From Cohnella candidum (GTDB taxonomy: Bacteria; Bacillota; Bacilli; Paenibacillales; Paenibacillaceae): DNA of 64,000 nucleotides. The stretch lies in assembly GCF_003713065.1 (NCBI RefSeq), contig NZ_CP033433.1:3411001-3475000 (forward strand), in the 5' to 3' direction. Below, piece after piece: positions 1-64,000 of this stretch. The first letter of the stretch is position 1; each line of letters opens with the position of its first letter. The translations under genes were made by a program, and so were the position numbers. A model generated the notes under the pieces. It had not been told where the DNA came from and searched no databases. It worked only from the letters and a program-made list of their open reading frames with translations.

Positions 1-274
1 CGACGCCGGGACGAAGCTCCGCGCAATCGGCTTTCGCCAGCAATTCCGCTTCGAAGCGGGCTTTCAAGGCCTCACGATCCATCGTGAGGCCGGTCCGGGC
101 TTGCAGGTCGACGTACGGGTCGAACGGACTTCCGTGCGTCCCGATGCCGAGCGCCCACTGTTCGAGCGGAAGCACATGCCCGTGTTCGGCGTACAGGCCG
201 CCGAACGCTTCGTACGCGCAGCTCTCGGTATCCAATAACGTTCCGTCAAAATCGAAAATGACTGCTTTAATCAT
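1..274 (-). CDS. HAD-superfamily phosphatase/phosphomutase (partial)
   Basis: The first residues read MIKAVIFDFDGTLLDTES, the HAD motif I with nucleophile and acid/base aspartates (DFDGT). The next stretch (YEAFGGLYAEHGH...) is the start of a helical cap, as in beta-phosphoglucomutase-like and phosphoglycolate phosphatase-like members. Only about 91 residues lie in the window; motifs II-IV fall beyond the left edge, so the substrate cannot be inferred. Its ATG overlaps the TGA of the upstream MFS gene in an ATGA arrangement, so the two are probably translationally coupled and co-transcribed. Confidence 0.85.
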   Translation of the reverse strand, partial: MIKAVIFDFDGTLLDTESCAYEAFGGLYAEHGHVLPLEQWALGIGTHGSPFDPYVDLQARTGLTMDREALKARFEAELLAKADCAELRPGV

Positions 275-1506
275 GCTTGCATTTCCACATCCTTTAGCGT
301 GACTTCCCGGACGGTTTTCCGATAACGGAACGCCCCCAGGAATGCGATGAAATAGCCGGCAGCAGCACAGACATAGATGAGCCGGATGCCGTATCGGTCC
401 GCCAGCCATCCCGTGAGCAGCAAGGAAATGCCGTAGAGCCCCGAGATGACGGCGGATTGCGCGGCGAATACGGACGGCATCTCCCGCGCGGGGGACGCCA
501 GTTGGAGCAGCGTGCGGCTGGCCAATCCTTTGGCGGACTCCGCCACGCCGATGAGAAGCATGATCCCCAGCGCGAAGCCCGGATGGCGGCTGAACGAAAA
601 CACCCAAACCGCCAGTGCCATGCCTGCGCCGCCCCCGAGAAGCAGGCCGGACATGCCGCCCGACGGCCGCCTCGCGGAAAGCCGCCCGAAAAAGGCGTTG
701 GCCAAGATCAGTCCGGCGCAGAACGCACCGTTCATCCAACCCCACCAAACTTCTCCCGCATGCAGCCTTTCCTGCGCGAAGACGAGCAACAGCGCGCCGG
801 CGAAAGCGGAGGCGAACAGCCCTTCCCACGCGTCCATCCACACCACGAGACGGAGCGCCGGAATGCGGAGCAGCGTTCGCCAGCCCGCGAGAAACGACTT
901 ACTCGCGCCTGCGTCTCCGCTCTCCGCCTCGTCGGCCCCGGAGGCGACAGGATTGCCCGTCGCGACGGCGAAGCCTCCGGCCAGCAACAGCAAGCCGGCA
1001 GACGTCCACAAGGAGGGACCGGCCCCCAAACCGGATACGACGACGGCTCCGAACGCCCAGCCCGCCAGGGAACAGGCTTCGACGACGGCTCCCATCGTTC
1101 CGTTCGCCTTCAGCAAACGGTCCTTTTCCACGAGACGCGGAAGAAGCGAGGAGCGGACCGGTCCCGCGACGCCTTCCAGCACCGACAAAACGAAGACGGT
1201 GCCCGTCAGCCACTCCGTTCGGGCACCCGCCCCTGCAGCGTCCAAATACGCGGCGAGAGCGGCCAGTCCCCCGGCCTGGATCAACAAGCAAACGGCGAGC
1301 AGCGAACCGAGACGGAACCTGCCCAGCACGAGCGGAGCGGCCAGGCTTCCGGCCGTCATGCCGATCACCCGGAGCAGCGGGAACAAAGCCGCGACCGCGG
1401 CCGATCCCGACTGCCGGTACAAAGTGGTGACCAGCGCCAAAATGTACAGAATATCGCCCAAAGTCGACAAAGCTTGACCGGACAATAAGAAGCGAAACCG
1501 TTTCAT
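271..1506 (-). CDS. MFS transporter
   Basis: A 411-residue, highly hydrophobic protein with regular membrane segments, beginning MKRFRFLLSGQALSTLGDILY, the usual N-terminus of the MFS enterobactin/macrolide-exporter-like group. It is about the normal size for a 12-segment MFS protein. A charged loop near residue 195-207 (SGADEAESGDAGASK) separates the two six-segment halves. It is probably a drug or metabolite exporter; the substrate is unknown. The stop overlaps the start of the downstream HAD gene by 4 nt (ATGA), so the pair forms a tight operon. Confidence 0.85.
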   Translation of the reverse strand: MKRFRFLLSGQALSTLGDILYILALVTTLYRQSGSAAVAALFPLLRVIGMTAGSLAAPLVLGRFRLGSLLAVCLLIQAGGLAALAAYLDAAGAGARTEWLTGTVFVLSVLEGVAGPVRSSLLPRLVEKDRLLKANGTMGAVVEACSLAGWAFGAVVVSGLGAGPSLWTSAGLLLLAGGFAVATGNPVASGADEAESGDAGASKSFLAGWRTLLRIPALRLVVWMDAWEGLFASAFAGALLLVFAQERLHAGEVWWGWMNGAFCAGLILANAFFGRLSARRPSGGMSGLLLGGGAGMALAVWVFSFSRHPGFALGIMLLIGVAESAKGLASRTLLQLASPAREMPSVFAAQSAVISGLYGISLLLTGWLADRYGIRLIYVCAAAGYFIAFLGAFRYRKTVREVTLKDVEMQA

Positions 1507-1615
1507 CCCGTCGCCACCGTACCTTTCCTATTCAGTTGTCGAATGGATTCGGCGCCCGGTTTTACAACGGTTTCCCTCCTCTCGCTCTCGTATTTCATGC
1601 GGAAGCCTCGGCGGC

Positions 1616-2380
1616 CTAAGCCTCTTGCTTCCCTTTATCCGACCATCGAAGGAGGCCCGGCATCGGGTCCCCGTCCGTAAAATATTCCAACCCGACGTAC
1701 CCCTCGTATCCCGTTTCGCGAATCGCACCCAGTACGTTTTCGTAATGGATCTCACCCGCATCCAATTCGCCGCGCCCGGGATGTCCGGCGGCGTGGAAGT
1801 GGCCGATCAAATGACGGTTCGCCCGGATTCGCCGGATGAGGTCCCCCTCGGTAATCTGCTGGTGGTAGACGTCGAACAGCACCTTCACGAACGGGCTTCC
1901 GACTTCCCTTACGATGCCGAACGCCTCGTCCGAAGAAGACAGGAAATATCCCGCGTGGTCGACGGCCGTATTGAGCGGTTCCACCGCCAGCGTGACGCCC
2001 GCTTCCTCCAGCAGGGGAACGCAGGCGCGCAACCCGTCCGCAAGCGATGCCCGCTGTTCATCCCGCGGCACGCCGACCCGGTCTTGCCCCGTTTGCGAAA
2101 TCAGCAGCTTGCAGCCAAGCGCGCGGGCGGCTTCCAGCGACTCGCGAAGCCCTTCCAAGTACCGGTCGCGTTCCGCCGGATCGACCAGGCTGACGAATTT
2201 GGTGCACATGGCCGTCAGAGTCAGGCCGTTCTCCTCCTGGGCGGCTTTCACGGCGCCAATGTCCTTATCCCACCAGGACCAAAATTCGTAAGCGCCGTAT
2301 CCCGCCAGGCGTACCCGGCGCATCGCTTCAACCGTATCCATCCCGCGAAAAACCGAGTCTACGCAAACCGACATCCGCAT
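1616..2380 (-). CDS. Hydroxypyruvate isomerase-like sugar isomerase/epimerase
   Basis: About 254 residues of the xylose isomerase-like TIM-barrel family. Supporting stretches are TLAVEPLNT (metal-ligand glutamate in strand 5), VKVLFDVYHQQITEGD (Asp and His ligands), IGHFHAAGHPGRGELD and GYVGLEYF (late-barrel ligands). This set is typical of hydroxypyruvate isomerase and related 3-keto-sugar epimerases. The ATG at 2380 is preferred because the GGGGAGG at its 5' side is 11 nt away; the GTG at 2389 nearly touches that ribosome site. It lies just downstream of corA on the same strand, with no obvious functional link. The exact substrate is not predictable. Confidence 0.8.
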   Translation of the reverse strand: MRMSVCVDSVFRGMDTVEAMRRVRLAGYGAYEFWSWWDKDIGAVKAAQEENGLTLTAMCTKFVSLVDPAERDRYLEGLRESLEAARALGCKLLISQTGQDRVGVPRDEQRASLADGLRACVPLLEEAGVTLAVEPLNTAVDHAGYFLSSSDEAFGIVREVGSPFVKVLFDVYHQQITEGDLIRRIRANRHLIGHFHAAGHPGRGELDAGEIHYENVLGAIRETGYEGYVGLEYFTDGDPMPGLLRWSDKGKQEA

Positions 2381-2401
2381 GCCGAGCACCGCCTCCCCTT
2401 T

Positions 2402-3352
2402 TTAGTCGAACCAGCCCTTGCGCCTGAACCAAACGTACATGCCGACCCCCAGCACGGCCATGACGGCCAGCACGCCGAAATAGCCGAAGTGCCAGTTCAG
2501 CTCGGGCATATTGTGGAAGTTCATGCCGTAGATGCCCGCGATGAAGGTCAGCGGCATGAAAATCGTCGTGATGACGGTCAGCGTCTTCATGATCATGTTC
2601 ATTCGGCTGGAACGGATGGAATCGTAGCTGTCCCGCAAATCGGCCGTCATCTCGCGGTTGGACTCGATCATGTCGGTCAGCTTCAGCAAATGGTCGTATA
2701 TATCGGTGAAATAGGCGTTATGCTCGCGAATGCCCGGGATTTTGTCGGAGTTCAGCGTCCGGTAAAGCAGGTCGCGCATCGGGATGACCGTCCGGCGGAG
2801 CCTCAGCAAATCGTTCCGGATGTCGTACACTTCGTCGATGAGCGTCTGCAGCTTTTCGCTCTCTTCCCGGCTCTCCAGGTCGTTCATATGGTCTTCGATC
2901 TTGTACAGCGTCGGAAAATAGTTGTCGACCAGCTTATCCATGATCAGGTACGCCACGTAGTGGTGATCCTGCTTCTTGTACAGTCCGTCCTCCTGCATTC
3001 GCCGCCAGGCTTCGTCCACTTCCGCGGAAGGCTTCAAATGGAACGTCACGATGCCTCTCGGGCCGAGGAAAAAGTTGATTTCTTCCGCTTTGAGCGTTTC
3101 GGTATCGATGCCGTGGATGACAAAGAAATGCGTATCCGCATAGTGATCGAGCTTGGGCCGCTGCAGGAGGTGCAGGCAGTCTTCGATCGCGAGGGGATGA
3201 AAATGGAAATAGCTGTCCAGCAGCTTCGTTTCATCCTCCGTCGGGCAATCGAAATCGACCCAAAACCATTTGATGCCGGGGTCGGTCAAGTTGTGCAGGG
3301 GGATGTTTTCGATTTTATCCCCATTGTCCGATATGGCCAGAGTCCGCAGCAA
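2402..3352 (-). CDS. corA: CorA-type magnesium/divalent cation channel
   Basis: A 316-residue protein with the CorA layout: a soluble alpha/beta N-terminal funnel, a long helix rich in charged residues (around 150-250) and two C-terminal membrane segments. The signature YGMNF (GMN selectivity motif) follows the first membrane helix, near residue 285. The C-terminus is basic (FRRKGWFD), as usual. The start is TTG at 3352 with GAGGTGAT 5-6 nt upstream. It forms a homopentameric Mg2+ channel in the cytoplasmic membrane. The 122-bp upstream gap is too short for a magnesium riboswitch. Confidence 0.93.
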   Translation of the reverse strand: MLRTLAISDNGDKIENIPLHNLTDPGIKWFWVDFDCPTEDETKLLDSYFHFHPLAIEDCLHLLQRPKLDHYADTHFFVIHGIDTETLKAEEINFFLGPRGIVTFHLKPSAEVDEAWRRMQEDGLYKKQDHHYVAYLIMDKLVDNYFPTLYKIEDHMNDLESREESEKLQTLIDEVYDIRNDLLRLRRTVIPMRDLLYRTLNSDKIPGIREHNAYFTDIYDHLLKLTDMIESNREMTADLRDSYDSIRSSRMNMIMKTLTVITTIFMPLTFIAGIYGMNFHNMPELNWHFGYFGVLAVMAVLGVGMYVWFRRKGWFD

Positions 3353-3474
3353 GTACGATCACCTCACGGTCATTATGCGCTTCCCGGACTCCTTTTGGCA
3401 ACATCCGGCACGTGATAGCCGCCCGCCGATCCGCGCAAGCTAAACAGGATCCGGTGACGAAGGAGGTTGAAACC

Positions 3475-3564
3475 ATGGGAGCCAAGCAACAAGGGCACGG
3501 CCGTCAGAATACGACGACCCGTTCGACCGACAAGAAAGGCAATTCATCCGGCAACAACCACTGA
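3475..3564 (+). CDS. Small hydrophilic protein, 29 residues
   Basis: A short reading frame starting MGAKQQGHGRQNT and ending SSGNNH. The start is preceded by a near-consensus AAGGAGGT about 7 nt upstream, and a strong intrinsic terminator begins 9 nt after the stop, so it has a complete gene's signals. The product is basic, polar and without hydrophobic segments, resembling small conserved Bacillales proteins of unknown function. I do not recognise a named family. No function is assigned. Confidence 0.6.
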   Translation: MGAKQQGHGRQNTTTRSTDKKGNSSGNNH

Positions 3565-3572
3565 CGAGCGGA

Positions 3573-3599
3573 AGAGCCGTCCCTCGGGACGGCTCTTTC
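3573..3599 (+). terminator. Intrinsic terminator of the small ORF
   Basis: An 11-bp perfect stem (AGAGCCGTCCC / GGGACGGCTCT) with a 2-nt loop is followed by TTTCGG. It starts 9 nt after the 29-codon gene. Confidence 0.8.
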
Positions 3600-3696
3600 G
3601 GCTTATTTGCGGTGCATTTTGACTTCGAGGAACTATCCATCGCCGCGGAATATGAGATAATAGGAAACAGAAACCGGGCGAAAGGAGCTTTTCTCC

Positions 3697-4545
3697 TTGA
3701 AAGAACGCGAATGGGGCTGGACGGCCCGAGGCGGAAACAAAGTTTACGCTTGCGAATGGACGCCGGACGCAGGGCCGGGTGCGGCCGAAGCGGTAATCCT
3801 GATCACCCACGGCATGGGGGAGCACACCGGCCGATACGTCCACGTGGCGGAATGGTTTACGGCGCGAAGCTATGCCGTGTTGGGCTTCGACCAGTTAGGC
3901 CACGGACGTACGGACGGCAAACGCGGGCACACGGATTCCTATGAAGATTTGCTGGAAGGGATCGACCGGATGCTCGAGGAGGCGGACCGGCGTTTTCCCG
4001 GCAAACCCATATTTCTGTGGGGACACAGCATGGGCGGCAATTTGACGCTGAACTACGCGCTCCGGCGCAAGCCTGACGTTGCCGGCGTCGTCGTGCTGAG
4101 CCCTTGGCTGAAGCTCGCCTTCGATCCGCCGGCGCTTACCGTTATCGCGGCCCGCCTGCTGGAGAAGGTGTACCCGAAATTCACCAACGACCGGCCGTTC
4201 GACCCGACCCACCTGACCTCCGATCCGGAGATGCTCGTGAAGCTAAGAGAGGATCGCCGGGGACACGGCATGATCACCGCACGATTCTTCTTCGGCGTGC
4301 ACCGCGCGGGCCGATGGGCGCTGGAGCATGCGCAAGAACTGGCCCTCCCCTTGCTCCTCATGCAAGGCGACGCCGACCGCGTCACTTCCATCGCCGCCAG
4401 CCGCAAGTTCGCGGAACGGGCCGGTTCGTTATGTACGTTTCGGGAATGGCCGGGATTCCGCCACGAGCTGCACAATGAACGGGGCCGCGAGGATGTGTTC
4501 CGGGTCATCGACGACTGGTCGAGGGAACGGTTGAGACAGGGTTAG
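3697..4545 (+). CDS. Alpha/beta hydrolase, monoacylglycerol lipase-like
   Basis: A 282-residue serine hydrolase of the lysophospholipase/monoglyceride lipase group. The nucleophile elbow is WGHSMGGN (Ser near residue 111), and the region ILITHGMGEHTGRY carries the HGxxEHxGRY oxyanion motif of this family. Asp in MQGDADRVTS and His in PGFRHELHNE complete the triad. The start is TTG at 3697 with AAAGGAG 9 nt upstream. It probably cleaves glycerides or lysophospholipids in the cytoplasm. It stands alone between two terminators. Confidence 0.87.
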   Translation: MKEREWGWTARGGNKVYACEWTPDAGPGAAEAVILITHGMGEHTGRYVHVAEWFTARSYAVLGFDQLGHGRTDGKRGHTDSYEDLLEGIDRMLEEADRRFPGKPIFLWGHSMGGNLTLNYALRRKPDVAGVVVLSPWLKLAFDPPALTVIAARLLEKVYPKFTNDRPFDPTHLTSDPEMLVKLREDRRGHGMITARFFFGVHRAGRWALEHAQELALPLLLMQGDADRVTSIAASRKFAERAGSLCTFREWPGFRHELHNERGREDVFRVIDDWSRERLRQG

Positions 4546-4560
4546 ATAACCGAGATACGA

Positions 4561-4604
4561 CAAAGCGCCGCCTCCCCCGATGGGTGAGCGGCGCTTTGCG
4601 GTTT
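4561..4604. terminator. Bidirectional terminator
   Basis: An 11-bp perfect stem (CAAAGCGCCGC / GCGGCGCTTTG) lies between the convergent hydrolase and cytochrome genes, with T/A-rich flanks on the plus side. Confidence 0.75.
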
Positions 4605-4618
4605 TGACGGTTAGAACG

Positions 4619-5017
4619 TTATCCTTTTTTGGCGGCGAGCCAATCCGCCAGCGCATGGATTTCCGCGTCGGACAGCACGCCTTTGAAAGCGGTCATGCCT
4701 CCGCCGCCGGCGGAAATTTTGGCCGCGATGGCGTCCGAGGACAACCGGGAACCGACGGCCGTCAGGTTCGGGCCGACGCCGCCATGCAGATCCGCGCCAT
4801 GGCAGGCGATGCAGTTCTGTTTGAACACGGCTTCCGCGTTGACGTTGCCGGCCGCCCCCGAAGGGGACGCTGCGGGAGAAGCCGGAGAAGCCGCAGGCGA
4901 GCCCGCCGGCGGAGCCGCGGGAGTCTGATCGGGCGCTCCGTTGTTGTTTCTCTGGCACGCCGAGATGGCGAGCACGAGGGCGAATACGAGGAAGACGGCA
5001 ACGACTTTGTTTCTCAT
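4619..5017 (-). CDS. Lipoprotein cytochrome c (c-551 type)
   Basis: A 132-residue small monohaem cytochrome. The N-terminus is a lipoprotein signal with lipobox AISAC (Cys near residue 21), then an Ala/Pro/Ser-rich linker to about residue 55. The haem site is NCIACHGAD (CxxCH), and the axial Met is probably in GGGGMTAFKG. This is the architecture of Bacillus CccB, a membrane-tethered electron carrier on the outer face. GGAGGAAATC precedes the ATG. It adjoins tatCA and a GMC oxidase, so it is a likely electron acceptor for that enzyme. Confidence 0.9.
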   Translation of the reverse strand: MRNKVVAVFLVFALVLAISACQRNNNGAPDQTPAAPPAGSPAASPASPAASPSGAAGNVNAEAVFKQNCIACHGADLHGGVGPNLTAVGSRLSSDAIAAKISAGGGGMTAFKGVLSDAEIHALADWLAAKKG

Positions 5018-5189
5018 GGCTGATTTCCTCCTGCGGAATGGTTTCTCGAAGCTTCTGGACAGTTTCCTGATCCTTTCGCCTTAGATTACCCCCGTTTCCA
5101 TCCCCCATACCTTCAAATCCCTTCTAAAACGAATGAATGGTTCGCGCAAGAATAGGAAACGCCGCAGTGGGTACGCTAAAACCACGGTC

Positions 5190-5957
5190 ATGAAATTTCT
5201 GGCAGTGGAGAGGGTGAACGTCATCGAACTGCAGGACGATGTAGTCAGCCATCTGGCGGAGCTCCGCAAACGGCTGATCTGGGTCAGCGTCTGGTTTTTG
5301 GCCGCGATGTGCGCGGGTCTCTATTGGTCCCCGCATATTTTGCTCCGCCTCAAGAGCCACCCGGCCGGAGAAACGATCGAGTGGAACGTCTTCTCGTTCA
5401 CCGACGGCCTGTTCGTCTACTTGCGCTGCGCTTTTCTGGTCGCGGCGTTGGTTACGCTCCCCGTTCTGTTGTATCAAGTCTGGGCTTTCGTACGGCCCGG
5501 CCTGACCCCGGTGGAAGCCAAAGGAACGTTTCGCTACGTACCCGCTTCCTTCGTGCTGTTCCTGACGGGGTTATCCTTTGGTTATTTCGTCGTGTTTCCG
5601 ATGATGCTCCGCTTCATGAAGAGCATGAACGAGAGCTTGGGAGCCGCGGAAACCTACGGAATCGACCGTTATTTCTCGTTTCTGTTCAACGTCGTGTTTC
5701 CCTTGGGCCTGGCGTTCGAGATGCCCCTGGTCATTCTGTTCCTGACCCGGCTCGGCCTGCTGAATCCTTCGAGGATCCGCTTCGTCCGCAAATACGCGTA
5801 CGTGGGCTTAGCCGTCGTCGGTTCGTGCATCTCCCCGCCCGATTTCGTCTCCCATCTGTCCGTCACCGTTCCGCTTCTCCTTCTTTTCGAACTCAGCGCG
5901 TTCATTTCCGTGCGTTACGCCCGGAGAAGGGGATTGGCCGTGCCGTCCCCCGGCTGA
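5190..5957 (+). CDS. tatC: Sec-independent translocase TatC
   Basis: A six-segment membrane protein with the hallmark [10 protein letters not shown] at the N-terminus and [12 protein letters not shown] in the first periplasmic/cytosolic loop region. Other typical elements are the loop after segment 3 and a conserved SPPDF motif near the C-terminal third. It recognises twin-arginine signals. The start is uncertain: ATG at 5190 is used (256 residues); GTG at 5214 lies too close to GGAG, and ATG at 5133 has no ribosome site. It is followed 34 nt later by tatA, forming a two-gene minimal Tat system. Confidence 0.92.
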
Positions 5958-5991
5958 TCCTGTAAATCACGAACCTACTGGAGGGTGTCTA

Positions 5992-6195
5992 ATGTTCCAC
6001 AACATCGGTATTTCGGGGCTCCTGATCATTCTGGTCATCGCCCTCATCGTGTTCGGGCCGGCGAAGCTGCCGCTGCTCGGCAAAGCCTTCGGCGAAACGC
6101 TGCGCGAGTTCCGCAACTCGACCCGCGGCATTGCCGACGATGACAAGCCGGATCCGATCGAGCTGCTGAAAGAAGAGCCGCAGAAGCTGACCTGA
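5992..6195 (+). CDS. tatA: Sec-independent translocase TatA
   Basis: A 67-residue protein: a short N-terminal membrane helix ([15 protein letters not shown]), the hinge [14 protein letters not shown] and an amphipathic helix [13 protein letters not shown], then a charged tail. This is a TatA, with the short tail usual in Gram-positives. GGAGGGTGT precedes the ATG. It is co-oriented with tatC and ends at a strong convergent terminator. The nearest Tat substrate is the small subunit encoded at 8006-8818. Confidence 0.94.
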
Positions 6196-6213
6196 CGGAT
6201 TCAAAAACGAATG

Positions 6214-6250
6214 ATAAAGGGACCCGGCCGAATCGGCCGGGTCCCTTTAT
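6214..6250. terminator. Bidirectional terminator
   Basis: A 17-bp perfect inverted repeat (arms 6214-6230 and 6234-6250, ATAAAGGGACCCGGCCG) with a 3-nt loop sits between the convergent tatA and GMC genes. Its A/T ends serve both directions. Confidence 0.9.
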
Positions 6251-6271
6251 GCGTTTCATCTTCATTTGCGA

Positions 6272-7987
6272 TTAAACCAGCGAGCCGCCTTTTTTGGCGT
6301 ATTTCAGAATGCCTTCCGAAGCGCGGTAAGCCAGGGCGCCGACCGTGTCCGTCGGATTGTAGCCCGAGTTGTGGGGGAACGCGCTCGCTCCGACGACGAA
6401 GACGTTCTCCGCGTCCCACATTTGCAGGTAATTATTGACCGCAGAGGTTGCCGGATCCGCGCCCATGATGACGCCGCCCGTGTTGTGCGTCGACTGGTAC
6501 GTCGTGATTTCGTAAGGGCCGAGGCTTTTCAGCTTGTCGATGCGGCTGGCCCCCATCTCCTTCTGGATCTCTTCGCATTTGTTGGCCATGAACACGGCGA
6601 GCTCCCGGTCCTGGTCCTCGAAGTCGAACGTCATCCGCGGGAGCGGATCCCCATACGCATCCTTGTATTCGGGATCCAAATCGATGTAGTGGTGCTGGAA
6701 CGGCATCGAGGAGCCTTGTCCGCCTACGCTGATCCAACTGTTAGCGTATTTGATCGAATTCGCCTTGAATTCCTGGCCCCATGCCTTCGTACCCGAAGGC
6801 ACCTGATTATTGGAGATGGGTCGGAAGCCGGTTTGCCCGATGCTGATCGACGCGCCGTGAATGAACTTCAGGTCGGAGTGGTCGAAATTGTCGCCGTTGT
6901 AGTCGTCCAAATTCATGCCGAGCGCCCCTGCTCCCGCGAACAGATTGAACTTCTTGTCGTCGTAGAAGCCGAGCGCGTTGCCCTTCAGGACCTGGTAGGC
7001 ATAGTTTTTGCCGACGACCCCGGTGCCGGTAGCCGGATTGTAAGCCTTACCGAGCTTGGACATCAGAAGCAGGCGAATGTTATTGAAAACGTAGCTCGTC
7101 ACCACGACGATGTCCGCGGGCTGCACGATTTCCTCGCCCGTCGTGACGTCGGTATACATGACCCCCGTCGCTTTGCCGCCGCTATGCATGATCCTGCGAA
7201 CATGCGAATGGGTCCGGATCTCGAGCTTGCCCGTTTTCAGCGCTACCGGGATGACCGTGACGACCGGATCCGCTTTCGCGCCGTATTCGCACCCGAACCG
7301 CTCGCAGTATCCGCAATATTGGCATGCCGCGCGGGCGATACCGTCGGGGTTGGTATAGTTTTGGGAGAGGTTCGCCGAAGGCTGCATGTAGGGATGCAGG
7401 TTGAGCTTTTTGGCGGCCTCCTCGAACATCTGCATCGGCGGCGACTTCTTCATCGGAGGGTTCGGGTAATCGCTGGAGCGTTTGCCCGCCAAAGGATTCG
7501 TCTCGCCGGATATGCCCGCCATTTTCTCGAACTTGTCGTAGTACGGCTCCATTTCGTCGTAGGTGATGCCCCAGTCTTGAATCGTCATCCCGTCGGGAAT
7601 TTTCGCCTTGCCGTACCGCTCGATCGTTTTACTGCGGATTTGGAAGTCGTACGGCAGAAACCGGAACGTCTGTCCGTTCCAATGCACGCCAGCTCCCCCG
7701 ATCCCGTCGCCGATCAGGAACGATCCGTATGCCCGCATGGGCAGGGCTCGCATCTTCTCGTTGCTTCGGAAGGTCACCGTTTCCTTGGACAAATCCTGCA
7801 TCAGCTCGTAACGCTGGGAATACCGGAGCTCGTCGTGGACCATGAAATAATCTTCCGTCTTGCGTTCTTTGCCGCGCTCAAGTCCGACGACGTTCATCCC
7901 GGCTTTGGTTAACTCGGAGGCGATGATGCCGCCTCCCCAGCCGACGCCGACGATGACCACGTCCGTTTTCGGCAATGTTTTGGCCAT
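6272..7987 (-). CDS. GMC-family FAD oxidoreductase (gluconate 2-dehydrogenase-like large subunit)
   Basis: A 571-residue flavoprotein. The N-terminal Rossmann fingerprint is VIVGVGWGGGIIASEL, with a second FAD contact in GLERGKE. The C-terminal GMC block STHNTGGVIMG...HNSGYNPTDTVGALAYRASEGI carries the catalytic His/Asn region. A cysteine cluster ACQYCGYCERFGCEYGAK near residue 225 is shared with gluconate/sorbitol dehydrogenase large subunits and may ligate an Fe-S cluster (inference). It has no signal peptide, so it is probably exported piggy-back with the Tat-signal subunit encoded 18 nt upstream. It oxidises an unknown sugar or polyol outside the cell. Confidence 0.88.
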   Translation of the reverse strand: MAKTLPKTDVVIVGVGWGGGIIASELTKAGMNVVGLERGKERKTEDYFMVHDELRYSQRYELMQDLSKETVTFRSNEKMRALPMRAYGSFLIGDGIGGAGVHWNGQTFRFLPYDFQIRSKTIERYGKAKIPDGMTIQDWGITYDEMEPYYDKFEKMAGISGETNPLAGKRSSDYPNPPMKKSPPMQMFEEAAKKLNLHPYMQPSANLSQNYTNPDGIARAACQYCGYCERFGCEYGAKADPVVTVIPVALKTGKLEIRTHSHVRRIMHSGGKATGVMYTDVTTGEEIVQPADIVVVTSYVFNNIRLLLMSKLGKAYNPATGTGVVGKNYAYQVLKGNALGFYDDKKFNLFAGAGALGMNLDDYNGDNFDHSDLKFIHGASISIGQTGFRPISNNQVPSGTKAWGQEFKANSIKYANSWISVGGQGSSMPFQHHYIDLDPEYKDAYGDPLPRMTFDFEDQDRELAVFMANKCEEIQKEMGASRIDKLKSLGPYEITTYQSTHNTGGVIMGADPATSAVNNYLQMWDAENVFVVGASAFPHNSGYNPTDTVGALAYRASEGILKYAKKGGSLV

Positions 7988-8005
7988 GATAATGTCCCCC
8001 CTTTC

Positions 8006-8818
8006 TTAATGACCTGCCATGTGGTCTTGCAGGCTGTTCGGCGGCATCGCGGTAAACTCTTTGTCGATGACGGCCGCATAGCTCATCTGGTTGCCCGGGT
8101 AGCTGCGCATTTTCCACCCGGCCATGTCCAGGTTGCCGCCGTAAAGCGGATCGCTGTACGCGCCTTCGATCGTGCTTGAACGGAGCATTTTGAAAAACCC
8201 GCTCGGAGAAATCGTGGTCAGCGGCACTTTATCCGATTCGAAATCCGACAACACGCTGTCTTGCTGGTCTGCCGTGAGATCCACGAAATTTTTGCTGAAC
8301 TGGGACTGGCTGTAGTTGTCCATTTCCTTCAGCGCGATGGCGAAAATTTCCCGCCGCTTCAGCCGCCCTTGGTACCCTTGCACGGTTTCCCCGTGATAGA
8401 ACGGCGGAGACATGTACTCCCTGCCGTTAAACCCCCATTCCCCGGCCAGCTGGTGGTCGATGAAATAGGCCACGCCCAGCGCCTGCGCTCCCGGTCCCGT
8501 GTCGTCCGTCGGGAAGATTCTTTCCGTCGCCGCGTTCAATGTCGCGAACTGCTCCTGGGTCAGGAACATCAGCGCCCGGTTGTAGTTCTTGGGCTCCGCG
8601 GCCGGGGCCGCGCCCGGGGAAGCCGAAGGCGAAGCTGGGGAAGGAGCGGCGGCCTTGTTATTGCGGCGGATCAGGCTGCCCAGCGCCCCGCCTACGACGA
8701 CGCCGCCGATCGCGTAGCCTGCGTTGACGAGGAACTTCCTCCGCGACGGCTCCTGCACGCCGCCTCCTTGCCGCGAGCCTGGAGGCTGGGTACCCTTAGG
8801 CCCTTCATTGTCGGCCAT
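8006..8818 (-). CDS. Gluconate 2-dehydrogenase subunit 3-like protein with Tat signal
   Basis: The N-terminus carries a twin-arginine motif (SRRKFLVNAGYAIGG) followed by a hydrophobic segment and an Ala/Ser/Pro linker. The mature part (ALMFLTQEQFATLNAATERIFPTDDTGPGAQALGVAYFIDHQLAG) is characteristic of the small subunit of gluconate 2-dehydrogenase-type enzymes. The ATG at 8818 has AGGTGAT 6 nt upstream; the GTG at 8827 lies inside that ribosome site. It pairs with the GMC subunit directly downstream, and the co-located tatCA genes suggest a dedicated export route. Confidence 0.88.
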   Translation of the reverse strand: MADNEGPKGTQPPGSRQGGGVQEPSRRKFLVNAGYAIGGVVVGGALGSLIRRNNKAAAPSPASPSASPGAAPAAEPKNYNRALMFLTQEQFATLNAATERIFPTDDTGPGAQALGVAYFIDHQLAGEWGFNGREYMSPPFYHGETVQGYQGRLKRREIFAIALKEMDNYSQSQFSKNFVDLTADQQDSVLSDFESDKVPLTTISPSGFFKMLRSSTIEGAYSDPLYGGNLDMAGWKMRSYPGNQMSYAAVIDKEFTAMPPNSLQDHMAGH

Positions 8819-8950
8819 TGAGATCACCTCGGATGTTCGATGGATTGGCTTTCTTTACCGGTTTATTGTTTTTCCAAAAAAAAGCGATTATGCATTCCCG
8901 GAATTTGGTCATGCTAAAAAAAACCAATCCAGCTTAAGGTGGAGATCCCG

Positions 8951-9673
8951 ATGAAAAGAACCGCATTATCCGCCCTGGCGCTGACCGGCGCGCTGCTTCT
9001 GCCCGCTTGCCAAGCGAACACGATGCGCCAGCAGTCCTACGACGGGCAAGACATCGCCCGGCAGCAGCAAGCGACCGACGACAGCCTCAAAGCGAAATCG
9101 CTCCTGCCCCCGCACCATGCCGGCAACCATGATCCCAGAGCGATCCCGAGCGTGGACCGGATGAAAACGAGAACGACGAACCAATACGGCGGCACCAGCT
9201 ACGGCTTGGGCAGCTCCGTGTACAGCGTCATCGGAAGTTCGGGTCTCCACAGCCACGGCCTGTCGTCCCACATCGAGTCGCGGCTGAGCGGCGCCGGGCT
9301 CTCCGACATCCGCGTATTCGCGCTCGACGACATGGTCATCCTCGCGGAAAGCAAGCACCGCACGACCGCGGGCCAATACGATTCCATGCAACAGAAGGTG
9401 TTAAGCGGCACGGCCGGCCTGTCGGGCAAAGGGCCGGAGGTCGGCCCCGGCTTGAACGCGGGAACGTATGGGGCCGGCGCTCAGGCGACTCACGACAGCC
9501 TCGAGCAGGCGGAACGGTGGGTCCGCAGCAACATGGGCAACGTCAAAGTCTATTCCGTCACGAGCCCGGAAGCGGTGCGTACGATCGACCGCATCCGTTC
9601 CGGCGCGGGAAGCTCATCACCGCGCCAAATGGCGGCGGACATCCAACGGCTCCTGCAAATCGCGATGAAGTAG
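8951..9673 (+). CDS. Lipoprotein, YhcN/YlaJ-like
   Basis: A 240-residue lipoprotein (lipobox LLPAC, Cys near residue 20). After a Gln/Ser-rich stretch comes a region around 95-140 (SSHIESRLSGAGLSDIRVFALDDMVILAE) resembling the YhcN/YlaJ sporulation lipoprotein fold, in which short helices alternate with a strand carrying VxVxxxxxxVA. A second such unit appears at the end (WVRSNMGNVKVYSVTSPEAV). AAGGTGGAG sits 6 nt before the ATG. It is similar in style to the lipoprotein at 51.9 kb. Association with spores is inferred from the family only. Confidence 0.65.
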   Translation: MKRTALSALALTGALLLPACQANTMRQQSYDGQDIARQQQATDDSLKAKSLLPPHHAGNHDPRAIPSVDRMKTRTTNQYGGTSYGLGSSVYSVIGSSGLHSHGLSSHIESRLSGAGLSDIRVFALDDMVILAESKHRTTAGQYDSMQQKVLSGTAGLSGKGPEVGPGLNAGTYGAGAQATHDSLEQAERWVRSNMGNVKVYSVTSPEAVRTIDRIRSGAGSSSPRQMAADIQRLLQIAMK

Positions 9674-9687
9674 TCCGGAGAAACGAA

Positions 9688-9735
9688 AAGAGAGCCTTCG
9701 GCCGCTGAATCGTCCGGCCGGAGGCTCTCTTTATT
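9688..9735. terminator. Bidirectional terminator
   Basis: A 16-bp stem with one mismatch (AGAGAGCCTTCGGCCG / CGGCCGGAGGCTCTCT) is followed by TTTATTTC. It separates the convergent lipoprotein and esterase genes. Confidence 0.88.
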
Positions 9736-9742
9736 TCTTCCT

Positions 9743-10540
9743 TCAGAATCCTTGCTTGCGAAGCCAATTCTCGCATAGCGAGGTCCAGGCGCGCGCGGTC
9801 AAGTCCTCTCCGTCGCACAAGCCGAGACCGTGCCGGCCGTGCTCGAAGACGTGCAGCTCGTAAGGAATGCGATGGCGGCTAAGCGCTCCTGCCATCAATA
9901 ATCCGTTCTCCGCGGGTACGGCTCCGTCGTCGTCCGTGAACCAGATGAATGCCGGCGGGGTATCGTTTCCGACCTGTTTTTCGATGGACAGCTGCTGCCT
10001 TAACGCCGGATCGGGATTGTCCCCGAGCAGGTTCACCATCGATCCGTGATGGCGGTATTCCCCGAACGAGATCACCGGATAGCACAGGACCATCGCGTCC
10101 GGACGGCTGTGCAGCCGCTCGACCGGATCGGCCGACTCCGGATGGCCGTTGCCGAACAGCGTACCGGCGGAAGCGGCCAGATGACCCCCCGCGGAGAAGC
10201 CAAGGATGCCGATCCGGTCCGGCGAATGGCCCCATTCCCCCGCCAAATGACGGGCATGGCGGATCGCGCGTGACGCGTCCGCGAGCGGAACCGGGTGGCT
10301 GTAGGGGGAAAGCCGGTATTTCAGCACGACCGCCGAAATCCCGATTGCGTTCAGCCACTCGGCCACCGGTCCTCCTTCGTGGTCCGCCAAACCTCCATAG
10401 CCGCCTCCCGGGCACACGACGACAAGGCCGCGCGCTCCCTCGGCGGGATAAAGCGTCAGCCTGGGAATTTGCTTCGGTTCCGTTCCCTCCCCGTAAGGAG
10501 GTTCCCCTTGCCATAAAGGGATCGTGACTCTCGTGCTCAT
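9743..10540 (-). CDS. Alpha/beta hydrolase esterase (BD-FAE/acetylxylan-esterase-like)
   Basis: 265 residues. VVCPGGGYGGLADHEG is the oxyanion strand of the polysaccharide-esterase group (PGGGY in place of HGGG). GFSAGGHLAAS carries the nucleophile (Ser near residue 117), WFTDDDGAVPAEN the acid, and FEHGRHGLGLC the catalytic His. Such proteins remove acetyl or acyl groups from xylan or small esters and act inside the cell unless a signal is present; none is seen here. GAGGAGAGAG precedes the ATG. Confidence 0.87.
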   Translation of the reverse strand: MSTRVTIPLWQGEPPYGEGTEPKQIPRLTLYPAEGARGLVVVCPGGGYGGLADHEGGPVAEWLNAIGISAVVLKYRLSPYSHPVPLADASRAIRHARHLAGEWGHSPDRIGILGFSAGGHLAASAGTLFGNGHPESADPVERLHSRPDAMVLCYPVISFGEYRHHGSMVNLLGDNPDPALRQQLSIEKQVGNDTPPAFIWFTDDDGAVPAENGLLMAGALSRHRIPYELHVFEHGRHGLGLCDGEDLTARAWTSLCENWLRKQGF

Positions 10541-10645
10541 CGCATCTCTCTCCTCGGCTCCATCGATCTATCTCCAGTATGGAGCCGTCTCCGCCGCTTG
10601 TCCAACGTTTTAGGCAGGGGAGCAGATCCTCATACATGCGGAAGT

Positions 10646-11569
10646 TCAAGGACGAACCGCCGGCTCGAGCAGCTCCAACTCTCCCGTCCCGCCGTCGATC
10701 CGAAGCCGGGAGCCGATCGGAATCGCCGCCTTGTAAACTCCGTGACCGGAAGCGAGTTCTGAGACCAGGGGTTTTCCGAGCGGCACGAGGAACTCGTCGA
10801 TCAGGTTCTCGTAGGACTTTCCGTATGCGTCCGGGCAGTGCGTGCATTGTCCGACCAGGATGCCCGCGCAGTCTTCGAATTTGCCGGCCAGCTTCAGCTG
10901 TTCCAGTGAACGGTACACCCGGTTGATCGGCTCGTGCGTCTCTTCCAATAGCAGAATCGCGCCCGAGGTGTCGAGCTCGAACGGAGTGCCCAGAGAACCG
11001 ACCAACGAAGTGACGTTTCCGCCGACGACCGGTCCTTCCGCCTGACCGGGTACCTTGCCCGCGAGCGGCATGCCGGGAGGATTGGAGATCGCTCGGGGAA
11101 CGGCGGCCGAAGATGCGGCCGTAAAAAACTGTCCGAAATTGTAGGCCGGCGTTTCCGGGCGGAAATCGATGAGCATCAGGCTGTGCAGGGCCACAAGTCC
11201 GGAGAACTGGTACAGCGCGTTCAACAGCACGGTAATGTCGCTGTAGCCGCTGAGAAGCTTCGGATTCGAGGCGATCATGGCATAGTCCAGATACGGCAGG
11301 ATGCCTTCTACGCCGACGCCGCCGCGAACGGGCAAGATCATTTTGACGCGAGGGTCCGCGAACATGCCCATCAGATCCGTCGCCCTGTCCGTATCCGATC
11401 CGGCCAAATAGCCGTTCTGGTCGTAGACGTGCCTGCCGATGGCGACTTGAAAGCCCATGGCTTGCAAATATCGGACACGTTCGTCGATGATGTCCCGAGC
11501 AAGCGGGCTGCCCAGCGTCACGACGCCGATCGTATCTCCCTGTTGCAATGCCGGTCCCCTGACGGCCAT
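10646..11569 (-). CDS. Muramoyltetrapeptide LD-carboxypeptidase (S66)
   Basis: 307 residues. Peptidase S66 hallmarks are present: TIGVVTLGSP at the start, RGGVGVEGILPYLD, the nucleophile elbow LLSGYSDIT (Ser near residue 113), the Glu in LLLEETHEPINRVYRSLEQL and the His in ASGHGVYKAAIPIG. It removes the terminal D-Ala from tetrapeptides during murein recycling, or acts on microcin-type amides in MccF relatives. GGGAGGGTG precedes the ATG at 11569. It is separated from the esterase gene by 105 bp and read in the same direction. Confidence 0.9.
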   Translation of the reverse strand: MAVRGPALQQGDTIGVVTLGSPLARDIIDERVRYLQAMGFQVAIGRHVYDQNGYLAGSDTDRATDLMGMFADPRVKMILPVRGGVGVEGILPYLDYAMIASNPKLLSGYSDITVLLNALYQFSGLVALHSLMLIDFRPETPAYNFGQFFTAASSAAVPRAISNPPGMPLAGKVPGQAEGPVVGGNVTSLVGSLGTPFELDTSGAILLLEETHEPINRVYRSLEQLKLAGKFEDCAGILVGQCTHCPDAYGKSYENLIDEFLVPLGKPLVSELASGHGVYKAAIPIGSRLRIDGGTGELELLEPAVRP

Positions 11570-11671
11570 CCGTCCACCCTCCCTTCCGATCCTCCGTTAA
11601 ATAGGTATGAAGGGAAGCAAGCCGTCAATGCTAATGGTTCTTCGGAAACTGGCGTTTCGCGCGCAAGAGTC

Positions 11672-11677
11672 TATAAT
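11672..11677 (+). promoter_or_regulatory. -10-like element TATAAT
   Basis: A perfect TATAAT lies 27 nt before the GTG of the HExxH gene. No good -35 hexamer is present at 16-18 bp (CTGGCG at 17 bp), so the assignment is tentative. Confidence 0.4.
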
Positions 11678-11704
11678 GGATTCTATCTGCGAAAGAAAGA
11701 ACGG

Positions 11705-12196
11705 GTGAAGGGATTGACCAGAGGGGATTTCGAGGAAAGGATCGGATGCTGGCTGGCACGGTCGGGCAGCGCCGCCAGCGTTGTCGTCGAGGAGCGGTTT
11801 CCGGGCCGAAGGCTCGTCGGAGGCAAATACAATCCCGTCTCCCATCAAGTCACGTTGTACCGGGAAACGATCCGCGAGCAATGCCTGCAGCTGTTCGGCA
11901 CGGATGCGTATGCCGAGGCATTCGGGGTCGTGATTTTGTCCCACGAGCTGGGCCATGCGGAAGACCCTGATCTGCAGGAGCTGTCGGAGCGCCTCGAACG
12001 GGATCGGCTTCCCGCGAGAGAGAAGAAAAGCTTGGCGCTCCGGATCGAGCGGAACGCCTGGAAATACGCGTATAACCTGCTGACGGATTCTCCTTACGCG
12101 GCATTGCTCCAGGAAATCTCTTACCATTCGCTGATGCCCTACTATAGAGCGTGCCATCTCCCGGCCCGCAAGAAAAAACAAACGGCCTCTGCTTAA
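11705..12196 (+). CDS. Uncharacterised protein with HExxH zinc-protease-like motif
   Basis: About 163 residues, cytoplasmic. The core VVILSHELGHAEDPDLQ (HELGH near residue 80) is the helix of zincin-type metalloproteases, and the third ligand could be the downstream His or Glu. Upstream it has GGKYNPVSHQVTLYRETI, resembling the strand preceding the active-site helix in small toxin-antitoxin-associated or ImmA-like peptidases. The start could be GTG 11705 or TTG 11714. It has no membrane segment. The same frame stays open far upstream without signals. Function unknown. Confidence 0.6.
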   Translation: MKGLTRGDFEERIGCWLARSGSAASVVVEERFPGRRLVGGKYNPVSHQVTLYRETIREQCLQLFGTDAYAEAFGVVILSHELGHAEDPDLQELSERLERDRLPAREKKSLALRIERNAWKYAYNLLTDSPYAALLQEISYHSLMPYYRACHLPARKKKQTASA

Positions 12197-12212
12197 CCGC
12201 AGGGCCGTTTGC
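12179..12212 (-). terminator. Terminator of KGG gene 1
   Basis: AAACGGCC-TCTGC pairs with GCAG-GGCCGTTT, with TGTTTTTTC following on the minus strand. The stem overlaps the 3' end of the convergent HExxH gene. Confidence 0.75.
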
Positions 12213-12222
12213 CGTAGTCAGG

Positions 12223-12597
12223 TCAGTCGTTATTGCGGGAACGGGCTTCTCCGCCTTTGCGGCCCGCTTCCTCGGGACTCATTTTGCCGTCCTTGTCGCC
12301 GCCGTCGCCGCGGCCCCGGCCATTGCCGTTGTTCCCGCCGCCGCGGGCTTCGCCGCCTTTTTGGCCGATTTCCTGATAGAATTCCCGGTCATGCGACTCG
12401 GACGTGGCTTCCCCGCCCTTACGGCCGATTTCCTGATAGAAATCTTTGTCATGCGATTCGGACGTCGCTTCTCCGCCCTTGCGTCCGATTTCCTGGTAAA
12501 ACTCTTTGTCATGGTTTTTGGCTGTAGCTTCTCCACCCATGCGTCCCGCTTCCTCGCGGCTCATTTTTCCGTCGTCGCTTCCGTTGTTGCGTGCCAT
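12223..12597 (-). CDS. KGG-repeat stress protein (copy 1)
   Basis: A 124-residue, very hydrophilic protein built of 20-residue units of the form GRKGGEATSESHDKDFYQEI (about three full units, then two degenerate GGEA blocks separated by a Gly/Asn/Arg linker). This is the KGG/Con-10 family (B. subtilis GsiB-like), associated with general stress and desiccation. The ATG has AAGGAGTGAT upstream. A weak sigma-B-like promoter is seen at 12646-12670. It is paralogous to the next gene, which has the same unit structure. Confidence 0.88.
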   Translation of the reverse strand: MARNNGSDDGKMSREEAGRMGGEATAKNHDKEFYQEIGRKGGEATSESHDKDFYQEIGRKGGEATSESHDREFYQEIGQKGGEARGGGNNGNGRGRGDGGDKDGKMSPEEAGRKGGEARSRNND

Positions 12598-12645
12598 TCC
12601 GAATCACTCCTTCGAAGGTTTGTTTGTCGTGTTGACATGTTCTCT

Positions 12646-12670
12646 TTACCACTCCCAGGAGGGACAAAAC
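12646..12670 (-). promoter_or_regulatory. Weak sigma-B-like promoter
   Basis: On the minus strand GTTTTG, a 13-nt spacer and TGGTAA are found 49 nt upstream of KGG gene 1, against a GTTTAA-N13/14-GGGTAT consensus. Support comes mainly from the better copy in front of the paralogue. Confidence 0.35.
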
Positions 12671-12752
12671 GGTTCTTCTCTTAAGAAAAATCTTATCTTC
12701 CGAAGCTTGGTTCCTCTCGTTTCGCAAGCAAGCGGCGGCAGCGAGCAGGCAC

Positions 12753-12800
12753 TAAAAAAGAACAACCTGCACCGGATGGATTTCCGGTCAGGTTGTTCTC
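12753..12800 (-). terminator. Terminator of KGG gene 2
   Basis: AGAACAACCTG pairs with CAGGTTGTTCT around an inner ACCGG/CCGGT stem, followed on the minus strand by TTTTTT. Confidence 0.9.
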
Positions 12801-12816
12801 TTGGCGCGTAGGTCGT

Positions 12817-13131
12817 TCATTCGCGGGATCCCCGCTTGCCCCTGCTGCCTCCGGAGCCTTCGGAGCCCCCGGAGCTTCCGGAGCCGCGGGCTTCGCCGCC
12901 TTTTTGGCCGATCTCCTGGTAAAATTCCCGGTCGTGGGAGTTCGAAGTGGCCTCCCCGCCTTTGCGGCCGATCTCTTGATAGAATTCCCGGCCGTGGGAT
13001 TCGGAGGTCGCGTTGCCTCCCTTGCGTCCGATCTCCCGGTAAAAATCCCGGTCGTGCTTCTTCGCCGTCGCGATGCCGCCCAAACGGCCCGCTTCTTCCC
13101 TGCTCATTTTCCCTTCTTTGCCGCGCGCCAT
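12817..13131 (-). CDS. KGG-repeat stress protein (copy 2)
   Basis: A 104-residue paralogue of the preceding gene: MARGKEGKMSREEAGRLGG, then three 20-residue KGG units (GRKGGNATSESHGREFYQEI type) and a Gly/Ser/Glu/Arg-rich tail. The ATG at 13131 has AAAGGAGTGAT 7 nt upstream, so an upstream in-frame ATG at 13173 is not used. A strong sigma-B-type promoter lies 49-73 nt upstream and a U-tailed terminator follows, so it is a monocistronic stress gene. Confidence 0.88.
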   Translation of the reverse strand: MARGKEGKMSREEAGRLGGIATAKKHDRDFYREIGRKGGNATSESHGREFYQEIGRKGGEATSNSHDREFYQEIGQKGGEARGSGSSGGSEGSGGSRGKRGSRE

Positions 13132-13179
13132 ACACGGATCACTCCTTTCGGATAAGCGTCTGTCTCTCGACAAGGCTTT

Positions 13180-13204
13180 TTACCCGAGTGACCGAGCATC
13201 AAAC
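13180..13204 (-). promoter_or_regulatory. Sigma-B-type promoter
   Basis: Minus-strand GTTTGA, a 13-nt spacer and GGGTAA closely match the Bacillus general-stress consensus GTTTAA-N12/14-GGGTAT. It sits 49 nt before the start of KGG gene 2, a family known to be sigma-B dependent in B. subtilis (gsiB). Confidence 0.65.
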
Positions 13205-13228
13205 GGCGTTTGCATTCCTAAAATTTTC

Positions 13229-15181
13229 TCATTCTTCCGTTCTGCGGATGTGAATCAAGGCGGATTCCTCTTCCGCCATATGCTCGAAACGGATTCCCAG
13301 CCCCATCAGCTCCGAGCCCCGAAACCGCCGCCTTGCTCCCGGCAACCCCGCTAACTCATAGTTCCCGTCCGCAGCCAAATTCGTTAAACGGACGTATCGC
13401 CTGGGATCGGCTCCGGACAACCGGAATACGAACAAAAGATGCTCCGCCCCGTCCGGCATGCTGTATTGGAAGGCGGTCCAACGGTCTCCTTTGCCGCCGC
13501 GCAGGGGCTGGCCCGTCAAACGATAGAGGTCCGCATCCTTCACGAACCGATTGACGAGGGTCCGGTATACGCGGACGTGAAAGGCGATTCGTTCCCGGAT
13601 CCAATCCGGAAGTCCCGGCAGGTTCTGGGAAAATCCGAATCCTCTCATCATCGAAATGCGCGTATAGAAATCGAATTGCGCCTGTCCCAGACCGGGATCG
13701 TCCGGTTTGAATCGCTGCTCGGGATGCTGTCCCAGCCAATCCGAGTAACTCCAATGCAGGCAGGCGTTCGGCGCCAGGAAAGTGGTCGCTCCCCAAAATA
13801 CCTGCAGGCTGTGCTCCGGCCAATCCGGGTCGCTCAGAAACGTTACGTGAGCGTGCCTCATGATACCGAGATCGTTTCGCAGCCCGCCGGATGCGCAGTT
13901 CTCCAACAGGACATCCGGATGTGCCTCCCGGACGCGGTCCAGCACTTCGTAGTAGCCCTGATAATGCCGGAATAAGCCATCCCCGGCACCGTGCCCATGA
14001 TCGGTCCGGTTGCAGCCGGACGCCGGATCCAGGTTGAAGTCCAGTTTGATCCAATCGCATCCGTACTCGCGAATGAGCCGGTCGAGCGTCCGGAACGCCC
14101 AGTCGCGCACCTCCGGATTCCCGAAACACAAATATCCGAGACGTTCCCCATCCCGGGCGGCGGCGAAATCCGGAAATTGCTGGCCCAGCCGAGCCCGCTC
14201 CCCCAGCGCCTCGATCTCGCACCAAAGGCCGAACATCATTCCTTTTTCGTGTATCTCGTCGGATAGTCTTCGGATTCCGCCGGGAAAACGACTGCGGTTT
14301 ACAAGGTCCCAATCGCCGCGATAATCGTACCATGGCGCTTCGGCCTCATCGGGTCCGAACCATCCGGCATCCAGCGTGCAAACCTCGATCCCGAGGTTTG
14401 CCGCTTGCTCCGCGTTTTCAAGAAACACGGTTTCGTTAATCCGCCGGTCTTCGTAAGTCCACCAATGGTTCCATTCGACGGGCAAGGATTGCGAAAGGGC
14501 GTTTCGCGGATACCAGAATTTCCGGCCAATGCGCGCGAGAGGGACGGAGACGGTATTCAAATCGGCATCGCTGCCGGCAGCCATTACGACACGGATGCTC
14601 TCCAATGCTTCCCCCGGGGCCAGAACGACTTGGAAATCCCGGTCATGCAAGCCCCCGCTCATGCGGTAAGCATCGTCTTCTTCCCGCATGCAGCGTAAAA
14701 TCCAGTTGCCCGACCAGACGGGACATACGTTCAAGAGGCCGCCGTTGCCGCGAATCAGCGTCATCCAGGGCTGCATCCCCTTCGACGACCTTCCGTGTAG
14801 CGTCTCCAGAATGACGGTATCTTGAAGAACCGATTCCTCCGGTTCGAATTCCGCTCCCCAATCGCTGCGGAAAAAGAGCAACCGCCACTCTTCCCGGGGA
14901 AGAGAAACGCAGAAGGAATCGATCCTGTCGATGCTCAGCGGTTCATGCCCCGTATTGCGAATCGTGAGCCATTGTTCCATCACGGAAAAGCCGTCGTAAT
15001 CGATGCGATGGCGATCGATTTCAATGCCTTCCCGTTCGTAACCGAAAGTGACGGTGATGACGGGGGCTCCCGTTTCCTCGCGCTTTTCCCTTCTGCCCAG
15101 ATCGGATACCCCGGCGGTTGCGCTGCCGAACCGTCTTCCGTCCGCAAATACGGCGAAATCCGGATCATAGGGAAACTTCAT
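13229..15181 (-). CDS. Alpha-galactosidase, GH36
   Basis: A 650-residue retaining glycosidase. An N-terminal beta-supersandwich is followed by a TIM barrel with CDWIKLDFNLD (nucleophile Asp near residue 378) and LLENCASGGLRNDLG around residue 430, then HVTFLSDPDWPEHS with the acid/base Asp region. GLWCEIEALG and LDAGWFG match other GH36 blocks. There is no signal peptide, so it hydrolyses imported alpha-galactosides. Its ATG is 7 nt after the stop of the six-hairpin glycosidase gene. It is the last gene of the operon that starts at the binding protein at 23.1 kb. Confidence 0.88.
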   Translation of the reverse strand: MKFPYDPDFAVFADGRRFGSATAGVSDLGRREKREETGAPVITVTFGYEREGIEIDRHRIDYDGFSVMEQWLTIRNTGHEPLSIDRIDSFCVSLPREEWRLLFFRSDWGAEFEPEESVLQDTVILETLHGRSSKGMQPWMTLIRGNGGLLNVCPVWSGNWILRCMREEDDAYRMSGGLHDRDFQVVLAPGEALESIRVVMAAGSDADLNTVSVPLARIGRKFWYPRNALSQSLPVEWNHWWTYEDRRINETVFLENAEQAANLGIEVCTLDAGWFGPDEAEAPWYDYRGDWDLVNRSRFPGGIRRLSDEIHEKGMMFGLWCEIEALGERARLGQQFPDFAAARDGERLGYLCFGNPEVRDWAFRTLDRLIREYGCDWIKLDFNLDPASGCNRTDHGHGAGDGLFRHYQGYYEVLDRVREAHPDVLLENCASGGLRNDLGIMRHAHVTFLSDPDWPEHSLQVFWGATTFLAPNACLHWSYSDWLGQHPEQRFKPDDPGLGQAQFDFYTRISMMRGFGFSQNLPGLPDWIRERIAFHVRVYRTLVNRFVKDADLYRLTGQPLRGGKGDRWTAFQYSMPDGAEHLLFVFRLSGADPRRYVRLTNLAADGNYELAGLPGARRRFRGSELMGLGIRFEHMAEEESALIHIRRTEE

Positions 15182-15188
15182 GCTTCCA

Positions 15189-17531
15189 TCAACCTCGCAT
15201 CACGAGAATTTCATGGGATGCAGCGCGCTCGATCCGAATGACAGCCGAGCCGTCCGGACCGACCGCTTCCGGTTGTATCCGGGCTCCGTCCAACCGGATT
15301 TCGGCGCCGGATGCGTTCGGCACGTCCAATACGATATTCCAGCCTTCATTTGCCAGCTTAATCCGGTACGCGTCTTGTTCCGAGCCGAGCTCGATGCCCA
15401 AATCCAGCTCGTTGGAACGGGCTCCCGACCCGAGCTCCACGCGTTCCACGGAAGCTTCTTTCCATTCCGAAGGAAGGCGAGGGCGGAGCGTCAGCTTGTT
15501 CAAATGGGACTCCGGTTGGATCCCGAACATGAACCGCATCAACGGCCAAGCCATCCCGTAATTCGTCCACGCCTGGACGAAACACCCGTAATCGGGCGAC
15601 ATCTCCGAGATCGACCCGGGAAGACGCAGGTTGAACGTCGAGGCAATAAGACGGATAAAGCGAAGCGATTCGTCCATCCGGTCGTACTTCGCCTCGGCGA
15701 CGGCCTGTACGCCCGTCGAAATCGTCATCATGTTCGTCCGGTACATTCCGGACAGGTAGGTCCCACAAGGACCGGTGAATTCCTCCGTTCCCATTCGGTC
15801 CAGTGCCCGTACGGCTTGGTCGCGGGGAGCAAGCCCGACTTCCATCGGCGTATTGATCACCCAGTTTTTGAACAGCCATGGCCGTTCCTGATCGGGATCC
15901 ATTCCGCCCATCACCGCCTGCATCTCTTCCATCTGCCGCGCGGCGCTTTCGGCTCCGTCCGCTCTGGCCCGCGCAATGTACAGCGGCATCCTCTCCAGCA
16001 CTTTACCGACCGGCGCCATGGCGTCGGCGTACAAACCTTCGCTGTCGATCCAAAGGTCGCGGTTGATTTTGTCCCCGAGCCGCAAGGCGGTTTCGGAGTA
16101 GCGACTTGCCAATTCCATCTCTCCGAAAAGCTCCGCCATGCGGGCGCCGCACTGAAGCGCGGACCAGGTATACACGGCCGTATCGATCAGCTCGACGTTC
16201 AGTCCTTCAATCTCGATGATGCCGTATCCCTCGGGCAGCAAATCGCCGTCCGGATCCATTTCTTCGAGCAGCCAGGACAAGCCTTTCTTCACCGTCGGAT
16301 AAGCCCGCTCCAGAAACGCCCGGTCTCCCGTCCACGAGAACAGCTCCCACACGCTCTGAATGTAATGGGGCGTCTCCTGCGTATTCCCGGGATTCGCCAC
16401 GACATCGCAGGTGGACAGTTCATGGATGATCCGGCCGTTGCCGTTCGCGCGCTCGGACACGCTTCGAATCAGATCGGACGTTTCCAGCGCCAGCCGGTGT
16501 TGTCCCACCGGCAGCAAGCCCAGCAGCGCATAGCTGTTGTCGCAGCCGAACCACCATGGATACTCCGGATGTCCTGCGCCGAATCCTCGCCCGATCTCGG
16601 GCACTTCGCGGACCAGCCAGTCGTTATGGAATTTGACCCAGTCGAAAATATAACGCAGGCGGTCGTCCGGAAGGGTCAGCACGGTTTTGTTCAGCAAAGA
16701 CTCGTAACGAGCCCTTTTGGCTTCCAACAGCTCCGCATGTTCCCGTTTCAATCGATCGAACGTTTGCGAAGCTTCTTCTTCGGAACGGTAAGACCCCGCG
16801 ATAAAAAACCGGATGACCGCTTGTTCACCCGCCGGAATCTCCACCTCGTAGGTCAGCCCGGCCGATACGCCCAATCCCGCTGTTGCGCGGGGGCCTTCCG
16901 GATCTTGCCCGATATGGGCGTCCGCGAACGGTTGATCGGACCCGAAAATAACGAACCAAGGGTTCCGGTCGTCCCGACCGCGAAACGTATGGCTTTCCCA
17001 ATCGATGCTTCCCTCGTCTTGGCCGTCTTCAATGCCCGCATGTTCCGAAAACCAAACCGGACTCAAATCCGAGCGTCCGTTGAATTCCACCGCCAGCCTC
17101 CGGCCTTCACCGCTCTTATCGCGCAACCGATAGGTCACCACGAAGCCTTCCGTATCGTCGGGGCAAAATTGATGGCGGACGACTTCGAGTCCCCATTTCT
17201 CAAGACGGTAAACGAACTCATTGTAATAGGGATAATTGCAAAACGTATCGGCGGCATCCAGCCAAACGCCGCCTTCGGTTTCCGTATCTTCCCGATCGGC
17301 GATACGAAGCCAAAAGCCGTCCATCAGTTTGATCGGATGGTCCCACAACCCGCCCATCTCATCCTGGACGTGATGCCCGAAATCCGGAAATCCTCCGTTT
17401 TGCGAACCGACCATGTAAGATCGGTTTCCCGCGCAAATATACAAATCCCGAATCGTGACCTCCCGGACATCCCTTTCCTCCCGGAATGAATCCAGCGATC
17501 GGTCAAGCCGCAGTTCCCGCTTCGTTTCCAT
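15189..17531 (-). CDS. Six-hairpin glycosidase-like protein (GDE/GH63-like fold)
   Basis: About 780 residues, without a signal peptide. An N-terminal beta-sandwich (to about residue 330) precedes an all-helical (alpha/alpha)6 domain: YPWWFGCDNSYALLGLL, then repeated helix-turn units with W/G-rich loops, and a C-terminal beta cap (LNKLTLRPRLPSEWK). This layout is shared by glycogen-debranching-type glucosidases and alpha-L-rhamnosidases; the substrate is not evident. The ATG at 17531 has GGAGAGGTG upstream. It overlaps the 3' end of the spermidine synthase-like gene by 29 nt. Confidence 0.75.
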   Translation of the reverse strand: METKRELRLDRSLDSFREERDVREVTIRDLYICAGNRSYMVGSQNGGFPDFGHHVQDEMGGLWDHPIKLMDGFWLRIADREDTETEGGVWLDAADTFCNYPYYNEFVYRLEKWGLEVVRHQFCPDDTEGFVVTYRLRDKSGEGRRLAVEFNGRSDLSPVWFSEHAGIEDGQDEGSIDWESHTFRGRDDRNPWFVIFGSDQPFADAHIGQDPEGPRATAGLGVSAGLTYEVEIPAGEQAVIRFFIAGSYRSEEEASQTFDRLKREHAELLEAKRARYESLLNKTVLTLPDDRLRYIFDWVKFHNDWLVREVPEIGRGFGAGHPEYPWWFGCDNSYALLGLLPVGQHRLALETSDLIRSVSERANGNGRIIHELSTCDVVANPGNTQETPHYIQSVWELFSWTGDRAFLERAYPTVKKGLSWLLEEMDPDGDLLPEGYGIIEIEGLNVELIDTAVYTWSALQCGARMAELFGEMELASRYSETALRLGDKINRDLWIDSEGLYADAMAPVGKVLERMPLYIARARADGAESAARQMEEMQAVMGGMDPDQERPWLFKNWVINTPMEVGLAPRDQAVRALDRMGTEEFTGPCGTYLSGMYRTNMMTISTGVQAVAEAKYDRMDESLRFIRLIASTFNLRLPGSISEMSPDYGCFVQAWTNYGMAWPLMRFMFGIQPESHLNKLTLRPRLPSEWKEASVERVELGSGARSNELDLGIELGSEQDAYRIKLANEGWNIVLDVPNASGAEIRLDGARIQPEAVGPDGSAVIRIERAASHEILVMRG

Positions 17532-19872
17532 GATGAACACCTCTCCGTTTGTACCAAGCCGCTGCGGCAAGGATGAAGTAACATAAACAGCCTCCGGCCA
17601 GCGTTCCGTTCAGTCCGCCGGATAAAGCAAGACACGAGCCTAACCAGGACCCCCAAATTCCCGCGATGCCGTTCACCGCGAACAAAAACGGGGATACCCC
17701 CGCCTGCCGGAGTTCCTCGCGTTCCAACCGGGAAGGCAGGGGAATGCCCGCCGCAAACCCGAACATAAACACCGGCAAGCCGATCACGGTCATTCTTACC
17801 GCCAAGTCCAGCCGATGCAGCGCGGCTCCCCATTGGTCCGACGCAACCGTTAGAACGATGGCCAGCAGGATCACGGCCGGCAGCGCGAATCGCTCCGAAG
17901 CCCGGAAAACGCCCGCGAACCGGCTGCCGGCGCCTCCCCCTGCCAGCATCGCGAAAATGATGACCGATGCGGCCAACGCGGGACTTCCGGCAAACTTCAC
18001 CGTTTTTTGTATGAACGTCATCTGGATGCACATATATCCGATTCCGAGCAGCGCGAAATACGCGACCGGTCCGAGGCGCACCTTGATTCTCGCGTTCAGC
18101 GGCTTGCCGGCGGATCCCCCCGTCGTTGCCGCAGGCGCGACTTCCATCCACCACACCCACCCGGCGAACAGGACGGTCAGAATCGCAATGACGGCAAGCC
18201 AGGATTTCATCGATTCCGGCCAACCGGGTTGAAGTTGGTAGAAGAAAGGCCGGTCATCCGTCGTCGGGTATACGTTAAAATCCGAATCCCTCACGAAGTC
18301 GTCAAACGGCATTTTCCCGTCCAGCAGAGGCTTCAGCAGCTGCTCATGCGTTTGAGGCAGGAAGAGAGGCTGCAAGCTGAGAGATTGGACGCCTGCCTGC
18401 AGCAAGGTCAGCTGATCCTTCGTCAGAGGGGACTTCTGAATCATCGACAGGGTCAAATTGGGCGATTTCGATCCTTCCGGCGCCATGATCAACGCCACGC
18501 GGCTTCCGGCTTCAGCAGGCGTCAGATTCATCTCTTTCATCAACGCCGAATAACCGGTATAGAAGGCCCGGACGCCCTCGATTCCCTGGTGGGACACCAC
18601 GATGATCCGGCCGCCCGCCTTCAGGCGGTTCACGTAGGTTTCAAACGCGTCTTTCGTAAATACATAGTTTTCCGATAACGCCTGGCCGTTCAGGCCTCCC
18701 ACTTGGGAATAAACGAGATCCAGCACGATGAGATCGAAAGACTCGCTGCTCCGTTCCAGCACGCCCCGCCCATCCCCCACGACGGTATGGACCCCTGGGC
18801 GATCCAGAATGCCTCCGTTGTAAGCGGTGTCCTCCCTCATGCTGCGCACGATGCCTTCGCTAAGCTCGACGGCGGTGACGTCTTTCGCTCCGGCCAGCAG
18901 CGTGTACAGCACGTCGCGGCCGCCCCCCGAACCGATCACGACCGCCTTCTCCGCGGGCCCCGCGGCAAAAGGCAAAAATTCGATGTCCTGCGCCAATCCG
19001 GCCATCGAATTCAGGTTTCCGTCGAATTTATAGATATAACTCCCTGCGCCGCCGTCCACGAACACCATTTTGCGCGTCGGATCGGTCGTGGACACCACGT
19101 CGGTCCGCGCAAACGGATCCCATGTCGTGCGTTCGATGCGCGCCCCCGGGCTTTGCAGCGACGCCACGATCGTCTTGTCGGGGGCGGCGCCTTTCAACCC
19201 GGCAAAATCGATTTTCCACCAAGCGGATTGAGGGCCGGCGAAGATGCCAAGAATGATGCTTCCCCCAAGTAGAAGCGAGGACGCCGCCATTCCCGCACGG
19301 CGCTTTCGGCCGCCATTGCCGATCCGCTCATCTTTCAAGCCGAACAGGACGATCGCGCCGGCAAAGGCGAACGCGGACATCGCGAACAAGGCGCCGAGGC
19401 CGCCAAGCCGGTAGAGCAGCGCGTACGCGCCGACCACGCCCACGCCTGCGCCCAGCAAATCGGAGGCATACACGGCGCTGGCTTTCATGGCTCCGGCATT
19501 TAACGCTTTGCCGGTGACCCAGCCGAACAGTCCGAACGGAACGGCGGCCAGCAACGCATACAGAGCCATTTGGTTCGCGTAGGGAAACTTGGCCAGAAAC
19601 ACGCTGAGCAAAGCGATATAGACGCCCGCCGCCAAGCATATCCAAGCGGAAGACTGCGTGCCTTTCCCGGCCGGATCCCCATATTTTCGGGAGGCGTATG
19701 CGCCCGCTCCAATGCCGAAGATCGCCAGGGACACGATGAAAGAAACATAGTGGTACTGAAGCAGAACGCCGAATACGTTGGCGAGCGCGATTTCGAGTCC
19801 GAGTGCGGCGGCCGACATGAAGCCGACTCCGACGCCCCACAAAAGTGCGTCTTTGGTTCCTGCCTTCACCAC
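17503..19872 (-). CDS. Membrane-embedded spermidine synthase-like protein
   Basis: 789 residues in three parts: about seven N-terminal membrane segments (to about residue 215), a soluble Rossmann methyltransferase/aminopropyltransferase-like domain (VVIGSGGGRDVLYTLL near residue 305, VTAVELSEGI, VVGDGRGVL, DLIVLDLVYS), and about six further C-terminal segments. This domain order is seen in uncharacterised spermine/spermidine synthase-like membrane proteins. The catalytic DxxDP loop of true aminopropyltransferases is replaced by DLVYS, so polyamine synthesis is doubtful. The start is GTG 19872 with AAAGGATG upstream. It sits inside a sugar-import operon, which is unusual. Confidence 0.75.
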   Translation of the reverse strand: MVKAGTKDALLWGVGVGFMSAAALGLEIALANVFGVLLQYHYVSFIVSLAIFGIGAGAYASRKYGDPAGKGTQSSAWICLAAGVYIALLSVFLAKFPYANQMALYALLAAVPFGLFGWVTGKALNAGAMKASAVYASDLLGAGVGVVGAYALLYRLGGLGALFAMSAFAFAGAIVLFGLKDERIGNGGRKRRAGMAASSLLLGGSIILGIFAGPQSAWWKIDFAGLKGAAPDKTIVASLQSPGARIERTTWDPFARTDVVSTTDPTRKMVFVDGGAGSYIYKFDGNLNSMAGLAQDIEFLPFAAGPAEKAVVIGSGGGRDVLYTLLAGAKDVTAVELSEGIVRSMREDTAYNGGILDRPGVHTVVGDGRGVLERSSESFDLIVLDLVYSQVGGLNGQALSENYVFTKDAFETYVNRLKAGGRIIVVSHQGIEGVRAFYTGYSALMKEMNLTPAEAGSRVALIMAPEGSKSPNLTLSMIQKSPLTKDQLTLLQAGVQSLSLQPLFLPQTHEQLLKPLLDGKMPFDDFVRDSDFNVYPTTDDRPFFYQLQPGWPESMKSWLAVIAILTVLFAGWVWWMEVAPAATTGGSAGKPLNARIKVRLGPVAYFALLGIGYMCIQMTFIQKTVKFAGSPALAASVIIFAMLAGGGAGSRFAGVFRASERFALPAVILLAIVLTVASDQWGAALHRLDLAVRMTVIGLPVFMFGFAAGIPLPSRLEREELRQAGVSPFLFAVNGIAGIWGSWLGSCLALSGGLNGTLAGGCLCYFILAAAAWYKRRGVHHGNEAGTAA

Positions 19873-19876
19873 GGGT

Positions 19877-20713
19877 TCATCCTTTCATGCCGGTGAGCGT
19901 AATGCTTTCTACGAAATATTTTTGCCCAATGAAATAGAAGAACAGCGAGGGCAGCATCGTCACGAAGGAAGCGGCCATCAGGTAGTTCCATTGGACGTCG
20001 TTTTCGCTTTTGAAAAAGTTAATGCCAAGCGTAAGCGTATAGAGATCCGGTTTACTTAAATACAGGATCGGTTGAAGGAGATCCTTCCATGAATCGTTGA
20101 ATTGGAAAATCGTGATCGTGACGATCGCCGGCAGCGTCAGCGGAAGGATGACCCGCCACAAGATGCCGAACGTCGATGCGCCGTCGATTTTGGCCGCTTC
20201 TTCGAAGTCCGTCGGAATCGACATGAAGAACTGGCGCAGCAGGAAGATAAAGTAGGCTTTGCCGAAGAAGAGAGGGACAATGAGAGGATAGTACGTATTG
20301 ACCCATCCGAATTGAGAAAACAGGTAGAACTTGGGGATCAGCGTTACGGTATCCGGAAGCATCATCGTAGCCAAAGTCAAAATGAAAAGAACGTTTCTGC
20401 CCCTGGCCCGGAACCTGGCAAAGCCATACGAGACGAGAATGCAAGAAACGACCGCGCCGATGATGCTCGCAACCGTGATGATCAGCGTATTGTTAAACCA
20501 TCGGCCGAACGGAAGGCTGGTAAACGTCGTGACGTAGTTGCTCCATTTGATCGGGTCGGGAATCCATTTGATCGGCGTCGTGAATACCTGATAAGATTCC
20601 TTCAGCGACGTGGACAGCATCCAGAAAAACGGGATGAGCATGACCGCCGAACCGCCCAAAAGCAACACGTAAGCGAGCGAGGTTTTCATCCAATAGCGCG
20701 TGCTGTTCGTCAT
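19877..20713 (-). CDS. Carbohydrate ABC transporter permease (MalG type)
   Basis: 278 residues with six membrane segments and the inner-membrane coupling motif EEAAKIDGASTFGILWRVILPL (EAA loop), about residues 180-200. It forms the channel with the MalF-type partner encoded 6 nt upstream. No ATPase gene is present here; such importers usually share an MsmX-like ATPase encoded elsewhere. The stop is 4 nt before the next gene, consistent with tight operon coupling. Confidence 0.92.
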   Translation of the reverse strand: MTNSTRYWMKTSLAYVLLLGGSAVMLIPFFWMLSTSLKESYQVFTTPIKWIPDPIKWSNYVTTFTSLPFGRWFNNTLIITVASIIGAVVSCILVSYGFARFRARGRNVLFILTLATMMLPDTVTLIPKFYLFSQFGWVNTYYPLIVPLFFGKAYFIFLLRQFFMSIPTDFEEAAKIDGASTFGILWRVILPLTLPAIVTITIFQFNDSWKDLLQPILYLSKPDLYTLTLGINFFKSENDVQWNYLMAASFVTMLPSLFFYFIGQKYFVESITLTGMKG

Positions 20714-20719
20714 TCGGCG

Positions 20720-21661
20720 TCAGTTCCTTTCCCCTTCGTAATAAACCCACAGAGCGGATGACTTCACGACAACGATCGTCAGCACCAGGATAATAATGAA
20801 TAGTACCCAGGCCAACGCGGAAGCATAGCCCATCCGGAAATTTTGGAAAGCATGATCGAACAGGTAGAAATTGAAGAACAGCGTGGAATTCATCGGTCCG
20901 CCCTTGGTCAGAACATACGCTTCGCCGAATGTCTGCATCTTGCCGATGATGTCCGTAACCAGGCTGAAGAAAATCGTCGGGGTTAACATGGGGAGCGTCA
21001 CGCTCTTGAACTTCTGCCATGCGCCGGCACCGTCGAGCTCAGCCGCCTCGTATAAGGAAGGAGAAATGCCTTTCAAACCGGCCAGCCAGATAATGATGCT
21101 GCCGCCGACGGTGGACCACAAGCTCATGATAACCATGGAGGGAAGCGCCCAATGGGGATCGAAAATCCAACCGGGTCCTTCAATGCCCAAATAGCCGAGC
21201 ATCGTATTCAGCAATCCGACCTGCGGGTTGAAGATCCACGCCCACAATACGAGAACGGATACGCCGCTCACGACGGCGGGCAAATAGAAGATCGTCCGGA
21301 AGAGCCGCATGCCCCTTACTCCCTGGTTCAGCAGCAAAGCGAGCAAGAGGGAAAAAACCAAACCCAGAGGAACGGAAAATACCGAATATAAAGCCGTCAC
21401 CTTAAGAGACTGCCAAAAAAGCGGGTCGTGTCTGAACGCGGTTCTGTAGTTTTTCAAACCCACGAATTTCTCCGGAGTCAGCAAATCCCACTGGTTGAGA
21501 CTGATCCACAGGGAAGCGAGCATCGGAAGCGCGAAAAAAATCAACAATCCGAGCAGCCACGGTCCCGTCAGAATATAAAACATCCGGGCTTCCTTGCGTT
21601 CCGCTTTCGAGCGCTTTTTTCGCCCTCTGACTTTCACGTCTGTTTGTGTCACCGCTTCCAT
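20720..21661 (-). CDS. Carbohydrate ABC transporter permease (MalF type)
   Basis: 313 residues: a charged N-terminus (GRKKRSKAERKEARM), then six membrane segments. The coupling loop is YEAAELDGAGAWQKFKSVTLPML. It pairs with the MalG-type permease that follows and the binding protein that precedes it. The ATG is set after GGGTGT. The operon order binding protein, MalF, MalG is the classical CUT1 order. Confidence 0.92.
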   Translation of the reverse strand: MEAVTQTDVKVRGRKKRSKAERKEARMFYILTGPWLLGLLIFFALPMLASLWISLNQWDLLTPEKFVGLKNYRTAFRHDPLFWQSLKVTALYSVFSVPLGLVFSLLLALLLNQGVRGMRLFRTIFYLPAVVSGVSVLVLWAWIFNPQVGLLNTMLGYLGIEGPGWIFDPHWALPSMVIMSLWSTVGGSIIIWLAGLKGISPSLYEAAELDGAGAWQKFKSVTLPMLTPTIFFSLVTDIIGKMQTFGEAYVLTKGGPMNSTLFFNFYLFDHAFQNFRMGYASALAWVLFIIILVLTIVVVKSSALWVYYEGERN

Positions 21662-21717
21662 GAAAACACCCTTTCCTCACAATATCCGAACCGCGAATTC
21701 CCACCTTTCTTGATAAG

Positions 21718-21746
21718 GGGCGGGAAGAACGTTGCTCTTCCCGCCC
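21718..21746 (-). promoter_or_regulatory. Intercistronic stem-loop after the binding-protein gene
   Basis: A perfect 11-bp stem (GGGCGGGAAGA / TCTTCCCGCCC) with a 7-nt loop, and no U-tract downstream in the minus direction. It probably stabilises the binding-protein mRNA segment or attenuates read-through into the permeases. Confidence 0.6.
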
Positions 21747-21767
21747 GCTTTTGGAAACGCTGGTACG

Positions 21768-23132
21768 TTATTGGTTTTTGGCCGCTTCCAGGTCAGTAGT
21801 CGCCTGTTTGGCCGCTGCGTCGAGTTCCTTTTTGATGTCGATCGGTTTGCCCAGCAACATCTTGTCAAGCACGCCCTGCATGGCTTTGGCGCCGGAAGCT
21901 CCGAAGTACGTGCTCGTTTTCTCCGGGAATTCCTTCACGTTCGCGAGATCGTCCAGGAACGGCTTCAGATGTTCATTCGAGGCTTGACCGAGTTTTTCGG
22001 TGGTCGATTTGACGGCGGTGAAGGCGAATTGAGCCATGATTTCCTGTCCTTCGGGACCGGTCAAATATTTGAGATAATTCCAAGCTTCATCCTTGTTGGC
22101 CGATTTGGAATACAGGCCGTAACCGGCATAACAGATCGTGTTGGCGGCACCGCTCGGGCCGACCGGCATCGGAGCGACTCCGAAGGAAAGATCCGGGTTT
22201 TTCTCGTAATCCATGACCGGCCATCTTCCGGTCACGTTCATGGCGACTTTGCCGGCGCCGAACAGGTCTACGCCTTTGAAAGCGGCCGATTCGGTATTGG
22301 AAGGAGAAATATGATCCTTCAGGTACATGTCCTGGTAAAGCTCCAGCGCTTTAACCGTGCCGTCGCTGTTCATGAAGCCTTCGAAGGAATTGCCGTCGGG
22401 GCTGATGACGCTGCCGCCGTAAGCGTTAATGAGCGGAAGAATCGCGCGCAGCCATCCGCCCGGGAGGCTGACGCCCCATTGCGTATATTTGCTGCCTTCT
22501 TTTTTGGTCAGTTTCTTGGCGGTATCGTAGAATTGATCCCACGTCCAGCCCGCTTGCGGATAAGGAACTCCCGCCGCGTCGAACAGCTTCTTGTTGTAAT
22601 AGACGCCGATATCGGAATAGTCTTTGGGCATAGTATAGTACTTGTCGCCCAATTTGCCTACATCCAGAACGTTGGGATAATAATCGTTCAAGTCGATGCC
22701 GTTTTGTCCTTGGATGTACGGAGTCAAATCTTCGAGAGCGCCTTTGTCCATGAACATTTTGACGTCGCCGTCGCCGATTTGGAAAATGTCGGGAGCCTGA
22801 CCGCCTGCGATCTGGGTGAGCAATTTCGTGCCGTATTGGTCCGGAACCGATTCAATGCTGATCTTGACGTTAGGATGCAGCTTCTGGTAGTTGTCGGCAA
22901 TTTGCTGTTGCTGCTTCAAACCGTCTCCGCCGTCCCAGGTTCCGATGCGGAGCTTGACATCTTTCGCCGGCGCGCTTGCGCTTGCCGACGCGCTTGGCGA
23001 GCTTGCGGACGGCGAATTTGCGTCTGCGGACGGCGAACCGGATGCAGAGTTATTTCCGCCTCCGCCGCAAGCCGTCAGGACCAGTCCAAACGCCATACTG
23101 AGTGCCAGTAAAGCTTTACCCCTGTTTCTCAT
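21768..23132 (-). CDS. Sugar ABC transporter substrate-binding lipoprotein (family 1)
   Basis: About 454 residues. Lipoprotein signal MRNRGKALLALSMAFGLVLTACGGG, then a Ser/Ala/Pro linker and a two-lobe CUT1 binding protein (VKLRIGTWDGGDGLKQQQQ ... GQAPDIFQIGDGDV ... YYTMPKDYSDIGVYYNKKLFDAAGVPYPQ). The ATG at 23132 with AAGGGAG 11 nt upstream is preferred over GTG 23144, which lies in the ribosome site. It captures oligosaccharides for the two permeases downstream; the neighbouring GH36 and glucosidase-like enzymes suggest galacto- or gluco-oligosaccharides. Confidence 0.92.
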   Translation of the reverse strand: MRNRGKALLALSMAFGLVLTACGGGGNNSASGSPSADANSPSASSPSASASASAPAKDVKLRIGTWDGGDGLKQQQQIADNYQKLHPNVKISIESVPDQYGTKLLTQIAGGQAPDIFQIGDGDVKMFMDKGALEDLTPYIQGQNGIDLNDYYPNVLDVGKLGDKYYTMPKDYSDIGVYYNKKLFDAAGVPYPQAGWTWDQFYDTAKKLTKKEGSKYTQWGVSLPGGWLRAILPLINAYGGSVISPDGNSFEGFMNSDGTVKALELYQDMYLKDHISPSNTESAAFKGVDLFGAGKVAMNVTGRWPVMDYEKNPDLSFGVAPMPVGPSGAANTICYAGYGLYSKSANKDEAWNYLKYLTGPEGQEIMAQFAFTAVKSTTEKLGQASNEHLKPFLDDLANVKEFPEKTSTYFGASGAKAMQGVLDKMLLGKPIDIKKELDAAAKQATTDLEAAKNQ

Positions 23133-23232
23133 TTGCTTGAACACTCCCTTGGAATGACCTTTATTATTTTTAAGGTGTCCTGCAAGCAGGCCGCCATAAA
23201 AATCAATTACCCTGCGTTGCTTCCGCTTATAT

Positions 23233-25347
23233 CTACTGTTCGACCGCGTAGGGAAGGCGGATGTCGTAGCCCGTCGAGTTCTCTATCACCTGCACGAGAA
23301 TCGCGGAACTACCGGTTTCCCGCCGCAGATTCAAGCTGAGCGAGCCTTCACCAACGCGCAGCTGCCGTACTCGGAGCTCGTTCATCGTGGACGGCAGAAC
23401 GGGGTCCATCAAGAGCGTGCGTTCGACCCCGTCAGCTTTCAAGCCGAGAAGCACTTGCAAGAAAAGCAGCGGCGTACCCGCGGCCCAAGCTTGAGGCGAA
23501 CAGGCGACCGGATAAGATACGGGATAGCCGAGAGACCGGTCGTAACCGCAGAACAGCTCGGGCAGACGGTGATACTCGTAGTGCGCCGCCGCCTGCATCA
23601 AGCCTTCCACGACCTGCACGGCTTCCCGGTTGAAGCCGTATTTTTTCAGGCCCAGGATGCACAGCGAATTGTCGTGCGGCCAAATGCTGCCGTCGTGGTA
23701 GCTCATCGGATTATACCCGGCGGAACGCTTGCTCATCGTCCGGATTCCGTAACCGCTGAACATATCCTCGCTGACCATGCGCTCGGCTACCGCGCGCGCC
23801 CTTGACTCGGAGACGATGCCGGACATCAGCGCTTGGCCCGTGTTGGAAGTCACGGAACGCACCTGCTTCTTGTCGCCGTCGAGCGCGATCGCGTAAAAGC
23901 GCTCGTCCTCCATCCAATACGCATCCTCGAACCGTTTCCGCAGCAGCTCCGCCTCCTCAGACAACTTGGAGGCCTTATCCGTAAGCCCTAGCTCGGCGAG
24001 GATGGGAGCAAGCCGGGTTTTCGCCAGGTAGACGTACCCCTGAACTTCCACGAGCGCAATCGACCCTCGGGCCAATTCCCCATCCTCATGGACGATGGAA
24101 TCGCCGGAATCCTTCCAGCCTTGGTTGGCGAGTCCGCCGTCCGCTTCCCGCCGGTACTCGACGAATCCGTCCCCGTCCGAATCCCCGTAATGATCCAGCC
24201 AGTGCAGCGCTTGCTCGATATGGGGAAGCAGCTCGACCATCAATTCGCGATCCGCCGTCCAATGATAGTACTCCGCGGCAAGAATGAGAAAGAGCGGAGT
24301 GGCGTCGATCGTCCCGTAATACGGCGTGAATGGAATTCGGCCCAGATTGGCCAGCTCGCCGTACCGGATCTCATGCATGATTTTGCCGGGCTGTTCGTCC
24401 CTCGAAGGATCGATCTTGGTGCCCTGCATCGAAGCCATCGTCCGCAGAGTGCCTTTCGCGACTTCCGATTGTACGGCCAGCATCTGGAGAGCGGCGATCA
24501 GGCTATCCCGCCCGAAAGGAACCGCGAAAATCGGCAACCCGGCAACCGGAAACGGTCCATGCCCAAGATCGGTCAACAGGACCCTTAGATCTTGCACGCC
24601 CCGGGCGTACATCCGGTCGAACAGCGGGTCGTCGCTTTGAACCGACGCGGTGGCGCCGTTCCATTCCGCGTAGGAACGCTCGAGTTTGGAAAGCGCCTCT
24701 TCCTCTGCGTGAATGGCGGGTTCCAGGCCGTCCACGACAGGGACGATACGGAAAGAAAGGACTTGCTTCTCCCTTGGCTGCAGGGAAAGAAGGAACCGTA
24801 TGCTCCCTTCCGCATCCGCGACCTGATCGCCTTCCCATTCGATCCGGGTTTCCCGGACGACCCGGTCGCTGCCTATGTAACGAAATACGAGTTTCCCCGG
24901 CTGCGGGGCCAAGACGGTCTTCTGCCCGCCCGGCGGCGCCTCGTAGCCTCGGACGACGAACATGTCGGCAAAATCGGTATCCCAGAGCGTGCTGAACTCG
25001 AAGCTTACGGCTTTGGGATGATAATTGGTCAGCGTGATCGACTCATAAAGAACGCCGTCATAAATAAAGCGTTTGCGTTCGATTTCAACGGATTCCCGCC
25101 ACAAGATAAGCGTACCGTCGGATTTCTCCATATGGGGGTTGGTCAAACGGATGGAAGCCCGCCAGCTTTCATCGGCGGAGGAGGACAACAATACCGGTTT
25201 CAAGCCGTTGATTCGGATCTCCAAACGGCTCAGAAATCGGGTGTCCCGGGTGAACAGTCCGAAGACGGATCCGGTTTCCGCGGCGATATCGCCGCCCTCA
25301 TCCGTCATCAGGAACAGATCGTTTTCTTTGATGACCCTGGATCTCAA
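23233..25347 (-). CDS. Amylo-alpha-1,6-glucosidase-type debranching glycosidase
   Basis: About 704 residues. The N-terminal beta domain (FLMTDEGGDIAAETGSVFGLFTRDTRFLSRLEI) is the glycogen-debranching N-terminal domain and the rest is an (alpha/alpha)6 barrel: FAVPFGRDSLIAALQML, AEYYHWTADRELMVELLPHIEQAL, SAGYNPMSYHDGSIWPHDN and the ending block. TTG at 25347 follows GAGGTGAGG. Expression is very likely governed by the upstream TTGAAA/TATAAT promoter with a cre-like site and LacI operators. It may debranch alpha-1,6 glucans or sucrose-like substrates; the exact substrate is uncertain. Confidence 0.82.
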   Translation of the reverse strand: MRSRVIKENDLFLMTDEGGDIAAETGSVFGLFTRDTRFLSRLEIRINGLKPVLLSSSADESWRASIRLTNPHMEKSDGTLILWRESVEIERKRFIYDGVLYESITLTNYHPKAVSFEFSTLWDTDFADMFVVRGYEAPPGGQKTVLAPQPGKLVFRYIGSDRVVRETRIEWEGDQVADAEGSIRFLLSLQPREKQVLSFRIVPVVDGLEPAIHAEEEALSKLERSYAEWNGATASVQSDDPLFDRMYARGVQDLRVLLTDLGHGPFPVAGLPIFAVPFGRDSLIAALQMLAVQSEVAKGTLRTMASMQGTKIDPSRDEQPGKIMHEIRYGELANLGRIPFTPYYGTIDATPLFLILAAEYYHWTADRELMVELLPHIEQALHWLDHYGDSDGDGFVEYRREADGGLANQGWKDSGDSIVHEDGELARGSIALVEVQGYVYLAKTRLAPILAELGLTDKASKLSEEAELLRKRFEDAYWMEDERFYAIALDGDKKQVRSVTSNTGQALMSGIVSESRARAVAERMVSEDMFSGYGIRTMSKRSAGYNPMSYHDGSIWPHDNSLCILGLKKYGFNREAVQVVEGLMQAAAHYEYHRLPELFCGYDRSLGYPVSYPVACSPQAWAAGTPLLFLQVLLGLKADGVERTLLMDPVLPSTMNELRVRQLRVGEGSLSLNLRRETGSSAILVQVIENSTGYDIRLPYAVEQ

Positions 25348-25374
25348 CCTGTCCTCACCTCGTTTAATGACGAT

Positions 25375-25394
25375 TTTCCGAAACGTTTCGGAAA
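25375..25394. promoter_or_regulatory. LacI-family operator O1
   Basis: A perfect 20-bp palindrome centred on GAAACGTTTC, in the leader of the debranching gene about 80 nt downstream of its start site. It shares the core of O2 and O3. Confidence 0.8.
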
Positions 25395-25451
25395 CAAAAT
25401 AAAAAAATTTTACAGTTTTTCTGGCAATGAAAGGCAACGTTTATGCCGTTT

Positions 25452-25465
25452 CCAAAACGTTTCGG
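25452..25465. promoter_or_regulatory. LacI-family operator O2
   Basis: CCAAAACGTTTCGG matches the O1 half-sites with one change. It is flanked by ATGCCG and CGGCAT inverted arms and lies just downstream of the minus-strand transcription start. Confidence 0.75.
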
Positions 25466-25476
25466 CATCTGCCCTC

Positions 25477-25505
25477 ATTATACGAGGTTGTGTAAGCACT
25501 TTCAA
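25477..25505 (-). promoter_or_regulatory. Sigma-A promoter of the debranching gene
   Basis: TTGAAA, a 17-nt spacer and a perfect TATAAT on the minus strand. O2 lies directly downstream of the predicted start and a cre-like site overlaps the -35/spacer. Confidence 0.8.
25491..25504. promoter_or_regulatory. cre-like site (CcpA)
   Basis: TGTAAGCACTTTCA matches the TGWAARCGYTWNCW catabolite-responsive element in 13 of 14 positions; the mismatch is the central G to A. It overlaps the -35 and spacer of the promoter for the debranching gene, a place where CcpA would repress. Confidence 0.5.
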
Positions 25506-25532
25506 CTGCTTTTTTTACGTTTTATTTTCTTC

Positions 25533-25561
25533 TTGTCTACGTCGATATGTTCCATTACAAT
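25533..25561 (+). promoter_or_regulatory. Sigma-A promoter of the lacI-type gene
   Basis: TTGTCT, a 17-nt spacer and TACAAT. The predicted start (about 25568) is 8 nt upstream of operator O3, so the repressor would block its own transcription. Confidence 0.65.
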
Positions 25562-25575
25562 GAAAAAAACCGTTC

Positions 25576-25589
25576 TCAAAACGTTTCGG
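25576..25589. promoter_or_regulatory. LacI-family operator O3
   Basis: TCAAAACGTTTCGG, same core as O1 and O2. It abuts and partly overlaps the ribosome site (CGGAGG) of the lacI-type gene, consistent with autoregulation. Confidence 0.75.
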
Positions 25590-25600
25590 AGGATTTGCCC

Positions 25601-26617
25601 GTGGTTACGATCAAAGACATTGCTAAAAAAGCCGGAGTTTCCATCACGACGGTCTCCCGTGCGTTAAACGGGTACGACGACGTCAACGAAACGACCCGGC
25701 GCAAAGTGACGGAACTCGCCCAGCAAATGGGTTACAGCCCCAATATGGCCGCCCGCTCTTTGATCATGAAAAAAACGAAAACGCTCGGCTTGCTCCTCTC
25801 CGGCATTACGCGGAACAGCGCCAAGGACAACATCGCCTTCGAGGTGCTCTGCGGCATGAACGACCGGGCAGGCGAACTGAATTACGATCTCGTGCTGTTC
25901 AGCACGACGCCGCAGAAGCAGAAGGTGAAATCCTATAAGGCATTATGCCATGAGCGCGGAGTCGACGGCGTGATCATCATGGGCATCCGTCTGGATGATC
26001 CCTATCTGAACGAAATCATCACTTCGGACATCGCTTGCGTGCTGATCGACATACCGCTCAAAGGCCCTCAGGTCGGATTCGCCACTTCCGACAACGTAGG
26101 GGGTGCTTACCGGGCGACTCGGCACCTTCTCGAGAACGGGCACCGGAACATCGGATTCATCAACGGTCACTCACAAGCCCACGTCAGCATCCAGCGGCTG
26201 GATGGCTTCAAGCAAGCCTTGGCGGAAGCGGGTCTGTCGCTCGACGATTCGCTGCTTCTCGACGGATCCTTCTCCGAAGAAGGCGGCAAGGAAGCCGCCT
26301 ACCAACTGCTGTCGAAGCGGCCGGACGTCACGGCGATTTTCTGCGCCAGCGACTTGATGGCGCTCGGCGCAATGCAAGCTGTCCGCGGTCTCGGACTGCG
26401 CATTCCGGAGGACATCTCGATCATCGGTTTCGACAACATCAACGTGACGGAATACAGCACGCCGGCGCTCACGACGGTTCACCAAAACAAGTACGAACTC
26501 GGCTACCATTCGGCCCAAATGCTGATCGACCTGCTCGAAGGCCGGAACGTCCAGACCCAGCTGACGTTGCCGACGGAACTGGTCCGAAGGGGAAGCGTTG
26601 CCGATATCCGCAAATAA
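25601..26617 (+). CDS. LacI-family transcriptional repressor
   Basis: About 338 residues. N-terminal helix-turn-helix TIKDIAKKAGVSITTVSRALNG, hinge helix SPNMAARSLIMKKT, then a periplasmic-binding-protein-like effector domain (LGLLLSG ... GVDGVIIMG ... GHRNIGFINGHS ... AIFCASDLMALGAMQAVRGLGLRIPEDISIIGFDNINVTEYSTPALTTV). The start is GTG 25601 with GGAGG 8 nt upstream; an ATG at 25547 lies upstream of the predicted transcription start. It is divergent from the debranching gene, with three AAACGTTT-core operators between them, so it is the local sugar repressor. Confidence 0.93.
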   Translation: MVTIKDIAKKAGVSITTVSRALNGYDDVNETTRRKVTELAQQMGYSPNMAARSLIMKKTKTLGLLLSGITRNSAKDNIAFEVLCGMNDRAGELNYDLVLFSTTPQKQKVKSYKALCHERGVDGVIIMGIRLDDPYLNEIITSDIACVLIDIPLKGPQVGFATSDNVGGAYRATRHLLENGHRNIGFINGHSQAHVSIQRLDGFKQALAEAGLSLDDSLLLDGSFSEEGGKEAAYQLLSKRPDVTAIFCASDLMALGAMQAVRGLGLRIPEDISIIGFDNINVTEYSTPALTTVHQNKYELGYHSAQMLIDLLEGRNVQTQLTLPTELVRRGSVADIRK

Positions 26618-26619
26618 GC

Positions 26620-26674
26620 AAAGCCGCGCGTCGTCCGGTGAACAACCCGGCGAACGCGCGGCTTTTTGCTTTTA
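26620..26674. terminator. Bidirectional terminator
   Basis: AAAGCCGCGCGT pairs with ACGCGCGGCTTT, followed by TTTGCTTTT. It separates the lacI-type gene from the convergent GH43 gene. Confidence 0.88.
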
Positions 26675-26677
26675 TTC

Positions 26678-27622
26678 TCACTCGAAAGATATCGCTCCGT
26701 CCGGAAACCGGCTCAGCGGCCGAAAGAACGTGTGGCGGTTCGGATCGTAGAGCGGATCCCCTTGAATCTCCTTATACGTGCGGGCATGGAAGACGAGGAT
26801 GTCGGACTCCCCGTCTTCCGATACGGTGAAGCTGTTGTGGCCGGGCCCGTACAAGCCTTTCTCTTCGTCGGTGGCGAGAACGGGATGCGGCGATTTGCTC
26901 CAGGAGTTCGGGTCGAGCAGGTCCGCATCCTCGGACGCCGTCAGCAGGCCCATGCAATAATTCGCGTCGGTGGCGCTTGCGGAATAGCTGATGTAGATTC
27001 GGCCGTCTCGTTTGAGCACCGCCGCCCCCTCATTCACCTTGAACCCGATGGTCTCCCACGGATAAACCGGCATCGTCAGCATGACCTGCTCGCCCCGCAG
27101 CGTCCAGGGGTTGCTCATTTCGGAAATATAAAGATTCGAATTGCCCGGTATTTCGGGCTCTTTCTGCGCCCAGACCAGATACCGGATTCCCCGGTGCTCG
27201 AACGTCGTCGCGTCGAGCGAAAAGCTTTCCCACCGGGTCCGGATTTGCCCCTTCTCCGCCCAAACGCCCTCCAGCGGATTTTCGGAATCGTTCTCCAATA
27301 CGTACATGCGATGGTCGAACAACCCTTCATTCGTTTCCGCCGTCCGCGCGGCCGCGAAGTAGATGTACCACTTTCCTTTAATGAAATGGATTTCCGGCGC
27401 CCAGATGTTGGCGCTCAGTTTCCCGGTCTCGTGTTTTCTCCAGGCAACCACGGGATCCGCATCCCGCAGCCCATGCAGCGTACGGGAACGCCGGATTTCG
27501 ATTCTGTCGTATTCGGGTACCGAAGCCGTGAAATAGTAGTACCCGTCGGCATGCCGATAGATCCAGGGATCGGCTCTCTGCTCGATCAAAGGGGCGGATG
27601 TAAGGGATGGATTTCGTGTCAT
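26678..27622 (-). CDS. Glycoside hydrolase family 43
   Basis: A 314-residue five-bladed beta-propeller. Catalytic residues are seen in RADPWIYRHADGYYYFTAS (base Asp near residue 17), WAPEIHFIKGKWYIYFAA (pKa-modulating region) and FKVNEGAAVLKRDGRIYISYSAS (acid Glu). It resembles alpha-L-arabinofuranosidases/beta-xylosidases of GH43. No signal peptide: it acts inside on oligosaccharides imported by the adjacent ABC system. The ATG is 6 nt after the permease stop, with AAAGGGTGA as ribosome site. Confidence 0.88.
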   Translation of the reverse strand: MTRNPSLTSAPLIEQRADPWIYRHADGYYYFTASVPEYDRIEIRRSRTLHGLRDADPVVAWRKHETGKLSANIWAPEIHFIKGKWYIYFAAARTAETNEGLFDHRMYVLENDSENPLEGVWAEKGQIRTRWESFSLDATTFEHRGIRYLVWAQKEPEIPGNSNLYISEMSNPWTLRGEQVMLTMPVYPWETIGFKVNEGAAVLKRDGRIYISYSASATDANYCMGLLTASEDADLLDPNSWSKSPHPVLATDEEKGLYGPGHNSFTVSEDGESDILVFHARTYKEIQGDPLYDPNRHTFFRPLSRFPDGAISFE

Positions 27623-27628
27623 GGAGCG

Positions 27629-28471
27629 TCACCCTTTCACGCCGCCGACCGTCAGGCCGGAGACGAAGTAGCGTTGGAAGAAGATGAATACCAGCAATAT
27701 CGGAACGATCGCGATGACCGAGCCGGCGATCAGGATGTCGTAGTTGTTGCCGTAAGGGGTGACAAGACTGGAGAGCCCGATCGGCAGCGTGAGCTTGGAC
27801 CCCGTTTTCAGCACGATCAGCGGCCAGACGAAGCTGTTCCAGCTGCCGAGCGCCTGCAGAATCGCCATCGCGCCGAACGCCGGCGCCATGAGCGGCACCA
27901 TGATGCGGAAGAAGATGCCGTATTCCGTGCAACCATCCATGCGTCCGGCATCCAGGAAATCCTTGGGCAGCCCCTCCGCGTATTGCCGGAAAAAGAAGAT
28001 CGGAAGCGGCGCGACCAGGAAAGGCAGCACGACGCCCCGGAACGTATCGATCATTCGCAGGGAAATCATCTGCTTGTACAGAGGAAGCATGATGATTTCC
28101 ACCGGCACCATCATGACGAGCAGCACGAAGACGAAGATCAGGTTGCGCCCCGGGAAGCGGTACATGGCGATCCCGTACCCGACCATGGAAGACAACAGCA
28201 GGCTCAGCACCGTGTATACGGCGGTGATGCCCAAGCTGTTTCCGTACCACACCAAGTACTTCTTCGCGCTCTCCGAGAATAGGAATGCGTAATTTTTGAA
28301 CGACATGATTTCGAAATCCCATTTCAGGTTAAGCCCCATCCGCAGCAGCTCTTTCGAAGGCTTCAGCGAAGCCAGGGCCAACGCGTAGAGAGGAAAAACC
28401 GCAAGCACGGCCAGCACGAGAAACAACAGGAGCAGGAGAAGGCTTTGCGGGGTCCACCGTTTGATTGGCAT
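27629..28471 (-). CDS. Carbohydrate ABC transporter permease (MalG type)
   Basis: 280 residues, six membrane segments, coupling loop LDAGRMDGCTEYGIFFRIMVPLM, which is a divergent EAA motif. The ATG at 28471 follows GGAGGAGTAGCG; the longer upstream frame is not needed. It is the second permease of the importer at 27.6-30.8 kb. No ATPase gene is nearby. Confidence 0.92.
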   Translation of the reverse strand: MPIKRWTPQSLLLLLLFLVLAVLAVFPLYALALASLKPSKELLRMGLNLKWDFEIMSFKNYAFLFSESAKKYLVWYGNSLGITAVYTVLSLLLSSMVGYGIAMYRFPGRNLIFVFVLLVMMVPVEIIMLPLYKQMISLRMIDTFRGVVLPFLVAPLPIFFFRQYAEGLPKDFLDAGRMDGCTEYGIFFRIMVPLMAPAFGAMAILQALGSWNSFVWPLIVLKTGSKLTLPIGLSSLVTPYGNNYDILIAGSVIAIVPILLVFIFFQRYFVSGLTVGGVKG

Positions 28472-28473
28472 CG

Positions 28474-29358
28474 CTACTCCTCCTTCTTGAACAGGCCGAA
28501 AAATTTGAGCTGAACGACGTTGACCGCCATGGTAAGCGCGAGCAGCGTTACTCCGACGGCCGAGCCGAAGCCCAGGTTGTTGGTCTCGATGCCCTCCCGG
28601 AACAGGTAGCCGACCATCGTAAGCCCGATGTCGTTCGGAGAGTGGTTGCCGTTCCACAGCATGTAGCTCTCGGTGAACATGGCGTACCCGCCGTAGATGC
28701 TGATGGTGATGACGTAGATGGAAACGGGCTTCAAGAGCGGCAGCGTGATGCGCCGAAACTTGTTCCAGGCGTTGGCGCCGTCTATAGCCGCGGCTTCGTA
28801 AAGCTCATCCGGAATGTTCTGCAGCGCGGACAGGAAATACACGATGTTGATCCCCGCGAACCGCCAGGTCGCCAGGACGACCAGCACCAGCATGCCCGTC
28901 GTCGAACCCGCCAGCCAGTTGATCGTATGGAACCCGAACAGGTGCCGGAATTGGTTCATTACCGCCTGATCGAGCTGGCCGAAGACGAGCCTGAAAATCG
29001 TGCCGGCTACGACGACCGACGTCAGCGTCGGAATGAAGAGCGCCGAGCGGAAGAAGCCGCTCCAGATCATTCGCTTCCCATTCAAGAACACGGCCAGCAC
29101 CATCGGCAGCGGGATGAGGACGACCAGCGTCCAGAACGTATAGCGCGTGCTGTTCCAAAGCGCCGCGTAGAACCTGTCGTTCCACAAATCCTTGTAGTTG
29201 GCCAAACCGATGAAGTGCGTCTGCCCCGGGAGCACCTCTTGAAAGCTCATGACGATCGTGGCGTACACCGGATAGGCGAAAAAGATCAGAAACGACAAGA
29301 TGAATGGCAACACGAACACATAGGGGGCGATGCGGGAGGAATACAGGAATTTGGTCAT
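28474..29358 (-). CDS. Carbohydrate ABC transporter permease (MalF type)
   Basis: 294 residues, six membrane segments starting IAPYVFVLPFILSFLIFFAYP, coupling loop YEAAAIDGANAWNKFRRITLPLL. The ATG at 29358 has AAAGGAG 10 nt upstream; 39 further in-frame codons upstream lack signals. The stop lies 2 nt before the next start. It is separated from the binding-protein gene by a strong stem-loop. Confidence 0.92.
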   Translation of the reverse strand: MTKFLYSSRIAPYVFVLPFILSFLIFFAYPVYATIVMSFQEVLPGQTHFIGLANYKDLWNDRFYAALWNSTRYTFWTLVVLIPLPMVLAVFLNGKRMIWSGFFRSALFIPTLTSVVVAGTIFRLVFGQLDQAVMNQFRHLFGFHTINWLAGSTTGMLVLVVLATWRFAGINIVYFLSALQNIPDELYEAAAIDGANAWNKFRRITLPLLKPVSIYVITISIYGGYAMFTESYMLWNGNHSPNDIGLTMVGYLFREGIETNNLGFGSAVGVTLLALTMAVNVVQLKFFGLFKKEE

Positions 29359-29390
29359 CCGGCTCAGCTCCTTTCCTTGAAACGTGTTCA

Positions 29391-29424
29391 GCTTTGCCGG
29401 AGGGGAGCTTCCCTCCGGCAAAGC
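29391..29424 (-). promoter_or_regulatory. Intercistronic stem-loop after binding-protein gene
   Basis: A perfect 14-bp stem (GCTTTGCCGGAGGG / CCCTCCGGCAAAGC) with a 6-nt loop, and no U-run downstream. It has the same position relative to the importer genes as the stem-loop at 21.7 kb. Confidence 0.6.
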
Positions 29425-29446
29425 CGCCAACGAGATTCTTATAGGC

Positions 29447-30778
29447 TTACTTGATGCTGGCCGCCGCTTCGTCAAGCACCTGCTTCGGATCTTTCAGGTC
29501 GTTGATCGCTTGGAACATCACTTTGGTTTTGATCACGTCGGACACCGCCGGCGTTCTCTCCTTGATGTTGGTCGGAGCGATTTCGTCGCGCACGCCGATC
29601 AGAACGTCCCACAGGTTCGTGCCGAAATAGTCGGTGAATTTGTTCGTTTCCTTCAGCGCGGGATCTTCCCATACGTCGGAGCGGATCGGGTCGAAGCCGA
29701 GCTGCTTCCAGATCTCAATCGTGCCCTCCTTCGAGAGCTTGGCGAACGCCAGGAATTTCTTCGCGATTTCCTGGTTTTTGGATTGGTTGGTGATGACCGT
29801 TCCCGTGCCGCCCATGCCCGACGATCTCATTTCGCCTTCCTTGAAGACCGGCATCGGCTTGATAATGATCTTGCCTTTGAGATCCGGCATGTAGTCCGTG
29901 AAACGTCCCATGTACCACATCGGCATCCATACGGAAGCCGCTCCTCCGCCGTTCATGAAGCCGTAGTACTCTTCCGCGTGATGGAACCCGCCCGGCGCGG
30001 CGACCGCTACCTTTTCTTTGACGAGCTTCTGCAGGTACGTGAGCACGTCCAAATTCGCCTGATCGTTCATTTTCACGGTGCCGTCTTTGTCGAGGAAGTC
30101 GGAGCCGTGCTGCACGACCAGCGGCCAGTAAGACCATTGGTCCGTCGTTTCGATCGTCGTCATGGGCTTTCCGGTTTTGGCCAGCACTTGCTGGCCGGCT
30201 TTCTCGTAATCGTCCCATGTTTTGATATCGTCCGCGTTGACGCCTGCCTGATCCAAAATCTCTTTGTTGTAGTAGATCACTTGGGCTCCCACGTGGTAGT
30301 CGATGCCGTAATATTTCCCGTCCTTGGCATAGTTGTCGAGGCGGGACATGACCAGATTCGCTTTCTCGGGCTCCACGATGTCGTTCAGCGGAACGAGCTG
30401 CGGATCTCCCTTCAGGTAGTTGCCGATTTTGCTGATCTCGATGTCCGCCATGTCCGGCGCTCCCGTCTTCGACTGAAGCGCGACGAGCAGCTTGTTGTGG
30501 TTGTCGTCATACGGGAACGTGGTCGCTTCCAGCTTGATCTTCTGGTCCGGATTCGCCGCGTTCCATTTCTCCGCCATGCTTTCGAAGAACTTCTGGTGAA
30601 GCTCATTAAACGTCCAGAACGTCAGCGTGACCGTGCCGGCGCCGGAGCCTCCCGAATTCTTCCCTCCCGCCGGGCTTTCGCCGGCGCTTTTCCCGCCGTC
30701 ATTGTTGCTGCTGCAAGCCGCAAGCACGAGGGCGCACACGAGCAGCAATGCCCAAGCGGAATGAACAAGCTTTTTCAT
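29447..30778 (-). CDS. Sugar ABC transporter substrate-binding lipoprotein (family 1)
   Basis: 443 residues; signal MKKLVHSAWALLLVCALVLAACSSN with lipobox LAAC, Gly/Ser linker, then a CUT1 two-lobe binding protein (VTLTFWTFNELHQKFFESMAEKWNAANP ... YYGIDYHVGAQVIYYNKEILDQAGV). AGGGGG precedes the ATG. It supplies the permeases downstream; the GH43 partner points to arabino- or xylo-oligosaccharides. A consensus promoter lies about 100 nt upstream of the gene. Confidence 0.92.
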   Translation of the reverse strand: MKKLVHSAWALLLVCALVLAACSSNNDGGKSAGESPAGGKNSGGSGAGTVTLTFWTFNELHQKFFESMAEKWNAANPDQKIKLEATTFPYDDNHNKLLVALQSKTGAPDMADIEISKIGNYLKGDPQLVPLNDIVEPEKANLVMSRLDNYAKDGKYYGIDYHVGAQVIYYNKEILDQAGVNADDIKTWDDYEKAGQQVLAKTGKPMTTIETTDQWSYWPLVVQHGSDFLDKDGTVKMNDQANLDVLTYLQKLVKEKVAVAAPGGFHHAEEYYGFMNGGGAASVWMPMWYMGRFTDYMPDLKGKIIIKPMPVFKEGEMRSSGMGGTGTVITNQSKNQEIAKKFLAFAKLSKEGTIEIWKQLGFDPIRSDVWEDPALKETNKFTDYFGTNLWDVLIGVRDEIAPTNIKERTPAVSDVIKTKVMFQAINDLKDPKQVLDEAAASIK

Positions 30779-31127
30779 GAGTCCGTTTCCCCCTATAAGG
30801 AATTGGTTGAATATGCTCAACCCGTTTCCGGGTTATCGCCGTTTTTTGTTTCACAATTTTATAAACCATTTCATGTTTTTATAATACATAGGCACATTTT
30901 GGCTGTCAACGCTTTTTTGTATCCGCTTTCTAATCTTTTTATTTTAGTTTTTTATAGAGCTCGAAGGATAGAAATCGCTATTTTTCGCTTCCGTTCGCGC
31001 TGAAAAAAGGCTGATGGAATCGGTTTTTTCGCCGATTTTCGCCTTTTCCGTTTTCTCCTTCCTTTTTTCGGTTGATTGATTTATACTTATCTAAAATAAA
31101 AACCTTCAAATAAAAGGGATGTCTCTC
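30779..31127. other. Divergent intergenic region, AT-rich
   Basis: This 349-bp stretch between the binding-protein gene and the ArsR-like regulator is markedly richer in A/T than the genes. It contains a short palindrome (AACCCG-TTTC-CGGGTT, about 30819-30834), the minus-strand promoter listed below and runs of T. A weak -10-like TATACT lies at 31082-31087 towards the regulator. No gene was found in it. An operator for the divergent regulator probably sits between. Confidence 0.7.
30881..30909 (-). promoter_or_regulatory. Sigma-A promoter of the sugar importer/GH43 operon
   Basis: TTGACA, a 17-nt spacer and TATTAT on the minus strand, about 100 nt upstream of the binding-protein ATG. It is close to the full consensus. 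Confidence 0.85.
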
Positions 31128-32054
31128 ATGATCTATATCAAGGATCTCATGTCGGGGGTTAACATCTTCAAAGCGCTGAGCTCGGAGATCCGGATTCAAA
31201 TCCTCGAACTGCTCGCGAATAACCGAAGCCTCAACCTGAACGACATCGCGACCAAGCTGAACCTCAGCAACGGAGCGATCACCATGCACATCAAAAAGCT
31301 CGAGGAAAGCGGCCTGATCGAGATCAACACCGTCGGCGGCAAGCACGGCATCCAAAAAATCTGCTACCTCAACGAAGAGAGGCTGATGGTGGATTTACGG
31401 AGCAAAGAGATCGGCAACCTGTACGAGGTGGAGATCAAGGTCGGCCATTACAGCAACTACCACGCCTTGCCGACCTGCGGACTGGCCACGAAGGACAGCA
31501 TCATCGGGGATTTCGACGAGCCTCGGTATTTCGCCGACCCGATGCGCATCGACTCGGAAATCATCTGGCTGTCGGAGGGTTTCCTGGAATACAAAATCCC
31601 GAACTACCTCAAATCCAACCAGACCTTCACCGAAATCCAATTTTCGATGGAACTCGGCTCCGAAGCGCCCGGCTTCAACAACAACTACCCTTCGGACATC
31701 CATTTCTTCCTGAACAACAAGGAGATCGGCTTGTGGACGAGTCCGGGCGACTTCGGAGACGTTCGGGGCACGTTCAACCCGGATTGGTGGCCGCCGCATT
31801 TGAACCAGTACGGCATGCTGAAGCTCATCCGGATCAACAGCGAGGGCAGTTACATCGACGGCTGCCGGATTTCCGACGTCACGCTTCAGGACATCGGGCT
31901 CGACTACCGGAGCGACATCAATTTCCGGATCGCCGTCACCGAGAAATCCGCGAACAAACGGGGATTGACGATTTTCGGCAAAAGCTTCGGCAACTACAGC
32001 CAGGATCTGCTCGTGCGGGCGCTCTACGCCGTGCAGGATGACAAGCGGGGCTAA
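31128..32054 (+). CDS. ArsR-like winged-helix regulator with long C-terminal domain
   Basis: About 308 residues. The N-terminal winged helix reads IFKALSSEIRIQILELLANN...LNLNDIATKLNLSNGAITMHIKKLEESGLIEI (residues about 10-75), ArsR-like. The remaining 230 residues form an all-beta-looking domain (WLSEGFLEYKIPNYLKSNQTFTEIQFSMELGSEAPGF...) with several aromatic residues, possibly sugar-binding. The ATG at 31128 has AAGGGATG 6 nt upstream. Divergent from the sugar importer, it is the probable operon regulator; the effector is unknown. Confidence 0.82.
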   Translation: MIYIKDLMSGVNIFKALSSEIRIQILELLANNRSLNLNDIATKLNLSNGAITMHIKKLEESGLIEINTVGGKHGIQKICYLNEERLMVDLRSKEIGNLYEVEIKVGHYSNYHALPTCGLATKDSIIGDFDEPRYFADPMRIDSEIIWLSEGFLEYKIPNYLKSNQTFTEIQFSMELGSEAPGFNNNYPSDIHFFLNNKEIGLWTSPGDFGDVRGTFNPDWWPPHLNQYGMLKLIRINSEGSYIDGCRISDVTLQDIGLDYRSDINFRIAVTEKSANKRGLTIFGKSFGNYSQDLLVRALYAVQDDKRG

Positions 32055-32068
32055 CCACGCGAATGAGA

Positions 32069-32112
32069 AAAAGCCGCCTTATCGGCCGAATGGCCTGTAA
32101 GGCGGCTTTCGT
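32069..32112. terminator. Bidirectional terminator
   Basis: AAAGCCGCCTTA pairs with TAAGGCGGCTTT, with a GGCC/GGCC internal pair and a T-rich tail. It lies between the ArsR-like gene and the convergent signalling gene. Confidence 0.85.
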
Positions 32113-32134
32113 ATGGGTGGTGGCACCGTGAAAA

Positions 32135-34504
32135 TCAAGAGGCTGCGAAACTGAACACGCGGTCCGCCGGCACCGGCTTGCTGATGAAATAACCTTGTAT
32201 CTGGTCGCATTGGTGAAACCGCAGGAATTCAAGCTGCTCCAACGTTTCGACGCCTTCCGCGACGACGATCAGCTGCAGCCGGTGCGCCATTTCGATGATC
32301 TTGGAAACGACGATCTGGTGGCGCAGGTCTTCGCCCAGGCTGTCGATCAGGGCTTTGTCGATTTTCATGCATTGGACCGGAAGCTGGCACAGATACTTCA
32401 TCGATGAATAACCTGCTCCGAAGTCGTCGATCGAGAGAAGGAAGCCCTCTTCCCGCAGGCGCGTGAGCACCTCCGTCACTTCGCCGAACTTCTCGATGGC
32501 GAAGCTTTCCGTCACTTCGAGCTCCATCGCGCGCGGATCCATCCCTTCCTCCTGCAGAATCCGGCACATCTTCTCCGCGAAGCCGGGAGTGAGCAGTTGG
32601 ATGCCCGATACGTTGACGGCGACTACCAGCGACAGGTCCGGCTTGTCCGAGCGCCAAGCGAGATACTGCCTGCATGCGGCCCGGATCACCCACTCTCCGA
32701 TCTCGTGGATCAAACCCGTCGATTCAGCCGCGGGTATGAATTCGAGGGGAGACACGGCGCCAAGCTCCGGGCTGTCCCAACGGAGCAACGCCTCTACGCC
32801 GGCCACTTTGTCCGCCGAGACGTCCCACTTGGGCTGATAGTGCAGCCGGAGTTCGCCGTTCGCCGCCGCCCGCTTCAACAATTGCTCGATTCGGCTCTTC
32901 CGCAATCGACTCTTCTCGAGCTGCTCGGTGTACCTTCGATAGCCGTCCCGCCCCGATTCCTTGGCGTCCAGCATGGCGGCATCGGCATGCTGCAGCAAGC
33001 TTTCGGCGTCCTCGCCGTGTTCCGGGAACAGGCTGATCCCGATGCTTACGGTAACGGAGTGAAACCGCCCGCCTCCCAGATCGATCGGTTCGACCAAAGC
33101 TTCCTTAATGCGCCCGGCCAGACCTTCGCGCTCATCCACCCTGCCGTCTTCCGGGGAAACGACGCAAAACTCGTCGCCTCCGAGCCGGCACAAGAAGTCC
33201 CCTTCCCGCAGCACGCCGCGCAGCCTCCCCGCCGCCTTGCGCAAGAGAAGGTCTCCCGTGTGATGTCCCATGCTGACGTTCACCGTATTGAAATGGTCCA
33301 GGTCGACGAAAAGCACGGTGAAAGGCCGCCGGGCCGGCAAACTTTCCTCTATCATCCGATCCATGAATTTAAAGAACCCGTTCCGGTTCGCGATTCGAGT
33401 CAGCGGATCGTACTCCGCCTGATATTTGATTTCATCTTGCGCGGTTTCCAGCGAGGCCATCATGCGGTTGAAGGATTTCTCAAGCTGCGCGAATTCGTCG
33501 TTTCTGCCGACATGGATCCGCATGGAAAAGTCCCGTTCCGTCCGAATGGACTTCATTTCCCACTTCAACCGGTTCACCCTGGAGAACACGAGCCGCTGCC
33601 AAATCACGTTCACGATCACGAAGAACGCCGCGCCGGCCAGCAAGAAAAACACCATGTAAAGCTGAATGCTGCGCTCTGCCTGGCGGTAGAGTTCCCTCGG
33701 CGCGGAGAATTGAAGCACGACCGCGGGCTCGTTCAGGACGTCCTTGAGAAGCACGTTGCTCTGTATCGTAGAAGCGTCGGCAACCGTCCAGAAGGAGAAG
33801 TCCCGCATGCCGGGACCTCGGATCGTTTCGGTTTCGGCCGGTACGGCGGACGAAGCTTGCCCGGCCGGGAGGAAGGATATTTGCGTGTCCGCCTTTTCCG
33901 ACAAGTAGCGGACGAATTCCTCGTCCAGATAACGGGCGAAAATCAAGGTCCCCCGGGCCGGGCCTTCGTTATTGCTCGTCAGGATCGGATAGGATGCCGC
34001 AATGATCGGTTTGCCGTCCAGGAGGAGCAGTCCGACAGTGCCGGAAGACTGCGGTCCGGCGATCAGATTGGGATACCGGCGAAACAAAGTGTCGATGAAC
34101 GTTTGAGGATAAGGGAGCGCGTGTCGAAGCTCGGATTCATAGGCTTTGGCATAACGTACGCGGCGGCCGTCATCCAAAAGGACCGCGATGTCCAGACGGA
34201 CGTTGGCGAACATGGAATCCGTGAAATTTCCGGACACGTAAGATTCGGCTTTACGGGGATCGGATGGGGTCGAGACGAAGTCGAAGGTGTCGTCCCAGCT
34301 GGCATAATCGAGCGTAACGGAACCCAGGCTCCGGTATTCGTCGAAATACGAATAGAGGATCCGCTTCATCCCTTCCCGGGAATCGTTGCGCTCCATCGTT
34401 TCGTAGTTATTCAAAATGGCGCTGCGAAAAATCACGTAAAAAATCGATAACAGACAAAGCGTCGTGATCCCGACATACAACATGATTTTAGTCCGCAGTG
34501 ACAA
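32135..34504 (-). CDS. CHASE4-HAMP-GGDEF-EAL cyclic-di-GMP signalling protein
   Basis: 789 residues: first membrane segment (residues 7-27), extracytoplasmic CHASE4-type domain (LDYASWDDTFDFV), second membrane segment near 285-300, HAMP-like linker, GGDEF with intact RLGGDEFCVV (near residue 442) and EAL with GVEALLRW (near 571), VNVSGIQL, LEVTES, IDDFGAGYSSM, KIDKALID and AEGVETLEQL. Both domains keep their catalytic residues, so it may synthesise and degrade c-di-GMP in response to an external ligand. Start TTG 34504 with AGGTG about 6 nt upstream. No sensor partner is nearby. Confidence 0.9.
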   Translation of the reverse strand: MSLRTKIMLYVGITTLCLLSIFYVIFRSAILNNYETMERNDSREGMKRILYSYFDEYRSLGSVTLDYASWDDTFDFVSTPSDPRKAESYVSGNFTDSMFANVRLDIAVLLDDGRRVRYAKAYESELRHALPYPQTFIDTLFRRYPNLIAGPQSSGTVGLLLLDGKPIIAASYPILTSNNEGPARGTLIFARYLDEEFVRYLSEKADTQISFLPAGQASSAVPAETETIRGPGMRDFSFWTVADASTIQSNVLLKDVLNEPAVVLQFSAPRELYRQAERSIQLYMVFFLLAGAAFFVIVNVIWQRLVFSRVNRLKWEMKSIRTERDFSMRIHVGRNDEFAQLEKSFNRMMASLETAQDEIKYQAEYDPLTRIANRNGFFKFMDRMIEESLPARRPFTVLFVDLDHFNTVNVSMGHHTGDLLLRKAAGRLRGVLREGDFLCRLGGDEFCVVSPEDGRVDEREGLAGRIKEALVEPIDLGGGRFHSVTVSIGISLFPEHGEDAESLLQHADAAMLDAKESGRDGYRRYTEQLEKSRLRKSRIEQLLKRAAANGELRLHYQPKWDVSADKVAGVEALLRWDSPELGAVSPLEFIPAAESTGLIHEIGEWVIRAACRQYLAWRSDKPDLSLVVAVNVSGIQLLTPGFAEKMCRILQEEGMDPRAMELEVTESFAIEKFGEVTEVLTRLREEGFLLSIDDFGAGYSSMKYLCQLPVQCMKIDKALIDSLGEDLRHQIVVSKIIEMAHRLQLIVVAEGVETLEQLEFLRFHQCDQIQGYFISKPVPADRVFSFAAS

Positions 34505-34604
34505 GGCTGCACCTGCCTAGGAGTTCTTCTTCGTTGTAAGATCATTATAAAATAATCCGAACAGCCCAGGAAGAAAGTCTCGGTAATATCTGTATAATCC
34601 TGTC

Positions 34605-34652
34605 AAAAAACAAAAATTTAAGGCCCTCTTCCTTTTACGGAAGAAGGCCCTT
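34605..34652 (-). terminator. Terminator of the opuC operon
   Basis: AAGGGCCTTCTTCC pairs with GGAAGAGGGCCTT, followed in the minus direction by AAATTTTTGTTTTTTG. The stop codon of the permease gene lies in the loop. Confidence 0.8.
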
Positions 34653-36194
34653 CGCTTTCAGCCAATTTTCGGCCACTGCCCGCGCGTCTTTTCCCTCCAA
34701 ATCCACCTGCCCGTTGAGCAAGGACATTTCCCGGTCGTTGATTTTGCCGGCGAGCAGCTTCAGCACTTCCGCCAACTCGGGATGCGCCTTCAACGTATCC
34801 TGTCGAATGACCGGCGCCGCGTAATAAGGCGGAAAGAAGTGTTTGTCGTCCTCAAGCGGCGTTAGATGAAAAGCCTGAATCCGCCCGTCGGTGGAGAACG
34901 CGTCGTTCACGTCCGTCGTGCCGTCCCGCACCGCGCCGTAGGTGAGCCCGGGATCCAAACCTTTCGTCTCCTTGAAGTTCATTCCGTACGCCTTGCGCAA
35001 GCCCTCGAAGCCGTCCGGGCGCTCCAGGAATTCATGCGTGGCGCCCAGTATCAATCCCGGCGATTTTCCGGCCAAATCGCTGAAGGTCCGGATGCCGGCC
35101 TGTTCCGCTTTATCTTTCCTCATCGACAAAGTGTACGTGTTATTGAACCCGAAAGGAGCAAGCCAGGTTACGCCGAAATTCTTCTCATATGAGGCTTTGA
35201 CTTGGCGGAAGGTCTCCTCCGGCCCCCCGCCCACTGGCTGCCGCTTCAGCACCGACGTCCATCCCGTTCCGGTGTATTCGGGGTACAGATCGATGTTTCC
35301 TTTCACCAGGGCGCTGTGCGTCACCTGGGTACCGCCCAGAAAGGTTTTCCGAACGACGTTCAAATCCGTTTTGGCTTCGATGAGCGACGCCATCATGTGG
35401 GCCAGAATGTCCTGCTCGGTAAAATTTTTGCCGCCGACCGCCACGGAATCCCGATGAGGCTGCAGCCACTTGACGGCCAATCCCGCCAGCAGGGCGATCG
35501 CGACGACGGCGAGAAGCGCCGCTTCCAGCCTTCTGGCGGTTTTCGACCGAGGCTTCCCGCCCGTTCGAACTCCTCGGGGAGTGACCGCTTTTTCCAGCCT
35601 GGCGAGCAGGAAGTCGAAGAGGAGAGCCAGCAGCGCCGCCGGAATCGTTCCCGCCAGGATCAACTCCGTATTCACGGTGGAAATTCCGCGGAAGATCAGG
35701 TCGCCGAGTCCCCCCGCCCCGACCAAGGACGCCAAGGTCGCGACGCCGATCAACATGACCGTCGCCGTACGAATCCCCGCCATGATGACGCTGAGCGCCA
35801 GCGGGAGCTCCACCTTGGTCATCACTTGGAAGCTCGTCATCCCCATTCCGACGCCGGCTTCCTTCATCGCCTTCGGCACGTTGACGATGCCGGTGTACGT
35901 GTTTCTCAAAATGGGCAGCAGGGCGTATACCGTCAAAGCGACGATGGCCGGAACCATCCCGATGCCAAGCAGCGGAATCATGAAACCGAGCAAGGCCAGG
36001 CTCGGAATCGTCTGAAACAGCGAGGCCACCCCGATGACCGGCGGCGCCAAGCGGGGAAACCGCGTCAGGATCAATCCCGTCGGAATGGAGATCACGATGG
36101 CGATCACAAGCGCTATGAGAGAGATTTGAATGTGCTCGATCGCGGCCCGGACGATGTCGTCTTTGCGGGCAGCGAACACTTCCAACAGGTTCAT
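34635..36194 (-). CDS. Glycine betaine/carnitine/choline ABC permease fused to binding domain (OpuC type)
   Basis: 519 residues. The N-terminal 220 residues are a typical permease (SIPTGLILTRFPRLAPPVIGVASLFQTIPSLALLGFMIPLLGIG; coupling loop MKEAGVGMGMTSFQVMTKVELPLALSVIMAGIRT). After a membrane anchor near 245 follows a substrate-binding domain (VAVGGKNFTEQDILAHMMASLIEAK...YPEYTGTGWTSVLKR...TYGAVRDGTTDVNDAFSTDG). This fused permease/binding-protein architecture takes up osmoprotectants such as choline or carnitine. The ATG at 36194 has GGAGG 9 nt upstream. It pairs with the ATPase gene. Confidence 0.92.
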   Translation of the reverse strand: MNLLEVFAARKDDIVRAAIEHIQISLIALVIAIVISIPTGLILTRFPRLAPPVIGVASLFQTIPSLALLGFMIPLLGIGMVPAIVALTVYALLPILRNTYTGIVNVPKAMKEAGVGMGMTSFQVMTKVELPLALSVIMAGIRTATVMLIGVATLASLVGAGGLGDLIFRGISTVNTELILAGTIPAALLALLFDFLLARLEKAVTPRGVRTGGKPRSKTARRLEAALLAVVAIALLAGLAVKWLQPHRDSVAVGGKNFTEQDILAHMMASLIEAKTDLNVVRKTFLGGTQVTHSALVKGNIDLYPEYTGTGWTSVLKRQPVGGGPEETFRQVKASYEKNFGVTWLAPFGFNNTYTLSMRKDKAEQAGIRTFSDLAGKSPGLILGATHEFLERPDGFEGLRKAYGMNFKETKGLDPGLTYGAVRDGTTDVNDAFSTDGRIQAFHLTPLEDDKHFFPPYYAAPVIRQDTLKAHPELAEVLKLLAGKINDREMSLLNGQVDLEGKDARAVAENWLKAKGLLP

Positions 36195-36210
36195 GGCTTC
36201 GGCCTCCGTG

Positions 36211-37320
36211 TCAGATCTGTTTAAGCAAGGCGTCAATCAAACTGGAATTGGTCACGAGGCCGGCGATTTGTCCGCTGCCGTTCACGACGGGAATATAACT
36301 CATTGCGTGCTGTTTCATGGTGTCCACGGCTTCGCCGACGCTGGTGCCCAGAGGAATCACCGGAATATCCGTTTTCATGATTTCCTGCAGCGTGAGATCC
36401 TCTTCCCGGTATCGCTCTTCGAGCATTTCTTTCGAAACGACGCCCTTGAAGTGGCGGTTCCGGTCCGTCACGAGAAGGCCGTTCACCCGGCGCTCGCGCA
36501 TCAGCTTCGCGCCGAAAGCGAGTCCCCTGGTCTGGAAGACGATGACCGGATTCGGGATCATGACGTCGTCCACCGTTAAGGACTCCGACTCGTTCAGCCG
36601 GCTCTCCCCGATGAACGTCCGCACGAAATCGTTCTTCGGCCGCCTCAGGATCCGGTCCGGCGTATCGGCCTGCACGATGACTCCTCCCTGCATGATCACG
36701 ATGCGGTCCGCGATTTTCAGGGACTCATCCATATCGTGCGAGACGAACACGATCGTCTTTTTGACTTCTTCCTGCAGGCGGATCAGTTCATCTTGAAGCT
36801 GCTCCCGGCTGATCGGGTCCAGCGCGCTGAACGGCTCGTCCATGAGGATGATGGACGGCTCCGCCGCCATCGCCCGGATGACGCCGATTCTCTGCTGCTG
36901 CCCGCCGCTGAGCTCGGACGGGTAACGGTTCCGGTATTGGTCCGGGTTCAGTCCGACCATATCCATCAGCTCGTCGATCCTTTTTTCATAAGCGGCTTTG
37001 TCCATTCCCTTCAGCTTGGGAACGATGGCGACGTTCTCCTTGATCGTCATATGCGGAAACAAGCCGATCTGCTGGATCACGTAACCGATGTTTCTCCTCA
37101 ATTCGACCGGGTTGATTCGCGAAATGTCTTGCCCGTCGATCAGGATTTTTCCGGAAGTCGGCTCGACGAGCCGGTTGATCATTTTCATCGTCGTCGTCTT
37201 GCCGCAGCCGCTCGGCCCGATCAGGGTAATCAGCTCGCCCTCCTTGATCTCCAAGTTGATTCCTTTCAGCACCATGGACCGCTCGTTGTACTTCTTCGTC
37301 ACCTCGATGAATTGGATCAC
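36211..37320 (-). CDS. opuCA: Osmoprotectant ABC transporter ATP-binding protein (OpuCA type)
   Basis: 369 residues. ATPase core with Walker A GPSGCGKTT, signature LSGGQQQR, Walker B IILMDEP and H-loop VSHDMDES, followed by two CBS domains (GESRLNESESLTVDDVMIPNPVIVF ... ; DIPVIPLGTSVGEAVDTMKQHAMSYIPVV). CBS domains sense ionic strength in OpuA-type systems. The GTG at 37320 has GAGGTG 6 nt upstream and the codon is conserved by a hydrophobic start (MIQFIEVTKKY). It is followed 16 nt later by the permease/binding gene. Confidence 0.92.
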   Translation of the reverse strand: MIQFIEVTKKYNERSMVLKGINLEIKEGELITLIGPSGCGKTTTMKMINRLVEPTSGKILIDGQDISRINPVELRRNIGYVIQQIGLFPHMTIKENVAIVPKLKGMDKAAYEKRIDELMDMVGLNPDQYRNRYPSELSGGQQQRIGVIRAMAAEPSIILMDEPFSALDPISREQLQDELIRLQEEVKKTIVFVSHDMDESLKIADRIVIMQGGVIVQADTPDRILRRPKNDFVRTFIGESRLNESESLTVDDVMIPNPVIVFQTRGLAFGAKLMRERRVNGLLVTDRNRHFKGVVSKEMLEERYREEDLTLQEIMKTDIPVIPLGTSVGEAVDTMKQHAMSYIPVVNGSGQIAGLVTNSSLIDALLKQI

Positions 37321-37370
37321 CGCCGGCACCTCGTTTGCCCATTTTTCCCGTATTCTTCCCAACAAGCGGC

Positions 37371-37402
37371 CAAAATAAAGAAGGAGCCGAATTCGGCTCC
37401 TC
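37371..37402 (-). terminator. Terminator of the sigma-factor gene
   Basis: A perfect 18-bp palindrome (GGAGCCGAATTCGGCTCC) is followed in the minus direction by TTCTTTATTTTG. Confidence 0.75.
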
Positions 37403-37429
37403 CCGATGACCCAATCTATGAAATGGACA

Positions 37430-38359
37430 TTAGTCTTCCAGGAAATCCTTCAGTCTCTTGCTGCGGCTCGGATGCCTCAGCTTCCGAAGCGCCTTCGCCT
37501 CGATCTGGCGAATCCGCTCGCGGGTAACGCCGAACACTTTGCCCACTTCCTCGAGCGTGCGGGTTTTCCCGTCGTCAAGTCCGAAGCGCAGGCGCAGGAC
37601 GTTCTCTTCCCGGTCGGTCAGCGTATCGAGAATGTCTTTCATCTGTTCCTTGAGCATCTCGTACGCCGCGACGTCCTCGGGAGCGATCGCGTCGGGATCC
37701 TCGATGAAATCGCCTAGGTGGGAATCGCTCTCCTCGCCGATCGGCGTCTCCATCGACACGGGCTCCTGCGCGATTTTCTGGATTTCGCGAACGCGTTCCA
37801 CCGTCAGCTCCATCGTCTGCGCGATCTCCTCCGGCGTCGGCTCGCGGCCCAGCTCCTGCAGCAGTTGGCGGGATACGCGGATCAGCTTGTTGATCGTCTC
37901 CACCATGTGCACGGGAATACGGATGGTCCTGGCCTGATCGGCGATGGCGCGCGTGATCGCTTGCCGGATCCACCAAGTGGCGTAAGTGCTGAATTTAAAG
38001 CCTTTGCGATAGTCGAACTTCTCGACCGCCTTCATCAGGCCGAGGTTCCCTTCCTGGATCAGGTCGAGAAACAGCATGCCCCGTCCCGCGTATCTGCGCG
38101 CGATGCTGACGACCAGACGAAGGTTGGCTTCCGTCAGCTTTTGCCGGGCTTCTTCGTCCCCCTGCTCGATCCTCTGGGCCAACTCGATCTCCTCGTCCAT
38201 CGACAGAAGGCGGGTTCTCCCGATTTCCTTCAGGTACATCCTTACCGGATCGTTCGTGTCGACTCCCGGCGGCAGCGAAAGGTCTTGCAGGTCGAACTGT
38301 TCCTGCTCTTGCTCCGACGCTTTGTCCGCAATGAGATCTTGCCGTTGTTTGTCTTCCAC
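37430..38359 (-). CDS. Sigma-70 family RNA polymerase sigma factor, SigA-like without region 1.1
   Basis: 309 residues. Regions 1.2 to 4.2 match the primary sigma factor closely: [59 protein letters not shown] (2.1-2.4), [12 protein letters not shown] (3.0), [23 protein letters not shown] (3.2), [55 protein letters not shown] (4.2). Only about 47 residues precede the first block, so the autoinhibitory region 1.1 is missing. It is not beside dnaG, so it is more likely a second SigA-type factor than the housekeeping one. GTG 38359 with AAGGGGAG about 8 nt upstream. Confidence 0.85.
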
Positions 38360-38388
38360 CGTGCAACTCCCCTTTAGATAACTGCCCA

Positions 38389-38417
38389 TTGACAAGTGCA
38401 AATCGCTGTGATATTAT
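38389..38417 (+). promoter_or_regulatory. Strong sigma-A promoter, plus strand
   Basis: TTGACA, a 17-nt spacer and TATTAT, with predicted start near 38424. No protein gene follows; a terminator does, 70 nt later. It overlaps, back to back, the minus-strand promoter of the sigma gene. Confidence 0.75.
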
Positions 38418-38440
38418 TAAAAGATGTGAAATAAGGTAAA
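38411..38440 (-). promoter_or_regulatory. Promoter of the sigma-factor gene
   Basis: Minus-strand TTTACC, an 18-nt spacer and TAATAT. Its -10 shares bases with the -10 of the plus-strand promoter, so the two may compete. The predicted start is about 45 nt before the GTG. Confidence 0.5.
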
Positions 38441-38529
38441 CCCTATTGTAACATGTTTTTCTCTTAAACTCAACTCTTTTCTATAAAAATATGAAAGCGC
38501 AGGGATCGAAAGATCCTTGCGCTTTTTTT
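38424..38529 (+). ncRNA. Candidate small RNA, about 105 nt
   Basis: The stretch runs from the predicted start of the consensus plus-strand promoter to a strong intrinsic terminator. The body is AT-rich, has no ribosome site and no open frame of note. It lies divergently from the sigma-factor gene. No known RNA family is recognised. The call is based on promoter plus terminator only. Confidence 0.5.
38494..38529 (+). terminator. Intrinsic terminator with GAAA loop
   Basis: AAAGCGCAGGGATC pairs with GATCCTTGCGCTTT (one G-U), a GAAA tetraloop, then seven T residues. Confidence 0.9.
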
Positions 38530-38868
38530 GTTATGAGGTCTGGCTGGTGACGGGCACAGGAACGACGCCGAAATAGCGATACTGGGTGTCACTAAAGACG
38601 GTGTCGACGATTTGCAGAGCATGGTGACTAGATCGCAGGAGCGGCGTGCAAGATAACTGGAAATTCCTGCTAACCCGCCGCTCTAGCCCGCGAATACGAT
38701 ACAGATAACCGGATTTTCCGGTCAACTCTCCGATTTCAGCCCAAAATCGTCTGAGATACGGTTAAAATCCCCCTACAAACTCTCAAATAAACAGAGATAG
38801 CCGGAATATCCGGTTATCTCGCCGGATTACCGCGTCACTTCCGTTGCTCCGAAACTCGACCCAGTAAA
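38530..38868. repeat. Intergenic cluster of palindromic repeats
   Basis: About 340 bp without a supported gene. At least three related inverted repeats are seen: 38651-38674 (AGATAACTGG core), 38703-38728 (AGATAACCGG-ATTTT-CCGGT) and 38794-38820 (GAGATAGCCGGA...TCCGGTTATCTC, one mismatch in the 12-bp arms). A fourth partial half (GAGATACGGTTA) lies near 38753. The pattern looks like a dispersed intergenic repeat family with a GATAACCGG core. A short minus frame here is formed by the repeats and is not counted as a gene. Confidence 0.6.
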
Positions 38869-39192
38869 TTATACGTACTGCCTCAGCGCCTCTTGCAGCT
38901 TGAGCGCCAGCCCGATCTTTCCTTCCACCTTGAGCGTGCCCAGCATGAACGCCATTGTCGCGTTGAGGTCGTCCCGGAGCAGCTTGAAGAAATTCGCTTC
39001 CGAGAGCGTCAGCGTGCAGGCCGGCTCATCCGGCGTCCCTTCGGTGACCGTCACCGTTCCGTCCCGAAACGAAGCCTGATACGAGGCTCCGTCGGTCAGG
39101 TTGAATTGGTAGACGGTCTGCAGGGAACGGATCGGCTCCGGATCGGCATTCATCGCCTCCGCGAGCTTCCGCAATTCTTCAATGGCCCCCAT
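38869..39192 (-). CDS. SCP2 sterol-carrier-domain protein
   Basis: 107 residues of a single SCP2 domain (YQFNLTDGASYQASFRDGTVTVTEGTPDEPACTLTLSEANFFKLLRDDLNATMAFMLGTLKVEGKIGLALKLQEAL). It binds acyl chains or lipids non-specifically. The ATG at 39192 has AAAGGAGAGG upstream. As the last gene of the fatty-acid degradation operon it may carry acyl-CoA substrates. Confidence 0.9.
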   Translation of the reverse strand: MGAIEELRKLAEAMNADPEPIRSLQTVYQFNLTDGASYQASFRDGTVTVTEGTPDEPACTLTLSEANFFKLLRDDLNATMAFMLGTLKVEGKIGLALKLQEALRQYV

Positions 39193-39205
39193 TCGTTCCT
39201 CTCCT

Positions 39206-39664
39206 TTAATTGTGGTCGTCGGCCGGAACCGGCGCTTTCGGTTCGATGACGCGGAACGTTCCCGTCCCGAACGCCAGCAGCTCCCCGTCACCCGTGCGTG
39301 CGTAAGCCTGCGTATTGACCAGCTTCCGCGACATATGCACGAGCTCCGCCGTCACGATGATGCGCCCTTGGCCGGTCGGCGCCACGTAGTGCAGATTCAG
39401 GTTGGTCGTGACCACGCTTTCGCGGGGTCTGGCGATCATCGCCATGAGGCCCATCGCGGAATCCATCATCGTGGCATGCACGCCGCCGTGCAAAATCCCG
39501 ATCAAATTCAGATGATGGGGCTTGATGTCGAGCGAAACGGTGATCTGCTTGTCGGTCAGCTCCTCGAATTCGCAGCCGAGCAACCCCCAGAAGGTGGATT
39601 CCGCCTTCTCCTTCCAAATCTCGAACTCCGCCGGCAGCTTCGTTTCCGGGTTCGTCGCGTCCAT
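39206..39664 (-). CDS. PaaI-like hotdog thioesterase
   Basis: 152 residues. The hotdog signature LIGILHGGVHATMMDSAMGLMAMIARPRESVVTTNLNLHYVAP carries the HGG catalytic loop, followed by RIIVTAELVHMSRKLVNTQAYAR. It hydrolyses acyl- or aryl-CoA thioesters and would remove stalled acyl-CoA intermediates. AGGAGG precedes the ATG. It is located between lcfA and the SCP2 gene. Confidence 0.88.
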   Translation of the reverse strand: MDATNPETKLPAEFEIWKEKAESTFWGLLGCEFEELTDKQITVSLDIKPHHLNLIGILHGGVHATMMDSAMGLMAMIARPRESVVTTNLNLHYVAPTGQGRIIVTAELVHMSRKLVNTQAYARTGDGELLAFGTGTFRVIEPKAPVPADDHN

Positions 39665-39689
39665 GGCGTCCCCGCCTCCTGCATGTCTC

Positions 39690-41369
39690 TTAGGATGTGC
39701 GTGCTTTCTCCTCGTCTTCTTCGATCAGCTTCCGCCGCAACACTTTGCCGGCCATCGTCTTCGGGAGCGTTTCCCGAAACTCATAGACTTTCGGAACCTT
39801 GTAAACCGCAAGTCTTTCTTTGCACCAAGCTTTCAGGTCGTCCGCGCCGACGCTCGCCCCTTGGCGCAGGACAATGTAGGCCTTGACCGTTTCGCCCCGG
39901 TACGGGTCCACGACGCCGGCGACCGCCGCCTCTTCGACGTCCGGATGCTCGAACAGCACTTCTTCTACTTCGCGGGGATAAATATTGTAGCCGCCCGCGA
40001 TGATCAAGTCCTTCCGGCGGTCGAGAATGTAACAGAACCCTTCATCATCCATCGTCCCGAGGTCTCCTGTGAGCAGCCAGCCGTCCCGAAGCACGCGCTC
40101 CGTCTCCTCCGGCCGGTTCCAATAGCCTTGCATGACCTGCGGCCCGCTCACCGCAAGCTCGCCGATTTCCCCCGGCTCCACGTCCTCGAACGAATCGGGA
40201 TAAACGATCCGCGCTTGCGTGTCGGGAAACGGGATGCCGATGGAGCCGTTTTTGCGTTTCCCCCAAATGTTGTTGGCGTGCGTGACCGGAGACGCTTCGG
40301 TGAGTCCGTAGCCTTCGATCAGCTTGCCTCCCGTGAGCGTTTCGAAACGTTCCTGCACCTGGTGCGGGAGAGACGCGGCGCCGCTGATGCAGCACTTGAT
40401 GGAGGACAGGTCGTACTCCTTGATCCTCGGATGGTTCATGAGGCCGATGTACATCGTCGGGGCTCCGGGGAACATCGTCGGCCGCTGCTTCTGGATCGTC
40501 TCCAGCACCTGCCCGGGCTCATACCGGGGAAGCAAGATGAGCGTGCCTGCGGTATAGATGCCGAGATTCAGCAGGCAGGTCAGGCCGAAAACGTGAAAAA
40601 ACGGCAGCGCCGCTAGCAGCCTTTCCTGGGCGCTCTCGATCCGATAACACCAGAGCCGGCTTTGGATCGTATTGGCCACGAGATTGGAGTGCGTGAGCAT
40701 TACGCCTTTGGCGAGTCCGGTCGTTCCTCCGGTGTATTGGACCAGGGCAAGATCGCGGTCGGCATCGACCGAGACCTCCTCTGCATCGGCCGGAGAGCGG
40801 TTCAACAGCTCCCGGAAAGCATGGACATTGCCGCCGTAGTCGATTTTGACGTACTTGCCTTCCTTCTTCTGCTTCAGCGGAAACAGCAGGTTTTTGGGAA
40901 ACGGCAAGTAGTCCTGGATCGTCGTCACGATCAGGTGGTCGAGCGGGCGGGCCGCCGTCGCTTTCTTGACCCGTCCGACCAGTTGGTCCAAGGTGACGAT
41001 GACTTTGGCGCCAGAGTCGCGCAGCTGGTGCTCCAGCTCCCGAGGCATATACAGCGGGTTCGTCATGACGACGATGCCGCCCATCAGGAGCGTGCCGTAA
41101 TACGCGATGACCCCTTGCGGGCAGTTCGGCAGCATCACGGCGACGCGATCCCCCTTGCGGACGCCCAGCCGAAGCAGGGCGTTCGCGAAGCGGCGGGACG
41201 ACGCCAGGAGGGAACGGTAATTGATCCGTTTACCCAGAAACTCGAGCGCGATCCTGTCCGGATGCGCCGAGGCGGAATCCACGAGAAAATGGGCCAAATT
41301 CCGTTTCGGATACTCGTAAGTCGGAGGAACTTCTGCAGGATACTCCTTCAACCAAGGTTTATTCGGCAT
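39690..41369 (-). CDS. lcfA: Long-chain fatty-acid-CoA ligase
   Basis: 559 residues, ANL adenylating family: P-loop YTGGTTGLAKGVMLTHSN, A4-A5 core ISGAASLPHQVQERFE, IEGYGLTEASPVTH, hinge TGDLGTMDDEGFCYILDRRKDLIIAGGYNIYPREVEEVL, and the catalytic lysine region PKTMAGKVLRRKL. It activates free fatty acids with ATP and CoA for beta-oxidation. The ATG follows GAGGTG. It has the N-terminal extension (KPWLKEYP) of the FadD/LcfA group and is part of the fad operon. Confidence 0.93.
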   Translation of the reverse strand: MPNKPWLKEYPAEVPPTYEYPKRNLAHFLVDSASAHPDRIALEFLGKRINYRSLLASSRRFANALLRLGVRKGDRVAVMLPNCPQGVIAYYGTLLMGGIVVMTNPLYMPRELEHQLRDSGAKVIVTLDQLVGRVKKATAARPLDHLIVTTIQDYLPFPKNLLFPLKQKKEGKYVKIDYGGNVHAFRELLNRSPADAEEVSVDADRDLALVQYTGGTTGLAKGVMLTHSNLVANTIQSRLWCYRIESAQERLLAALPFFHVFGLTCLLNLGIYTAGTLILLPRYEPGQVLETIQKQRPTMFPGAPTMYIGLMNHPRIKEYDLSSIKCCISGAASLPHQVQERFETLTGGKLIEGYGLTEASPVTHANNIWGKRKNGSIGIPFPDTQARIVYPDSFEDVEPGEIGELAVSGPQVMQGYWNRPEETERVLRDGWLLTGDLGTMDDEGFCYILDRRKDLIIAGGYNIYPREVEEVLFEHPDVEEAAVAGVVDPYRGETVKAYIVLRQGASVGADDLKAWCKERLAVYKVPKVYEFRETLPKTMAGKVLRRKLIEEDEEKARTS

Positions 41370-41393
41370 GGGCCGACACCTCTTCTCACATGG

Positions 41394-41423
41394 TGAGTTA
41401 CGAGTTACAGAGTTGCAGAGTTA
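41394..41423. repeat. Short tandem repeats of GAGTTAC
   Basis: Four near-identical GAGTTAC/GAGTTGC units follow each other between fadE and lcfA (GAGTTACGAGTTAC, then AGAGTTGC, AGAGTTAC). Function unknown. Confidence 0.5.
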
Positions 41424-41445
41424 CGGCGTTGCTTCTACCCTCGCG

Positions 41446-43230
41446 TCACACGACGTATTTTTCCGCTTCGATGACTTTGGCCGCGATTTGGCGTTTCAAC
41501 CCGATCGTGTCGACCGGCGTCTTGCGCGTCAGCTTCTTCAGCACCGACAACTGGGTTCTGAGCATATCCCCGGACTCCATGGCCGACAAGGCTTCCTTGG
41601 CCCAGCCTTCGATTTTCGCGAACTCCTCGTGCACGAAAACCTGCGTCATGGCGACGGCGGTTGCCGCTTTCGCCTCCCCGGACTTGGCGATCAGCTTGCG
41701 CGTCCGCAGCAGGGCGCTTTCCGCCGCGAACACGGAGATCATGATGTCCGCGAGGTGGCTCAAGATTTCCTGCTCCTGCTCCAGCTTCATCTGGTATTTC
41801 TGCACCGCCTGCGCGCCGACCATCAGGAAAATCTTCTTCGCCATGCCCAGCAGGTGGGTTTCCTGCTCCAGCGTGCCTTCGAACGGTTGCCCCGGCACCA
41901 GCTCCATCAGCTCCGACTGCAGCGCCATCGCTTTCTGCATGAGCGGCAGCTCGCCTTTCATCGCGCGTTTGATCAGCGTGCCCGGAATGAGCAGGCGGTT
42001 GATTTCGTTCGTCCCTTCGAAAATGCGGTTGATGCGGGAATCCCGGTAAATGCGCTCGATGCGGTACTCCTGGATGAAGCCGTAGCCGCCGTGGATTTGG
42101 ACGCCCTCGTCCGCGACGAAGTCCAGCACCTCGGAGCCGAACACCTTGTTGATCGAGCATTCCAGCTGGTACTCGGCGATGGCTTTGGCCGCTTGCAATC
42201 CGACGTTGTCGCCGGCGTGGTCGACCTCCGCCAGCCCCTCGTCGAACAGGCCGGCCGTGCGGTAAACCATGCTCTCGAGCGCATACGTCTTTACGTTCAT
42301 CTCCGCCAGCTTCTTGCCGATGAGCGGGAACGATGAGATTTTGCGGCCGAACTGGGTGCGCTCGTTCGCGTATTTGGAAGCCAGCTCGATCGCGTCCTTG
42401 GAGGCGCCGAGCGTGCCCGCTGCCAGCTTGAAGCGGCCGATGTTCAGGATGTTGAACGCGATCAGGTGGCCTTTGCCGATCTCCCACAGCAGGTTCTCGG
42501 CCGGCACCATGACGTCCTCGAGAATGAGCGGGCAAGTGGACGACCCCTTGATGCCCATCTTCTTCTCTTCAGGCCCGATGCTGACGCCCGGCATCGTTCG
42601 CTCGACGATGAACGTGCTGAAATCGGTGCCGTTCACCTTGGCATAGACGATGAAAATGTCGGCGAAGCCAGCATTCGTAATGAATTGCTTCGTGCCGTTC
42701 AGCACGTAATGCTTGCCGTCTTCCGTCGGCATCGCCGTCGTCTTGGCGCCTTGGGCGTCCGAGCCGGAGGACGGCTCCGTGAGGCAGTAGGCGGCCAGCT
42801 TCTCGCCGGAAGCGAGGTCGGGCAAGTACTTTCGCTTCTGCGCTTCGGTGCCGAAATAGACGATCGGCAGCGTGCCGATGCCGACGTGCGCGCCGGCGGA
42901 CAGCGCGAACGCGGACGCTTTGGTCATGCTTTCGCTGATCAACGTGGAGCTGACCTTATCGAGGCCGAGGCCGCCGTAGGCCTCCGGCACGTCGGCGCCG
43001 AGCAAGCCGGTCTCCCCGGCCTTGCGCAGCTTCTGCACGGTCAGCTCGTAGTTCAGCTTCTCGATCGCCTCGTCGTGCGGGGCAATCTCCGTCTCCACGA
43101 AATCCTCGGTCGTCTGCGCGATCATGCGCTGTTCTTCGGTGAAATCCTCGGGAGACACGATTCTCGAATAATCGATATCCTCAATGATGAAGCTTCCGCC
43201 CAGCACCTTGTCGTTCAGCACTTTGCTCAT
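41446..43230 (-). CDS. fadE: Acyl-CoA dehydrogenase
   Basis: 594 residues, longer than the 380-residue core because of a C-terminal all-alpha extension. Core signatures: YGGLGLDKVSSTLISESM, AYCLTEPSSGSDAQGAKTTA (FAD/substrate), FGRKISSFPLIGKKLAEM, and the active-site region IQIHGGYGFIQEYRIERIYRDSRINRIFEGTNEINR. Catalyses the first beta-oxidation step, passing electrons to EtfBA. The ATG at 43230 follows GAGGAGAG. Confidence 0.93.
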   Translation of the reverse strand: MSKVLNDKVLGGSFIIEDIDYSRIVSPEDFTEEQRMIAQTTEDFVETEIAPHDEAIEKLNYELTVQKLRKAGETGLLGADVPEAYGGLGLDKVSSTLISESMTKASAFALSAGAHVGIGTLPIVYFGTEAQKRKYLPDLASGEKLAAYCLTEPSSGSDAQGAKTTAMPTEDGKHYVLNGTKQFITNAGFADIFIVYAKVNGTDFSTFIVERTMPGVSIGPEEKKMGIKGSSTCPLILEDVMVPAENLLWEIGKGHLIAFNILNIGRFKLAAGTLGASKDAIELASKYANERTQFGRKISSFPLIGKKLAEMNVKTYALESMVYRTAGLFDEGLAEVDHAGDNVGLQAAKAIAEYQLECSINKVFGSEVLDFVADEGVQIHGGYGFIQEYRIERIYRDSRINRIFEGTNEINRLLIPGTLIKRAMKGELPLMQKAMALQSELMELVPGQPFEGTLEQETHLLGMAKKIFLMVGAQAVQKYQMKLEQEQEILSHLADIMISVFAAESALLRTRKLIAKSGEAKAATAVAMTQVFVHEEFAKIEGWAKEALSAMESGDMLRTQLSVLKKLTRKTPVDTIGLKRQIAAKVIEAEKYVV

Positions 43231-43283
43231 CGCCGATCTCTCCTCGTATTCGGATGGATGAATGGTGGGATGCTGCCTGCCTC

Positions 43284-44468
43284 TTACCCCGCATGAACCT
43301 CGAACACGCCCGCCGCGCCCATGCCGCCGCCGATGCACATCGAGACGACGCCGAAACCTCCGCCCCTGCGGCGCAGCTCGTGAATGAGCGTCGCCGTGAT
43401 TTTGGTGCCCGTGCACCCCAGCGGATGCCCGAGCGCGATGGCGCCGCCGTTCACGTTCACCTTCTCCTCGTCGATGCCGAGCTCCCGGATGATTTGCACG
43501 CATTGGGAAGCGAACGCCTCGTTGATTTCGAACAGCTTCACGTCATCCAAAGTAATACCGGCCATCTTCAGCGCTTTCGGAATGGCCTTCACGGGGCCGA
43601 CGCCCATGATTTCCGGCTCAACGCCGGCCAGCGCGAACGACCGGAAAGTCGCCAGCGGCTTCAAGCCGAGCGCTTCCGCCCGCTCCTTGCTCATGACGAC
43701 GGCGGCTGCCGCTCCGTCGCTCATCTGCGACGAATTGCCCGCCGTGACGGAGCCGCCCAGCTTAAACGCCGGCTTCAGCTTGGCGAGCCCTTCCAACGAC
43801 GTGTCGGCGCGCACGCCCTCGTCCGTGTCGAACGCGAACCGCTTCGCCTGCACCTTGCCCTTCTCGTCCACGCTCTTCAGCTCCACGGGAAGAGGGACGA
43901 TCTCTTCCTTGAACTTGCCTTCCGCGATCGCTCTCGCCGCTTTCTCGTGCGAGCGGACGGCAAAACGGTCCTGGTCCTCGCGAGAGACGTCGAACCGAGA
44001 AGCCACGTTCTCCGCCGTGTGGCCCATGCCGATGTAAACCTCCGGCATCTCCTCGACGATCCGCGGATTCGGGGAAATTTTGAAGCCCGTCATCGGCACG
44101 TGGCTCATGCTTTCCACGCCTCCGGCGATGATGACGTCCGCGTGGCCCAGCATGATCCTCTCGGCCGCGAACGCGATGGACTGCAGCCCCGAGGAGCAAA
44201 AACGGTTGACCGTCAGCGCGGGGACCGTGTTCGGAAATCCGGCGTACAGCGACATGATCCGGGCGAAGTTCAAGCCCTGCTCGCCCTCCGGCATCGCGCA
44301 GCCGATAATGACGTCTTCCACGTCCTCCTTGGCCAGGCCGGGCGTCCGCTCCATCACCGCTTCCAGCACGGCTTTGCCCATATCATCCGCACGCGTCTGG
44401 ACGAGGCTGCCCTTCTTGGCTTTGCCGATCGCGGTTCTCGCGATGGATACGATTACGGCTTCTCTCAT
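43284..44468 (-). CDS. fadA: Acetyl-CoA C-acyltransferase (thiolase)
   Basis: 394 residues. Nucleophilic Cys in [14 protein letters not shown] (near residue 91), [17 protein letters not shown] with active-site His, and [15 protein letters not shown] with the second Cys. Performs the thiolytic cleavage ending each beta-oxidation cycle. The stop is 54 nt before the next gene; the start is 25 nt from the fadN stop. Confidence 0.95.
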
Positions 44469-44492
44469 CGATCGATCACCCTCCCGGGGATG

Positions 44493-46892
<2,400 letters not shown>

Positions 46893-46898
46893 GTTCAC

Positions 46899-49184
46899 TT
46901 AACCTCCGATTTTCGTGGATTCGGTTTCCAGGGCTCGGATGGGGCGGTCGCCGAACACGGACTGCTCCAAAATTTCCGCGATGTCCCTCGCTTTGACGCG
47001 GTTGTCGACCTCCTTCATTTTGGTGCCGTCTTCCATCATCGTGAGGCAATACGGACACGCGCTGCTGATGACCGTGGGCGAGGTTTCGAGCGCCTGCTCG
47101 GTCCGGGCGAGATTGACCCGTTTGCCGGACGTCTCCTCCATCCACATCATCCCGCCGCCGGCGCCGCAGCACATGCCGTTTTCGCGGTTTCTCGCCATCT
47201 CGGCGAGTTCCACGCCCGGTATGGCTTTGAGCACGCTGCGCGGTTCGTCGTACACGTTGTTGTAGCGGCCGAGGTAGCAGGAATCGTGGTAAGTGATGCG
47301 TTCCCTCACCTCGTGGCGGGGCTTCAGGCGGCCTTCGCGGATCAGCCGGTCGAGCAGTTGCGTATGGTGAAGCACTTCGACGCCTTCCAGGCCGAAATCG
47401 GGGTATTCGTTTTTGAAAATGTTGAAGGTGTGCGGGCAAGCGGTCACGATTCTGCGGACTCCGTATTTCCGGAACGTCTGGATATTCTCAGCGGCGAGCT
47501 GCTGGAACAGCATTTCGTTGCCCATCCGGCGCGGCGTGTCGCCCGAGTTTTTCTCTTCGTTGCCGAGAATGGCGAAGCTGATGCCGGATTCGTTCAGCAG
47601 GCGGGCGAAAGCGCGCGAGATTTTGCGGCTGCGCAGGTCGTAGGAGCCCATGGAGCCGACGAAAAACAAATATTCGAAATCGGGATTCTCTTTGACGGTC
47701 GGAACCGGGATGCCCTCGACCTCCCCGGTCCACTTCGCGCGGTCGTTGCGGCTGATGCCCCAGGGATTGCCCTGGCGCTCGATGTTCTGCAAAGCGCGCT
47801 GGCCTTCGTGCGGGATGCTGCCCTGCATGAGGACGAGGTGGCGGCGGAGGTCGACGATTTTGTCGACGTGCTCGTTGCCGACCGGGCATTGGTCTTCGCA
47901 GTTGCGGCAGGTCGTGCAGGACCAGATTTCTTCTTCGGTCATGATCTCGCCGATCAGCTCTAGCTCTACGGGCTTTTTCCCTGGGGAGGCGACTATTGCA
48001 CGAGCTGTGGTGCTGGCGGCTGCCGTTTCGGCTGCGGCCTCGTCCGCGAGTGAGGTTGGGTCTGCGATAGCCGATGCTTTCCACGTCGACTTCTGCCACG
48101 CCAGCGTCGGACGGATATCCGTGATCGCTCCTTGGGCCGTCTCGTTCCATGCGGTTTCCCGGACAGCAGCGGTATCGAGGGCGTGCGTCGTTTGAGACAA
48201 GTTCGTGAAAGCGAAAGCCGGCACCCAAGGCGACTTGCCGGTGATGGCCGCGCCTTTCTCCTGGAGATGGTCCCGCAGCTTCGTGATCAGGTGCATCGGC
48301 GACAGCACCTTGCCTGTATTGGAGGCCGGACAGACGTTGGTGCAGCGGCCGCACTCGACGCAGGCGTAGAAGTCGAGCATCTGCTTCTGCGTGAAGTCCT
48401 CGATACGTCCGACGCCGAACGACTCGGCTTCCTCGTCCTCGAGGTCCAATTTGGCGAGTTTGCCGACCGGCTCCTTGCGGCGGAACCAAATGTTGATCGG
48501 CGCCGTCACAATATGAAAATGCTTCGACTGAGGCACATAGACCAAGAACGAGAGCAAAATGAGCAGATGCGCCCACCAGGACACGTAAAATGCGGCCCTC
48601 GCGGCTGCCGTCGGCATTCCGGCGAAGAGGGATGCGATCGCGGAGGAGATCGGCGCATATCCCGACGGCTCCATGCCCAGCCAAAGCCGTTCGAAGCCAA
48701 GCGACAGGACCACCGACAGCATCAGGAAGAAAATGAAGAAGAGCACGATGCTCGGCTTCCACCCTTTTTTAAGGCGCGCCAGCTTCTCTCCATATCGGCG
48801 ATAGGCCGCGTAACCCATGGCAAGCAGGATGAGCGCGACCGTGACTTCCTGCAGCAAGCCGAACACGCGGTAAGCCGGCAGCGGGAGGTGTTTGCCTCGG
48901 GTAAGCCCTTTGATAATGAGGTCCAGGGCACCGAACTGCAGGATGATGAACCCGTAAAAGACGACGACGTGCATGATGCCGCTTTTCGGATCCTTCAGCA
49001 GCTTTTTCTGTCCGAATACCTGCGAGAGGAATTCCGCCAGCCTGCCCTCGCCCCGGCGTTTGAAGTCCGCGGGCTGTCCCAGCTTCAAATAGAGGTAGCG
49101 ATGGTATACCGTCTTGTAAAACAAGAAAAGCCCGTAGCCTGTCACCGCCAAAAACAGCAGGAGATTCACCGTCTGCCACGCCAT
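46899..49184 (-). CDS. fadF: Membrane Fe-S oxidoreductase (FadF type)
   Basis: About 761 residues. Around six N-terminal membrane segments (nitrate-reductase-gamma-like) are followed by two ferredoxin motifs CVECGRCTNVCPASNTG and CTTCRNCEDQCPVG, then two CCG-type heterodisulfide-reductase repeats (YHDSCYLGRYNNVYDEPR, CCGAGGGMMW). It probably moves electrons from ETF to the quinone pool. A roughly 55-residue Ala/Thr-rich stretch lies between the two ferredoxin motifs. ATG 49184 preferred; first gene of the fad operon. Confidence 0.9.
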   Translation of the reverse strand: MAWQTVNLLLFLAVTGYGLFLFYKTVYHRYLYLKLGQPADFKRRGEGRLAEFLSQVFGQKKLLKDPKSGIMHVVVFYGFIILQFGALDLIIKGLTRGKHLPLPAYRVFGLLQEVTVALILLAMGYAAYRRYGEKLARLKKGWKPSIVLFFIFFLMLSVVLSLGFERLWLGMEPSGYAPISSAIASLFAGMPTAAARAAFYVSWWAHLLILLSFLVYVPQSKHFHIVTAPINIWFRRKEPVGKLAKLDLEDEEAESFGVGRIEDFTQKQMLDFYACVECGRCTNVCPASNTGKVLSPMHLITKLRDHLQEKGAAITGKSPWVPAFAFTNLSQTTHALDTAAVRETAWNETAQGAITDIRPTLAWQKSTWKASAIADPTSLADEAAAETAAASTTARAIVASPGKKPVELELIGEIMTEEEIWSCTTCRNCEDQCPVGNEHVDKIVDLRRHLVLMQGSIPHEGQRALQNIERQGNPWGISRNDRAKWTGEVEGIPVPTVKENPDFEYLFFVGSMGSYDLRSRKISRAFARLLNESGISFAILGNEEKNSGDTPRRMGNEMLFQQLAAENIQTFRKYGVRRIVTACPHTFNIFKNEYPDFGLEGVEVLHHTQLLDRLIREGRLKPRHEVRERITYHDSCYLGRYNNVYDEPRSVLKAIPGVELAEMARNRENGMCCGAGGGMMWMEETSGKRVNLARTEQALETSPTVISSACPYCLTMMEDGTKMKEVDNRVKARDIAEILEQSVFGDRPIRALETESTKIGG

Positions 49185-49294
49185 CGTCATCCGCCCTTTC
49201 CATAAGAAACTCTCCGCTGCTTAACTCCCCGTCTTAGCTCGCCTCGAGTAAGCGGTTACAAACCTCCCTCTATAAAAATCTTATGAGGAAAACA

Positions 49295-49323
49295 TTGACT
49301 TCCGGCATGCTTTCTCATAAGAT
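49295..49323 (+). promoter_or_regulatory. Sigma-A promoter of fadR-etfBA
   Basis: TTGACT, a 17-nt spacer and TAAGAT. The predicted start (about 49330) is just before the FadR box, so bound FadR would block transcription. Confidence 0.7.
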
Positions 49324-49332
49324 GAAGAAAAA

Positions 49333-49350
49333 TGAATGAGTATTCATTCA
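49333..49350. promoter_or_regulatory. FadR operator
   Basis: TGAATGAGTATTCATTCA is an exact match to the B. subtilis FadR consensus TGAATGAMTANTCATTCA. It lies between divergent fadF and fadR and would control both directions, relieved by long-chain acyl-CoA. Confidence 0.92.
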
Positions 49351-49384
49351 GTACACCTTGAATTTTATCACTGAGGAGCACCCC

Positions 49385-49966
49385 ATGACAAGTAAAAAGA
49401 AAGAAAAGTACGCCCAGATTTTGGATGCCGCCCAGAAAGTGATCGCCGAGAACGGCTACCACGGCTCGCAAGTGTCCAGAATCGCCAAAGAAGCAGGGGT
49501 GGCCGACGGCACCATCTACCTCTATTTCAAAAACAAAGAGGACATTCTGATTTCCCTGTTCCAGGACAGGCTGGGAGACTTGGTCGACATGATCAACGCC
49601 AGCATCCGGGAAACCCGTACGGCGGACGAAGCGATCCGCAAAATTTGCGAGATCCATTTCACGCAGCTGGAGCAGAACGTCGACATGGCTTACGTCACCC
49701 AAATCGAACTCCGGCAAAGCTCGCTCGATTTGCGCAAAGCGATCGGCCTTGCCGTAAAGCCCTATATCGAATTGATCGAGCATATTCTGGAAAAGGGGAT
49801 TTCGGAGCAAACGTTCCGCCCCGACCTGGACGTGAAGCTCACGCGTCTGCTGCTGTTCGGCGCCATGGACGAAGTCGTCACTTCCTGGCTGATCTCGGGC
49901 AGGAAATATTCCTTGTCCGGCCAGGTGGACAAAACGGTCGACTTTTTCCTGAGAGGCCTAAAATAA
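49385..49966 (+). CDS. fadR: TetR-family fatty-acid degradation regulator FadR
   Basis: 193 residues. N-terminal TetR helix-turn-helix YAQILDAAQKVIAENGYHGSQVSRIAKEAGVADGTIYLYFKNKEDIL; the C-terminal ligand domain matches the Bacillus FadR (YsiA) group. The ATG at 49385 follows GAGGAGCACC. The gene is preceded by an exact FadR operator and heads the etfBA transcription unit. Confidence 0.93.
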   Translation: MTSKKKEKYAQILDAAQKVIAENGYHGSQVSRIAKEAGVADGTIYLYFKNKEDILISLFQDRLGDLVDMINASIRETRTADEAIRKICEIHFTQLEQNVDMAYVTQIELRQSSLDLRKAIGLAVKPYIELIEHILEKGISEQTFRPDLDVKLTRLLLFGAMDEVVTSWLISGRKYSLSGQVDKTVDFFLRGLK

Positions 49967-49988
49967 CGCTTCGAGAGGGGTAAGCCGC

Positions 49989-50756
49989 ATGAACGTCTAC
50001 GTAATCATGAAGCAAACGTTCGACACCGAAGAGAAAATCGTGTTGCAGAACGGGAACATCTCCGACGACGGCGTCAAGTTCGTGATCAATCCTTATGACG
50101 AATACGCCGTGGAGGAAGCGATCCGCATCAAGGAGCAGCACGGCGGCAGCATCGTCGCCGTTTCCGTCGGCCCGGAACGCACGGCGGAAGCGCTGCGCAC
50201 GGCGCTTGCGATGGGAGCCGACGAAGCGGTACTCATCGCCGACGAGCGGATCGGCACCGACGAATACGCCGTCTCTAAGGTATTAGCCGCTTACCTCGGC
50301 AAGCAATCATTCGATGTTATCCTTGGCGGCAACTTCTCGATCGACAACGGCAGCGGCCAGGTCGCCGTCCGGCTCGCGCATCTGCTGAATATCCCCCACG
50401 TCTCCTCGATCACCCGGTTGACGCTGAACGGAGACCGGGCTGAGGCACAACGCGACGCGGAAGGCGACACCGAGACCGTGGAAATTTCGCTGCCCGCTTT
50501 GTTCACGGCCCAGCAAGGCTTGAACGAGCCGCGTTATCCGTCGCTTCCCGGCATCATGAAAGCGAAGAAGAAGCCTTTTCAGCAGCTCGGCTTGGACGAT
50601 CTGGGCCTCTCGGAGGCGGATGTCGCTCCCAAGACTGCGCGTGAATCGTTATCCCTGCCTCCGGCGCGCCAAGCCGGCCAGCTCATCAAAGGCGCCCCGC
50701 AGGAGCAGGCCGCCCAACTGGTGCAATTGCTGCGCAACGAAGCGAAAGTCATCTAA
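49989..50756 (+). CDS. etfB: Electron transfer flavoprotein beta subunit
   Basis: 255 residues. The pattern [20 protein letters not shown], the ETF beta core [29 protein letters not shown] and LARLLNIPH-like [16 protein letters not shown] plus [32 protein letters not shown] identify EtfB. It accepts electrons from acyl-CoA dehydrogenase. GAGAGGGG precedes the ATG. Confidence 0.95.
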   Translation: [255 protein letters not shown]

Positions 50757-50777
50757 TCGATCGGGGAGGAAATCCGG

Positions 50778-51761
50778 ATGAGCCAACATTACGCGGTAGT
50801 GGCGGAAGTTCGCGGAGGCAAACTGAGGCAGGTCACGCTGGAGGCAATTTCGGCGGCAAACCAGGCGAAGTCGGATGGCGACCGGGTGGCGGCGGTATTG
50901 GCCGGTCACCAAGTCGAAGCCCTGGCCCAAGAGCTTGCCCGGTACGTAGACGGGCCCGTTCACGTGATCGAGCATGCGGATTTGGAAACCTATAACGCGG
51001 AATCTTACCATGCGGCCGTGTCCAAAGCGCTGGAGGCGCTGAGCCCGAAAGCCGTCTTTCTCGGGCATACGGCCGTCGGCAAGGACTTGGCACCCAAAAT
51101 CGCCGCTGGCCTCCAGGCCGGGCAAATTTCCGACGTTATCGCAATCGAGAACGAAGGAACCGGCGTTGTGTATACCCGACCTCTGTATGCGGGCAAGGTA
51201 TTCGAGAAGAAGCGGTTTGCGTCCGACACGGCCGGTCCCCAGGTCGTCACGGTGCGTCCGAACAACTTTTCGCCCGCCAAGCCGCTTGCGAACAGCGGCG
51301 AGATCGTAATGGAAAATTACGCCGCACCCGCCGACCTCCGTTCGGTCGTGAAGGATGTCATTCGCAAAACGTCCGGCAAAGTCGATCTTACCGAAGCGAA
51401 GATCGTCGTGTCCGGCGGCCGCGGCGTGAAAAGCTCGGACGGCTTCAAGCCGCTGGAGCAGCTGGCCGAGGTGCTGAACGCGGCGGTCGGGGCTTCGCGC
51501 GGAGCTTGCGACGCGGGTTACTGCGATTACGCGATGCAGATCGGGCAGACGGGCAAGGTGGTCACTCCGGAGATTTACATTGCGTGCGGCATCAGCGGCG
51601 CGATTCAGCATCTTGCCGGCATGAGCCAATCCCGCATCATCATCGCGATCAACAAAGACCCGGAGGCGCCGATTTTCAAAGTGGCGGATTACGGAATCGT
51701 CGGAGATTTGTTCGAGGTCGTGCCGCTTCTGACGGAAGAGTTCAAAAAGGCGTTGGCATAA
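50778..51761 (+). CDS. etfA: Electron transfer flavoprotein alpha subunit
   Basis: 327 residues. C-terminal FAD domain with [68 protein letters not shown] and [24 protein letters not shown]. Forms the heterodimer with EtfB; GGGAGGAA precedes the ATG, 21 nt after the etfB stop. Confidence 0.95.
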
Positions 51762-51765
51762 AGAT

Positions 51766-51805
51766 AAGAAGGCCCCTGGAACCTTCGTTCCGGGGGTCTT
51801 CTTTA
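51766..51805 (+). terminator. Terminator of fadR-etfBA
   Basis: AAGGCCCCTGGAAC pairs with GTTCCGGGGGTCTT around a CTTC loop, followed by CTTTAC. Confidence 0.8.
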
Positions 51806-51927
51806 CGCTCATGGCGGTTTCCATGAGTGACCAGCTTTCGCAGGAGTTTACCCCGGTAAGAAGGCCTCGTTGCGCAAAAGATAAGACAGGGCCTTATGGC
51901 TACTATGCGCAAAAGGGGTTTTATGCC

Positions 51928-52776
51928 TTGAACTACCGCTCCTTAACGTTGGCCTGCACCATCGGTCTGTCTGCCGTGCTTTTCGCCGGTTGCGGAAACA
52001 ACAATGACGTAGGGACCCGCAGCACGAACCGCGGCAATCTGATCGGAACCCATGCTTATCATGGCTTAAACAACCGCGGCGGGATGTTGAATGGCGGAAC
52101 CTACGGCGGAACGGGCTCTACGGGCATGAGCACTTCCAGTATCGGTAATTCCGGTATCGGCGGAACCTACGGCGGAACGGGCATTTCCCCTTTGGGCACT
52201 TCCGGTTTCGGCGGCACTTATAACGGAACGGGCACTACGGGTATGGGCACGTACGGCGGAACGGGTACTTCAGGTTTCAACGGCACTTATGGCGGCACGA
52301 GCACTTCCGGTTTCGGCGGTAACACCGCAACGGGTACCGGATCCTACACGGGCACTTCGAGCGGAGGGACCTTCGGCAGCCTCAGCGCCACCGGCGGATT
52401 CAGCCTGCATGACCCGGATACGCTGTTGTTCGGGAACCTGATGATCGTTGGCCCGAAATCCCGGAATACGATGCTGGGAACCACAGGCGGTACCGGAACC
52501 GACGGCACTTCCCTCACAAGAAGCACGCATGCTCAAGCTTTCGGTCAGCAGTTCCGCGTGCTTCGCGTGACCGATTCCAAAGCCGTAGCCGCGCTTCACC
52601 GTTTAAAGCGGAACCTCACCGGCTCTTCGATCACCACGAAGTCCGACGCTTTGGCCAAGGATCTGCGGTATGTGCTGAAGAAAGCCACGGTCGTGCGCGG
52701 TACGACGGCTGGCGGAGGCGCGAATGCCACCGGTTTCACCGGGGGCAGAGTTTTAGCCGGAAACGGCATGCGTTAA
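51928..52776 (+). CDS. Gly/Thr-rich repeat lipoprotein
   Basis: 282 residues. Signal segment YRSLTLACTIGLSAVLFAGCGNN (lipobox FAGC), then about 120 residues of imperfect repeats GTYGGTGTSGFGG (Gly, Thr, Ser, Tyr), and a C-terminal globular part (FRVLRVTDSKAVAALHRLKRNLTG...LAKDLRYVLKKATVV) resembling the YhcN/YlaJ-type domain of the lipoprotein at 8.95 kb. TTG 51928 has AAAAGGGG 8 nt upstream; the frame continues upstream without a ribosome site. Possibly a spore coat/surface protein, by analogy only. Confidence 0.6.
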   Translation: MNYRSLTLACTIGLSAVLFAGCGNNNDVGTRSTNRGNLIGTHAYHGLNNRGGMLNGGTYGGTGSTGMSTSSIGNSGIGGTYGGTGISPLGTSGFGGTYNGTGTTGMGTYGGTGTSGFNGTYGGTSTSGFGGNTATGTGSYTGTSSGGTFGSLSATGGFSLHDPDTLLFGNLMIVGPKSRNTMLGTTGGTGTDGTSLTRSTHAQAFGQQFRVLRVTDSKAVAALHRLKRNLTGSSITTKSDALAKDLRYVLKKATVVRGTTAGGGANATGFTGGRVLAGNGMR

Positions 52777-52784
52777 CGCGAACC

Positions 52785-52822
52785 AAGAGACTGTTCCTTC
52801 GCGGGACAGTCTCTTGTCTTTT
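52785..52822 (+). terminator. Intrinsic terminator
   Basis: AAGAGACTGTTCC pairs with GGGACAGTCTCTT, followed by GTCTTTTC. It ends the Gly/Thr-rich lipoprotein gene. Confidence 0.85.
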
Positions 52823-52874
52823 CAAGCTTGGAAACTAGCTTGTCTCATGCCTAACCTTTTTATGCCGCTTAACG

Positions 52875-53357
52875 TCATGGATGTTTCACGCCGTTAAGCA
52901 GCATGTCGATCGTTTTGCCCAGCCTGGCCTCCCGCGTTTCCTTCTTCTTGGCGCCGCGGATCCAGACCGCGTATTCTTTGCGATTTGTGTACGAAAGCTC
53001 CGCGAACGCGCGCTTCGCTTCCGGGTGGCGTTCCAGAAGCCGCGACAGCTCTTCGGGAACCTCGACGACCCTCGGCTCCTCATCCCGCTTCAGCACCACA
53101 TGCACCGTGTCTCCCGGCTGTTTGCCGATGGCGGTACGGATCGCTTTCGTCAGTCCGATACAGTGCTTCGGCATGCCCATTTGCGCGAGCGAACCTCGGT
53201 ACACCGCCGAATCGAACCGCACGGACACTTTCACTTGTCCCTTGGTGCCGAATTCTTTTTCCACATCGTAGGGAAATTCCACGAATGCGGCATCGATATC
53301 GTCTTCGCGCCGAATAACCGCATCGAATTCGTAAACTCGACTGTCACCGCTCATCAT
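52875..53357 (-). CDS. DUF1905/YdeI-like protein
   Basis: 160 residues. An N-terminal beta domain (DRVYEFDAVIRREDDIDAAFVEFPYDVEKEFGTKGQVKVSVRFDSAVYRGSL, DUF1905) is followed by a basic helical tail (AFAELSYTNRKEYAVWIRGAKKKETREARLGKTIDML) as in YdeI/OmpD-associated proteins. Members are annotated as bacteriocin-protection or unknown. Its start overlaps the upstream hydrolase gene by 14 nt, so the two are probably co-translated. Confidence 0.85.
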   Translation of the reverse strand: MMSGDSRVYEFDAVIRREDDIDAAFVEFPYDVEKEFGTKGQVKVSVRFDSAVYRGSLAQMGMPKHCIGLTKAIRTAIGKQPGDTVHVVLKRDEEPRVVEVPEELSRLLERHPEAKRAFAELSYTNRKEYAVWIRGAKKKETREARLGKTIDMLLNGVKHP

Positions 53358-54126
53358 TACCTTCTCCTTGTTCGCGAATCGGATGGGATCTGAGAAAAGC
53401 CAGTATCTCGTCGTTCACGATTATCGGATTCTCCCTCACCATGTGGGGCTTATGACTGCCTCCGGGGACGACGAAGGAACGCGAGCCTCGAACAAGCGAA
53501 CTCAGACGCTCTAACCTTCGTTTATCCGCGAAAGGGTCATGTTCCCCTGCGATGAACAAGCATGGGCAGCGAATTTCCGCGATCTGCTTTTCCGTTAGCT
53601 GCGGATATAACCGCCAGTCGAGCGCGCTTTGCCGCATGAACGTCTGCCAGTCCCCCCGGTGGGCCTCTTCATGTCTCTCGATCATCTGTTCGATCGTATC
53701 CTTTTTCCCATTCCTAAGCAGCCACTCCGGTTCGAACTCTTCAACGCCGGATGGATCGCGGAAGCCGCCGGTGCCGATCGTCGTCAAAGTCGCCACTCTG
53801 TCCGGCCGGTTCACGGCCATATACAACCCTACGTTCGCCCCTAAACTGTAACCGATCAGATGCGCTTTCGGGATGTTCAGGCGATCCATAAATAAAGTGA
53901 TATCATCCGCAAGCCGGGGCGTGCTCCATTCCAAGCTCTCGCATCGGGTCCGTCCGTGACCCCTGAAATCCGGAAAGAAACAAGAAAAGCTTTTCTGGAA
54001 GTCCAGCATCTGGCCGGCGAACGCCAAAATCCCTCTCGAATAACCGCTGTGCAGAAAAATGACCGCCTCGCCGACGCCCATTTTTTCATAGAACATCTCA
54101 AGGTCATTTACGGGAACGTACGGCAT
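53344..54126 (-). CDS. Alpha/beta hydrolase
   Basis: 260 residues. Oxyanion strand VIFLHSGYSRGIL, nucleophile elbow LIGYSLGANVGLYMAV (Ser near residue 94), acid in LFIAGEHDPFAD and His in VVPGGSHKPHMVRENP. A generic esterase/lactonase-like hydrolase of the RsbQ/haloalkane-type shape; substrate unknown. Co-oriented with the overlapping downstream gene. Confidence 0.85.
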   Translation of the reverse strand: MPYVPVNDLEMFYEKMGVGEAVIFLHSGYSRGILAFAGQMLDFQKSFSCFFPDFRGHGRTRCESLEWSTPRLADDITLFMDRLNIPKAHLIGYSLGANVGLYMAVNRPDRVATLTTIGTGGFRDPSGVEEFEPEWLLRNGKKDTIEQMIERHEEAHRGDWQTFMRQSALDWRLYPQLTEKQIAEIRCPCLFIAGEHDPFADKRRLERLSSLVRGSRSFVVPGGSHKPHMVRENPIIVNDEILAFLRSHPIREQGEGNDER

Positions 54127-54156
54127 CTATGAGAGCCTCTCTTACATTCCATATTT

Positions 54157-54969
54157 CTAACGGCACACCATCAGTAAGTTGCCGTCAGGATCGCGGAAAA
54201 CGAACCAGTGGCCGTTTTCGATTTCCGTGACGAGTTCGACATCTTGCTCTTTCATGAACCTATAGGCTGCCTCAATGTCCTTGGTCAGCAGCATGAATGC
54301 AGGCGTCTGAAACGTTGGAGGACCGTCGGGTTCCTTGCCGCCCCACCCGGGCATCGTATCAAGGATGATACCGGGCTCTTCCATCGGAAGCGGGCACAAG
54401 TGTCCGTTCATGATTTCCGCCGATTCCACCGGCATGCCGAGAATCCGGCAATACCAGTCCCGCGCCTTCTCGATGTCCCGAACCGGCACGAAATTCGAGC
54501 CGGTCCTACGCAGGAAAGGGGTGGTCGGCGTTTCCTCCTGCAGTCTCTCCGCTTCCGCTTGTCCCTGCTGCTGCTCAGACTTGTATTGCTTGATGAGAGC
54601 GGCGACGTCGATGCCATCTATCGTCAACCCATCGATTTTGCATCCCTCGATGCGTACATCGCTCAAGTCGCAAGAGGTGATGGAGCTCCCTGCGAGTTCG
54701 CACATTTCGAAGCGAAGCGGCCGCTGGGGCCCTTGATCTTCCCGGTAAGCCGGATGACCCGCCGGCGGCAATCCGATACCGTGTATGTACGCGCCGCCCA
54801 GCTGCGCCTCGAAAATCTCCAGATCCGACAGATCGGCGTCCCGGATCCGGATTCCGCTCATGTTCACGTTCGTGAATGTCGCCCCGCCGAGATTTACGCA
54901 TTCGAACTTGGCGCCGCTCACGTCGGCATTCCGTACCGTAGGCTGCTCCTTTTGATTGACGATCTCCAT
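54157..54969 (-). CDS. Pentapeptide-repeat/VOC-domain fusion protein
   Basis: 270 residues. The first ~115 residues are a right-handed pentapeptide helix (DVSGAKFECVNLGGATFTNVNMSGIRIRDADLSDLEIFEAQLGGAYI, later CELAGSSITSCDLSDVRIEGCKIDGLTI). After a linker (EQQQGQAEAERLQEE) a glyoxalase/VOC domain follows (FVPVRDIEKARDWYCRILGMPVE ... TIENGHWFVFRDPDGNLLMVC). The ATG at 54969 has GGAGG 9 nt upstream. This combination is unusual. Metal-dependent binding of a small molecule is possible; function unknown. Confidence 0.85.
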   Translation of the reverse strand: MEIVNQKEQPTVRNADVSGAKFECVNLGGATFTNVNMSGIRIRDADLSDLEIFEAQLGGAYIHGIGLPPAGHPAYREDQGPQRPLRFEMCELAGSSITSCDLSDVRIEGCKIDGLTIDGIDVAALIKQYKSEQQQGQAEAERLQEETPTTPFLRRTGSNFVPVRDIEKARDWYCRILGMPVESAEIMNGHLCPLPMEEPGIILDTMPGWGGKEPDGPPTFQTPAFMLLTKDIEAAYRFMKEQDVELVTEIENGHWFVFRDPDGNLLMVCR

Positions 54970-55070
54970 GGCCGCACAACCTCCACCAATGAGTTTTGAG
55001 TTCCATCCTGCTGAAGATTCCAACACTCCTACAATACAACGAAATCGATTTGGAAAATAGTTCCCAAAAT

Positions 55071-55106
55071 AAAAAAGCCGGTCCGGGATCGCTCCCGTCC
55101 GGCTTG
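55071..55106 (-). terminator. Terminator of the CD3324-like gene
   Basis: GCCGGACGGGA pairs with TCCCGGACCGGC around a GCGA loop, then six T residues in the minus direction. Confidence 0.9.
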
Positions 55107-55108
55107 CG

Positions 55109-55372
55109 CTATTTCGATTTCACGACGATCCTGCGGATGCTGTCGCCCGACAGATGGTACTTGCGCTCCAATTCCGCGACCGACCATCCGTCCGTGTAGA
55201 AGCGGCAAATTTCCGCGTTCCTCTCGGCGAGCTGCTTCCGCGTTCCGCTGACTTCCCCCCAGCCCGCCCGCTGCTCCGCGGGTTTGGGAATATAGATGAG
55301 CTCTCCCGGAATGGTACGCTGCAATTCCTCGAAAAGCCCAGGGGGAAGCACGTCTTTTCCGTTTTTGTAAAT
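55109..55372 (-). CDS. CD3324-family small HTH protein
   Basis: About 87 residues: YKNGKDVLPPGLFEELQRTIPGELIYIPKPAEQRAGWGEVSGTRKQLAERNAEICRFYTDGWSVAELERKYHLSGDSIRRIVVKSK. The C-terminal SVAELERKYHLSGDSIRRIV is a helix-turn-helix as in the Mor-like/CD3324 family. No ATG/GTG/TTG exists after the terminator: the best start is a rare ATT at 55372 with GGAGGAGG 12 nt upstream; an ATG at 55429 lies inside a terminator stem. Preceded by a leader peptide and stacked hairpins (see below). Confidence 0.65.
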   Translation of the reverse strand: MYKNGKDVLPPGLFEELQRTIPGELIYIPKPAEQRAGWGEVSGTRKQLAERNAEICRFYTDGWSVAELERKYHLSGDSIRRIVVKSK

Positions 55373-55391
55373 AACGGCCCGCGTCCTCCTC

Positions 55392-55433
55392 CAAATGAAA
55401 AAAACGAAAAAACCGTGGATGCCCGGCATCCAC
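55392..55433 (-). terminator. Terminator hairpin preceding the CD3324-like gene
   Basis: A 9-bp perfect stem (GTGGATGCC / GGCATCCAC) is followed on the minus strand by GGTTTTTTCGTTTTTTTC, just before the GGAGGAGG of the gene. It looks like the expression platform of an attenuator. Confidence 0.7.
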
Positions 55434-55446
55434 AGAATCTATAAAA

Positions 55447-55469
55447 CAAGGGGCCGGCGAGGCCCCTTG
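55447..55469 (-). other. Stem-loop in the leader
   Basis: A 9-bp perfect stem CAAGGGGCC / GGCCCCTTG between the terminator and the leader-peptide hairpin. It may be part of alternative folding. Confidence 0.5.
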
Positions 55470-55480
55470 CCTTGCAGAGC

Positions 55481-55503
55481 GGTTTCCGTCTTAGACGGAA
55501 ACC
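55481..55503 (-). promoter_or_regulatory. Hairpin overlapping the leader peptide end
   Basis: An 11-bp perfect inverted repeat with a one-base centre (GGTTTCCGTCT / AGACGGAAACC). The leader stop codon lies at the centre. AACCA...TGGTT just upstream can form a competing pairing, so translation could switch structures. Confidence 0.55.
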
Positions 55504-55523
55504 ACCTCATGGTTGTGAATCAA
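55491..55523 (-). CDS. Candidate 10-residue leader peptide
   Basis: Minus-strand TTG codon, AAAGGAG 9 nt upstream, peptide MIHNHEVVSV, stop TAA in the loop of the hairpin. A -10-like TATGAT lies about 50 nt upstream. The placement suggests translation-dependent attenuation of the CD3324-like gene. Too short to be confirmed by sequence alone. Confidence 0.45.
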   Translation of the reverse strand: MIHNHEVVSV

Positions 55524-55660
55524 AACGATCAACTCCTTTCCGGAAAATTCGTCGGCCCGACATCCTTATCATACTCCGAACCGGAGTGGAAATAAAAGTG
55601 AAAAAACGGCTTAAAAACAATTTTGCGGCGGCGGAGGACGGGACGCGGACAAAGCTTCCC

Positions 55661-56617
55661 CTATGCCTGAGCGATCTCCGGTATCTCTTCGAACGCGCGG
55701 TACACTTTCTTGCCGAGCCGCTCGGCCGTCCGCACCATTTCGTCTGCGCCCGCGGAAGGCCCTCCGATCCGGAGAACGGCGTCGCAATGCTCCAACAGGC
55801 GAATCGCGGAAGGGTGGAAGACGCGCTCGAACACTTCGTCGCCGATGCGGGTGGACCCCGCGGTCTCCATCAAGGGCAAAGCGTACCACTCCCCCAATAC
55901 CGGCAAGTGTCCCGCTTCGTAGATGCGCCATGCCGCTTCGTTCATCGCCCTCATGTTCGCCGCGATCCGCTCGGGATCGTCCCCCGTGTTCGACCGGTAT
56001 GGCCCGGCGACCAGTATATGTTCAACCTTCACGGGCGGCTCAAGCAAGCCGTGCAGCTGCGCATGTTGGAGCAGCAGGATCGTTTTCGCGTCCCGGATTT
56101 CCCCGGTTTCCACCATCCGAATCGCCTCGGCGAACGTGAGCTCCAGCACCTCGATGTTTTCCTGCTCCTCGTCCAGCCCTCCGCCGCGTCCGACCTTCAT
56201 CTTGGCATCGTATTCGGCCACGAACAGATGCAGAATCTCCGTCACGGAGCCCGGGGACATATACGCCTCCCTGATTTTATGTACGGAGGTGACCGCATAT
56301 CCCGTCTCTTCCTCCGCTTCGCGGCGGATGCAATCCTCGGGGCCGTCCCGGTCGAGCAGGCCGGCGCACGCCTCGATGAGCATCCCCGTCTCATTCCCGT
56401 TCACGTAAGTCGGCATGCGGAACTGGCGAGTCAGGATGACCGTTTGCTTGTCGCGGTTATAGAGCAAGATCGCCGCGCCGTTGCCTCGATCGTAAGCCTC
56501 TCTCGATTGCGTTTCCCACGTGCCGTTTTTTCCGCGATATTCGAAGGTCAGCTTCTTCAGCACGTACCAATTGTCGGACAACACTTCTTCTTTCAACATT
56601 CGGACATTCGGGTTCAT
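55661..56617 (-). CDS. NudK-type Nudix hydrolase fused to a deoxyribosyltransferase-like domain
   Basis: 318 residues. The first ~200 match GDP-mannose/ADP-ribose Nud[23 protein letters not shown] is a Nudix box with Gly replacing the first Glu, preceded by [33 protein letters not shown]. The last ~115 residues ([50 protein letters not shown] ... [33 protein letters not shown]) resemble DUF4406/nucleoside 2-deoxyribosyltransferase-like proteins. AAGGGGAATC precedes the ATG. A house-cleaning nucleotide role is inferred. Directly downstream of the MerR-methyltransferase gene. Confidence 0.85.
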
Positions 56618-56629
56618 GGTCGATTCCCC

Positions 56630-57835
56630 TTATTCGGATTTCACGGCGCGGAACACTCCCGTGTCCGCCGTGATGTCGATGCTTCCTTCCCGTTCCAGCC
56701 GCCCCCGGACATGCTGGCGGAATCGCTCCAGTGTTTCCCCCGTCATATACTGGCCGGCGTTCATCGGCGTAGAAGCCATGTATTGAATGAGCGGTTCGGC
56801 TTCCGTGACGCGGAGTCCGTCCCCGTATCGGATCGTCTCGCAGACCGGAAACCAGGGCTTGAGTATCGCTTCCCCGTTCTCTAAGTGGAACCGTTCCATC
56901 ACGGGATCGAGCACCTGCATGTCGGGCTGGAACTCCCGGGCCAGCTCTTCCATCTCGCGGAGATGGCGTTTCCCCATCGTGGTGGCGTAAAGCGTTCCTC
57001 CCGGCTTCAGGATGCGCCGAAGCTCGGCGATCGCCCGCGGAATATCGCCCACGTGGTACAGCATATGGCCGGCGATGACGACGTCGAATTCGCCGTCTTC
57101 GAACGGCAGGGCCTGGACGTCCGCCGCGACGAACTTCATTCGGTTGCCGAGGTCGCCGAGATTGAGGCGCGCGGCCTCCAGCATGCCGGAGGAGATGTCC
57201 GCGAGCGTGACGCTCCACCGGAGCGGAATGCGTTCGCCGTTTCTCCGCCACAGAGATCCGTCTCCGCAACCGATGTCCGCGACCTTTAGATCGCCCTTCA
57301 GCGGAAGGCGCTCGAACAACCACCGGTGCCAGCCCGTAGGATTCTCGCCGAACCGGTCGTACAGCCGTATTCGCGCCTGCAGCCGGGCCGCATTGCGGTA
57401 TTGCACCCCCCAGTCGCGGTCTTGGCGGATCGTCTCCATGATGCGTGCCAAACCGTCCCAGTCCGCCTCTTCCGTCTGCCGGTCCAGCATGCCGATCGCT
57501 TCCTCGATCGCTTGGGACACGAACTGCATGTGGTTGATTTTATGCCGGATCATCTCCTGCTGCGCCAGGAAGGAGCTCTTCAAATCCCGTTCGGGCAGCG
57601 ACGGGTCGTCGATGATCCTTTGGATGTCCGCCAGTGGCATCCCGATGTATTTCAGCGCCTGGATCTTCTGCAGCCGGATCAAATCTTCCTTGCCGTACCG
57701 CCGGGCGGAGCTAATCTGGCGAACGGTCGGCTTGAGCAGCCCGATTTGGTCGTAATAGCGCAGCGTTCTGAGCGTGATGCCCGTTCGGCGCGCGATCTGT
57801 CCGGTCGTCCATTGTTCGGGATCTTTCCGATCCAT
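56630..57835 (-). CDS. MerR-family regulator fused to SAM-dependent methyltransferase
   Basis: 401 residues. The N-terminal MerR helix-turn-helix (TTGQIARRTGITLRTLRYYDQIGLLKPTVRQISSARRYGKEDLIRLQKIQALKYIGMPLADI) and coiled coil (to about residue 125) precede a class I methyltransferase: LKVADIGCGDGSLWRR, VTLADISSGMLEAARL, FEDGEFDVVIAGHMLYHV. GGAGAGGAGC lies upstream of the ATG, and a 19-bp-spacer promoter at 57879-57909 fits MerR control. The fused enzyme domain replaces the usual effector-binding domain; it may sense or modify the effector. Confidence 0.87.
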   Translation of the reverse strand: MDRKDPEQWTTGQIARRTGITLRTLRYYDQIGLLKPTVRQISSARRYGKEDLIRLQKIQALKYIGMPLADIQRIIDDPSLPERDLKSSFLAQQEMIRHKINHMQFVSQAIEEAIGMLDRQTEEADWDGLARIMETIRQDRDWGVQYRNAARLQARIRLYDRFGENPTGWHRWLFERLPLKGDLKVADIGCGDGSLWRRNGERIPLRWSVTLADISSGMLEAARLNLGDLGNRMKFVAADVQALPFEDGEFDVVIAGHMLYHVGDIPRAIAELRRILKPGGTLYATTMGKRHLREMEELAREFQPDMQVLDPVMERFHLENGEAILKPWFPVCETIRYGDGLRVTEAEPLIQYMASTPMNAGQYMTGETLERFRQHVRGRLEREGSIDITADTGVFRAVKSE

Positions 57836-57878
57836 CGCCTCAGCTCCTCTCCTTGCCTACGGTGCGGCCGCTTTCTTG

Positions 57879-57909
57879 ATTATATCGGGTGACGTTACGT
57901 CACCTTCAA
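57879..57909 (-). promoter_or_regulatory. MerR-type promoter with 19-bp spacer
   Basis: TTGAAG, a 19-nt spacer and TATAAT on the minus strand. The spacer holds the palindrome GGTGACG-TTA-CGTCACC. Long spacers with internal dyads are diagnostic of MerR-activated promoters. Confidence 0.8.
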
Positions 57910-57924
57910 GCGTTTTTCGCCCAA

Positions 57925-57965
57925 TAATAAAAAAAGCCCGAAGGGCTCAACCTAGCCCTTCAGGC
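57925..57965 (-). terminator. Terminator of the arginine/proline operon
   Basis: GCCTGAAGGGCT pairs with AGCCCTTCGGGC, followed by TTTTTTT in the minus direction. Confidence 0.92.
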
Positions 57966-57979
57966 CTCCATGGCACAAG

Positions 57980-58894
57980 TTACCGGAACAAATTCTTCAA
58001 CACGAACCAGACGTTCGCCGGCCGTTCCGCCAGGCGCCTCATGAAATAGCCGAACCAATCGATGCCGTAGGGGACGTAAACGCGGACGCGGTAACCTTCG
58101 CCGACCAATCTCCGCTGGAGGTCCTCCGCGATCCCGTACAGCATCTGGAATTCGAACTTATCATGCGGGATGCCGCGATCCCAGATATACCCCTTGATCT
58201 CCTCCACCACGGACTCGTCGTGGGTGGCGATGGCCGCGTAATTCCCGTTGTTCAGCTGTTGCCGGATGATTTTCCGGTAATTGTCGTCCACCTGCTTCTT
58301 CTCGGGGTAGGCCACGCGGGGGGATTCCTTATAAGCCCCTTTCACGAGACGCATGTTCGCCCGGTACGCCGCCAAATCCGCGATATCCTGTTCGCTGCGG
58401 TACAAATACGCTTGGATGACGACCCCGACGTTATCGAATTCTTCCCTTAGCCTGCGGTAAAGGTCCAGCGTCTGCTGGCAGTGGGAAAAATCCTCCATGT
58501 CGATCCGGACGAAATTCCCGTGCTTTCGGGCGGTTTCCAAAATGGCGCGCATGTTGCGGAGGCACGTTTCTTCGTTCAGGTCGAGGCCGAGCGAGGTCAG
58601 CTTCAGCGACAAATTGGAGTCGACGCCGGACTCGGCGATCGCCTCCAGCGTGCGGATGCACATGTCTGCCGATTGGGCCGCTTCCGCTTCCGTCCCGACG
58701 AACTCTCCCAAATGGTCCAGCGTCGCCATCAAGCCCTCGCCGTTGAGCCGCCGCACCGTCCGGATCGCGTGCTCGATCGTTTCCCCGGCCACGAAACGGC
58801 CGGCGCCGAACTTCAGCCCGTACTTGCGCGCCATCCGGTTCGCCGTGCGGCTTTTGCCGAGATGCTGGAAGGCGTTGCGAAGCATCGTCTCCAT
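57980..58894 (-). CDS. putM: Proline dehydrogenase
   Basis: 304 residues of the monofunctional FAD proline dehydrogenase: LSLKLTSLGLDL, FVRIDMEDFSHCQQTLDLYRR, VVIQAYLYRSEQDI, RLVKGAYKESPRVAYPEKKQVDDNYRK, ATHDESVVEEI, FEFQMLYGI and VRVYVPYGIDWFGYFMRRLAER (proline and FAD contacts). Oxidises proline to pyrroline-5-carboxylate at the membrane, passing electrons to the quinone pool. The product feeds RocA encoded two genes upstream. AAGGTGAT precedes the ATG. Confidence 0.93.
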   Translation of the reverse strand: METMLRNAFQHLGKSRTANRMARKYGLKFGAGRFVAGETIEHAIRTVRRLNGEGLMATLDHLGEFVGTEAEAAQSADMCIRTLEAIAESGVDSNLSLKLTSLGLDLNEETCLRNMRAILETARKHGNFVRIDMEDFSHCQQTLDLYRRLREEFDNVGVVIQAYLYRSEQDIADLAAYRANMRLVKGAYKESPRVAYPEKKQVDDNYRKIIRQQLNNGNYAAIATHDESVVEEIKGYIWDRGIPHDKFEFQMLYGIAEDLQRRLVGEGYRVRVYVPYGIDWFGYFMRRLAERPANVWFVLKNLFR

Positions 58895-58942
58895 GATTCA
58901 TCACCTTCGATTCGGAATCGTCGGTCTCTCCATCACAAACAC

Positions 58943-59785
58943 TCACAAAATCTTTTTACCCAGCACCGAAGCCACCAAGCCCGCGATCAACCGCGCCGTT
59001 CTACGCTGGTCATCGAGGAACGGGTTCACTTCGGTGACGTCCATCGACGTCACCTTGCCCGAATCCGCCAGCAGCTCGCATGCAAAGTGCGCTTCGCGGA
59101 AATAAAGCCCGCCCGGCACCGCAGACACGACGCCCGGCGCCTCCAGCGGATCCAGGCAATCCGCGTCGAAGCTCACATGGATGCCGTCCGTCCCGCGGCC
59201 CGCGATTTCGAGCGCTTGCTGCACGACTTTTTCGATGCCCATCCGGTCGACTTCCGCCATCGTGAAGCAGTGGAGGCCTTCCGCCTTAATCCACTCGCGC
59301 TCGCTCGGCTGCACTTCGCGAAGGCCGATCAGAACGAGGTTTTCCTTGCGAACCTTGCCCACGCCCGCAACATCGATCTCCGTCTTGCCGAGGATCGAGG
59401 CCAGCGCCATTTCGTTCACGTAACCGGTCGAGCTCGTTTGCTCCGTCAGCAGGCTCGGATGCGCGTCGAACCAGATGACGCCCACGTTGCCGTGCTCACG
59501 GTTCAATCCGGCAATCGCGCCGATGGAGATGCTCCTATCTCCTCCCACGACGAGCGGAAACTCGCCTTCGGAGACCGCTTGCGACACTTTGCTTGCCAGC
59601 CGCTCGCTGACCTCCCGCACGTTGGCGCCGGTCAGCCTCTCTTCCTCCAGCTCCTGGCCGAGATGGCGGATCATCCTTCCCAGCCCGGCGTCCATGATGC
59701 TGTCCGCTCCCTGCTCGGCGCCCGGGCGGCCGGTTCTAACGGCGAACGGGACTTTGATTAATCGAATTTTACGGGCAGCCGCCAT
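58943..59785 (-). CDS. Arginase-family protein with altered active site
   Basis: 280 residues with the arginase/ureohydrolase fold. Of the six Mn ligands, His in GGDHS is replaced by Arg (GGDRS, residue 84), and the second Asp of DAHxD is Ser (DAHPS, residue 111). SFDADCLDP keeps both Asp residues. The substrate-binding GNxHGM motif reads GYVNEM, so the active-site His is lost too. MDVTEVNPFLDDQRRTA is intact. It is probably inactive as an arginase. It sits between rocA and putM, in the same operon as a normal arginase gene at 62642-63553, so a regulatory or structural role is likely. Confidence 0.85.
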   Translation of the reverse strand: MAAARKIRLIKVPFAVRTGRPGAEQGADSIMDAGLGRMIRHLGQELEEERLTGANVREVSERLASKVSQAVSEGEFPLVVGGDRSISIGAIAGLNREHGNVGVIWFDAHPSLLTEQTSSTGYVNEMALASILGKTEIDVAGVGKVRKENLVLIGLREVQPSEREWIKAEGLHCFTMAEVDRMGIEKVVQQALEIAGRGTDGIHVSFDADCLDPLEAPGVVSAVPGGLYFREAHFACELLADSGKVTSMDVTEVNPFLDDQRRTARLIAGLVASVLGKKIL

Positions 59786-59800
59786 GGGAAGCCCCTCCTT

Positions 59801-61372
59801 TTACAACTTTCTCGAAGTCGCTTTGGCTTGCGTGAACAGAAGCAAATAATCGTATCCTCCGGCTTTCGAGTCGGTGCCGGACATGTTGAAGCCGCCGAAA
59901 GGATGGGCACCCACGAGCGCTCCCGTGCATTTGCGGTTGATGTACAGGTTGCCGCAGTGCATTTCCTCGAGCGCGTAGGCGATCCGGTCTTCATCCCGCG
60001 AGAAGAAAGAGCCGGTCAGCCCGAACTCGGTATCGTTGTACAGGGCGACGGCTTCGCGATAATCGCGTGCCTTGCCGATCGCCAATACGGGTCCGAAAAT
60101 TTCCTCCTGCATGATGCGGGCTTTGCCGTCGACGTCCGCGAACACGGTCGGCTCGATGTAATAGCCGTTAGGTTCGACGTCCGCTTTGCCGCCGCCCGCG
60201 ATCAGCCGTCCTTCACCTTTGCCGATCTCGATGTACTGCAGAATTTTCTCGTAAGCGTTCCGCTCCGCCACCGGTCCGCTTTTGAAGTTCAGTTCCGGCA
60301 GCCCCACGGCCCATGCCGCGGTCAGCTCGCGAACCCGCTCCACCACTTCATCGTAAACCGACTCCACGATGAAGGCGCGGGAACCGGCCGAACACTTCTG
60401 CCCTTGGTAGCCGAATGCGGAAACGACGATCGCTTGAGCCGCCGCCTCCAAGTCCGCCGTTTCATCCACCACGATGCCGTCCTTGCCGCCCATCTCCGCA
60501 ATGACGCGTTTGATCCAGATCTGGCCCTCCGCCGTTTTGGCCGCCAACTCGTTGATCCGCAGGCCGACTTCCTTGGAGCCGGTAAAGCTGATGAACCGCG
60601 TTTTCGGATGGGCGACCAGGTAGTCGCCGATCTCCGAGCCGCTGCCCGGCACGAAGTTGATGACGCCCGGCGGCAGCCCCGCCTCTTCCATCAGCTCCAC
60701 GAATTTATGGGCGATGACCGGAGTGACCGAGGCCGGCTTCAATAGCACCGTATTGCCGCTTACCACCGCGGCCGACGTCATGCCGGCACAGATGGCGAGC
60801 GGGAAATTCCATGGAGGAATGACGACGCCGACCCCGAGCGGGATGTAAGCGATCCGATTCCGCTCGCCCGCGACGGGAGTGAGCGGCCGGTGCTCGTTCG
60901 CTTCGCTCAGGCGGATCATTTCCCGTCCGTAGAACTCCAGGAAGTCGATCGCTTCCGCCGTGTCCGCGTCCGCTTCGGCCCAGTTTTTGCCCGCCTCGAA
61001 TACCATCATGGCCGAAAATTCATGCTTTCGTTCCCGCATCAGGCTTGCCGCCCGGAACAAATAGCCCGCGCGGGTTTCCGCCGGGACCCGCTTCCACGTC
61101 TCGAATGCCGCTAGCGCGGCTTCCAGCGCCTTCTCGGCCAGCTCCTTCGTCGCCTTGCTGACCCTGCCGACCACCTGTCCGATGTCCCCGGGATTGAGCG
61201 ATTCCGTCTTGCCGTCGGTCATGACTTTGTCGGCACCGATCCACAGCGGGTAGTCCCGGCCAAGCTCGCCTTTCACCTTGCGAAGCGCGGCCTCCATCGC
61301 CTCACGGTTCTCGGGCTGAGTAAAATCGGTAAACGGTTCGTTCGCGTAAGGCGCAAGCGTTGTCCTCTCCAT
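59801..61372 (-). CDS. rocA: 1-pyrroline-5-carboxylate dehydrogenase
   Basis: 523 residues. Aldehyde dehydrogenase superfamily: [20 protein letters not shown] (NAD site), [14 protein letters not shown], active-site Glu in [16 protein letters not shown] and Cys in [14 protein letters not shown]. Converts P5C/glutamate semialdehyde to glutamate. The ATG at 61372 has GGAGAGGAG upstream; the longer frame lacks signals. Receives substrate from RocD and PutM. Confidence 0.95.
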
Positions 61373-61397
61373 ACGGGCTCTCCTCTCCGTGAAGCCT

Positions 61398-62600
61398 TTA
61401 GTAGGAAGACGATTGAAAAATCGATTGGATGCGGTTGACGGCCCAATCCAGCTGCTGCTCCGTGATGATGAGCGGAGGAGCGAACCGGATCGTCGTTTCG
61501 TGGGTTTCCTTGCACAAGATGCCAAGCTCCATCAGCTTCTCGCAGTAAGGCCTCGCCGGCTCGTTCAGTTCCAGCCCGATGAACAATCCCCGCCCGCGCA
61601 CCTCCCGGATGGCGGGATGGCGGATCGCCTTCAAGCGGCCCAGGAAGTAGACCCCCAGCTCTGCCGAACGGCCGGCCAGCTCTTCTTCTTCGAAAACCTC
61701 CATCGCGGCGATCGCGACGGCGCAGCCGAGCGGGTTGCCGCCGAACGTCGAGCCGTGGGAGCCGGGATCGAACACGCCGAGGATTTCGTCGTCCGCGGCG
61801 ACGGCCGAGATCGGAAAGACGCCTCCCCCGAGCGCTTTCCCGAGGATGTACAGGTCGGGCTTCACGCCTTCCCAGTCGCAGGCGAACGGCATGCCCGTTC
61901 GGCCGAAACCGGTCTGGATTTCATCGGCCGCGAAGAGCACACCGTTGTCCCGGCACAGCTCGTAAGCGGCTTTCAGGAACCCTTCCGGCGGAAGGACGAT
62001 GCCGGCTTCGCCCTGGATCGGCTCGATCAGCAGCGCGGCGGTGTTCGGCGTCATCGCCGCCCGCAGCGCCTCCAGATCGCCGTACGGAATGATCCGGAAG
62101 CCCGGCGTGAACGGGCCGAACCCGTCCCTGTACTCCGCCGCCGAGGAGAAGGAAGTGACCGTGATCGTGCGTCCGTGGAAATTCCCCTCGCACACGATGA
62201 TCTCCGCCTGGTTCTCGGGCACCTTCTTCACCCGGTACGCCCAGCGGCGGACGGCCTTGATCGCCGTCTCCACCGCTTCGGCGCCCGTATTCATCGGAAG
62301 GATGCGGGACTTGCCGGTCAAGGCGGCCAGCTTCTCATAAAATACGCCCAGGTTGCCGCTATGGAACGCCCTCGAAGTCAAGGTCACTTGGTCCGCCTGG
62401 TCCTTGAGCGCCTGGATGATTTTCGGATGCCGGTGTCCGTGGTTCAAAGCGGAGTAGGCGCTGAGCATATCCATGTATTTCTTGCCCGACGGATCCTCCA
62501 CCCAAACGCCTTCCGCTTTCGAGATGACGATCGGCAGCGGATGGTAATTGCGGGCGCCGTAGCGTACGGTTTGCCCGATGATGTCCATGGCCGCGTTCAT
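61398..62600 (-). CDS. rocD: Ornithine aminotransferase
   Basis: 400 residues, class III PLP aminotransferase: [72 protein letters not shown] Lys in [37 protein letters not shown]. Converts ornithine to glutamate semialdehyde. AAAGGAGTG precedes the ATG, and the gene lies 25 nt upstream of rocA. Confidence 0.95.
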
Positions 62601-62641
62601 CCCGGATCCACTCCTTTCTCGCGCGCCGAACGGAAGGCGCG

Positions 62642-63553
62642 CTACATGATGCTTTCCCCGAACAGGGAGCCGATCAGCTCCACGGCGGTTTGCGCCGTTT
62701 TATTGTTCACGTCGAGCGCCGGATTCACTTCCACCACTTCGGCGGACACGAGATTCGCGCTCTCGTGGAGCAGTTCCATCGCAAAATGGCTCTCCCGATA
62801 GGATAGACCTCCGTTAACCGGCGTGCCGACGCCCGGAGCGGCGCTCGGGTCCATCCCGTCCAGGTCCAGGCTCAGATGGACGCCGTCCGTTCCCGTCGTG
62901 ACGCGCTCCAGCGCTTCGTCCATGACCGCCTTCATGCCGTAGCGGTCGATGTCGTGCATCGTGAATACCCGGATGCCCTGTTCCCGGAGAAACGTCCGTT
63001 CACCTGGATCCACCGAACGCGCGCCGATAATGACGACCTTGGAGGGATCCACCTTCGTCTGCTCCCCGGCGATGGACACCAGGCTGTGATGGCCGTATCC
63101 GAGCAGCACGGCCAGCGACATCCCGTGGATGTTGCCGGACATCGTCGTCTCTTCCGTGTTCACGTCCGCATGGGCATCGAACCAAATCACGCCGAGCTTC
63201 TTCACGTGCTGCAGCACGCCTTTGATCGTCCCGATGGCGAGACTATGGTCGCCGCCCAGGACGAGCGGCAATTGGCCTTTTGCCATCTCTTGAGACACCC
63301 GTGCCGTCAGATCGGTATTGACCCTGGCGATCTCGGCGATATATTTCAGCTTCTCTCCGGGGCCGCAGGCTTCGATGTTACGATTGACATGGACGTCCCC
63401 TACGTCGCTCACGCGATACCCGAGAGACTCCAGTTTGGCTTGCAGATTCGAACTTCGGATCGCGCTTGGACCCATCTCGACGCCGGGACGGTCCGCTCCG
63501 AGCTGAATCGGTACGCCGATCAAGGATATGTTGCGGTTCTTCGTTGCGATCAT
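62642..63553 (-). CDS. rocF: Arginase
   Basis: 303 residues with all Mn ligands: [10 protein letters not shown] (His 103), [11 protein letters not shown] (Asp 126, His 128, Asp 130), [20 protein letters not shown] (two Asp), and the substrate His in [10 protein letters not shown] (143). Hydrolyses arginine to ornithine and urea. The ATG overlaps the LysR stop in an ATGA arrangement, so translation is coupled. It is the first enzyme of the pathway and the second gene of the unit. Confidence 0.95.
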
Positions 63554-64000
63554 GCGCGTTCCCCCATTCCACCCATATTGGCCCAAATCCGCCGCACGAT
63601 TCCGGAAAAGGTCCGGATGTTGTTTTCCTCCGCCCTGCTTTTGAGGACGACCATCGAGGTCTCGATCTGCTCCGGAAAACGGTGCAGCTCGATTAACGTG
63701 CCTTTGTTCAACTCTTCCTCCACCAGCGCGGAGCCGAGCAGCGCCACGCCCGTATGGTGAAGGACGGTGCGTTTGATCGTTTCGTCGCTGATGCATTCGA
63801 TATAGCTGCTTGGGGCGAAACCGACGTCATCCAGGCACTCATTGACCATGAGTTGCAGATTGGAGCCCGATTTATACGTAATGAAAGGATACTTCGTCAG
63901 AAGCTCCTCCAGGGAATGCTCTTCGAACAGTTCCTTGGTCGTCACGAGCACGAAATCTTCCTTGCCGAGCGGCTGCGACTCCATCAGAGGGGACCGGCAA
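63550..64000 (-). CDS. LysR-family regulator, C-terminal part
   Basis: The visible ~149 residues are a LysR effector-binding domain (PLGKEDFVLVTTKELFEEHSLEELLTKYPFITYKSGSNLQLMVNECLDDVGFAPSSYIECISDETIKRTVLHHTGVALLGSALVEEEL). The helix-turn-helix part is past the right edge. Its stop overlaps the rocF ATG. It probably regulates the arginine operon; B. subtilis uses RocR/AhrC instead. Effector unknown. Confidence 0.85.
   Translation of the reverse strand, partial: CRSPLMESQPLGKEDFVLVTTKELFEEHSLEELLTKYPFITYKSGSNLQLMVNECLDDVGFAPSSYIECISDETIKRTVLHHTGVALLGSALVEEELNKGTLIELHRFPEQIETSMVVLKSRAEENNIRTFSGIVRRIWANMGGMGERA

Follow-up and report, generated by a model that had tools for sequence, protein, structure and literature searches.

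We found that the predicted arginine-degradation operon in the window, the whole 64,000-nucleotide stretch of DNA analyzed here, encodes two arginase-family proteins: a canonical arginase, RocF, and a conserved arginase-family pseudoenzyme, pseudo-RocF. The reading that we favor, at slightly better than even odds (probability roughly 0.5), is that pseudo-RocF is a non-catalytic partner subunit that would co-assemble with arginases of the RocF1 clade, to which the window's RocF belongs, and support or tune them. The arginase fold, the ligand losses, a single origin, purifying selection, and clustering with RocF1 genes were all established by computation. An earlier note on this DNA had suggested a conserved, non-catalytic role, and this suggestion gained support: the protein recurs in 31 genomes, 30 aligned copies form one clade, and dN/dS is far below 1.

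The genes of the cluster lie on the minus strand in the order lysR, rocF, rocD, rocA, pseudo-arginase, putM (Table 1), and the stretch probably forms one operon. The lysR stop codon and the rocF ATG overlap, the pseudo-arginase ATG follows the end of rocA after 15 nt, and 48 nt separate the pseudo-arginase stop codon from the putM start. On the minus strand, AAAGGAGG lies 9 nt upstream of the pseudo-arginase ATG, from which the frame is open over 280 codons. The protein shares 39% identity with RocF and lacks ∼20 residues of the RocF N-terminal region. Pfam Arginase (PF00491) matched its residues 6–275 (E = 1.7e-63, 215 bits vs. a gathering score of 22). With the curated RocF model of NCBIfam (TIGR01229), it scored 214 bits, under the cut-off of 227.6; the window's RocF scored 335 bits. 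These two proteins are the only PF00491 matches in the 5.29-Mb genome.

Table 1. Genes of the predicted arginine-degradation operon, with their positions in the window
Feature	Position	Strand	Basis
Pseudo-arginase (pseudo-RocF), 280 aa	58943..59785	−	ORF, PF00491 domain, active-site residues, model
RocF, arginase of the RocF1 clade with canonical residues at every ligand position	62642..63553	−	TIGR01229 above cut-off
rocD, ornithine aminotransferase (class-III aminotransferase)	61398..62600	−	
rocA, 1-pyrroline-5-carboxylate dehydrogenase (Aldedh)	59801..61372	−	
putM, proline dehydrogenase	57980..58894	−	
lysR-type regulator, 3′ part, continues beyond window edge	63550..64000	−	

Active-site residues are given in rat arginase numbering. 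RocF keeps all six metal ligands and His141. As the earlier note had described, the second arginase-fold ORF carries GGDRS, DAHPS, and GYVNEM along with the later motifs SFDADCLDP and TEVNP. The six-ligand string of pseudo-RocF reads R-D-H-S-D-D, not H-D-H-D-D-D, owing to H101R and D128S. Metal A therefore lacks two ligands, and for metal B the set is formally complete (D124, H126, D232, and D234 are retained, as is E277). The loss of two ligands and the substrate His (H141N) had thus been recognized correctly, but that tally was too low, since N130L, N139Y, D183Q, and T246S are replaced as well. The protein has neither the six ligands of an active Mn2 arginase nor its His141, N130, D183, and T246.

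The fold itself is kept. An AlphaFold2 model, built on an alignment of pseudo-RocF with 23 relatives, had a pLDDT of 93.8 and a pTM of 0.93 and superposed on B. subtilis arginase (PDB ID code 6dkt) with Z = 44.6 and an rmsd of 1.1 Å over 275 residues, bearing out the retention of the fold. The best solved matches were the arginases of B. subtilis, B. cereus, and B. caldovelox (Z 44.4–44.6, rmsd 1.1–1.3 Å, 275–279 residues), and both domain score and structure place the protein in the arginase superfamily (PF00491). It resembles the Bacillus RocF arginases (6dkt, 6nbk, and 1cev) in fold, in 38–42% identity over the structural alignment, and in interface-type residues, but differs from them in its replaced active-site residues and in scoring below the NCBIfam RocF cut-off.

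We searched with pseudo-RocF in 394 genomes of its family (f1) and in samples of 392 genomes in its order and 398 in its class, which overlap, and added a scan of named genomes. Ligand positions were read, in fetched proteins only, in 193 distinct ORF pieces: 159 were canonical at the six ligands and His141, and 34 were odd. Two of the odd pieces come from Acidobacteriota (L049 and L050); these arginases read GGDQS and are canonical at the other named active-site residues, so H101Q is their only change and they were excluded from the count, and two halves around an assembly gap in G282 were taken as one genome and omitted from later trees and residue counts. Pseudo-RocF is present in 31 genomes, a figure that rests on the fetched proteins inspected and may miss some members. 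They fall into three families of one order: 18 in f1 (13 inside genus g15 and 5 outside), 9 in f6, and 4 in f7. Carriers include Cohnella sp. CFH 77786 and C. pontilimi, which share the genus code of the window genome, as well as Gordonibacillus kamchatkensis and Paenibacillus aestuarii. In the class-wide sample, 269 genomes had matches, and the best 30 loci held no pseudo-arginase besides the window's own; a plasmid search gave one match, at 41.6%.

All 30 gap-free copies, and also G282, have lost D128 (replaced by Ser, Thr, Gly, or Ala) and His141 (replaced by Asn or Gly), and since 31 genomes have this loss in common, chance is excluded. D234 is kept in 30/30 and E277 in 28/30. Beyond this, erosion is graded: one ligand is lost in 7 copies (D128, plus His141), two in 14, three in 5, and five in 4, and the remaining ligands vary (D232 is Asp, Ser, or Ala; H101 is His, Arg, or Gln). 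The Arg/Ser/Asn pattern pointed out in the window protein therefore holds as an exact triplet for three of the four Cohnella copies, and clade-wide only the loss of D128 and His141 carries over. Judging from residues, some of the seven members that lost a single ligand may keep weak metal binding or activity.

The 30 gap-free copies form one clade (99 bootstrap/95 SH-aLRT against six outgroup rows) in a tree computed with all named active-site columns and their neighbors (±1) masked. In a 139-row tree, the clade had an SH-aLRT of 90 and nested within Paenibacillales arginases; an earlier, unmasked 91-row tree supported 19 copies at 97. NG86 dN/dS was 0.030–0.184 for seven f1 pseudo-RocF pairs and 0.118–0.208 for four f7 pairs; RocF1 from the genomes of the seven f1 pairs gave 0.026–0.114. 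YN00 values were similar or lower where computed, with no value for two of the seven f1 pairs. Pseudo-RocF had the higher ratio in 6/7 f1 pairs; constraint on it is somewhat weaker than on active RocF, yet far from absent.

This constraint is distributed unevenly along the protein. Nine of 306 comparable columns are near-fixed in 28 sister active arginases and changed or free in the pseudo-RocF clade, and 7 of these nine fall among the 13 named active-site columns (Fisher p = 1e-9, with columns treated as independent). Mean entropy over the 306 columns was 1.16 in the clade and 1.22 in the active sisters, values to be read knowing that closer relatedness within the pseudo-RocF sample reduces its entropy to some extent. 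The active-site loops (segment 100–135) are less conserved than in the active sisters (1.13 vs. 0.68), and the C-terminal segment 228–280 is more conserved (0.60 vs. 0.86). Interface-type residues D180, R230, E231, and E237 (pseudo-RocF numbering) are invariant in 30/30 copies; they correspond to D204, R255, E256, and E262 of rat arginase, which pack subunits. R261, R262, L266, G269, and L270 are likewise present in 30/30. Where B. caldovelox arginase has E278, 28/30 pseudo-RocF copies carry an acidic residue, as against 0/19 RocF1 and 0/28 sister active arginases. In B. caldovelox arginase, mutation of E278 breaks the hexamer, according to the account in PMC11271267. Residue conservation thus portrays a clade whose active site has been dismantled and whose assembly surface has been retained.

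The pseudo gene mostly accompanies one kind of arginase. A canonical rocF shares its cluster in 27 of the 31 genomes, and these clustered rocF genes belong to one clade, RocF1 (35 rows, 100/100). Nothing lies between the two genes in G425 and G435, where rocD is 5–6 kb away from the adjacent pair; elsewhere rocD, or rocD and rocA, intervene. An earlier RocF1 sample, in which 27/28 carried the pseudo gene, had been gathered mainly through that gene, and a search based on RocF lowered the proportion to 27/35. That search covered the 394 f1 genomes, the 75 f6 genomes matched in the order search, and nine more f6 or f7 genomes. Within f1, with both proteins as queries, 18 of the 19 genomes whose RocF scores above 450 bits (RocF1-type) carry the pseudo gene; among the f6 genomes searched, 9 of 16 RocF1 genomes do. 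The eight RocF1 genomes without it are seven related g37 genomes, where rocF stands beside rocD, and G003, in which putM directly follows rocA. None of the eight has a pseudo-RocF match at E ≤ 1e-30 anywhere in its genome.

At the fetched loci of RocF1-free genomes, an intact arginase adjoins rocD, often followed by putM or rocA; the pseudo gene therefore occupies the slot of an older arginase. Intact relatives at this locus, which the earlier note had taken as a sign of recent decay, do exist, but only in this ancestral arrangement, and the pseudo state is old. The rpoB tree separated f1 from f6 and f7 (support 100). Grouping of f1 was rejected for pseudo-RocF (p = 0.0001) and RocF1 (p = 0.0003), and both trees alike joined the Cohnella copies to G425 and G435 of f6. 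Family grouping was not rejected for rocD, rocA, and putM (support 80, 92, and 99, respectively), in trees that left out rocA and putM of G425 and G435 and rocD of G435 because they were outside the fetched stretch or too short. Family grouping was, however, rejected for lysR as well (p = 0.003), so that the discordance common to pseudo-RocF and RocF1 may be that of a module and not of a physical pair. These trees are read most simply as a joint transfer of rocF1 and the pseudo gene from one family to another, followed by loss of the pseudo gene in the g37 relatives. As a separate observation, locus L060 has a divergently oriented gene (3222–5018) between pseudo-arginase and putM that encodes a PAS/sigma-54 activator and is absent from the window operon; L061 and L179 have a divergent ORF of similar size there.

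The exceptions to this pairing limit what pseudo-RocF can be required for. Because eight RocF1 genomes of two lineages have no pseudo gene, RocF1 can do without it. His at the position of RocF N139 (rat numbering), a substrate contact, occurs in 7/8 RocF1 copies without the pseudo gene and 1/27 with it, an association seen after the fact with few independent events behind the counts. N139H in partner-less RocF may be a compensation. Before the seven g37 genomes were added, two RocF positions, 131 and 234, were typical of partnered copies, neither known to be interfacial. We did not count the long G003 RocF branch (0.74) as faster evolution after partner loss, as G003 rocD and rocA also diverge more than in the other three Cohnella relatives. 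Stem lengths in RocF1 were 0.26 for the seven g37 rows, not much above the 0.19 of the partnered G425 and G435.

In the four f7 genomes (G414, G419, G421, and G423; loci L191, L190, L187, and L189), the pseudo gene is present but not beside rocF. These copies are the most eroded (Q-T-Y-G-S/A-D, five of six ligands lost). Three of the genomes have an intact rocF of another clade elsewhere, and the rocF match of G423 is in two pieces. A ketopantoate-reductase-like gene adjoins the pseudo-arginase in G421. Since the f7 protein is also under purifying selection, it must either still act as a partner despite the distance between the genes or serve an independent function in f7. With 8/35 RocF1 genomes lacking the gene, four unlinked copies, and seven one-ligand losses, pseudo-RocF is not obligatory for RocF everywhere.

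Such exceptions speak for a protein that acts alone, outside RocF hexamers, as a homomeric sensor or moonlighting regulator (involving arginine or ornithine, LysR, or another roc enzyme). The four f7 copies are conserved with no neighboring rocF, one of them next to the ketopantoate-reductase-like gene, two RocF1 lineages manage without the pseudo gene, and E277 and D234 are kept almost throughout. However, the N130, N139, D183, and T246 contacts vary within the clade, which is odd for a conserved arginine sensor, and the 27 clustered copies all sit with a single RocF clade; we regard an independent role as rather unlikely. An enzyme for a different reaction, working through the remaining metal-B ligands or metal-free, would fit the intact metal-B set and E277 of the window protein. 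It is disfavored because the remaining ligands differ between subclades, down to the loss of five of six in four members, and because a new active site common to the clade would be expected to stay constant, yet most released columns are active-site columns. This makes a new activity improbable.

In rat arginase, replacing one such residue reduces activity but does not eliminate it. We count this, together with the 7/30 members that lost only D128 plus His141, in favor of a low-activity arginase kept as an isozyme. The window protein, however, combines seven active-site changes and shares its operon with a canonical RocF, and the four f7 members are far more eroded, leaving an isozyme little credit. 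Least believable is a decaying remnant left after RocF1 took over. It would account for the intact arginases next to rocD in RocF1-free genomes, for ligand loss graded by lineage, and for the eight RocF1 genomes without the gene, but simple decay is excluded because dN/dS is far below 1. The values of 0.03–0.21 and the age of the clade also led us to reject recent decay. The gene is moreover spread across three families, none of the pseudo-RocF matches listed in the family and order searches has an internal stop, and the C-terminal region is more conserved than in active relatives.

The partner-subunit reading would account for these patterns as follows. An intact ancestral Paenibacillales arginase would have coexisted in its genomes with RocF1, a second and canonical RocF, and lost catalysis once; most lineages would then have retained the dead protein as a non-catalytic partner. 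Using the conserved subunit interface, pseudo-RocF and RocF1 would assemble into mixed hexamers, in which pseudo-RocF might stabilize or tune the catalytic subunits, for example by sensing arginine or ornithine. The physical complex, its stoichiometry, and its effect on RocF1 activity, be it stabilization, allostery, or sensing, are what we infer. According to the same account of B. caldovelox arginase, the enzyme retains its kinetics without the hexamer (PMC11271267). Because of this and of the two partner-less RocF1 lineages, pseudo-RocF more probably affects the stability or regulation of RocF1 than is strictly needed by it.

The closest precedent is MetCaCb, a Ni-dependent metformin hydrolase, described in PMC11271267 as an α2β4 hexamer whose dead arginase-family subunit, MetCb, has five ligands changed and is needed for activity. 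MetCb resembles pseudo-RocF in its arginase fold, its lost metal ligands, and a gene beside an active arginase-family gene; its non-catalytic partner role is demonstrated, and that of pseudo-RocF inferred. Pseudo-RocF differs in belonging to a Bacillota arginine-degradation operon with a standard RocF as partner. MetCb-type subunits are characterized in that account by three to five mutated ligands out of six, compared with two in the window protein and one to five across its clade; pairing with an intact arginase-family gene is found in the window and in 27/31 genomes. The 56 MetCaCb-like pairs that it reports come from Proteobacteria, Actinomycetota, Acidobacteriota, and Planctomycetota, with none from Bacillota. 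Among PDB chains, pseudo-RocF scored 206 bits with B. cereus arginase and 68 bits with a chain named metformin hydrolase subunit B. Membership in the MetCb clade was rejected on these scores and not on a joint tree, and the pseudo-RocF clade nests inside Paenibacillales arginases. By analogy, a partner function like that of MetCb, evolved independently, is most likely.

Two more distant systems offer comparisons. The arginase-like TbARG of Trypanosoma brucei (4RHI) is described as an arginase fold evolved without a binuclear Mn cluster (Hai et al. 2015, as cited in PMC6988801). That absence is its likeness to pseudo-RocF, and its eukaryotic origin the difference. TbARG is not known to pair with an active arginase. 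Trypanosomatid prozymes of AdoMetDC and deoxyhypusine synthase, as outlined in PMC5201418 and PMC3663545, provide a working analogy, being dead paralogues that control an active partner; they are unrelated enzymes of unrelated organisms, and for pseudo-RocF activation is analogy only.

Arginases are usually described as single-gene homo-oligomers, as PMC11271267 puts it. Searches of the open-license literature in PMC turned up no report of this Bacillota pair, and as far as those searches show, such a cluster of an inactive and an active arginase is new in this group and pathway. If the partner-subunit reading is true, arginine breakdown in a Bacillota group has a second, unrecognized component. 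A fuller version, which we advance tentatively and at less than even odds, is that arginase in many of these Paenibacillales would be a two-gene enzyme: RocF1 stabilized or controlled by a dedicated dead subunit, a prozyme. This subunit would descend from an older arginase that had ceded catalysis, would have arisen separately from metformin hydrolase, and would since have disappeared from two lineages, whose RocF mostly carries N139H. Intermediate states coexist, namely an intact arginase at the ancestral position, copies paired with RocF that lack one to five ligands, partner-less RocF, and an unlinked lineage, and because these intermediates survive, the transition from enzyme to subunit could be tested stepwise. 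Catalytically dead copies can be listed as arginases by automatic annotation, given that the Pfam score of pseudo-RocF is far above the cut-off.

Three further ORFs elsewhere in the window stood out by eye. One is lipoprotein-like, with a long Gly/Thr-rich repeat region (51811–52776), and two are apparent fusions, of pentapeptide-like repeats with a glyoxalase-like domain (54157–55026) and of a MerR-like regulator with a methyltransferase-like domain (56630–57835).
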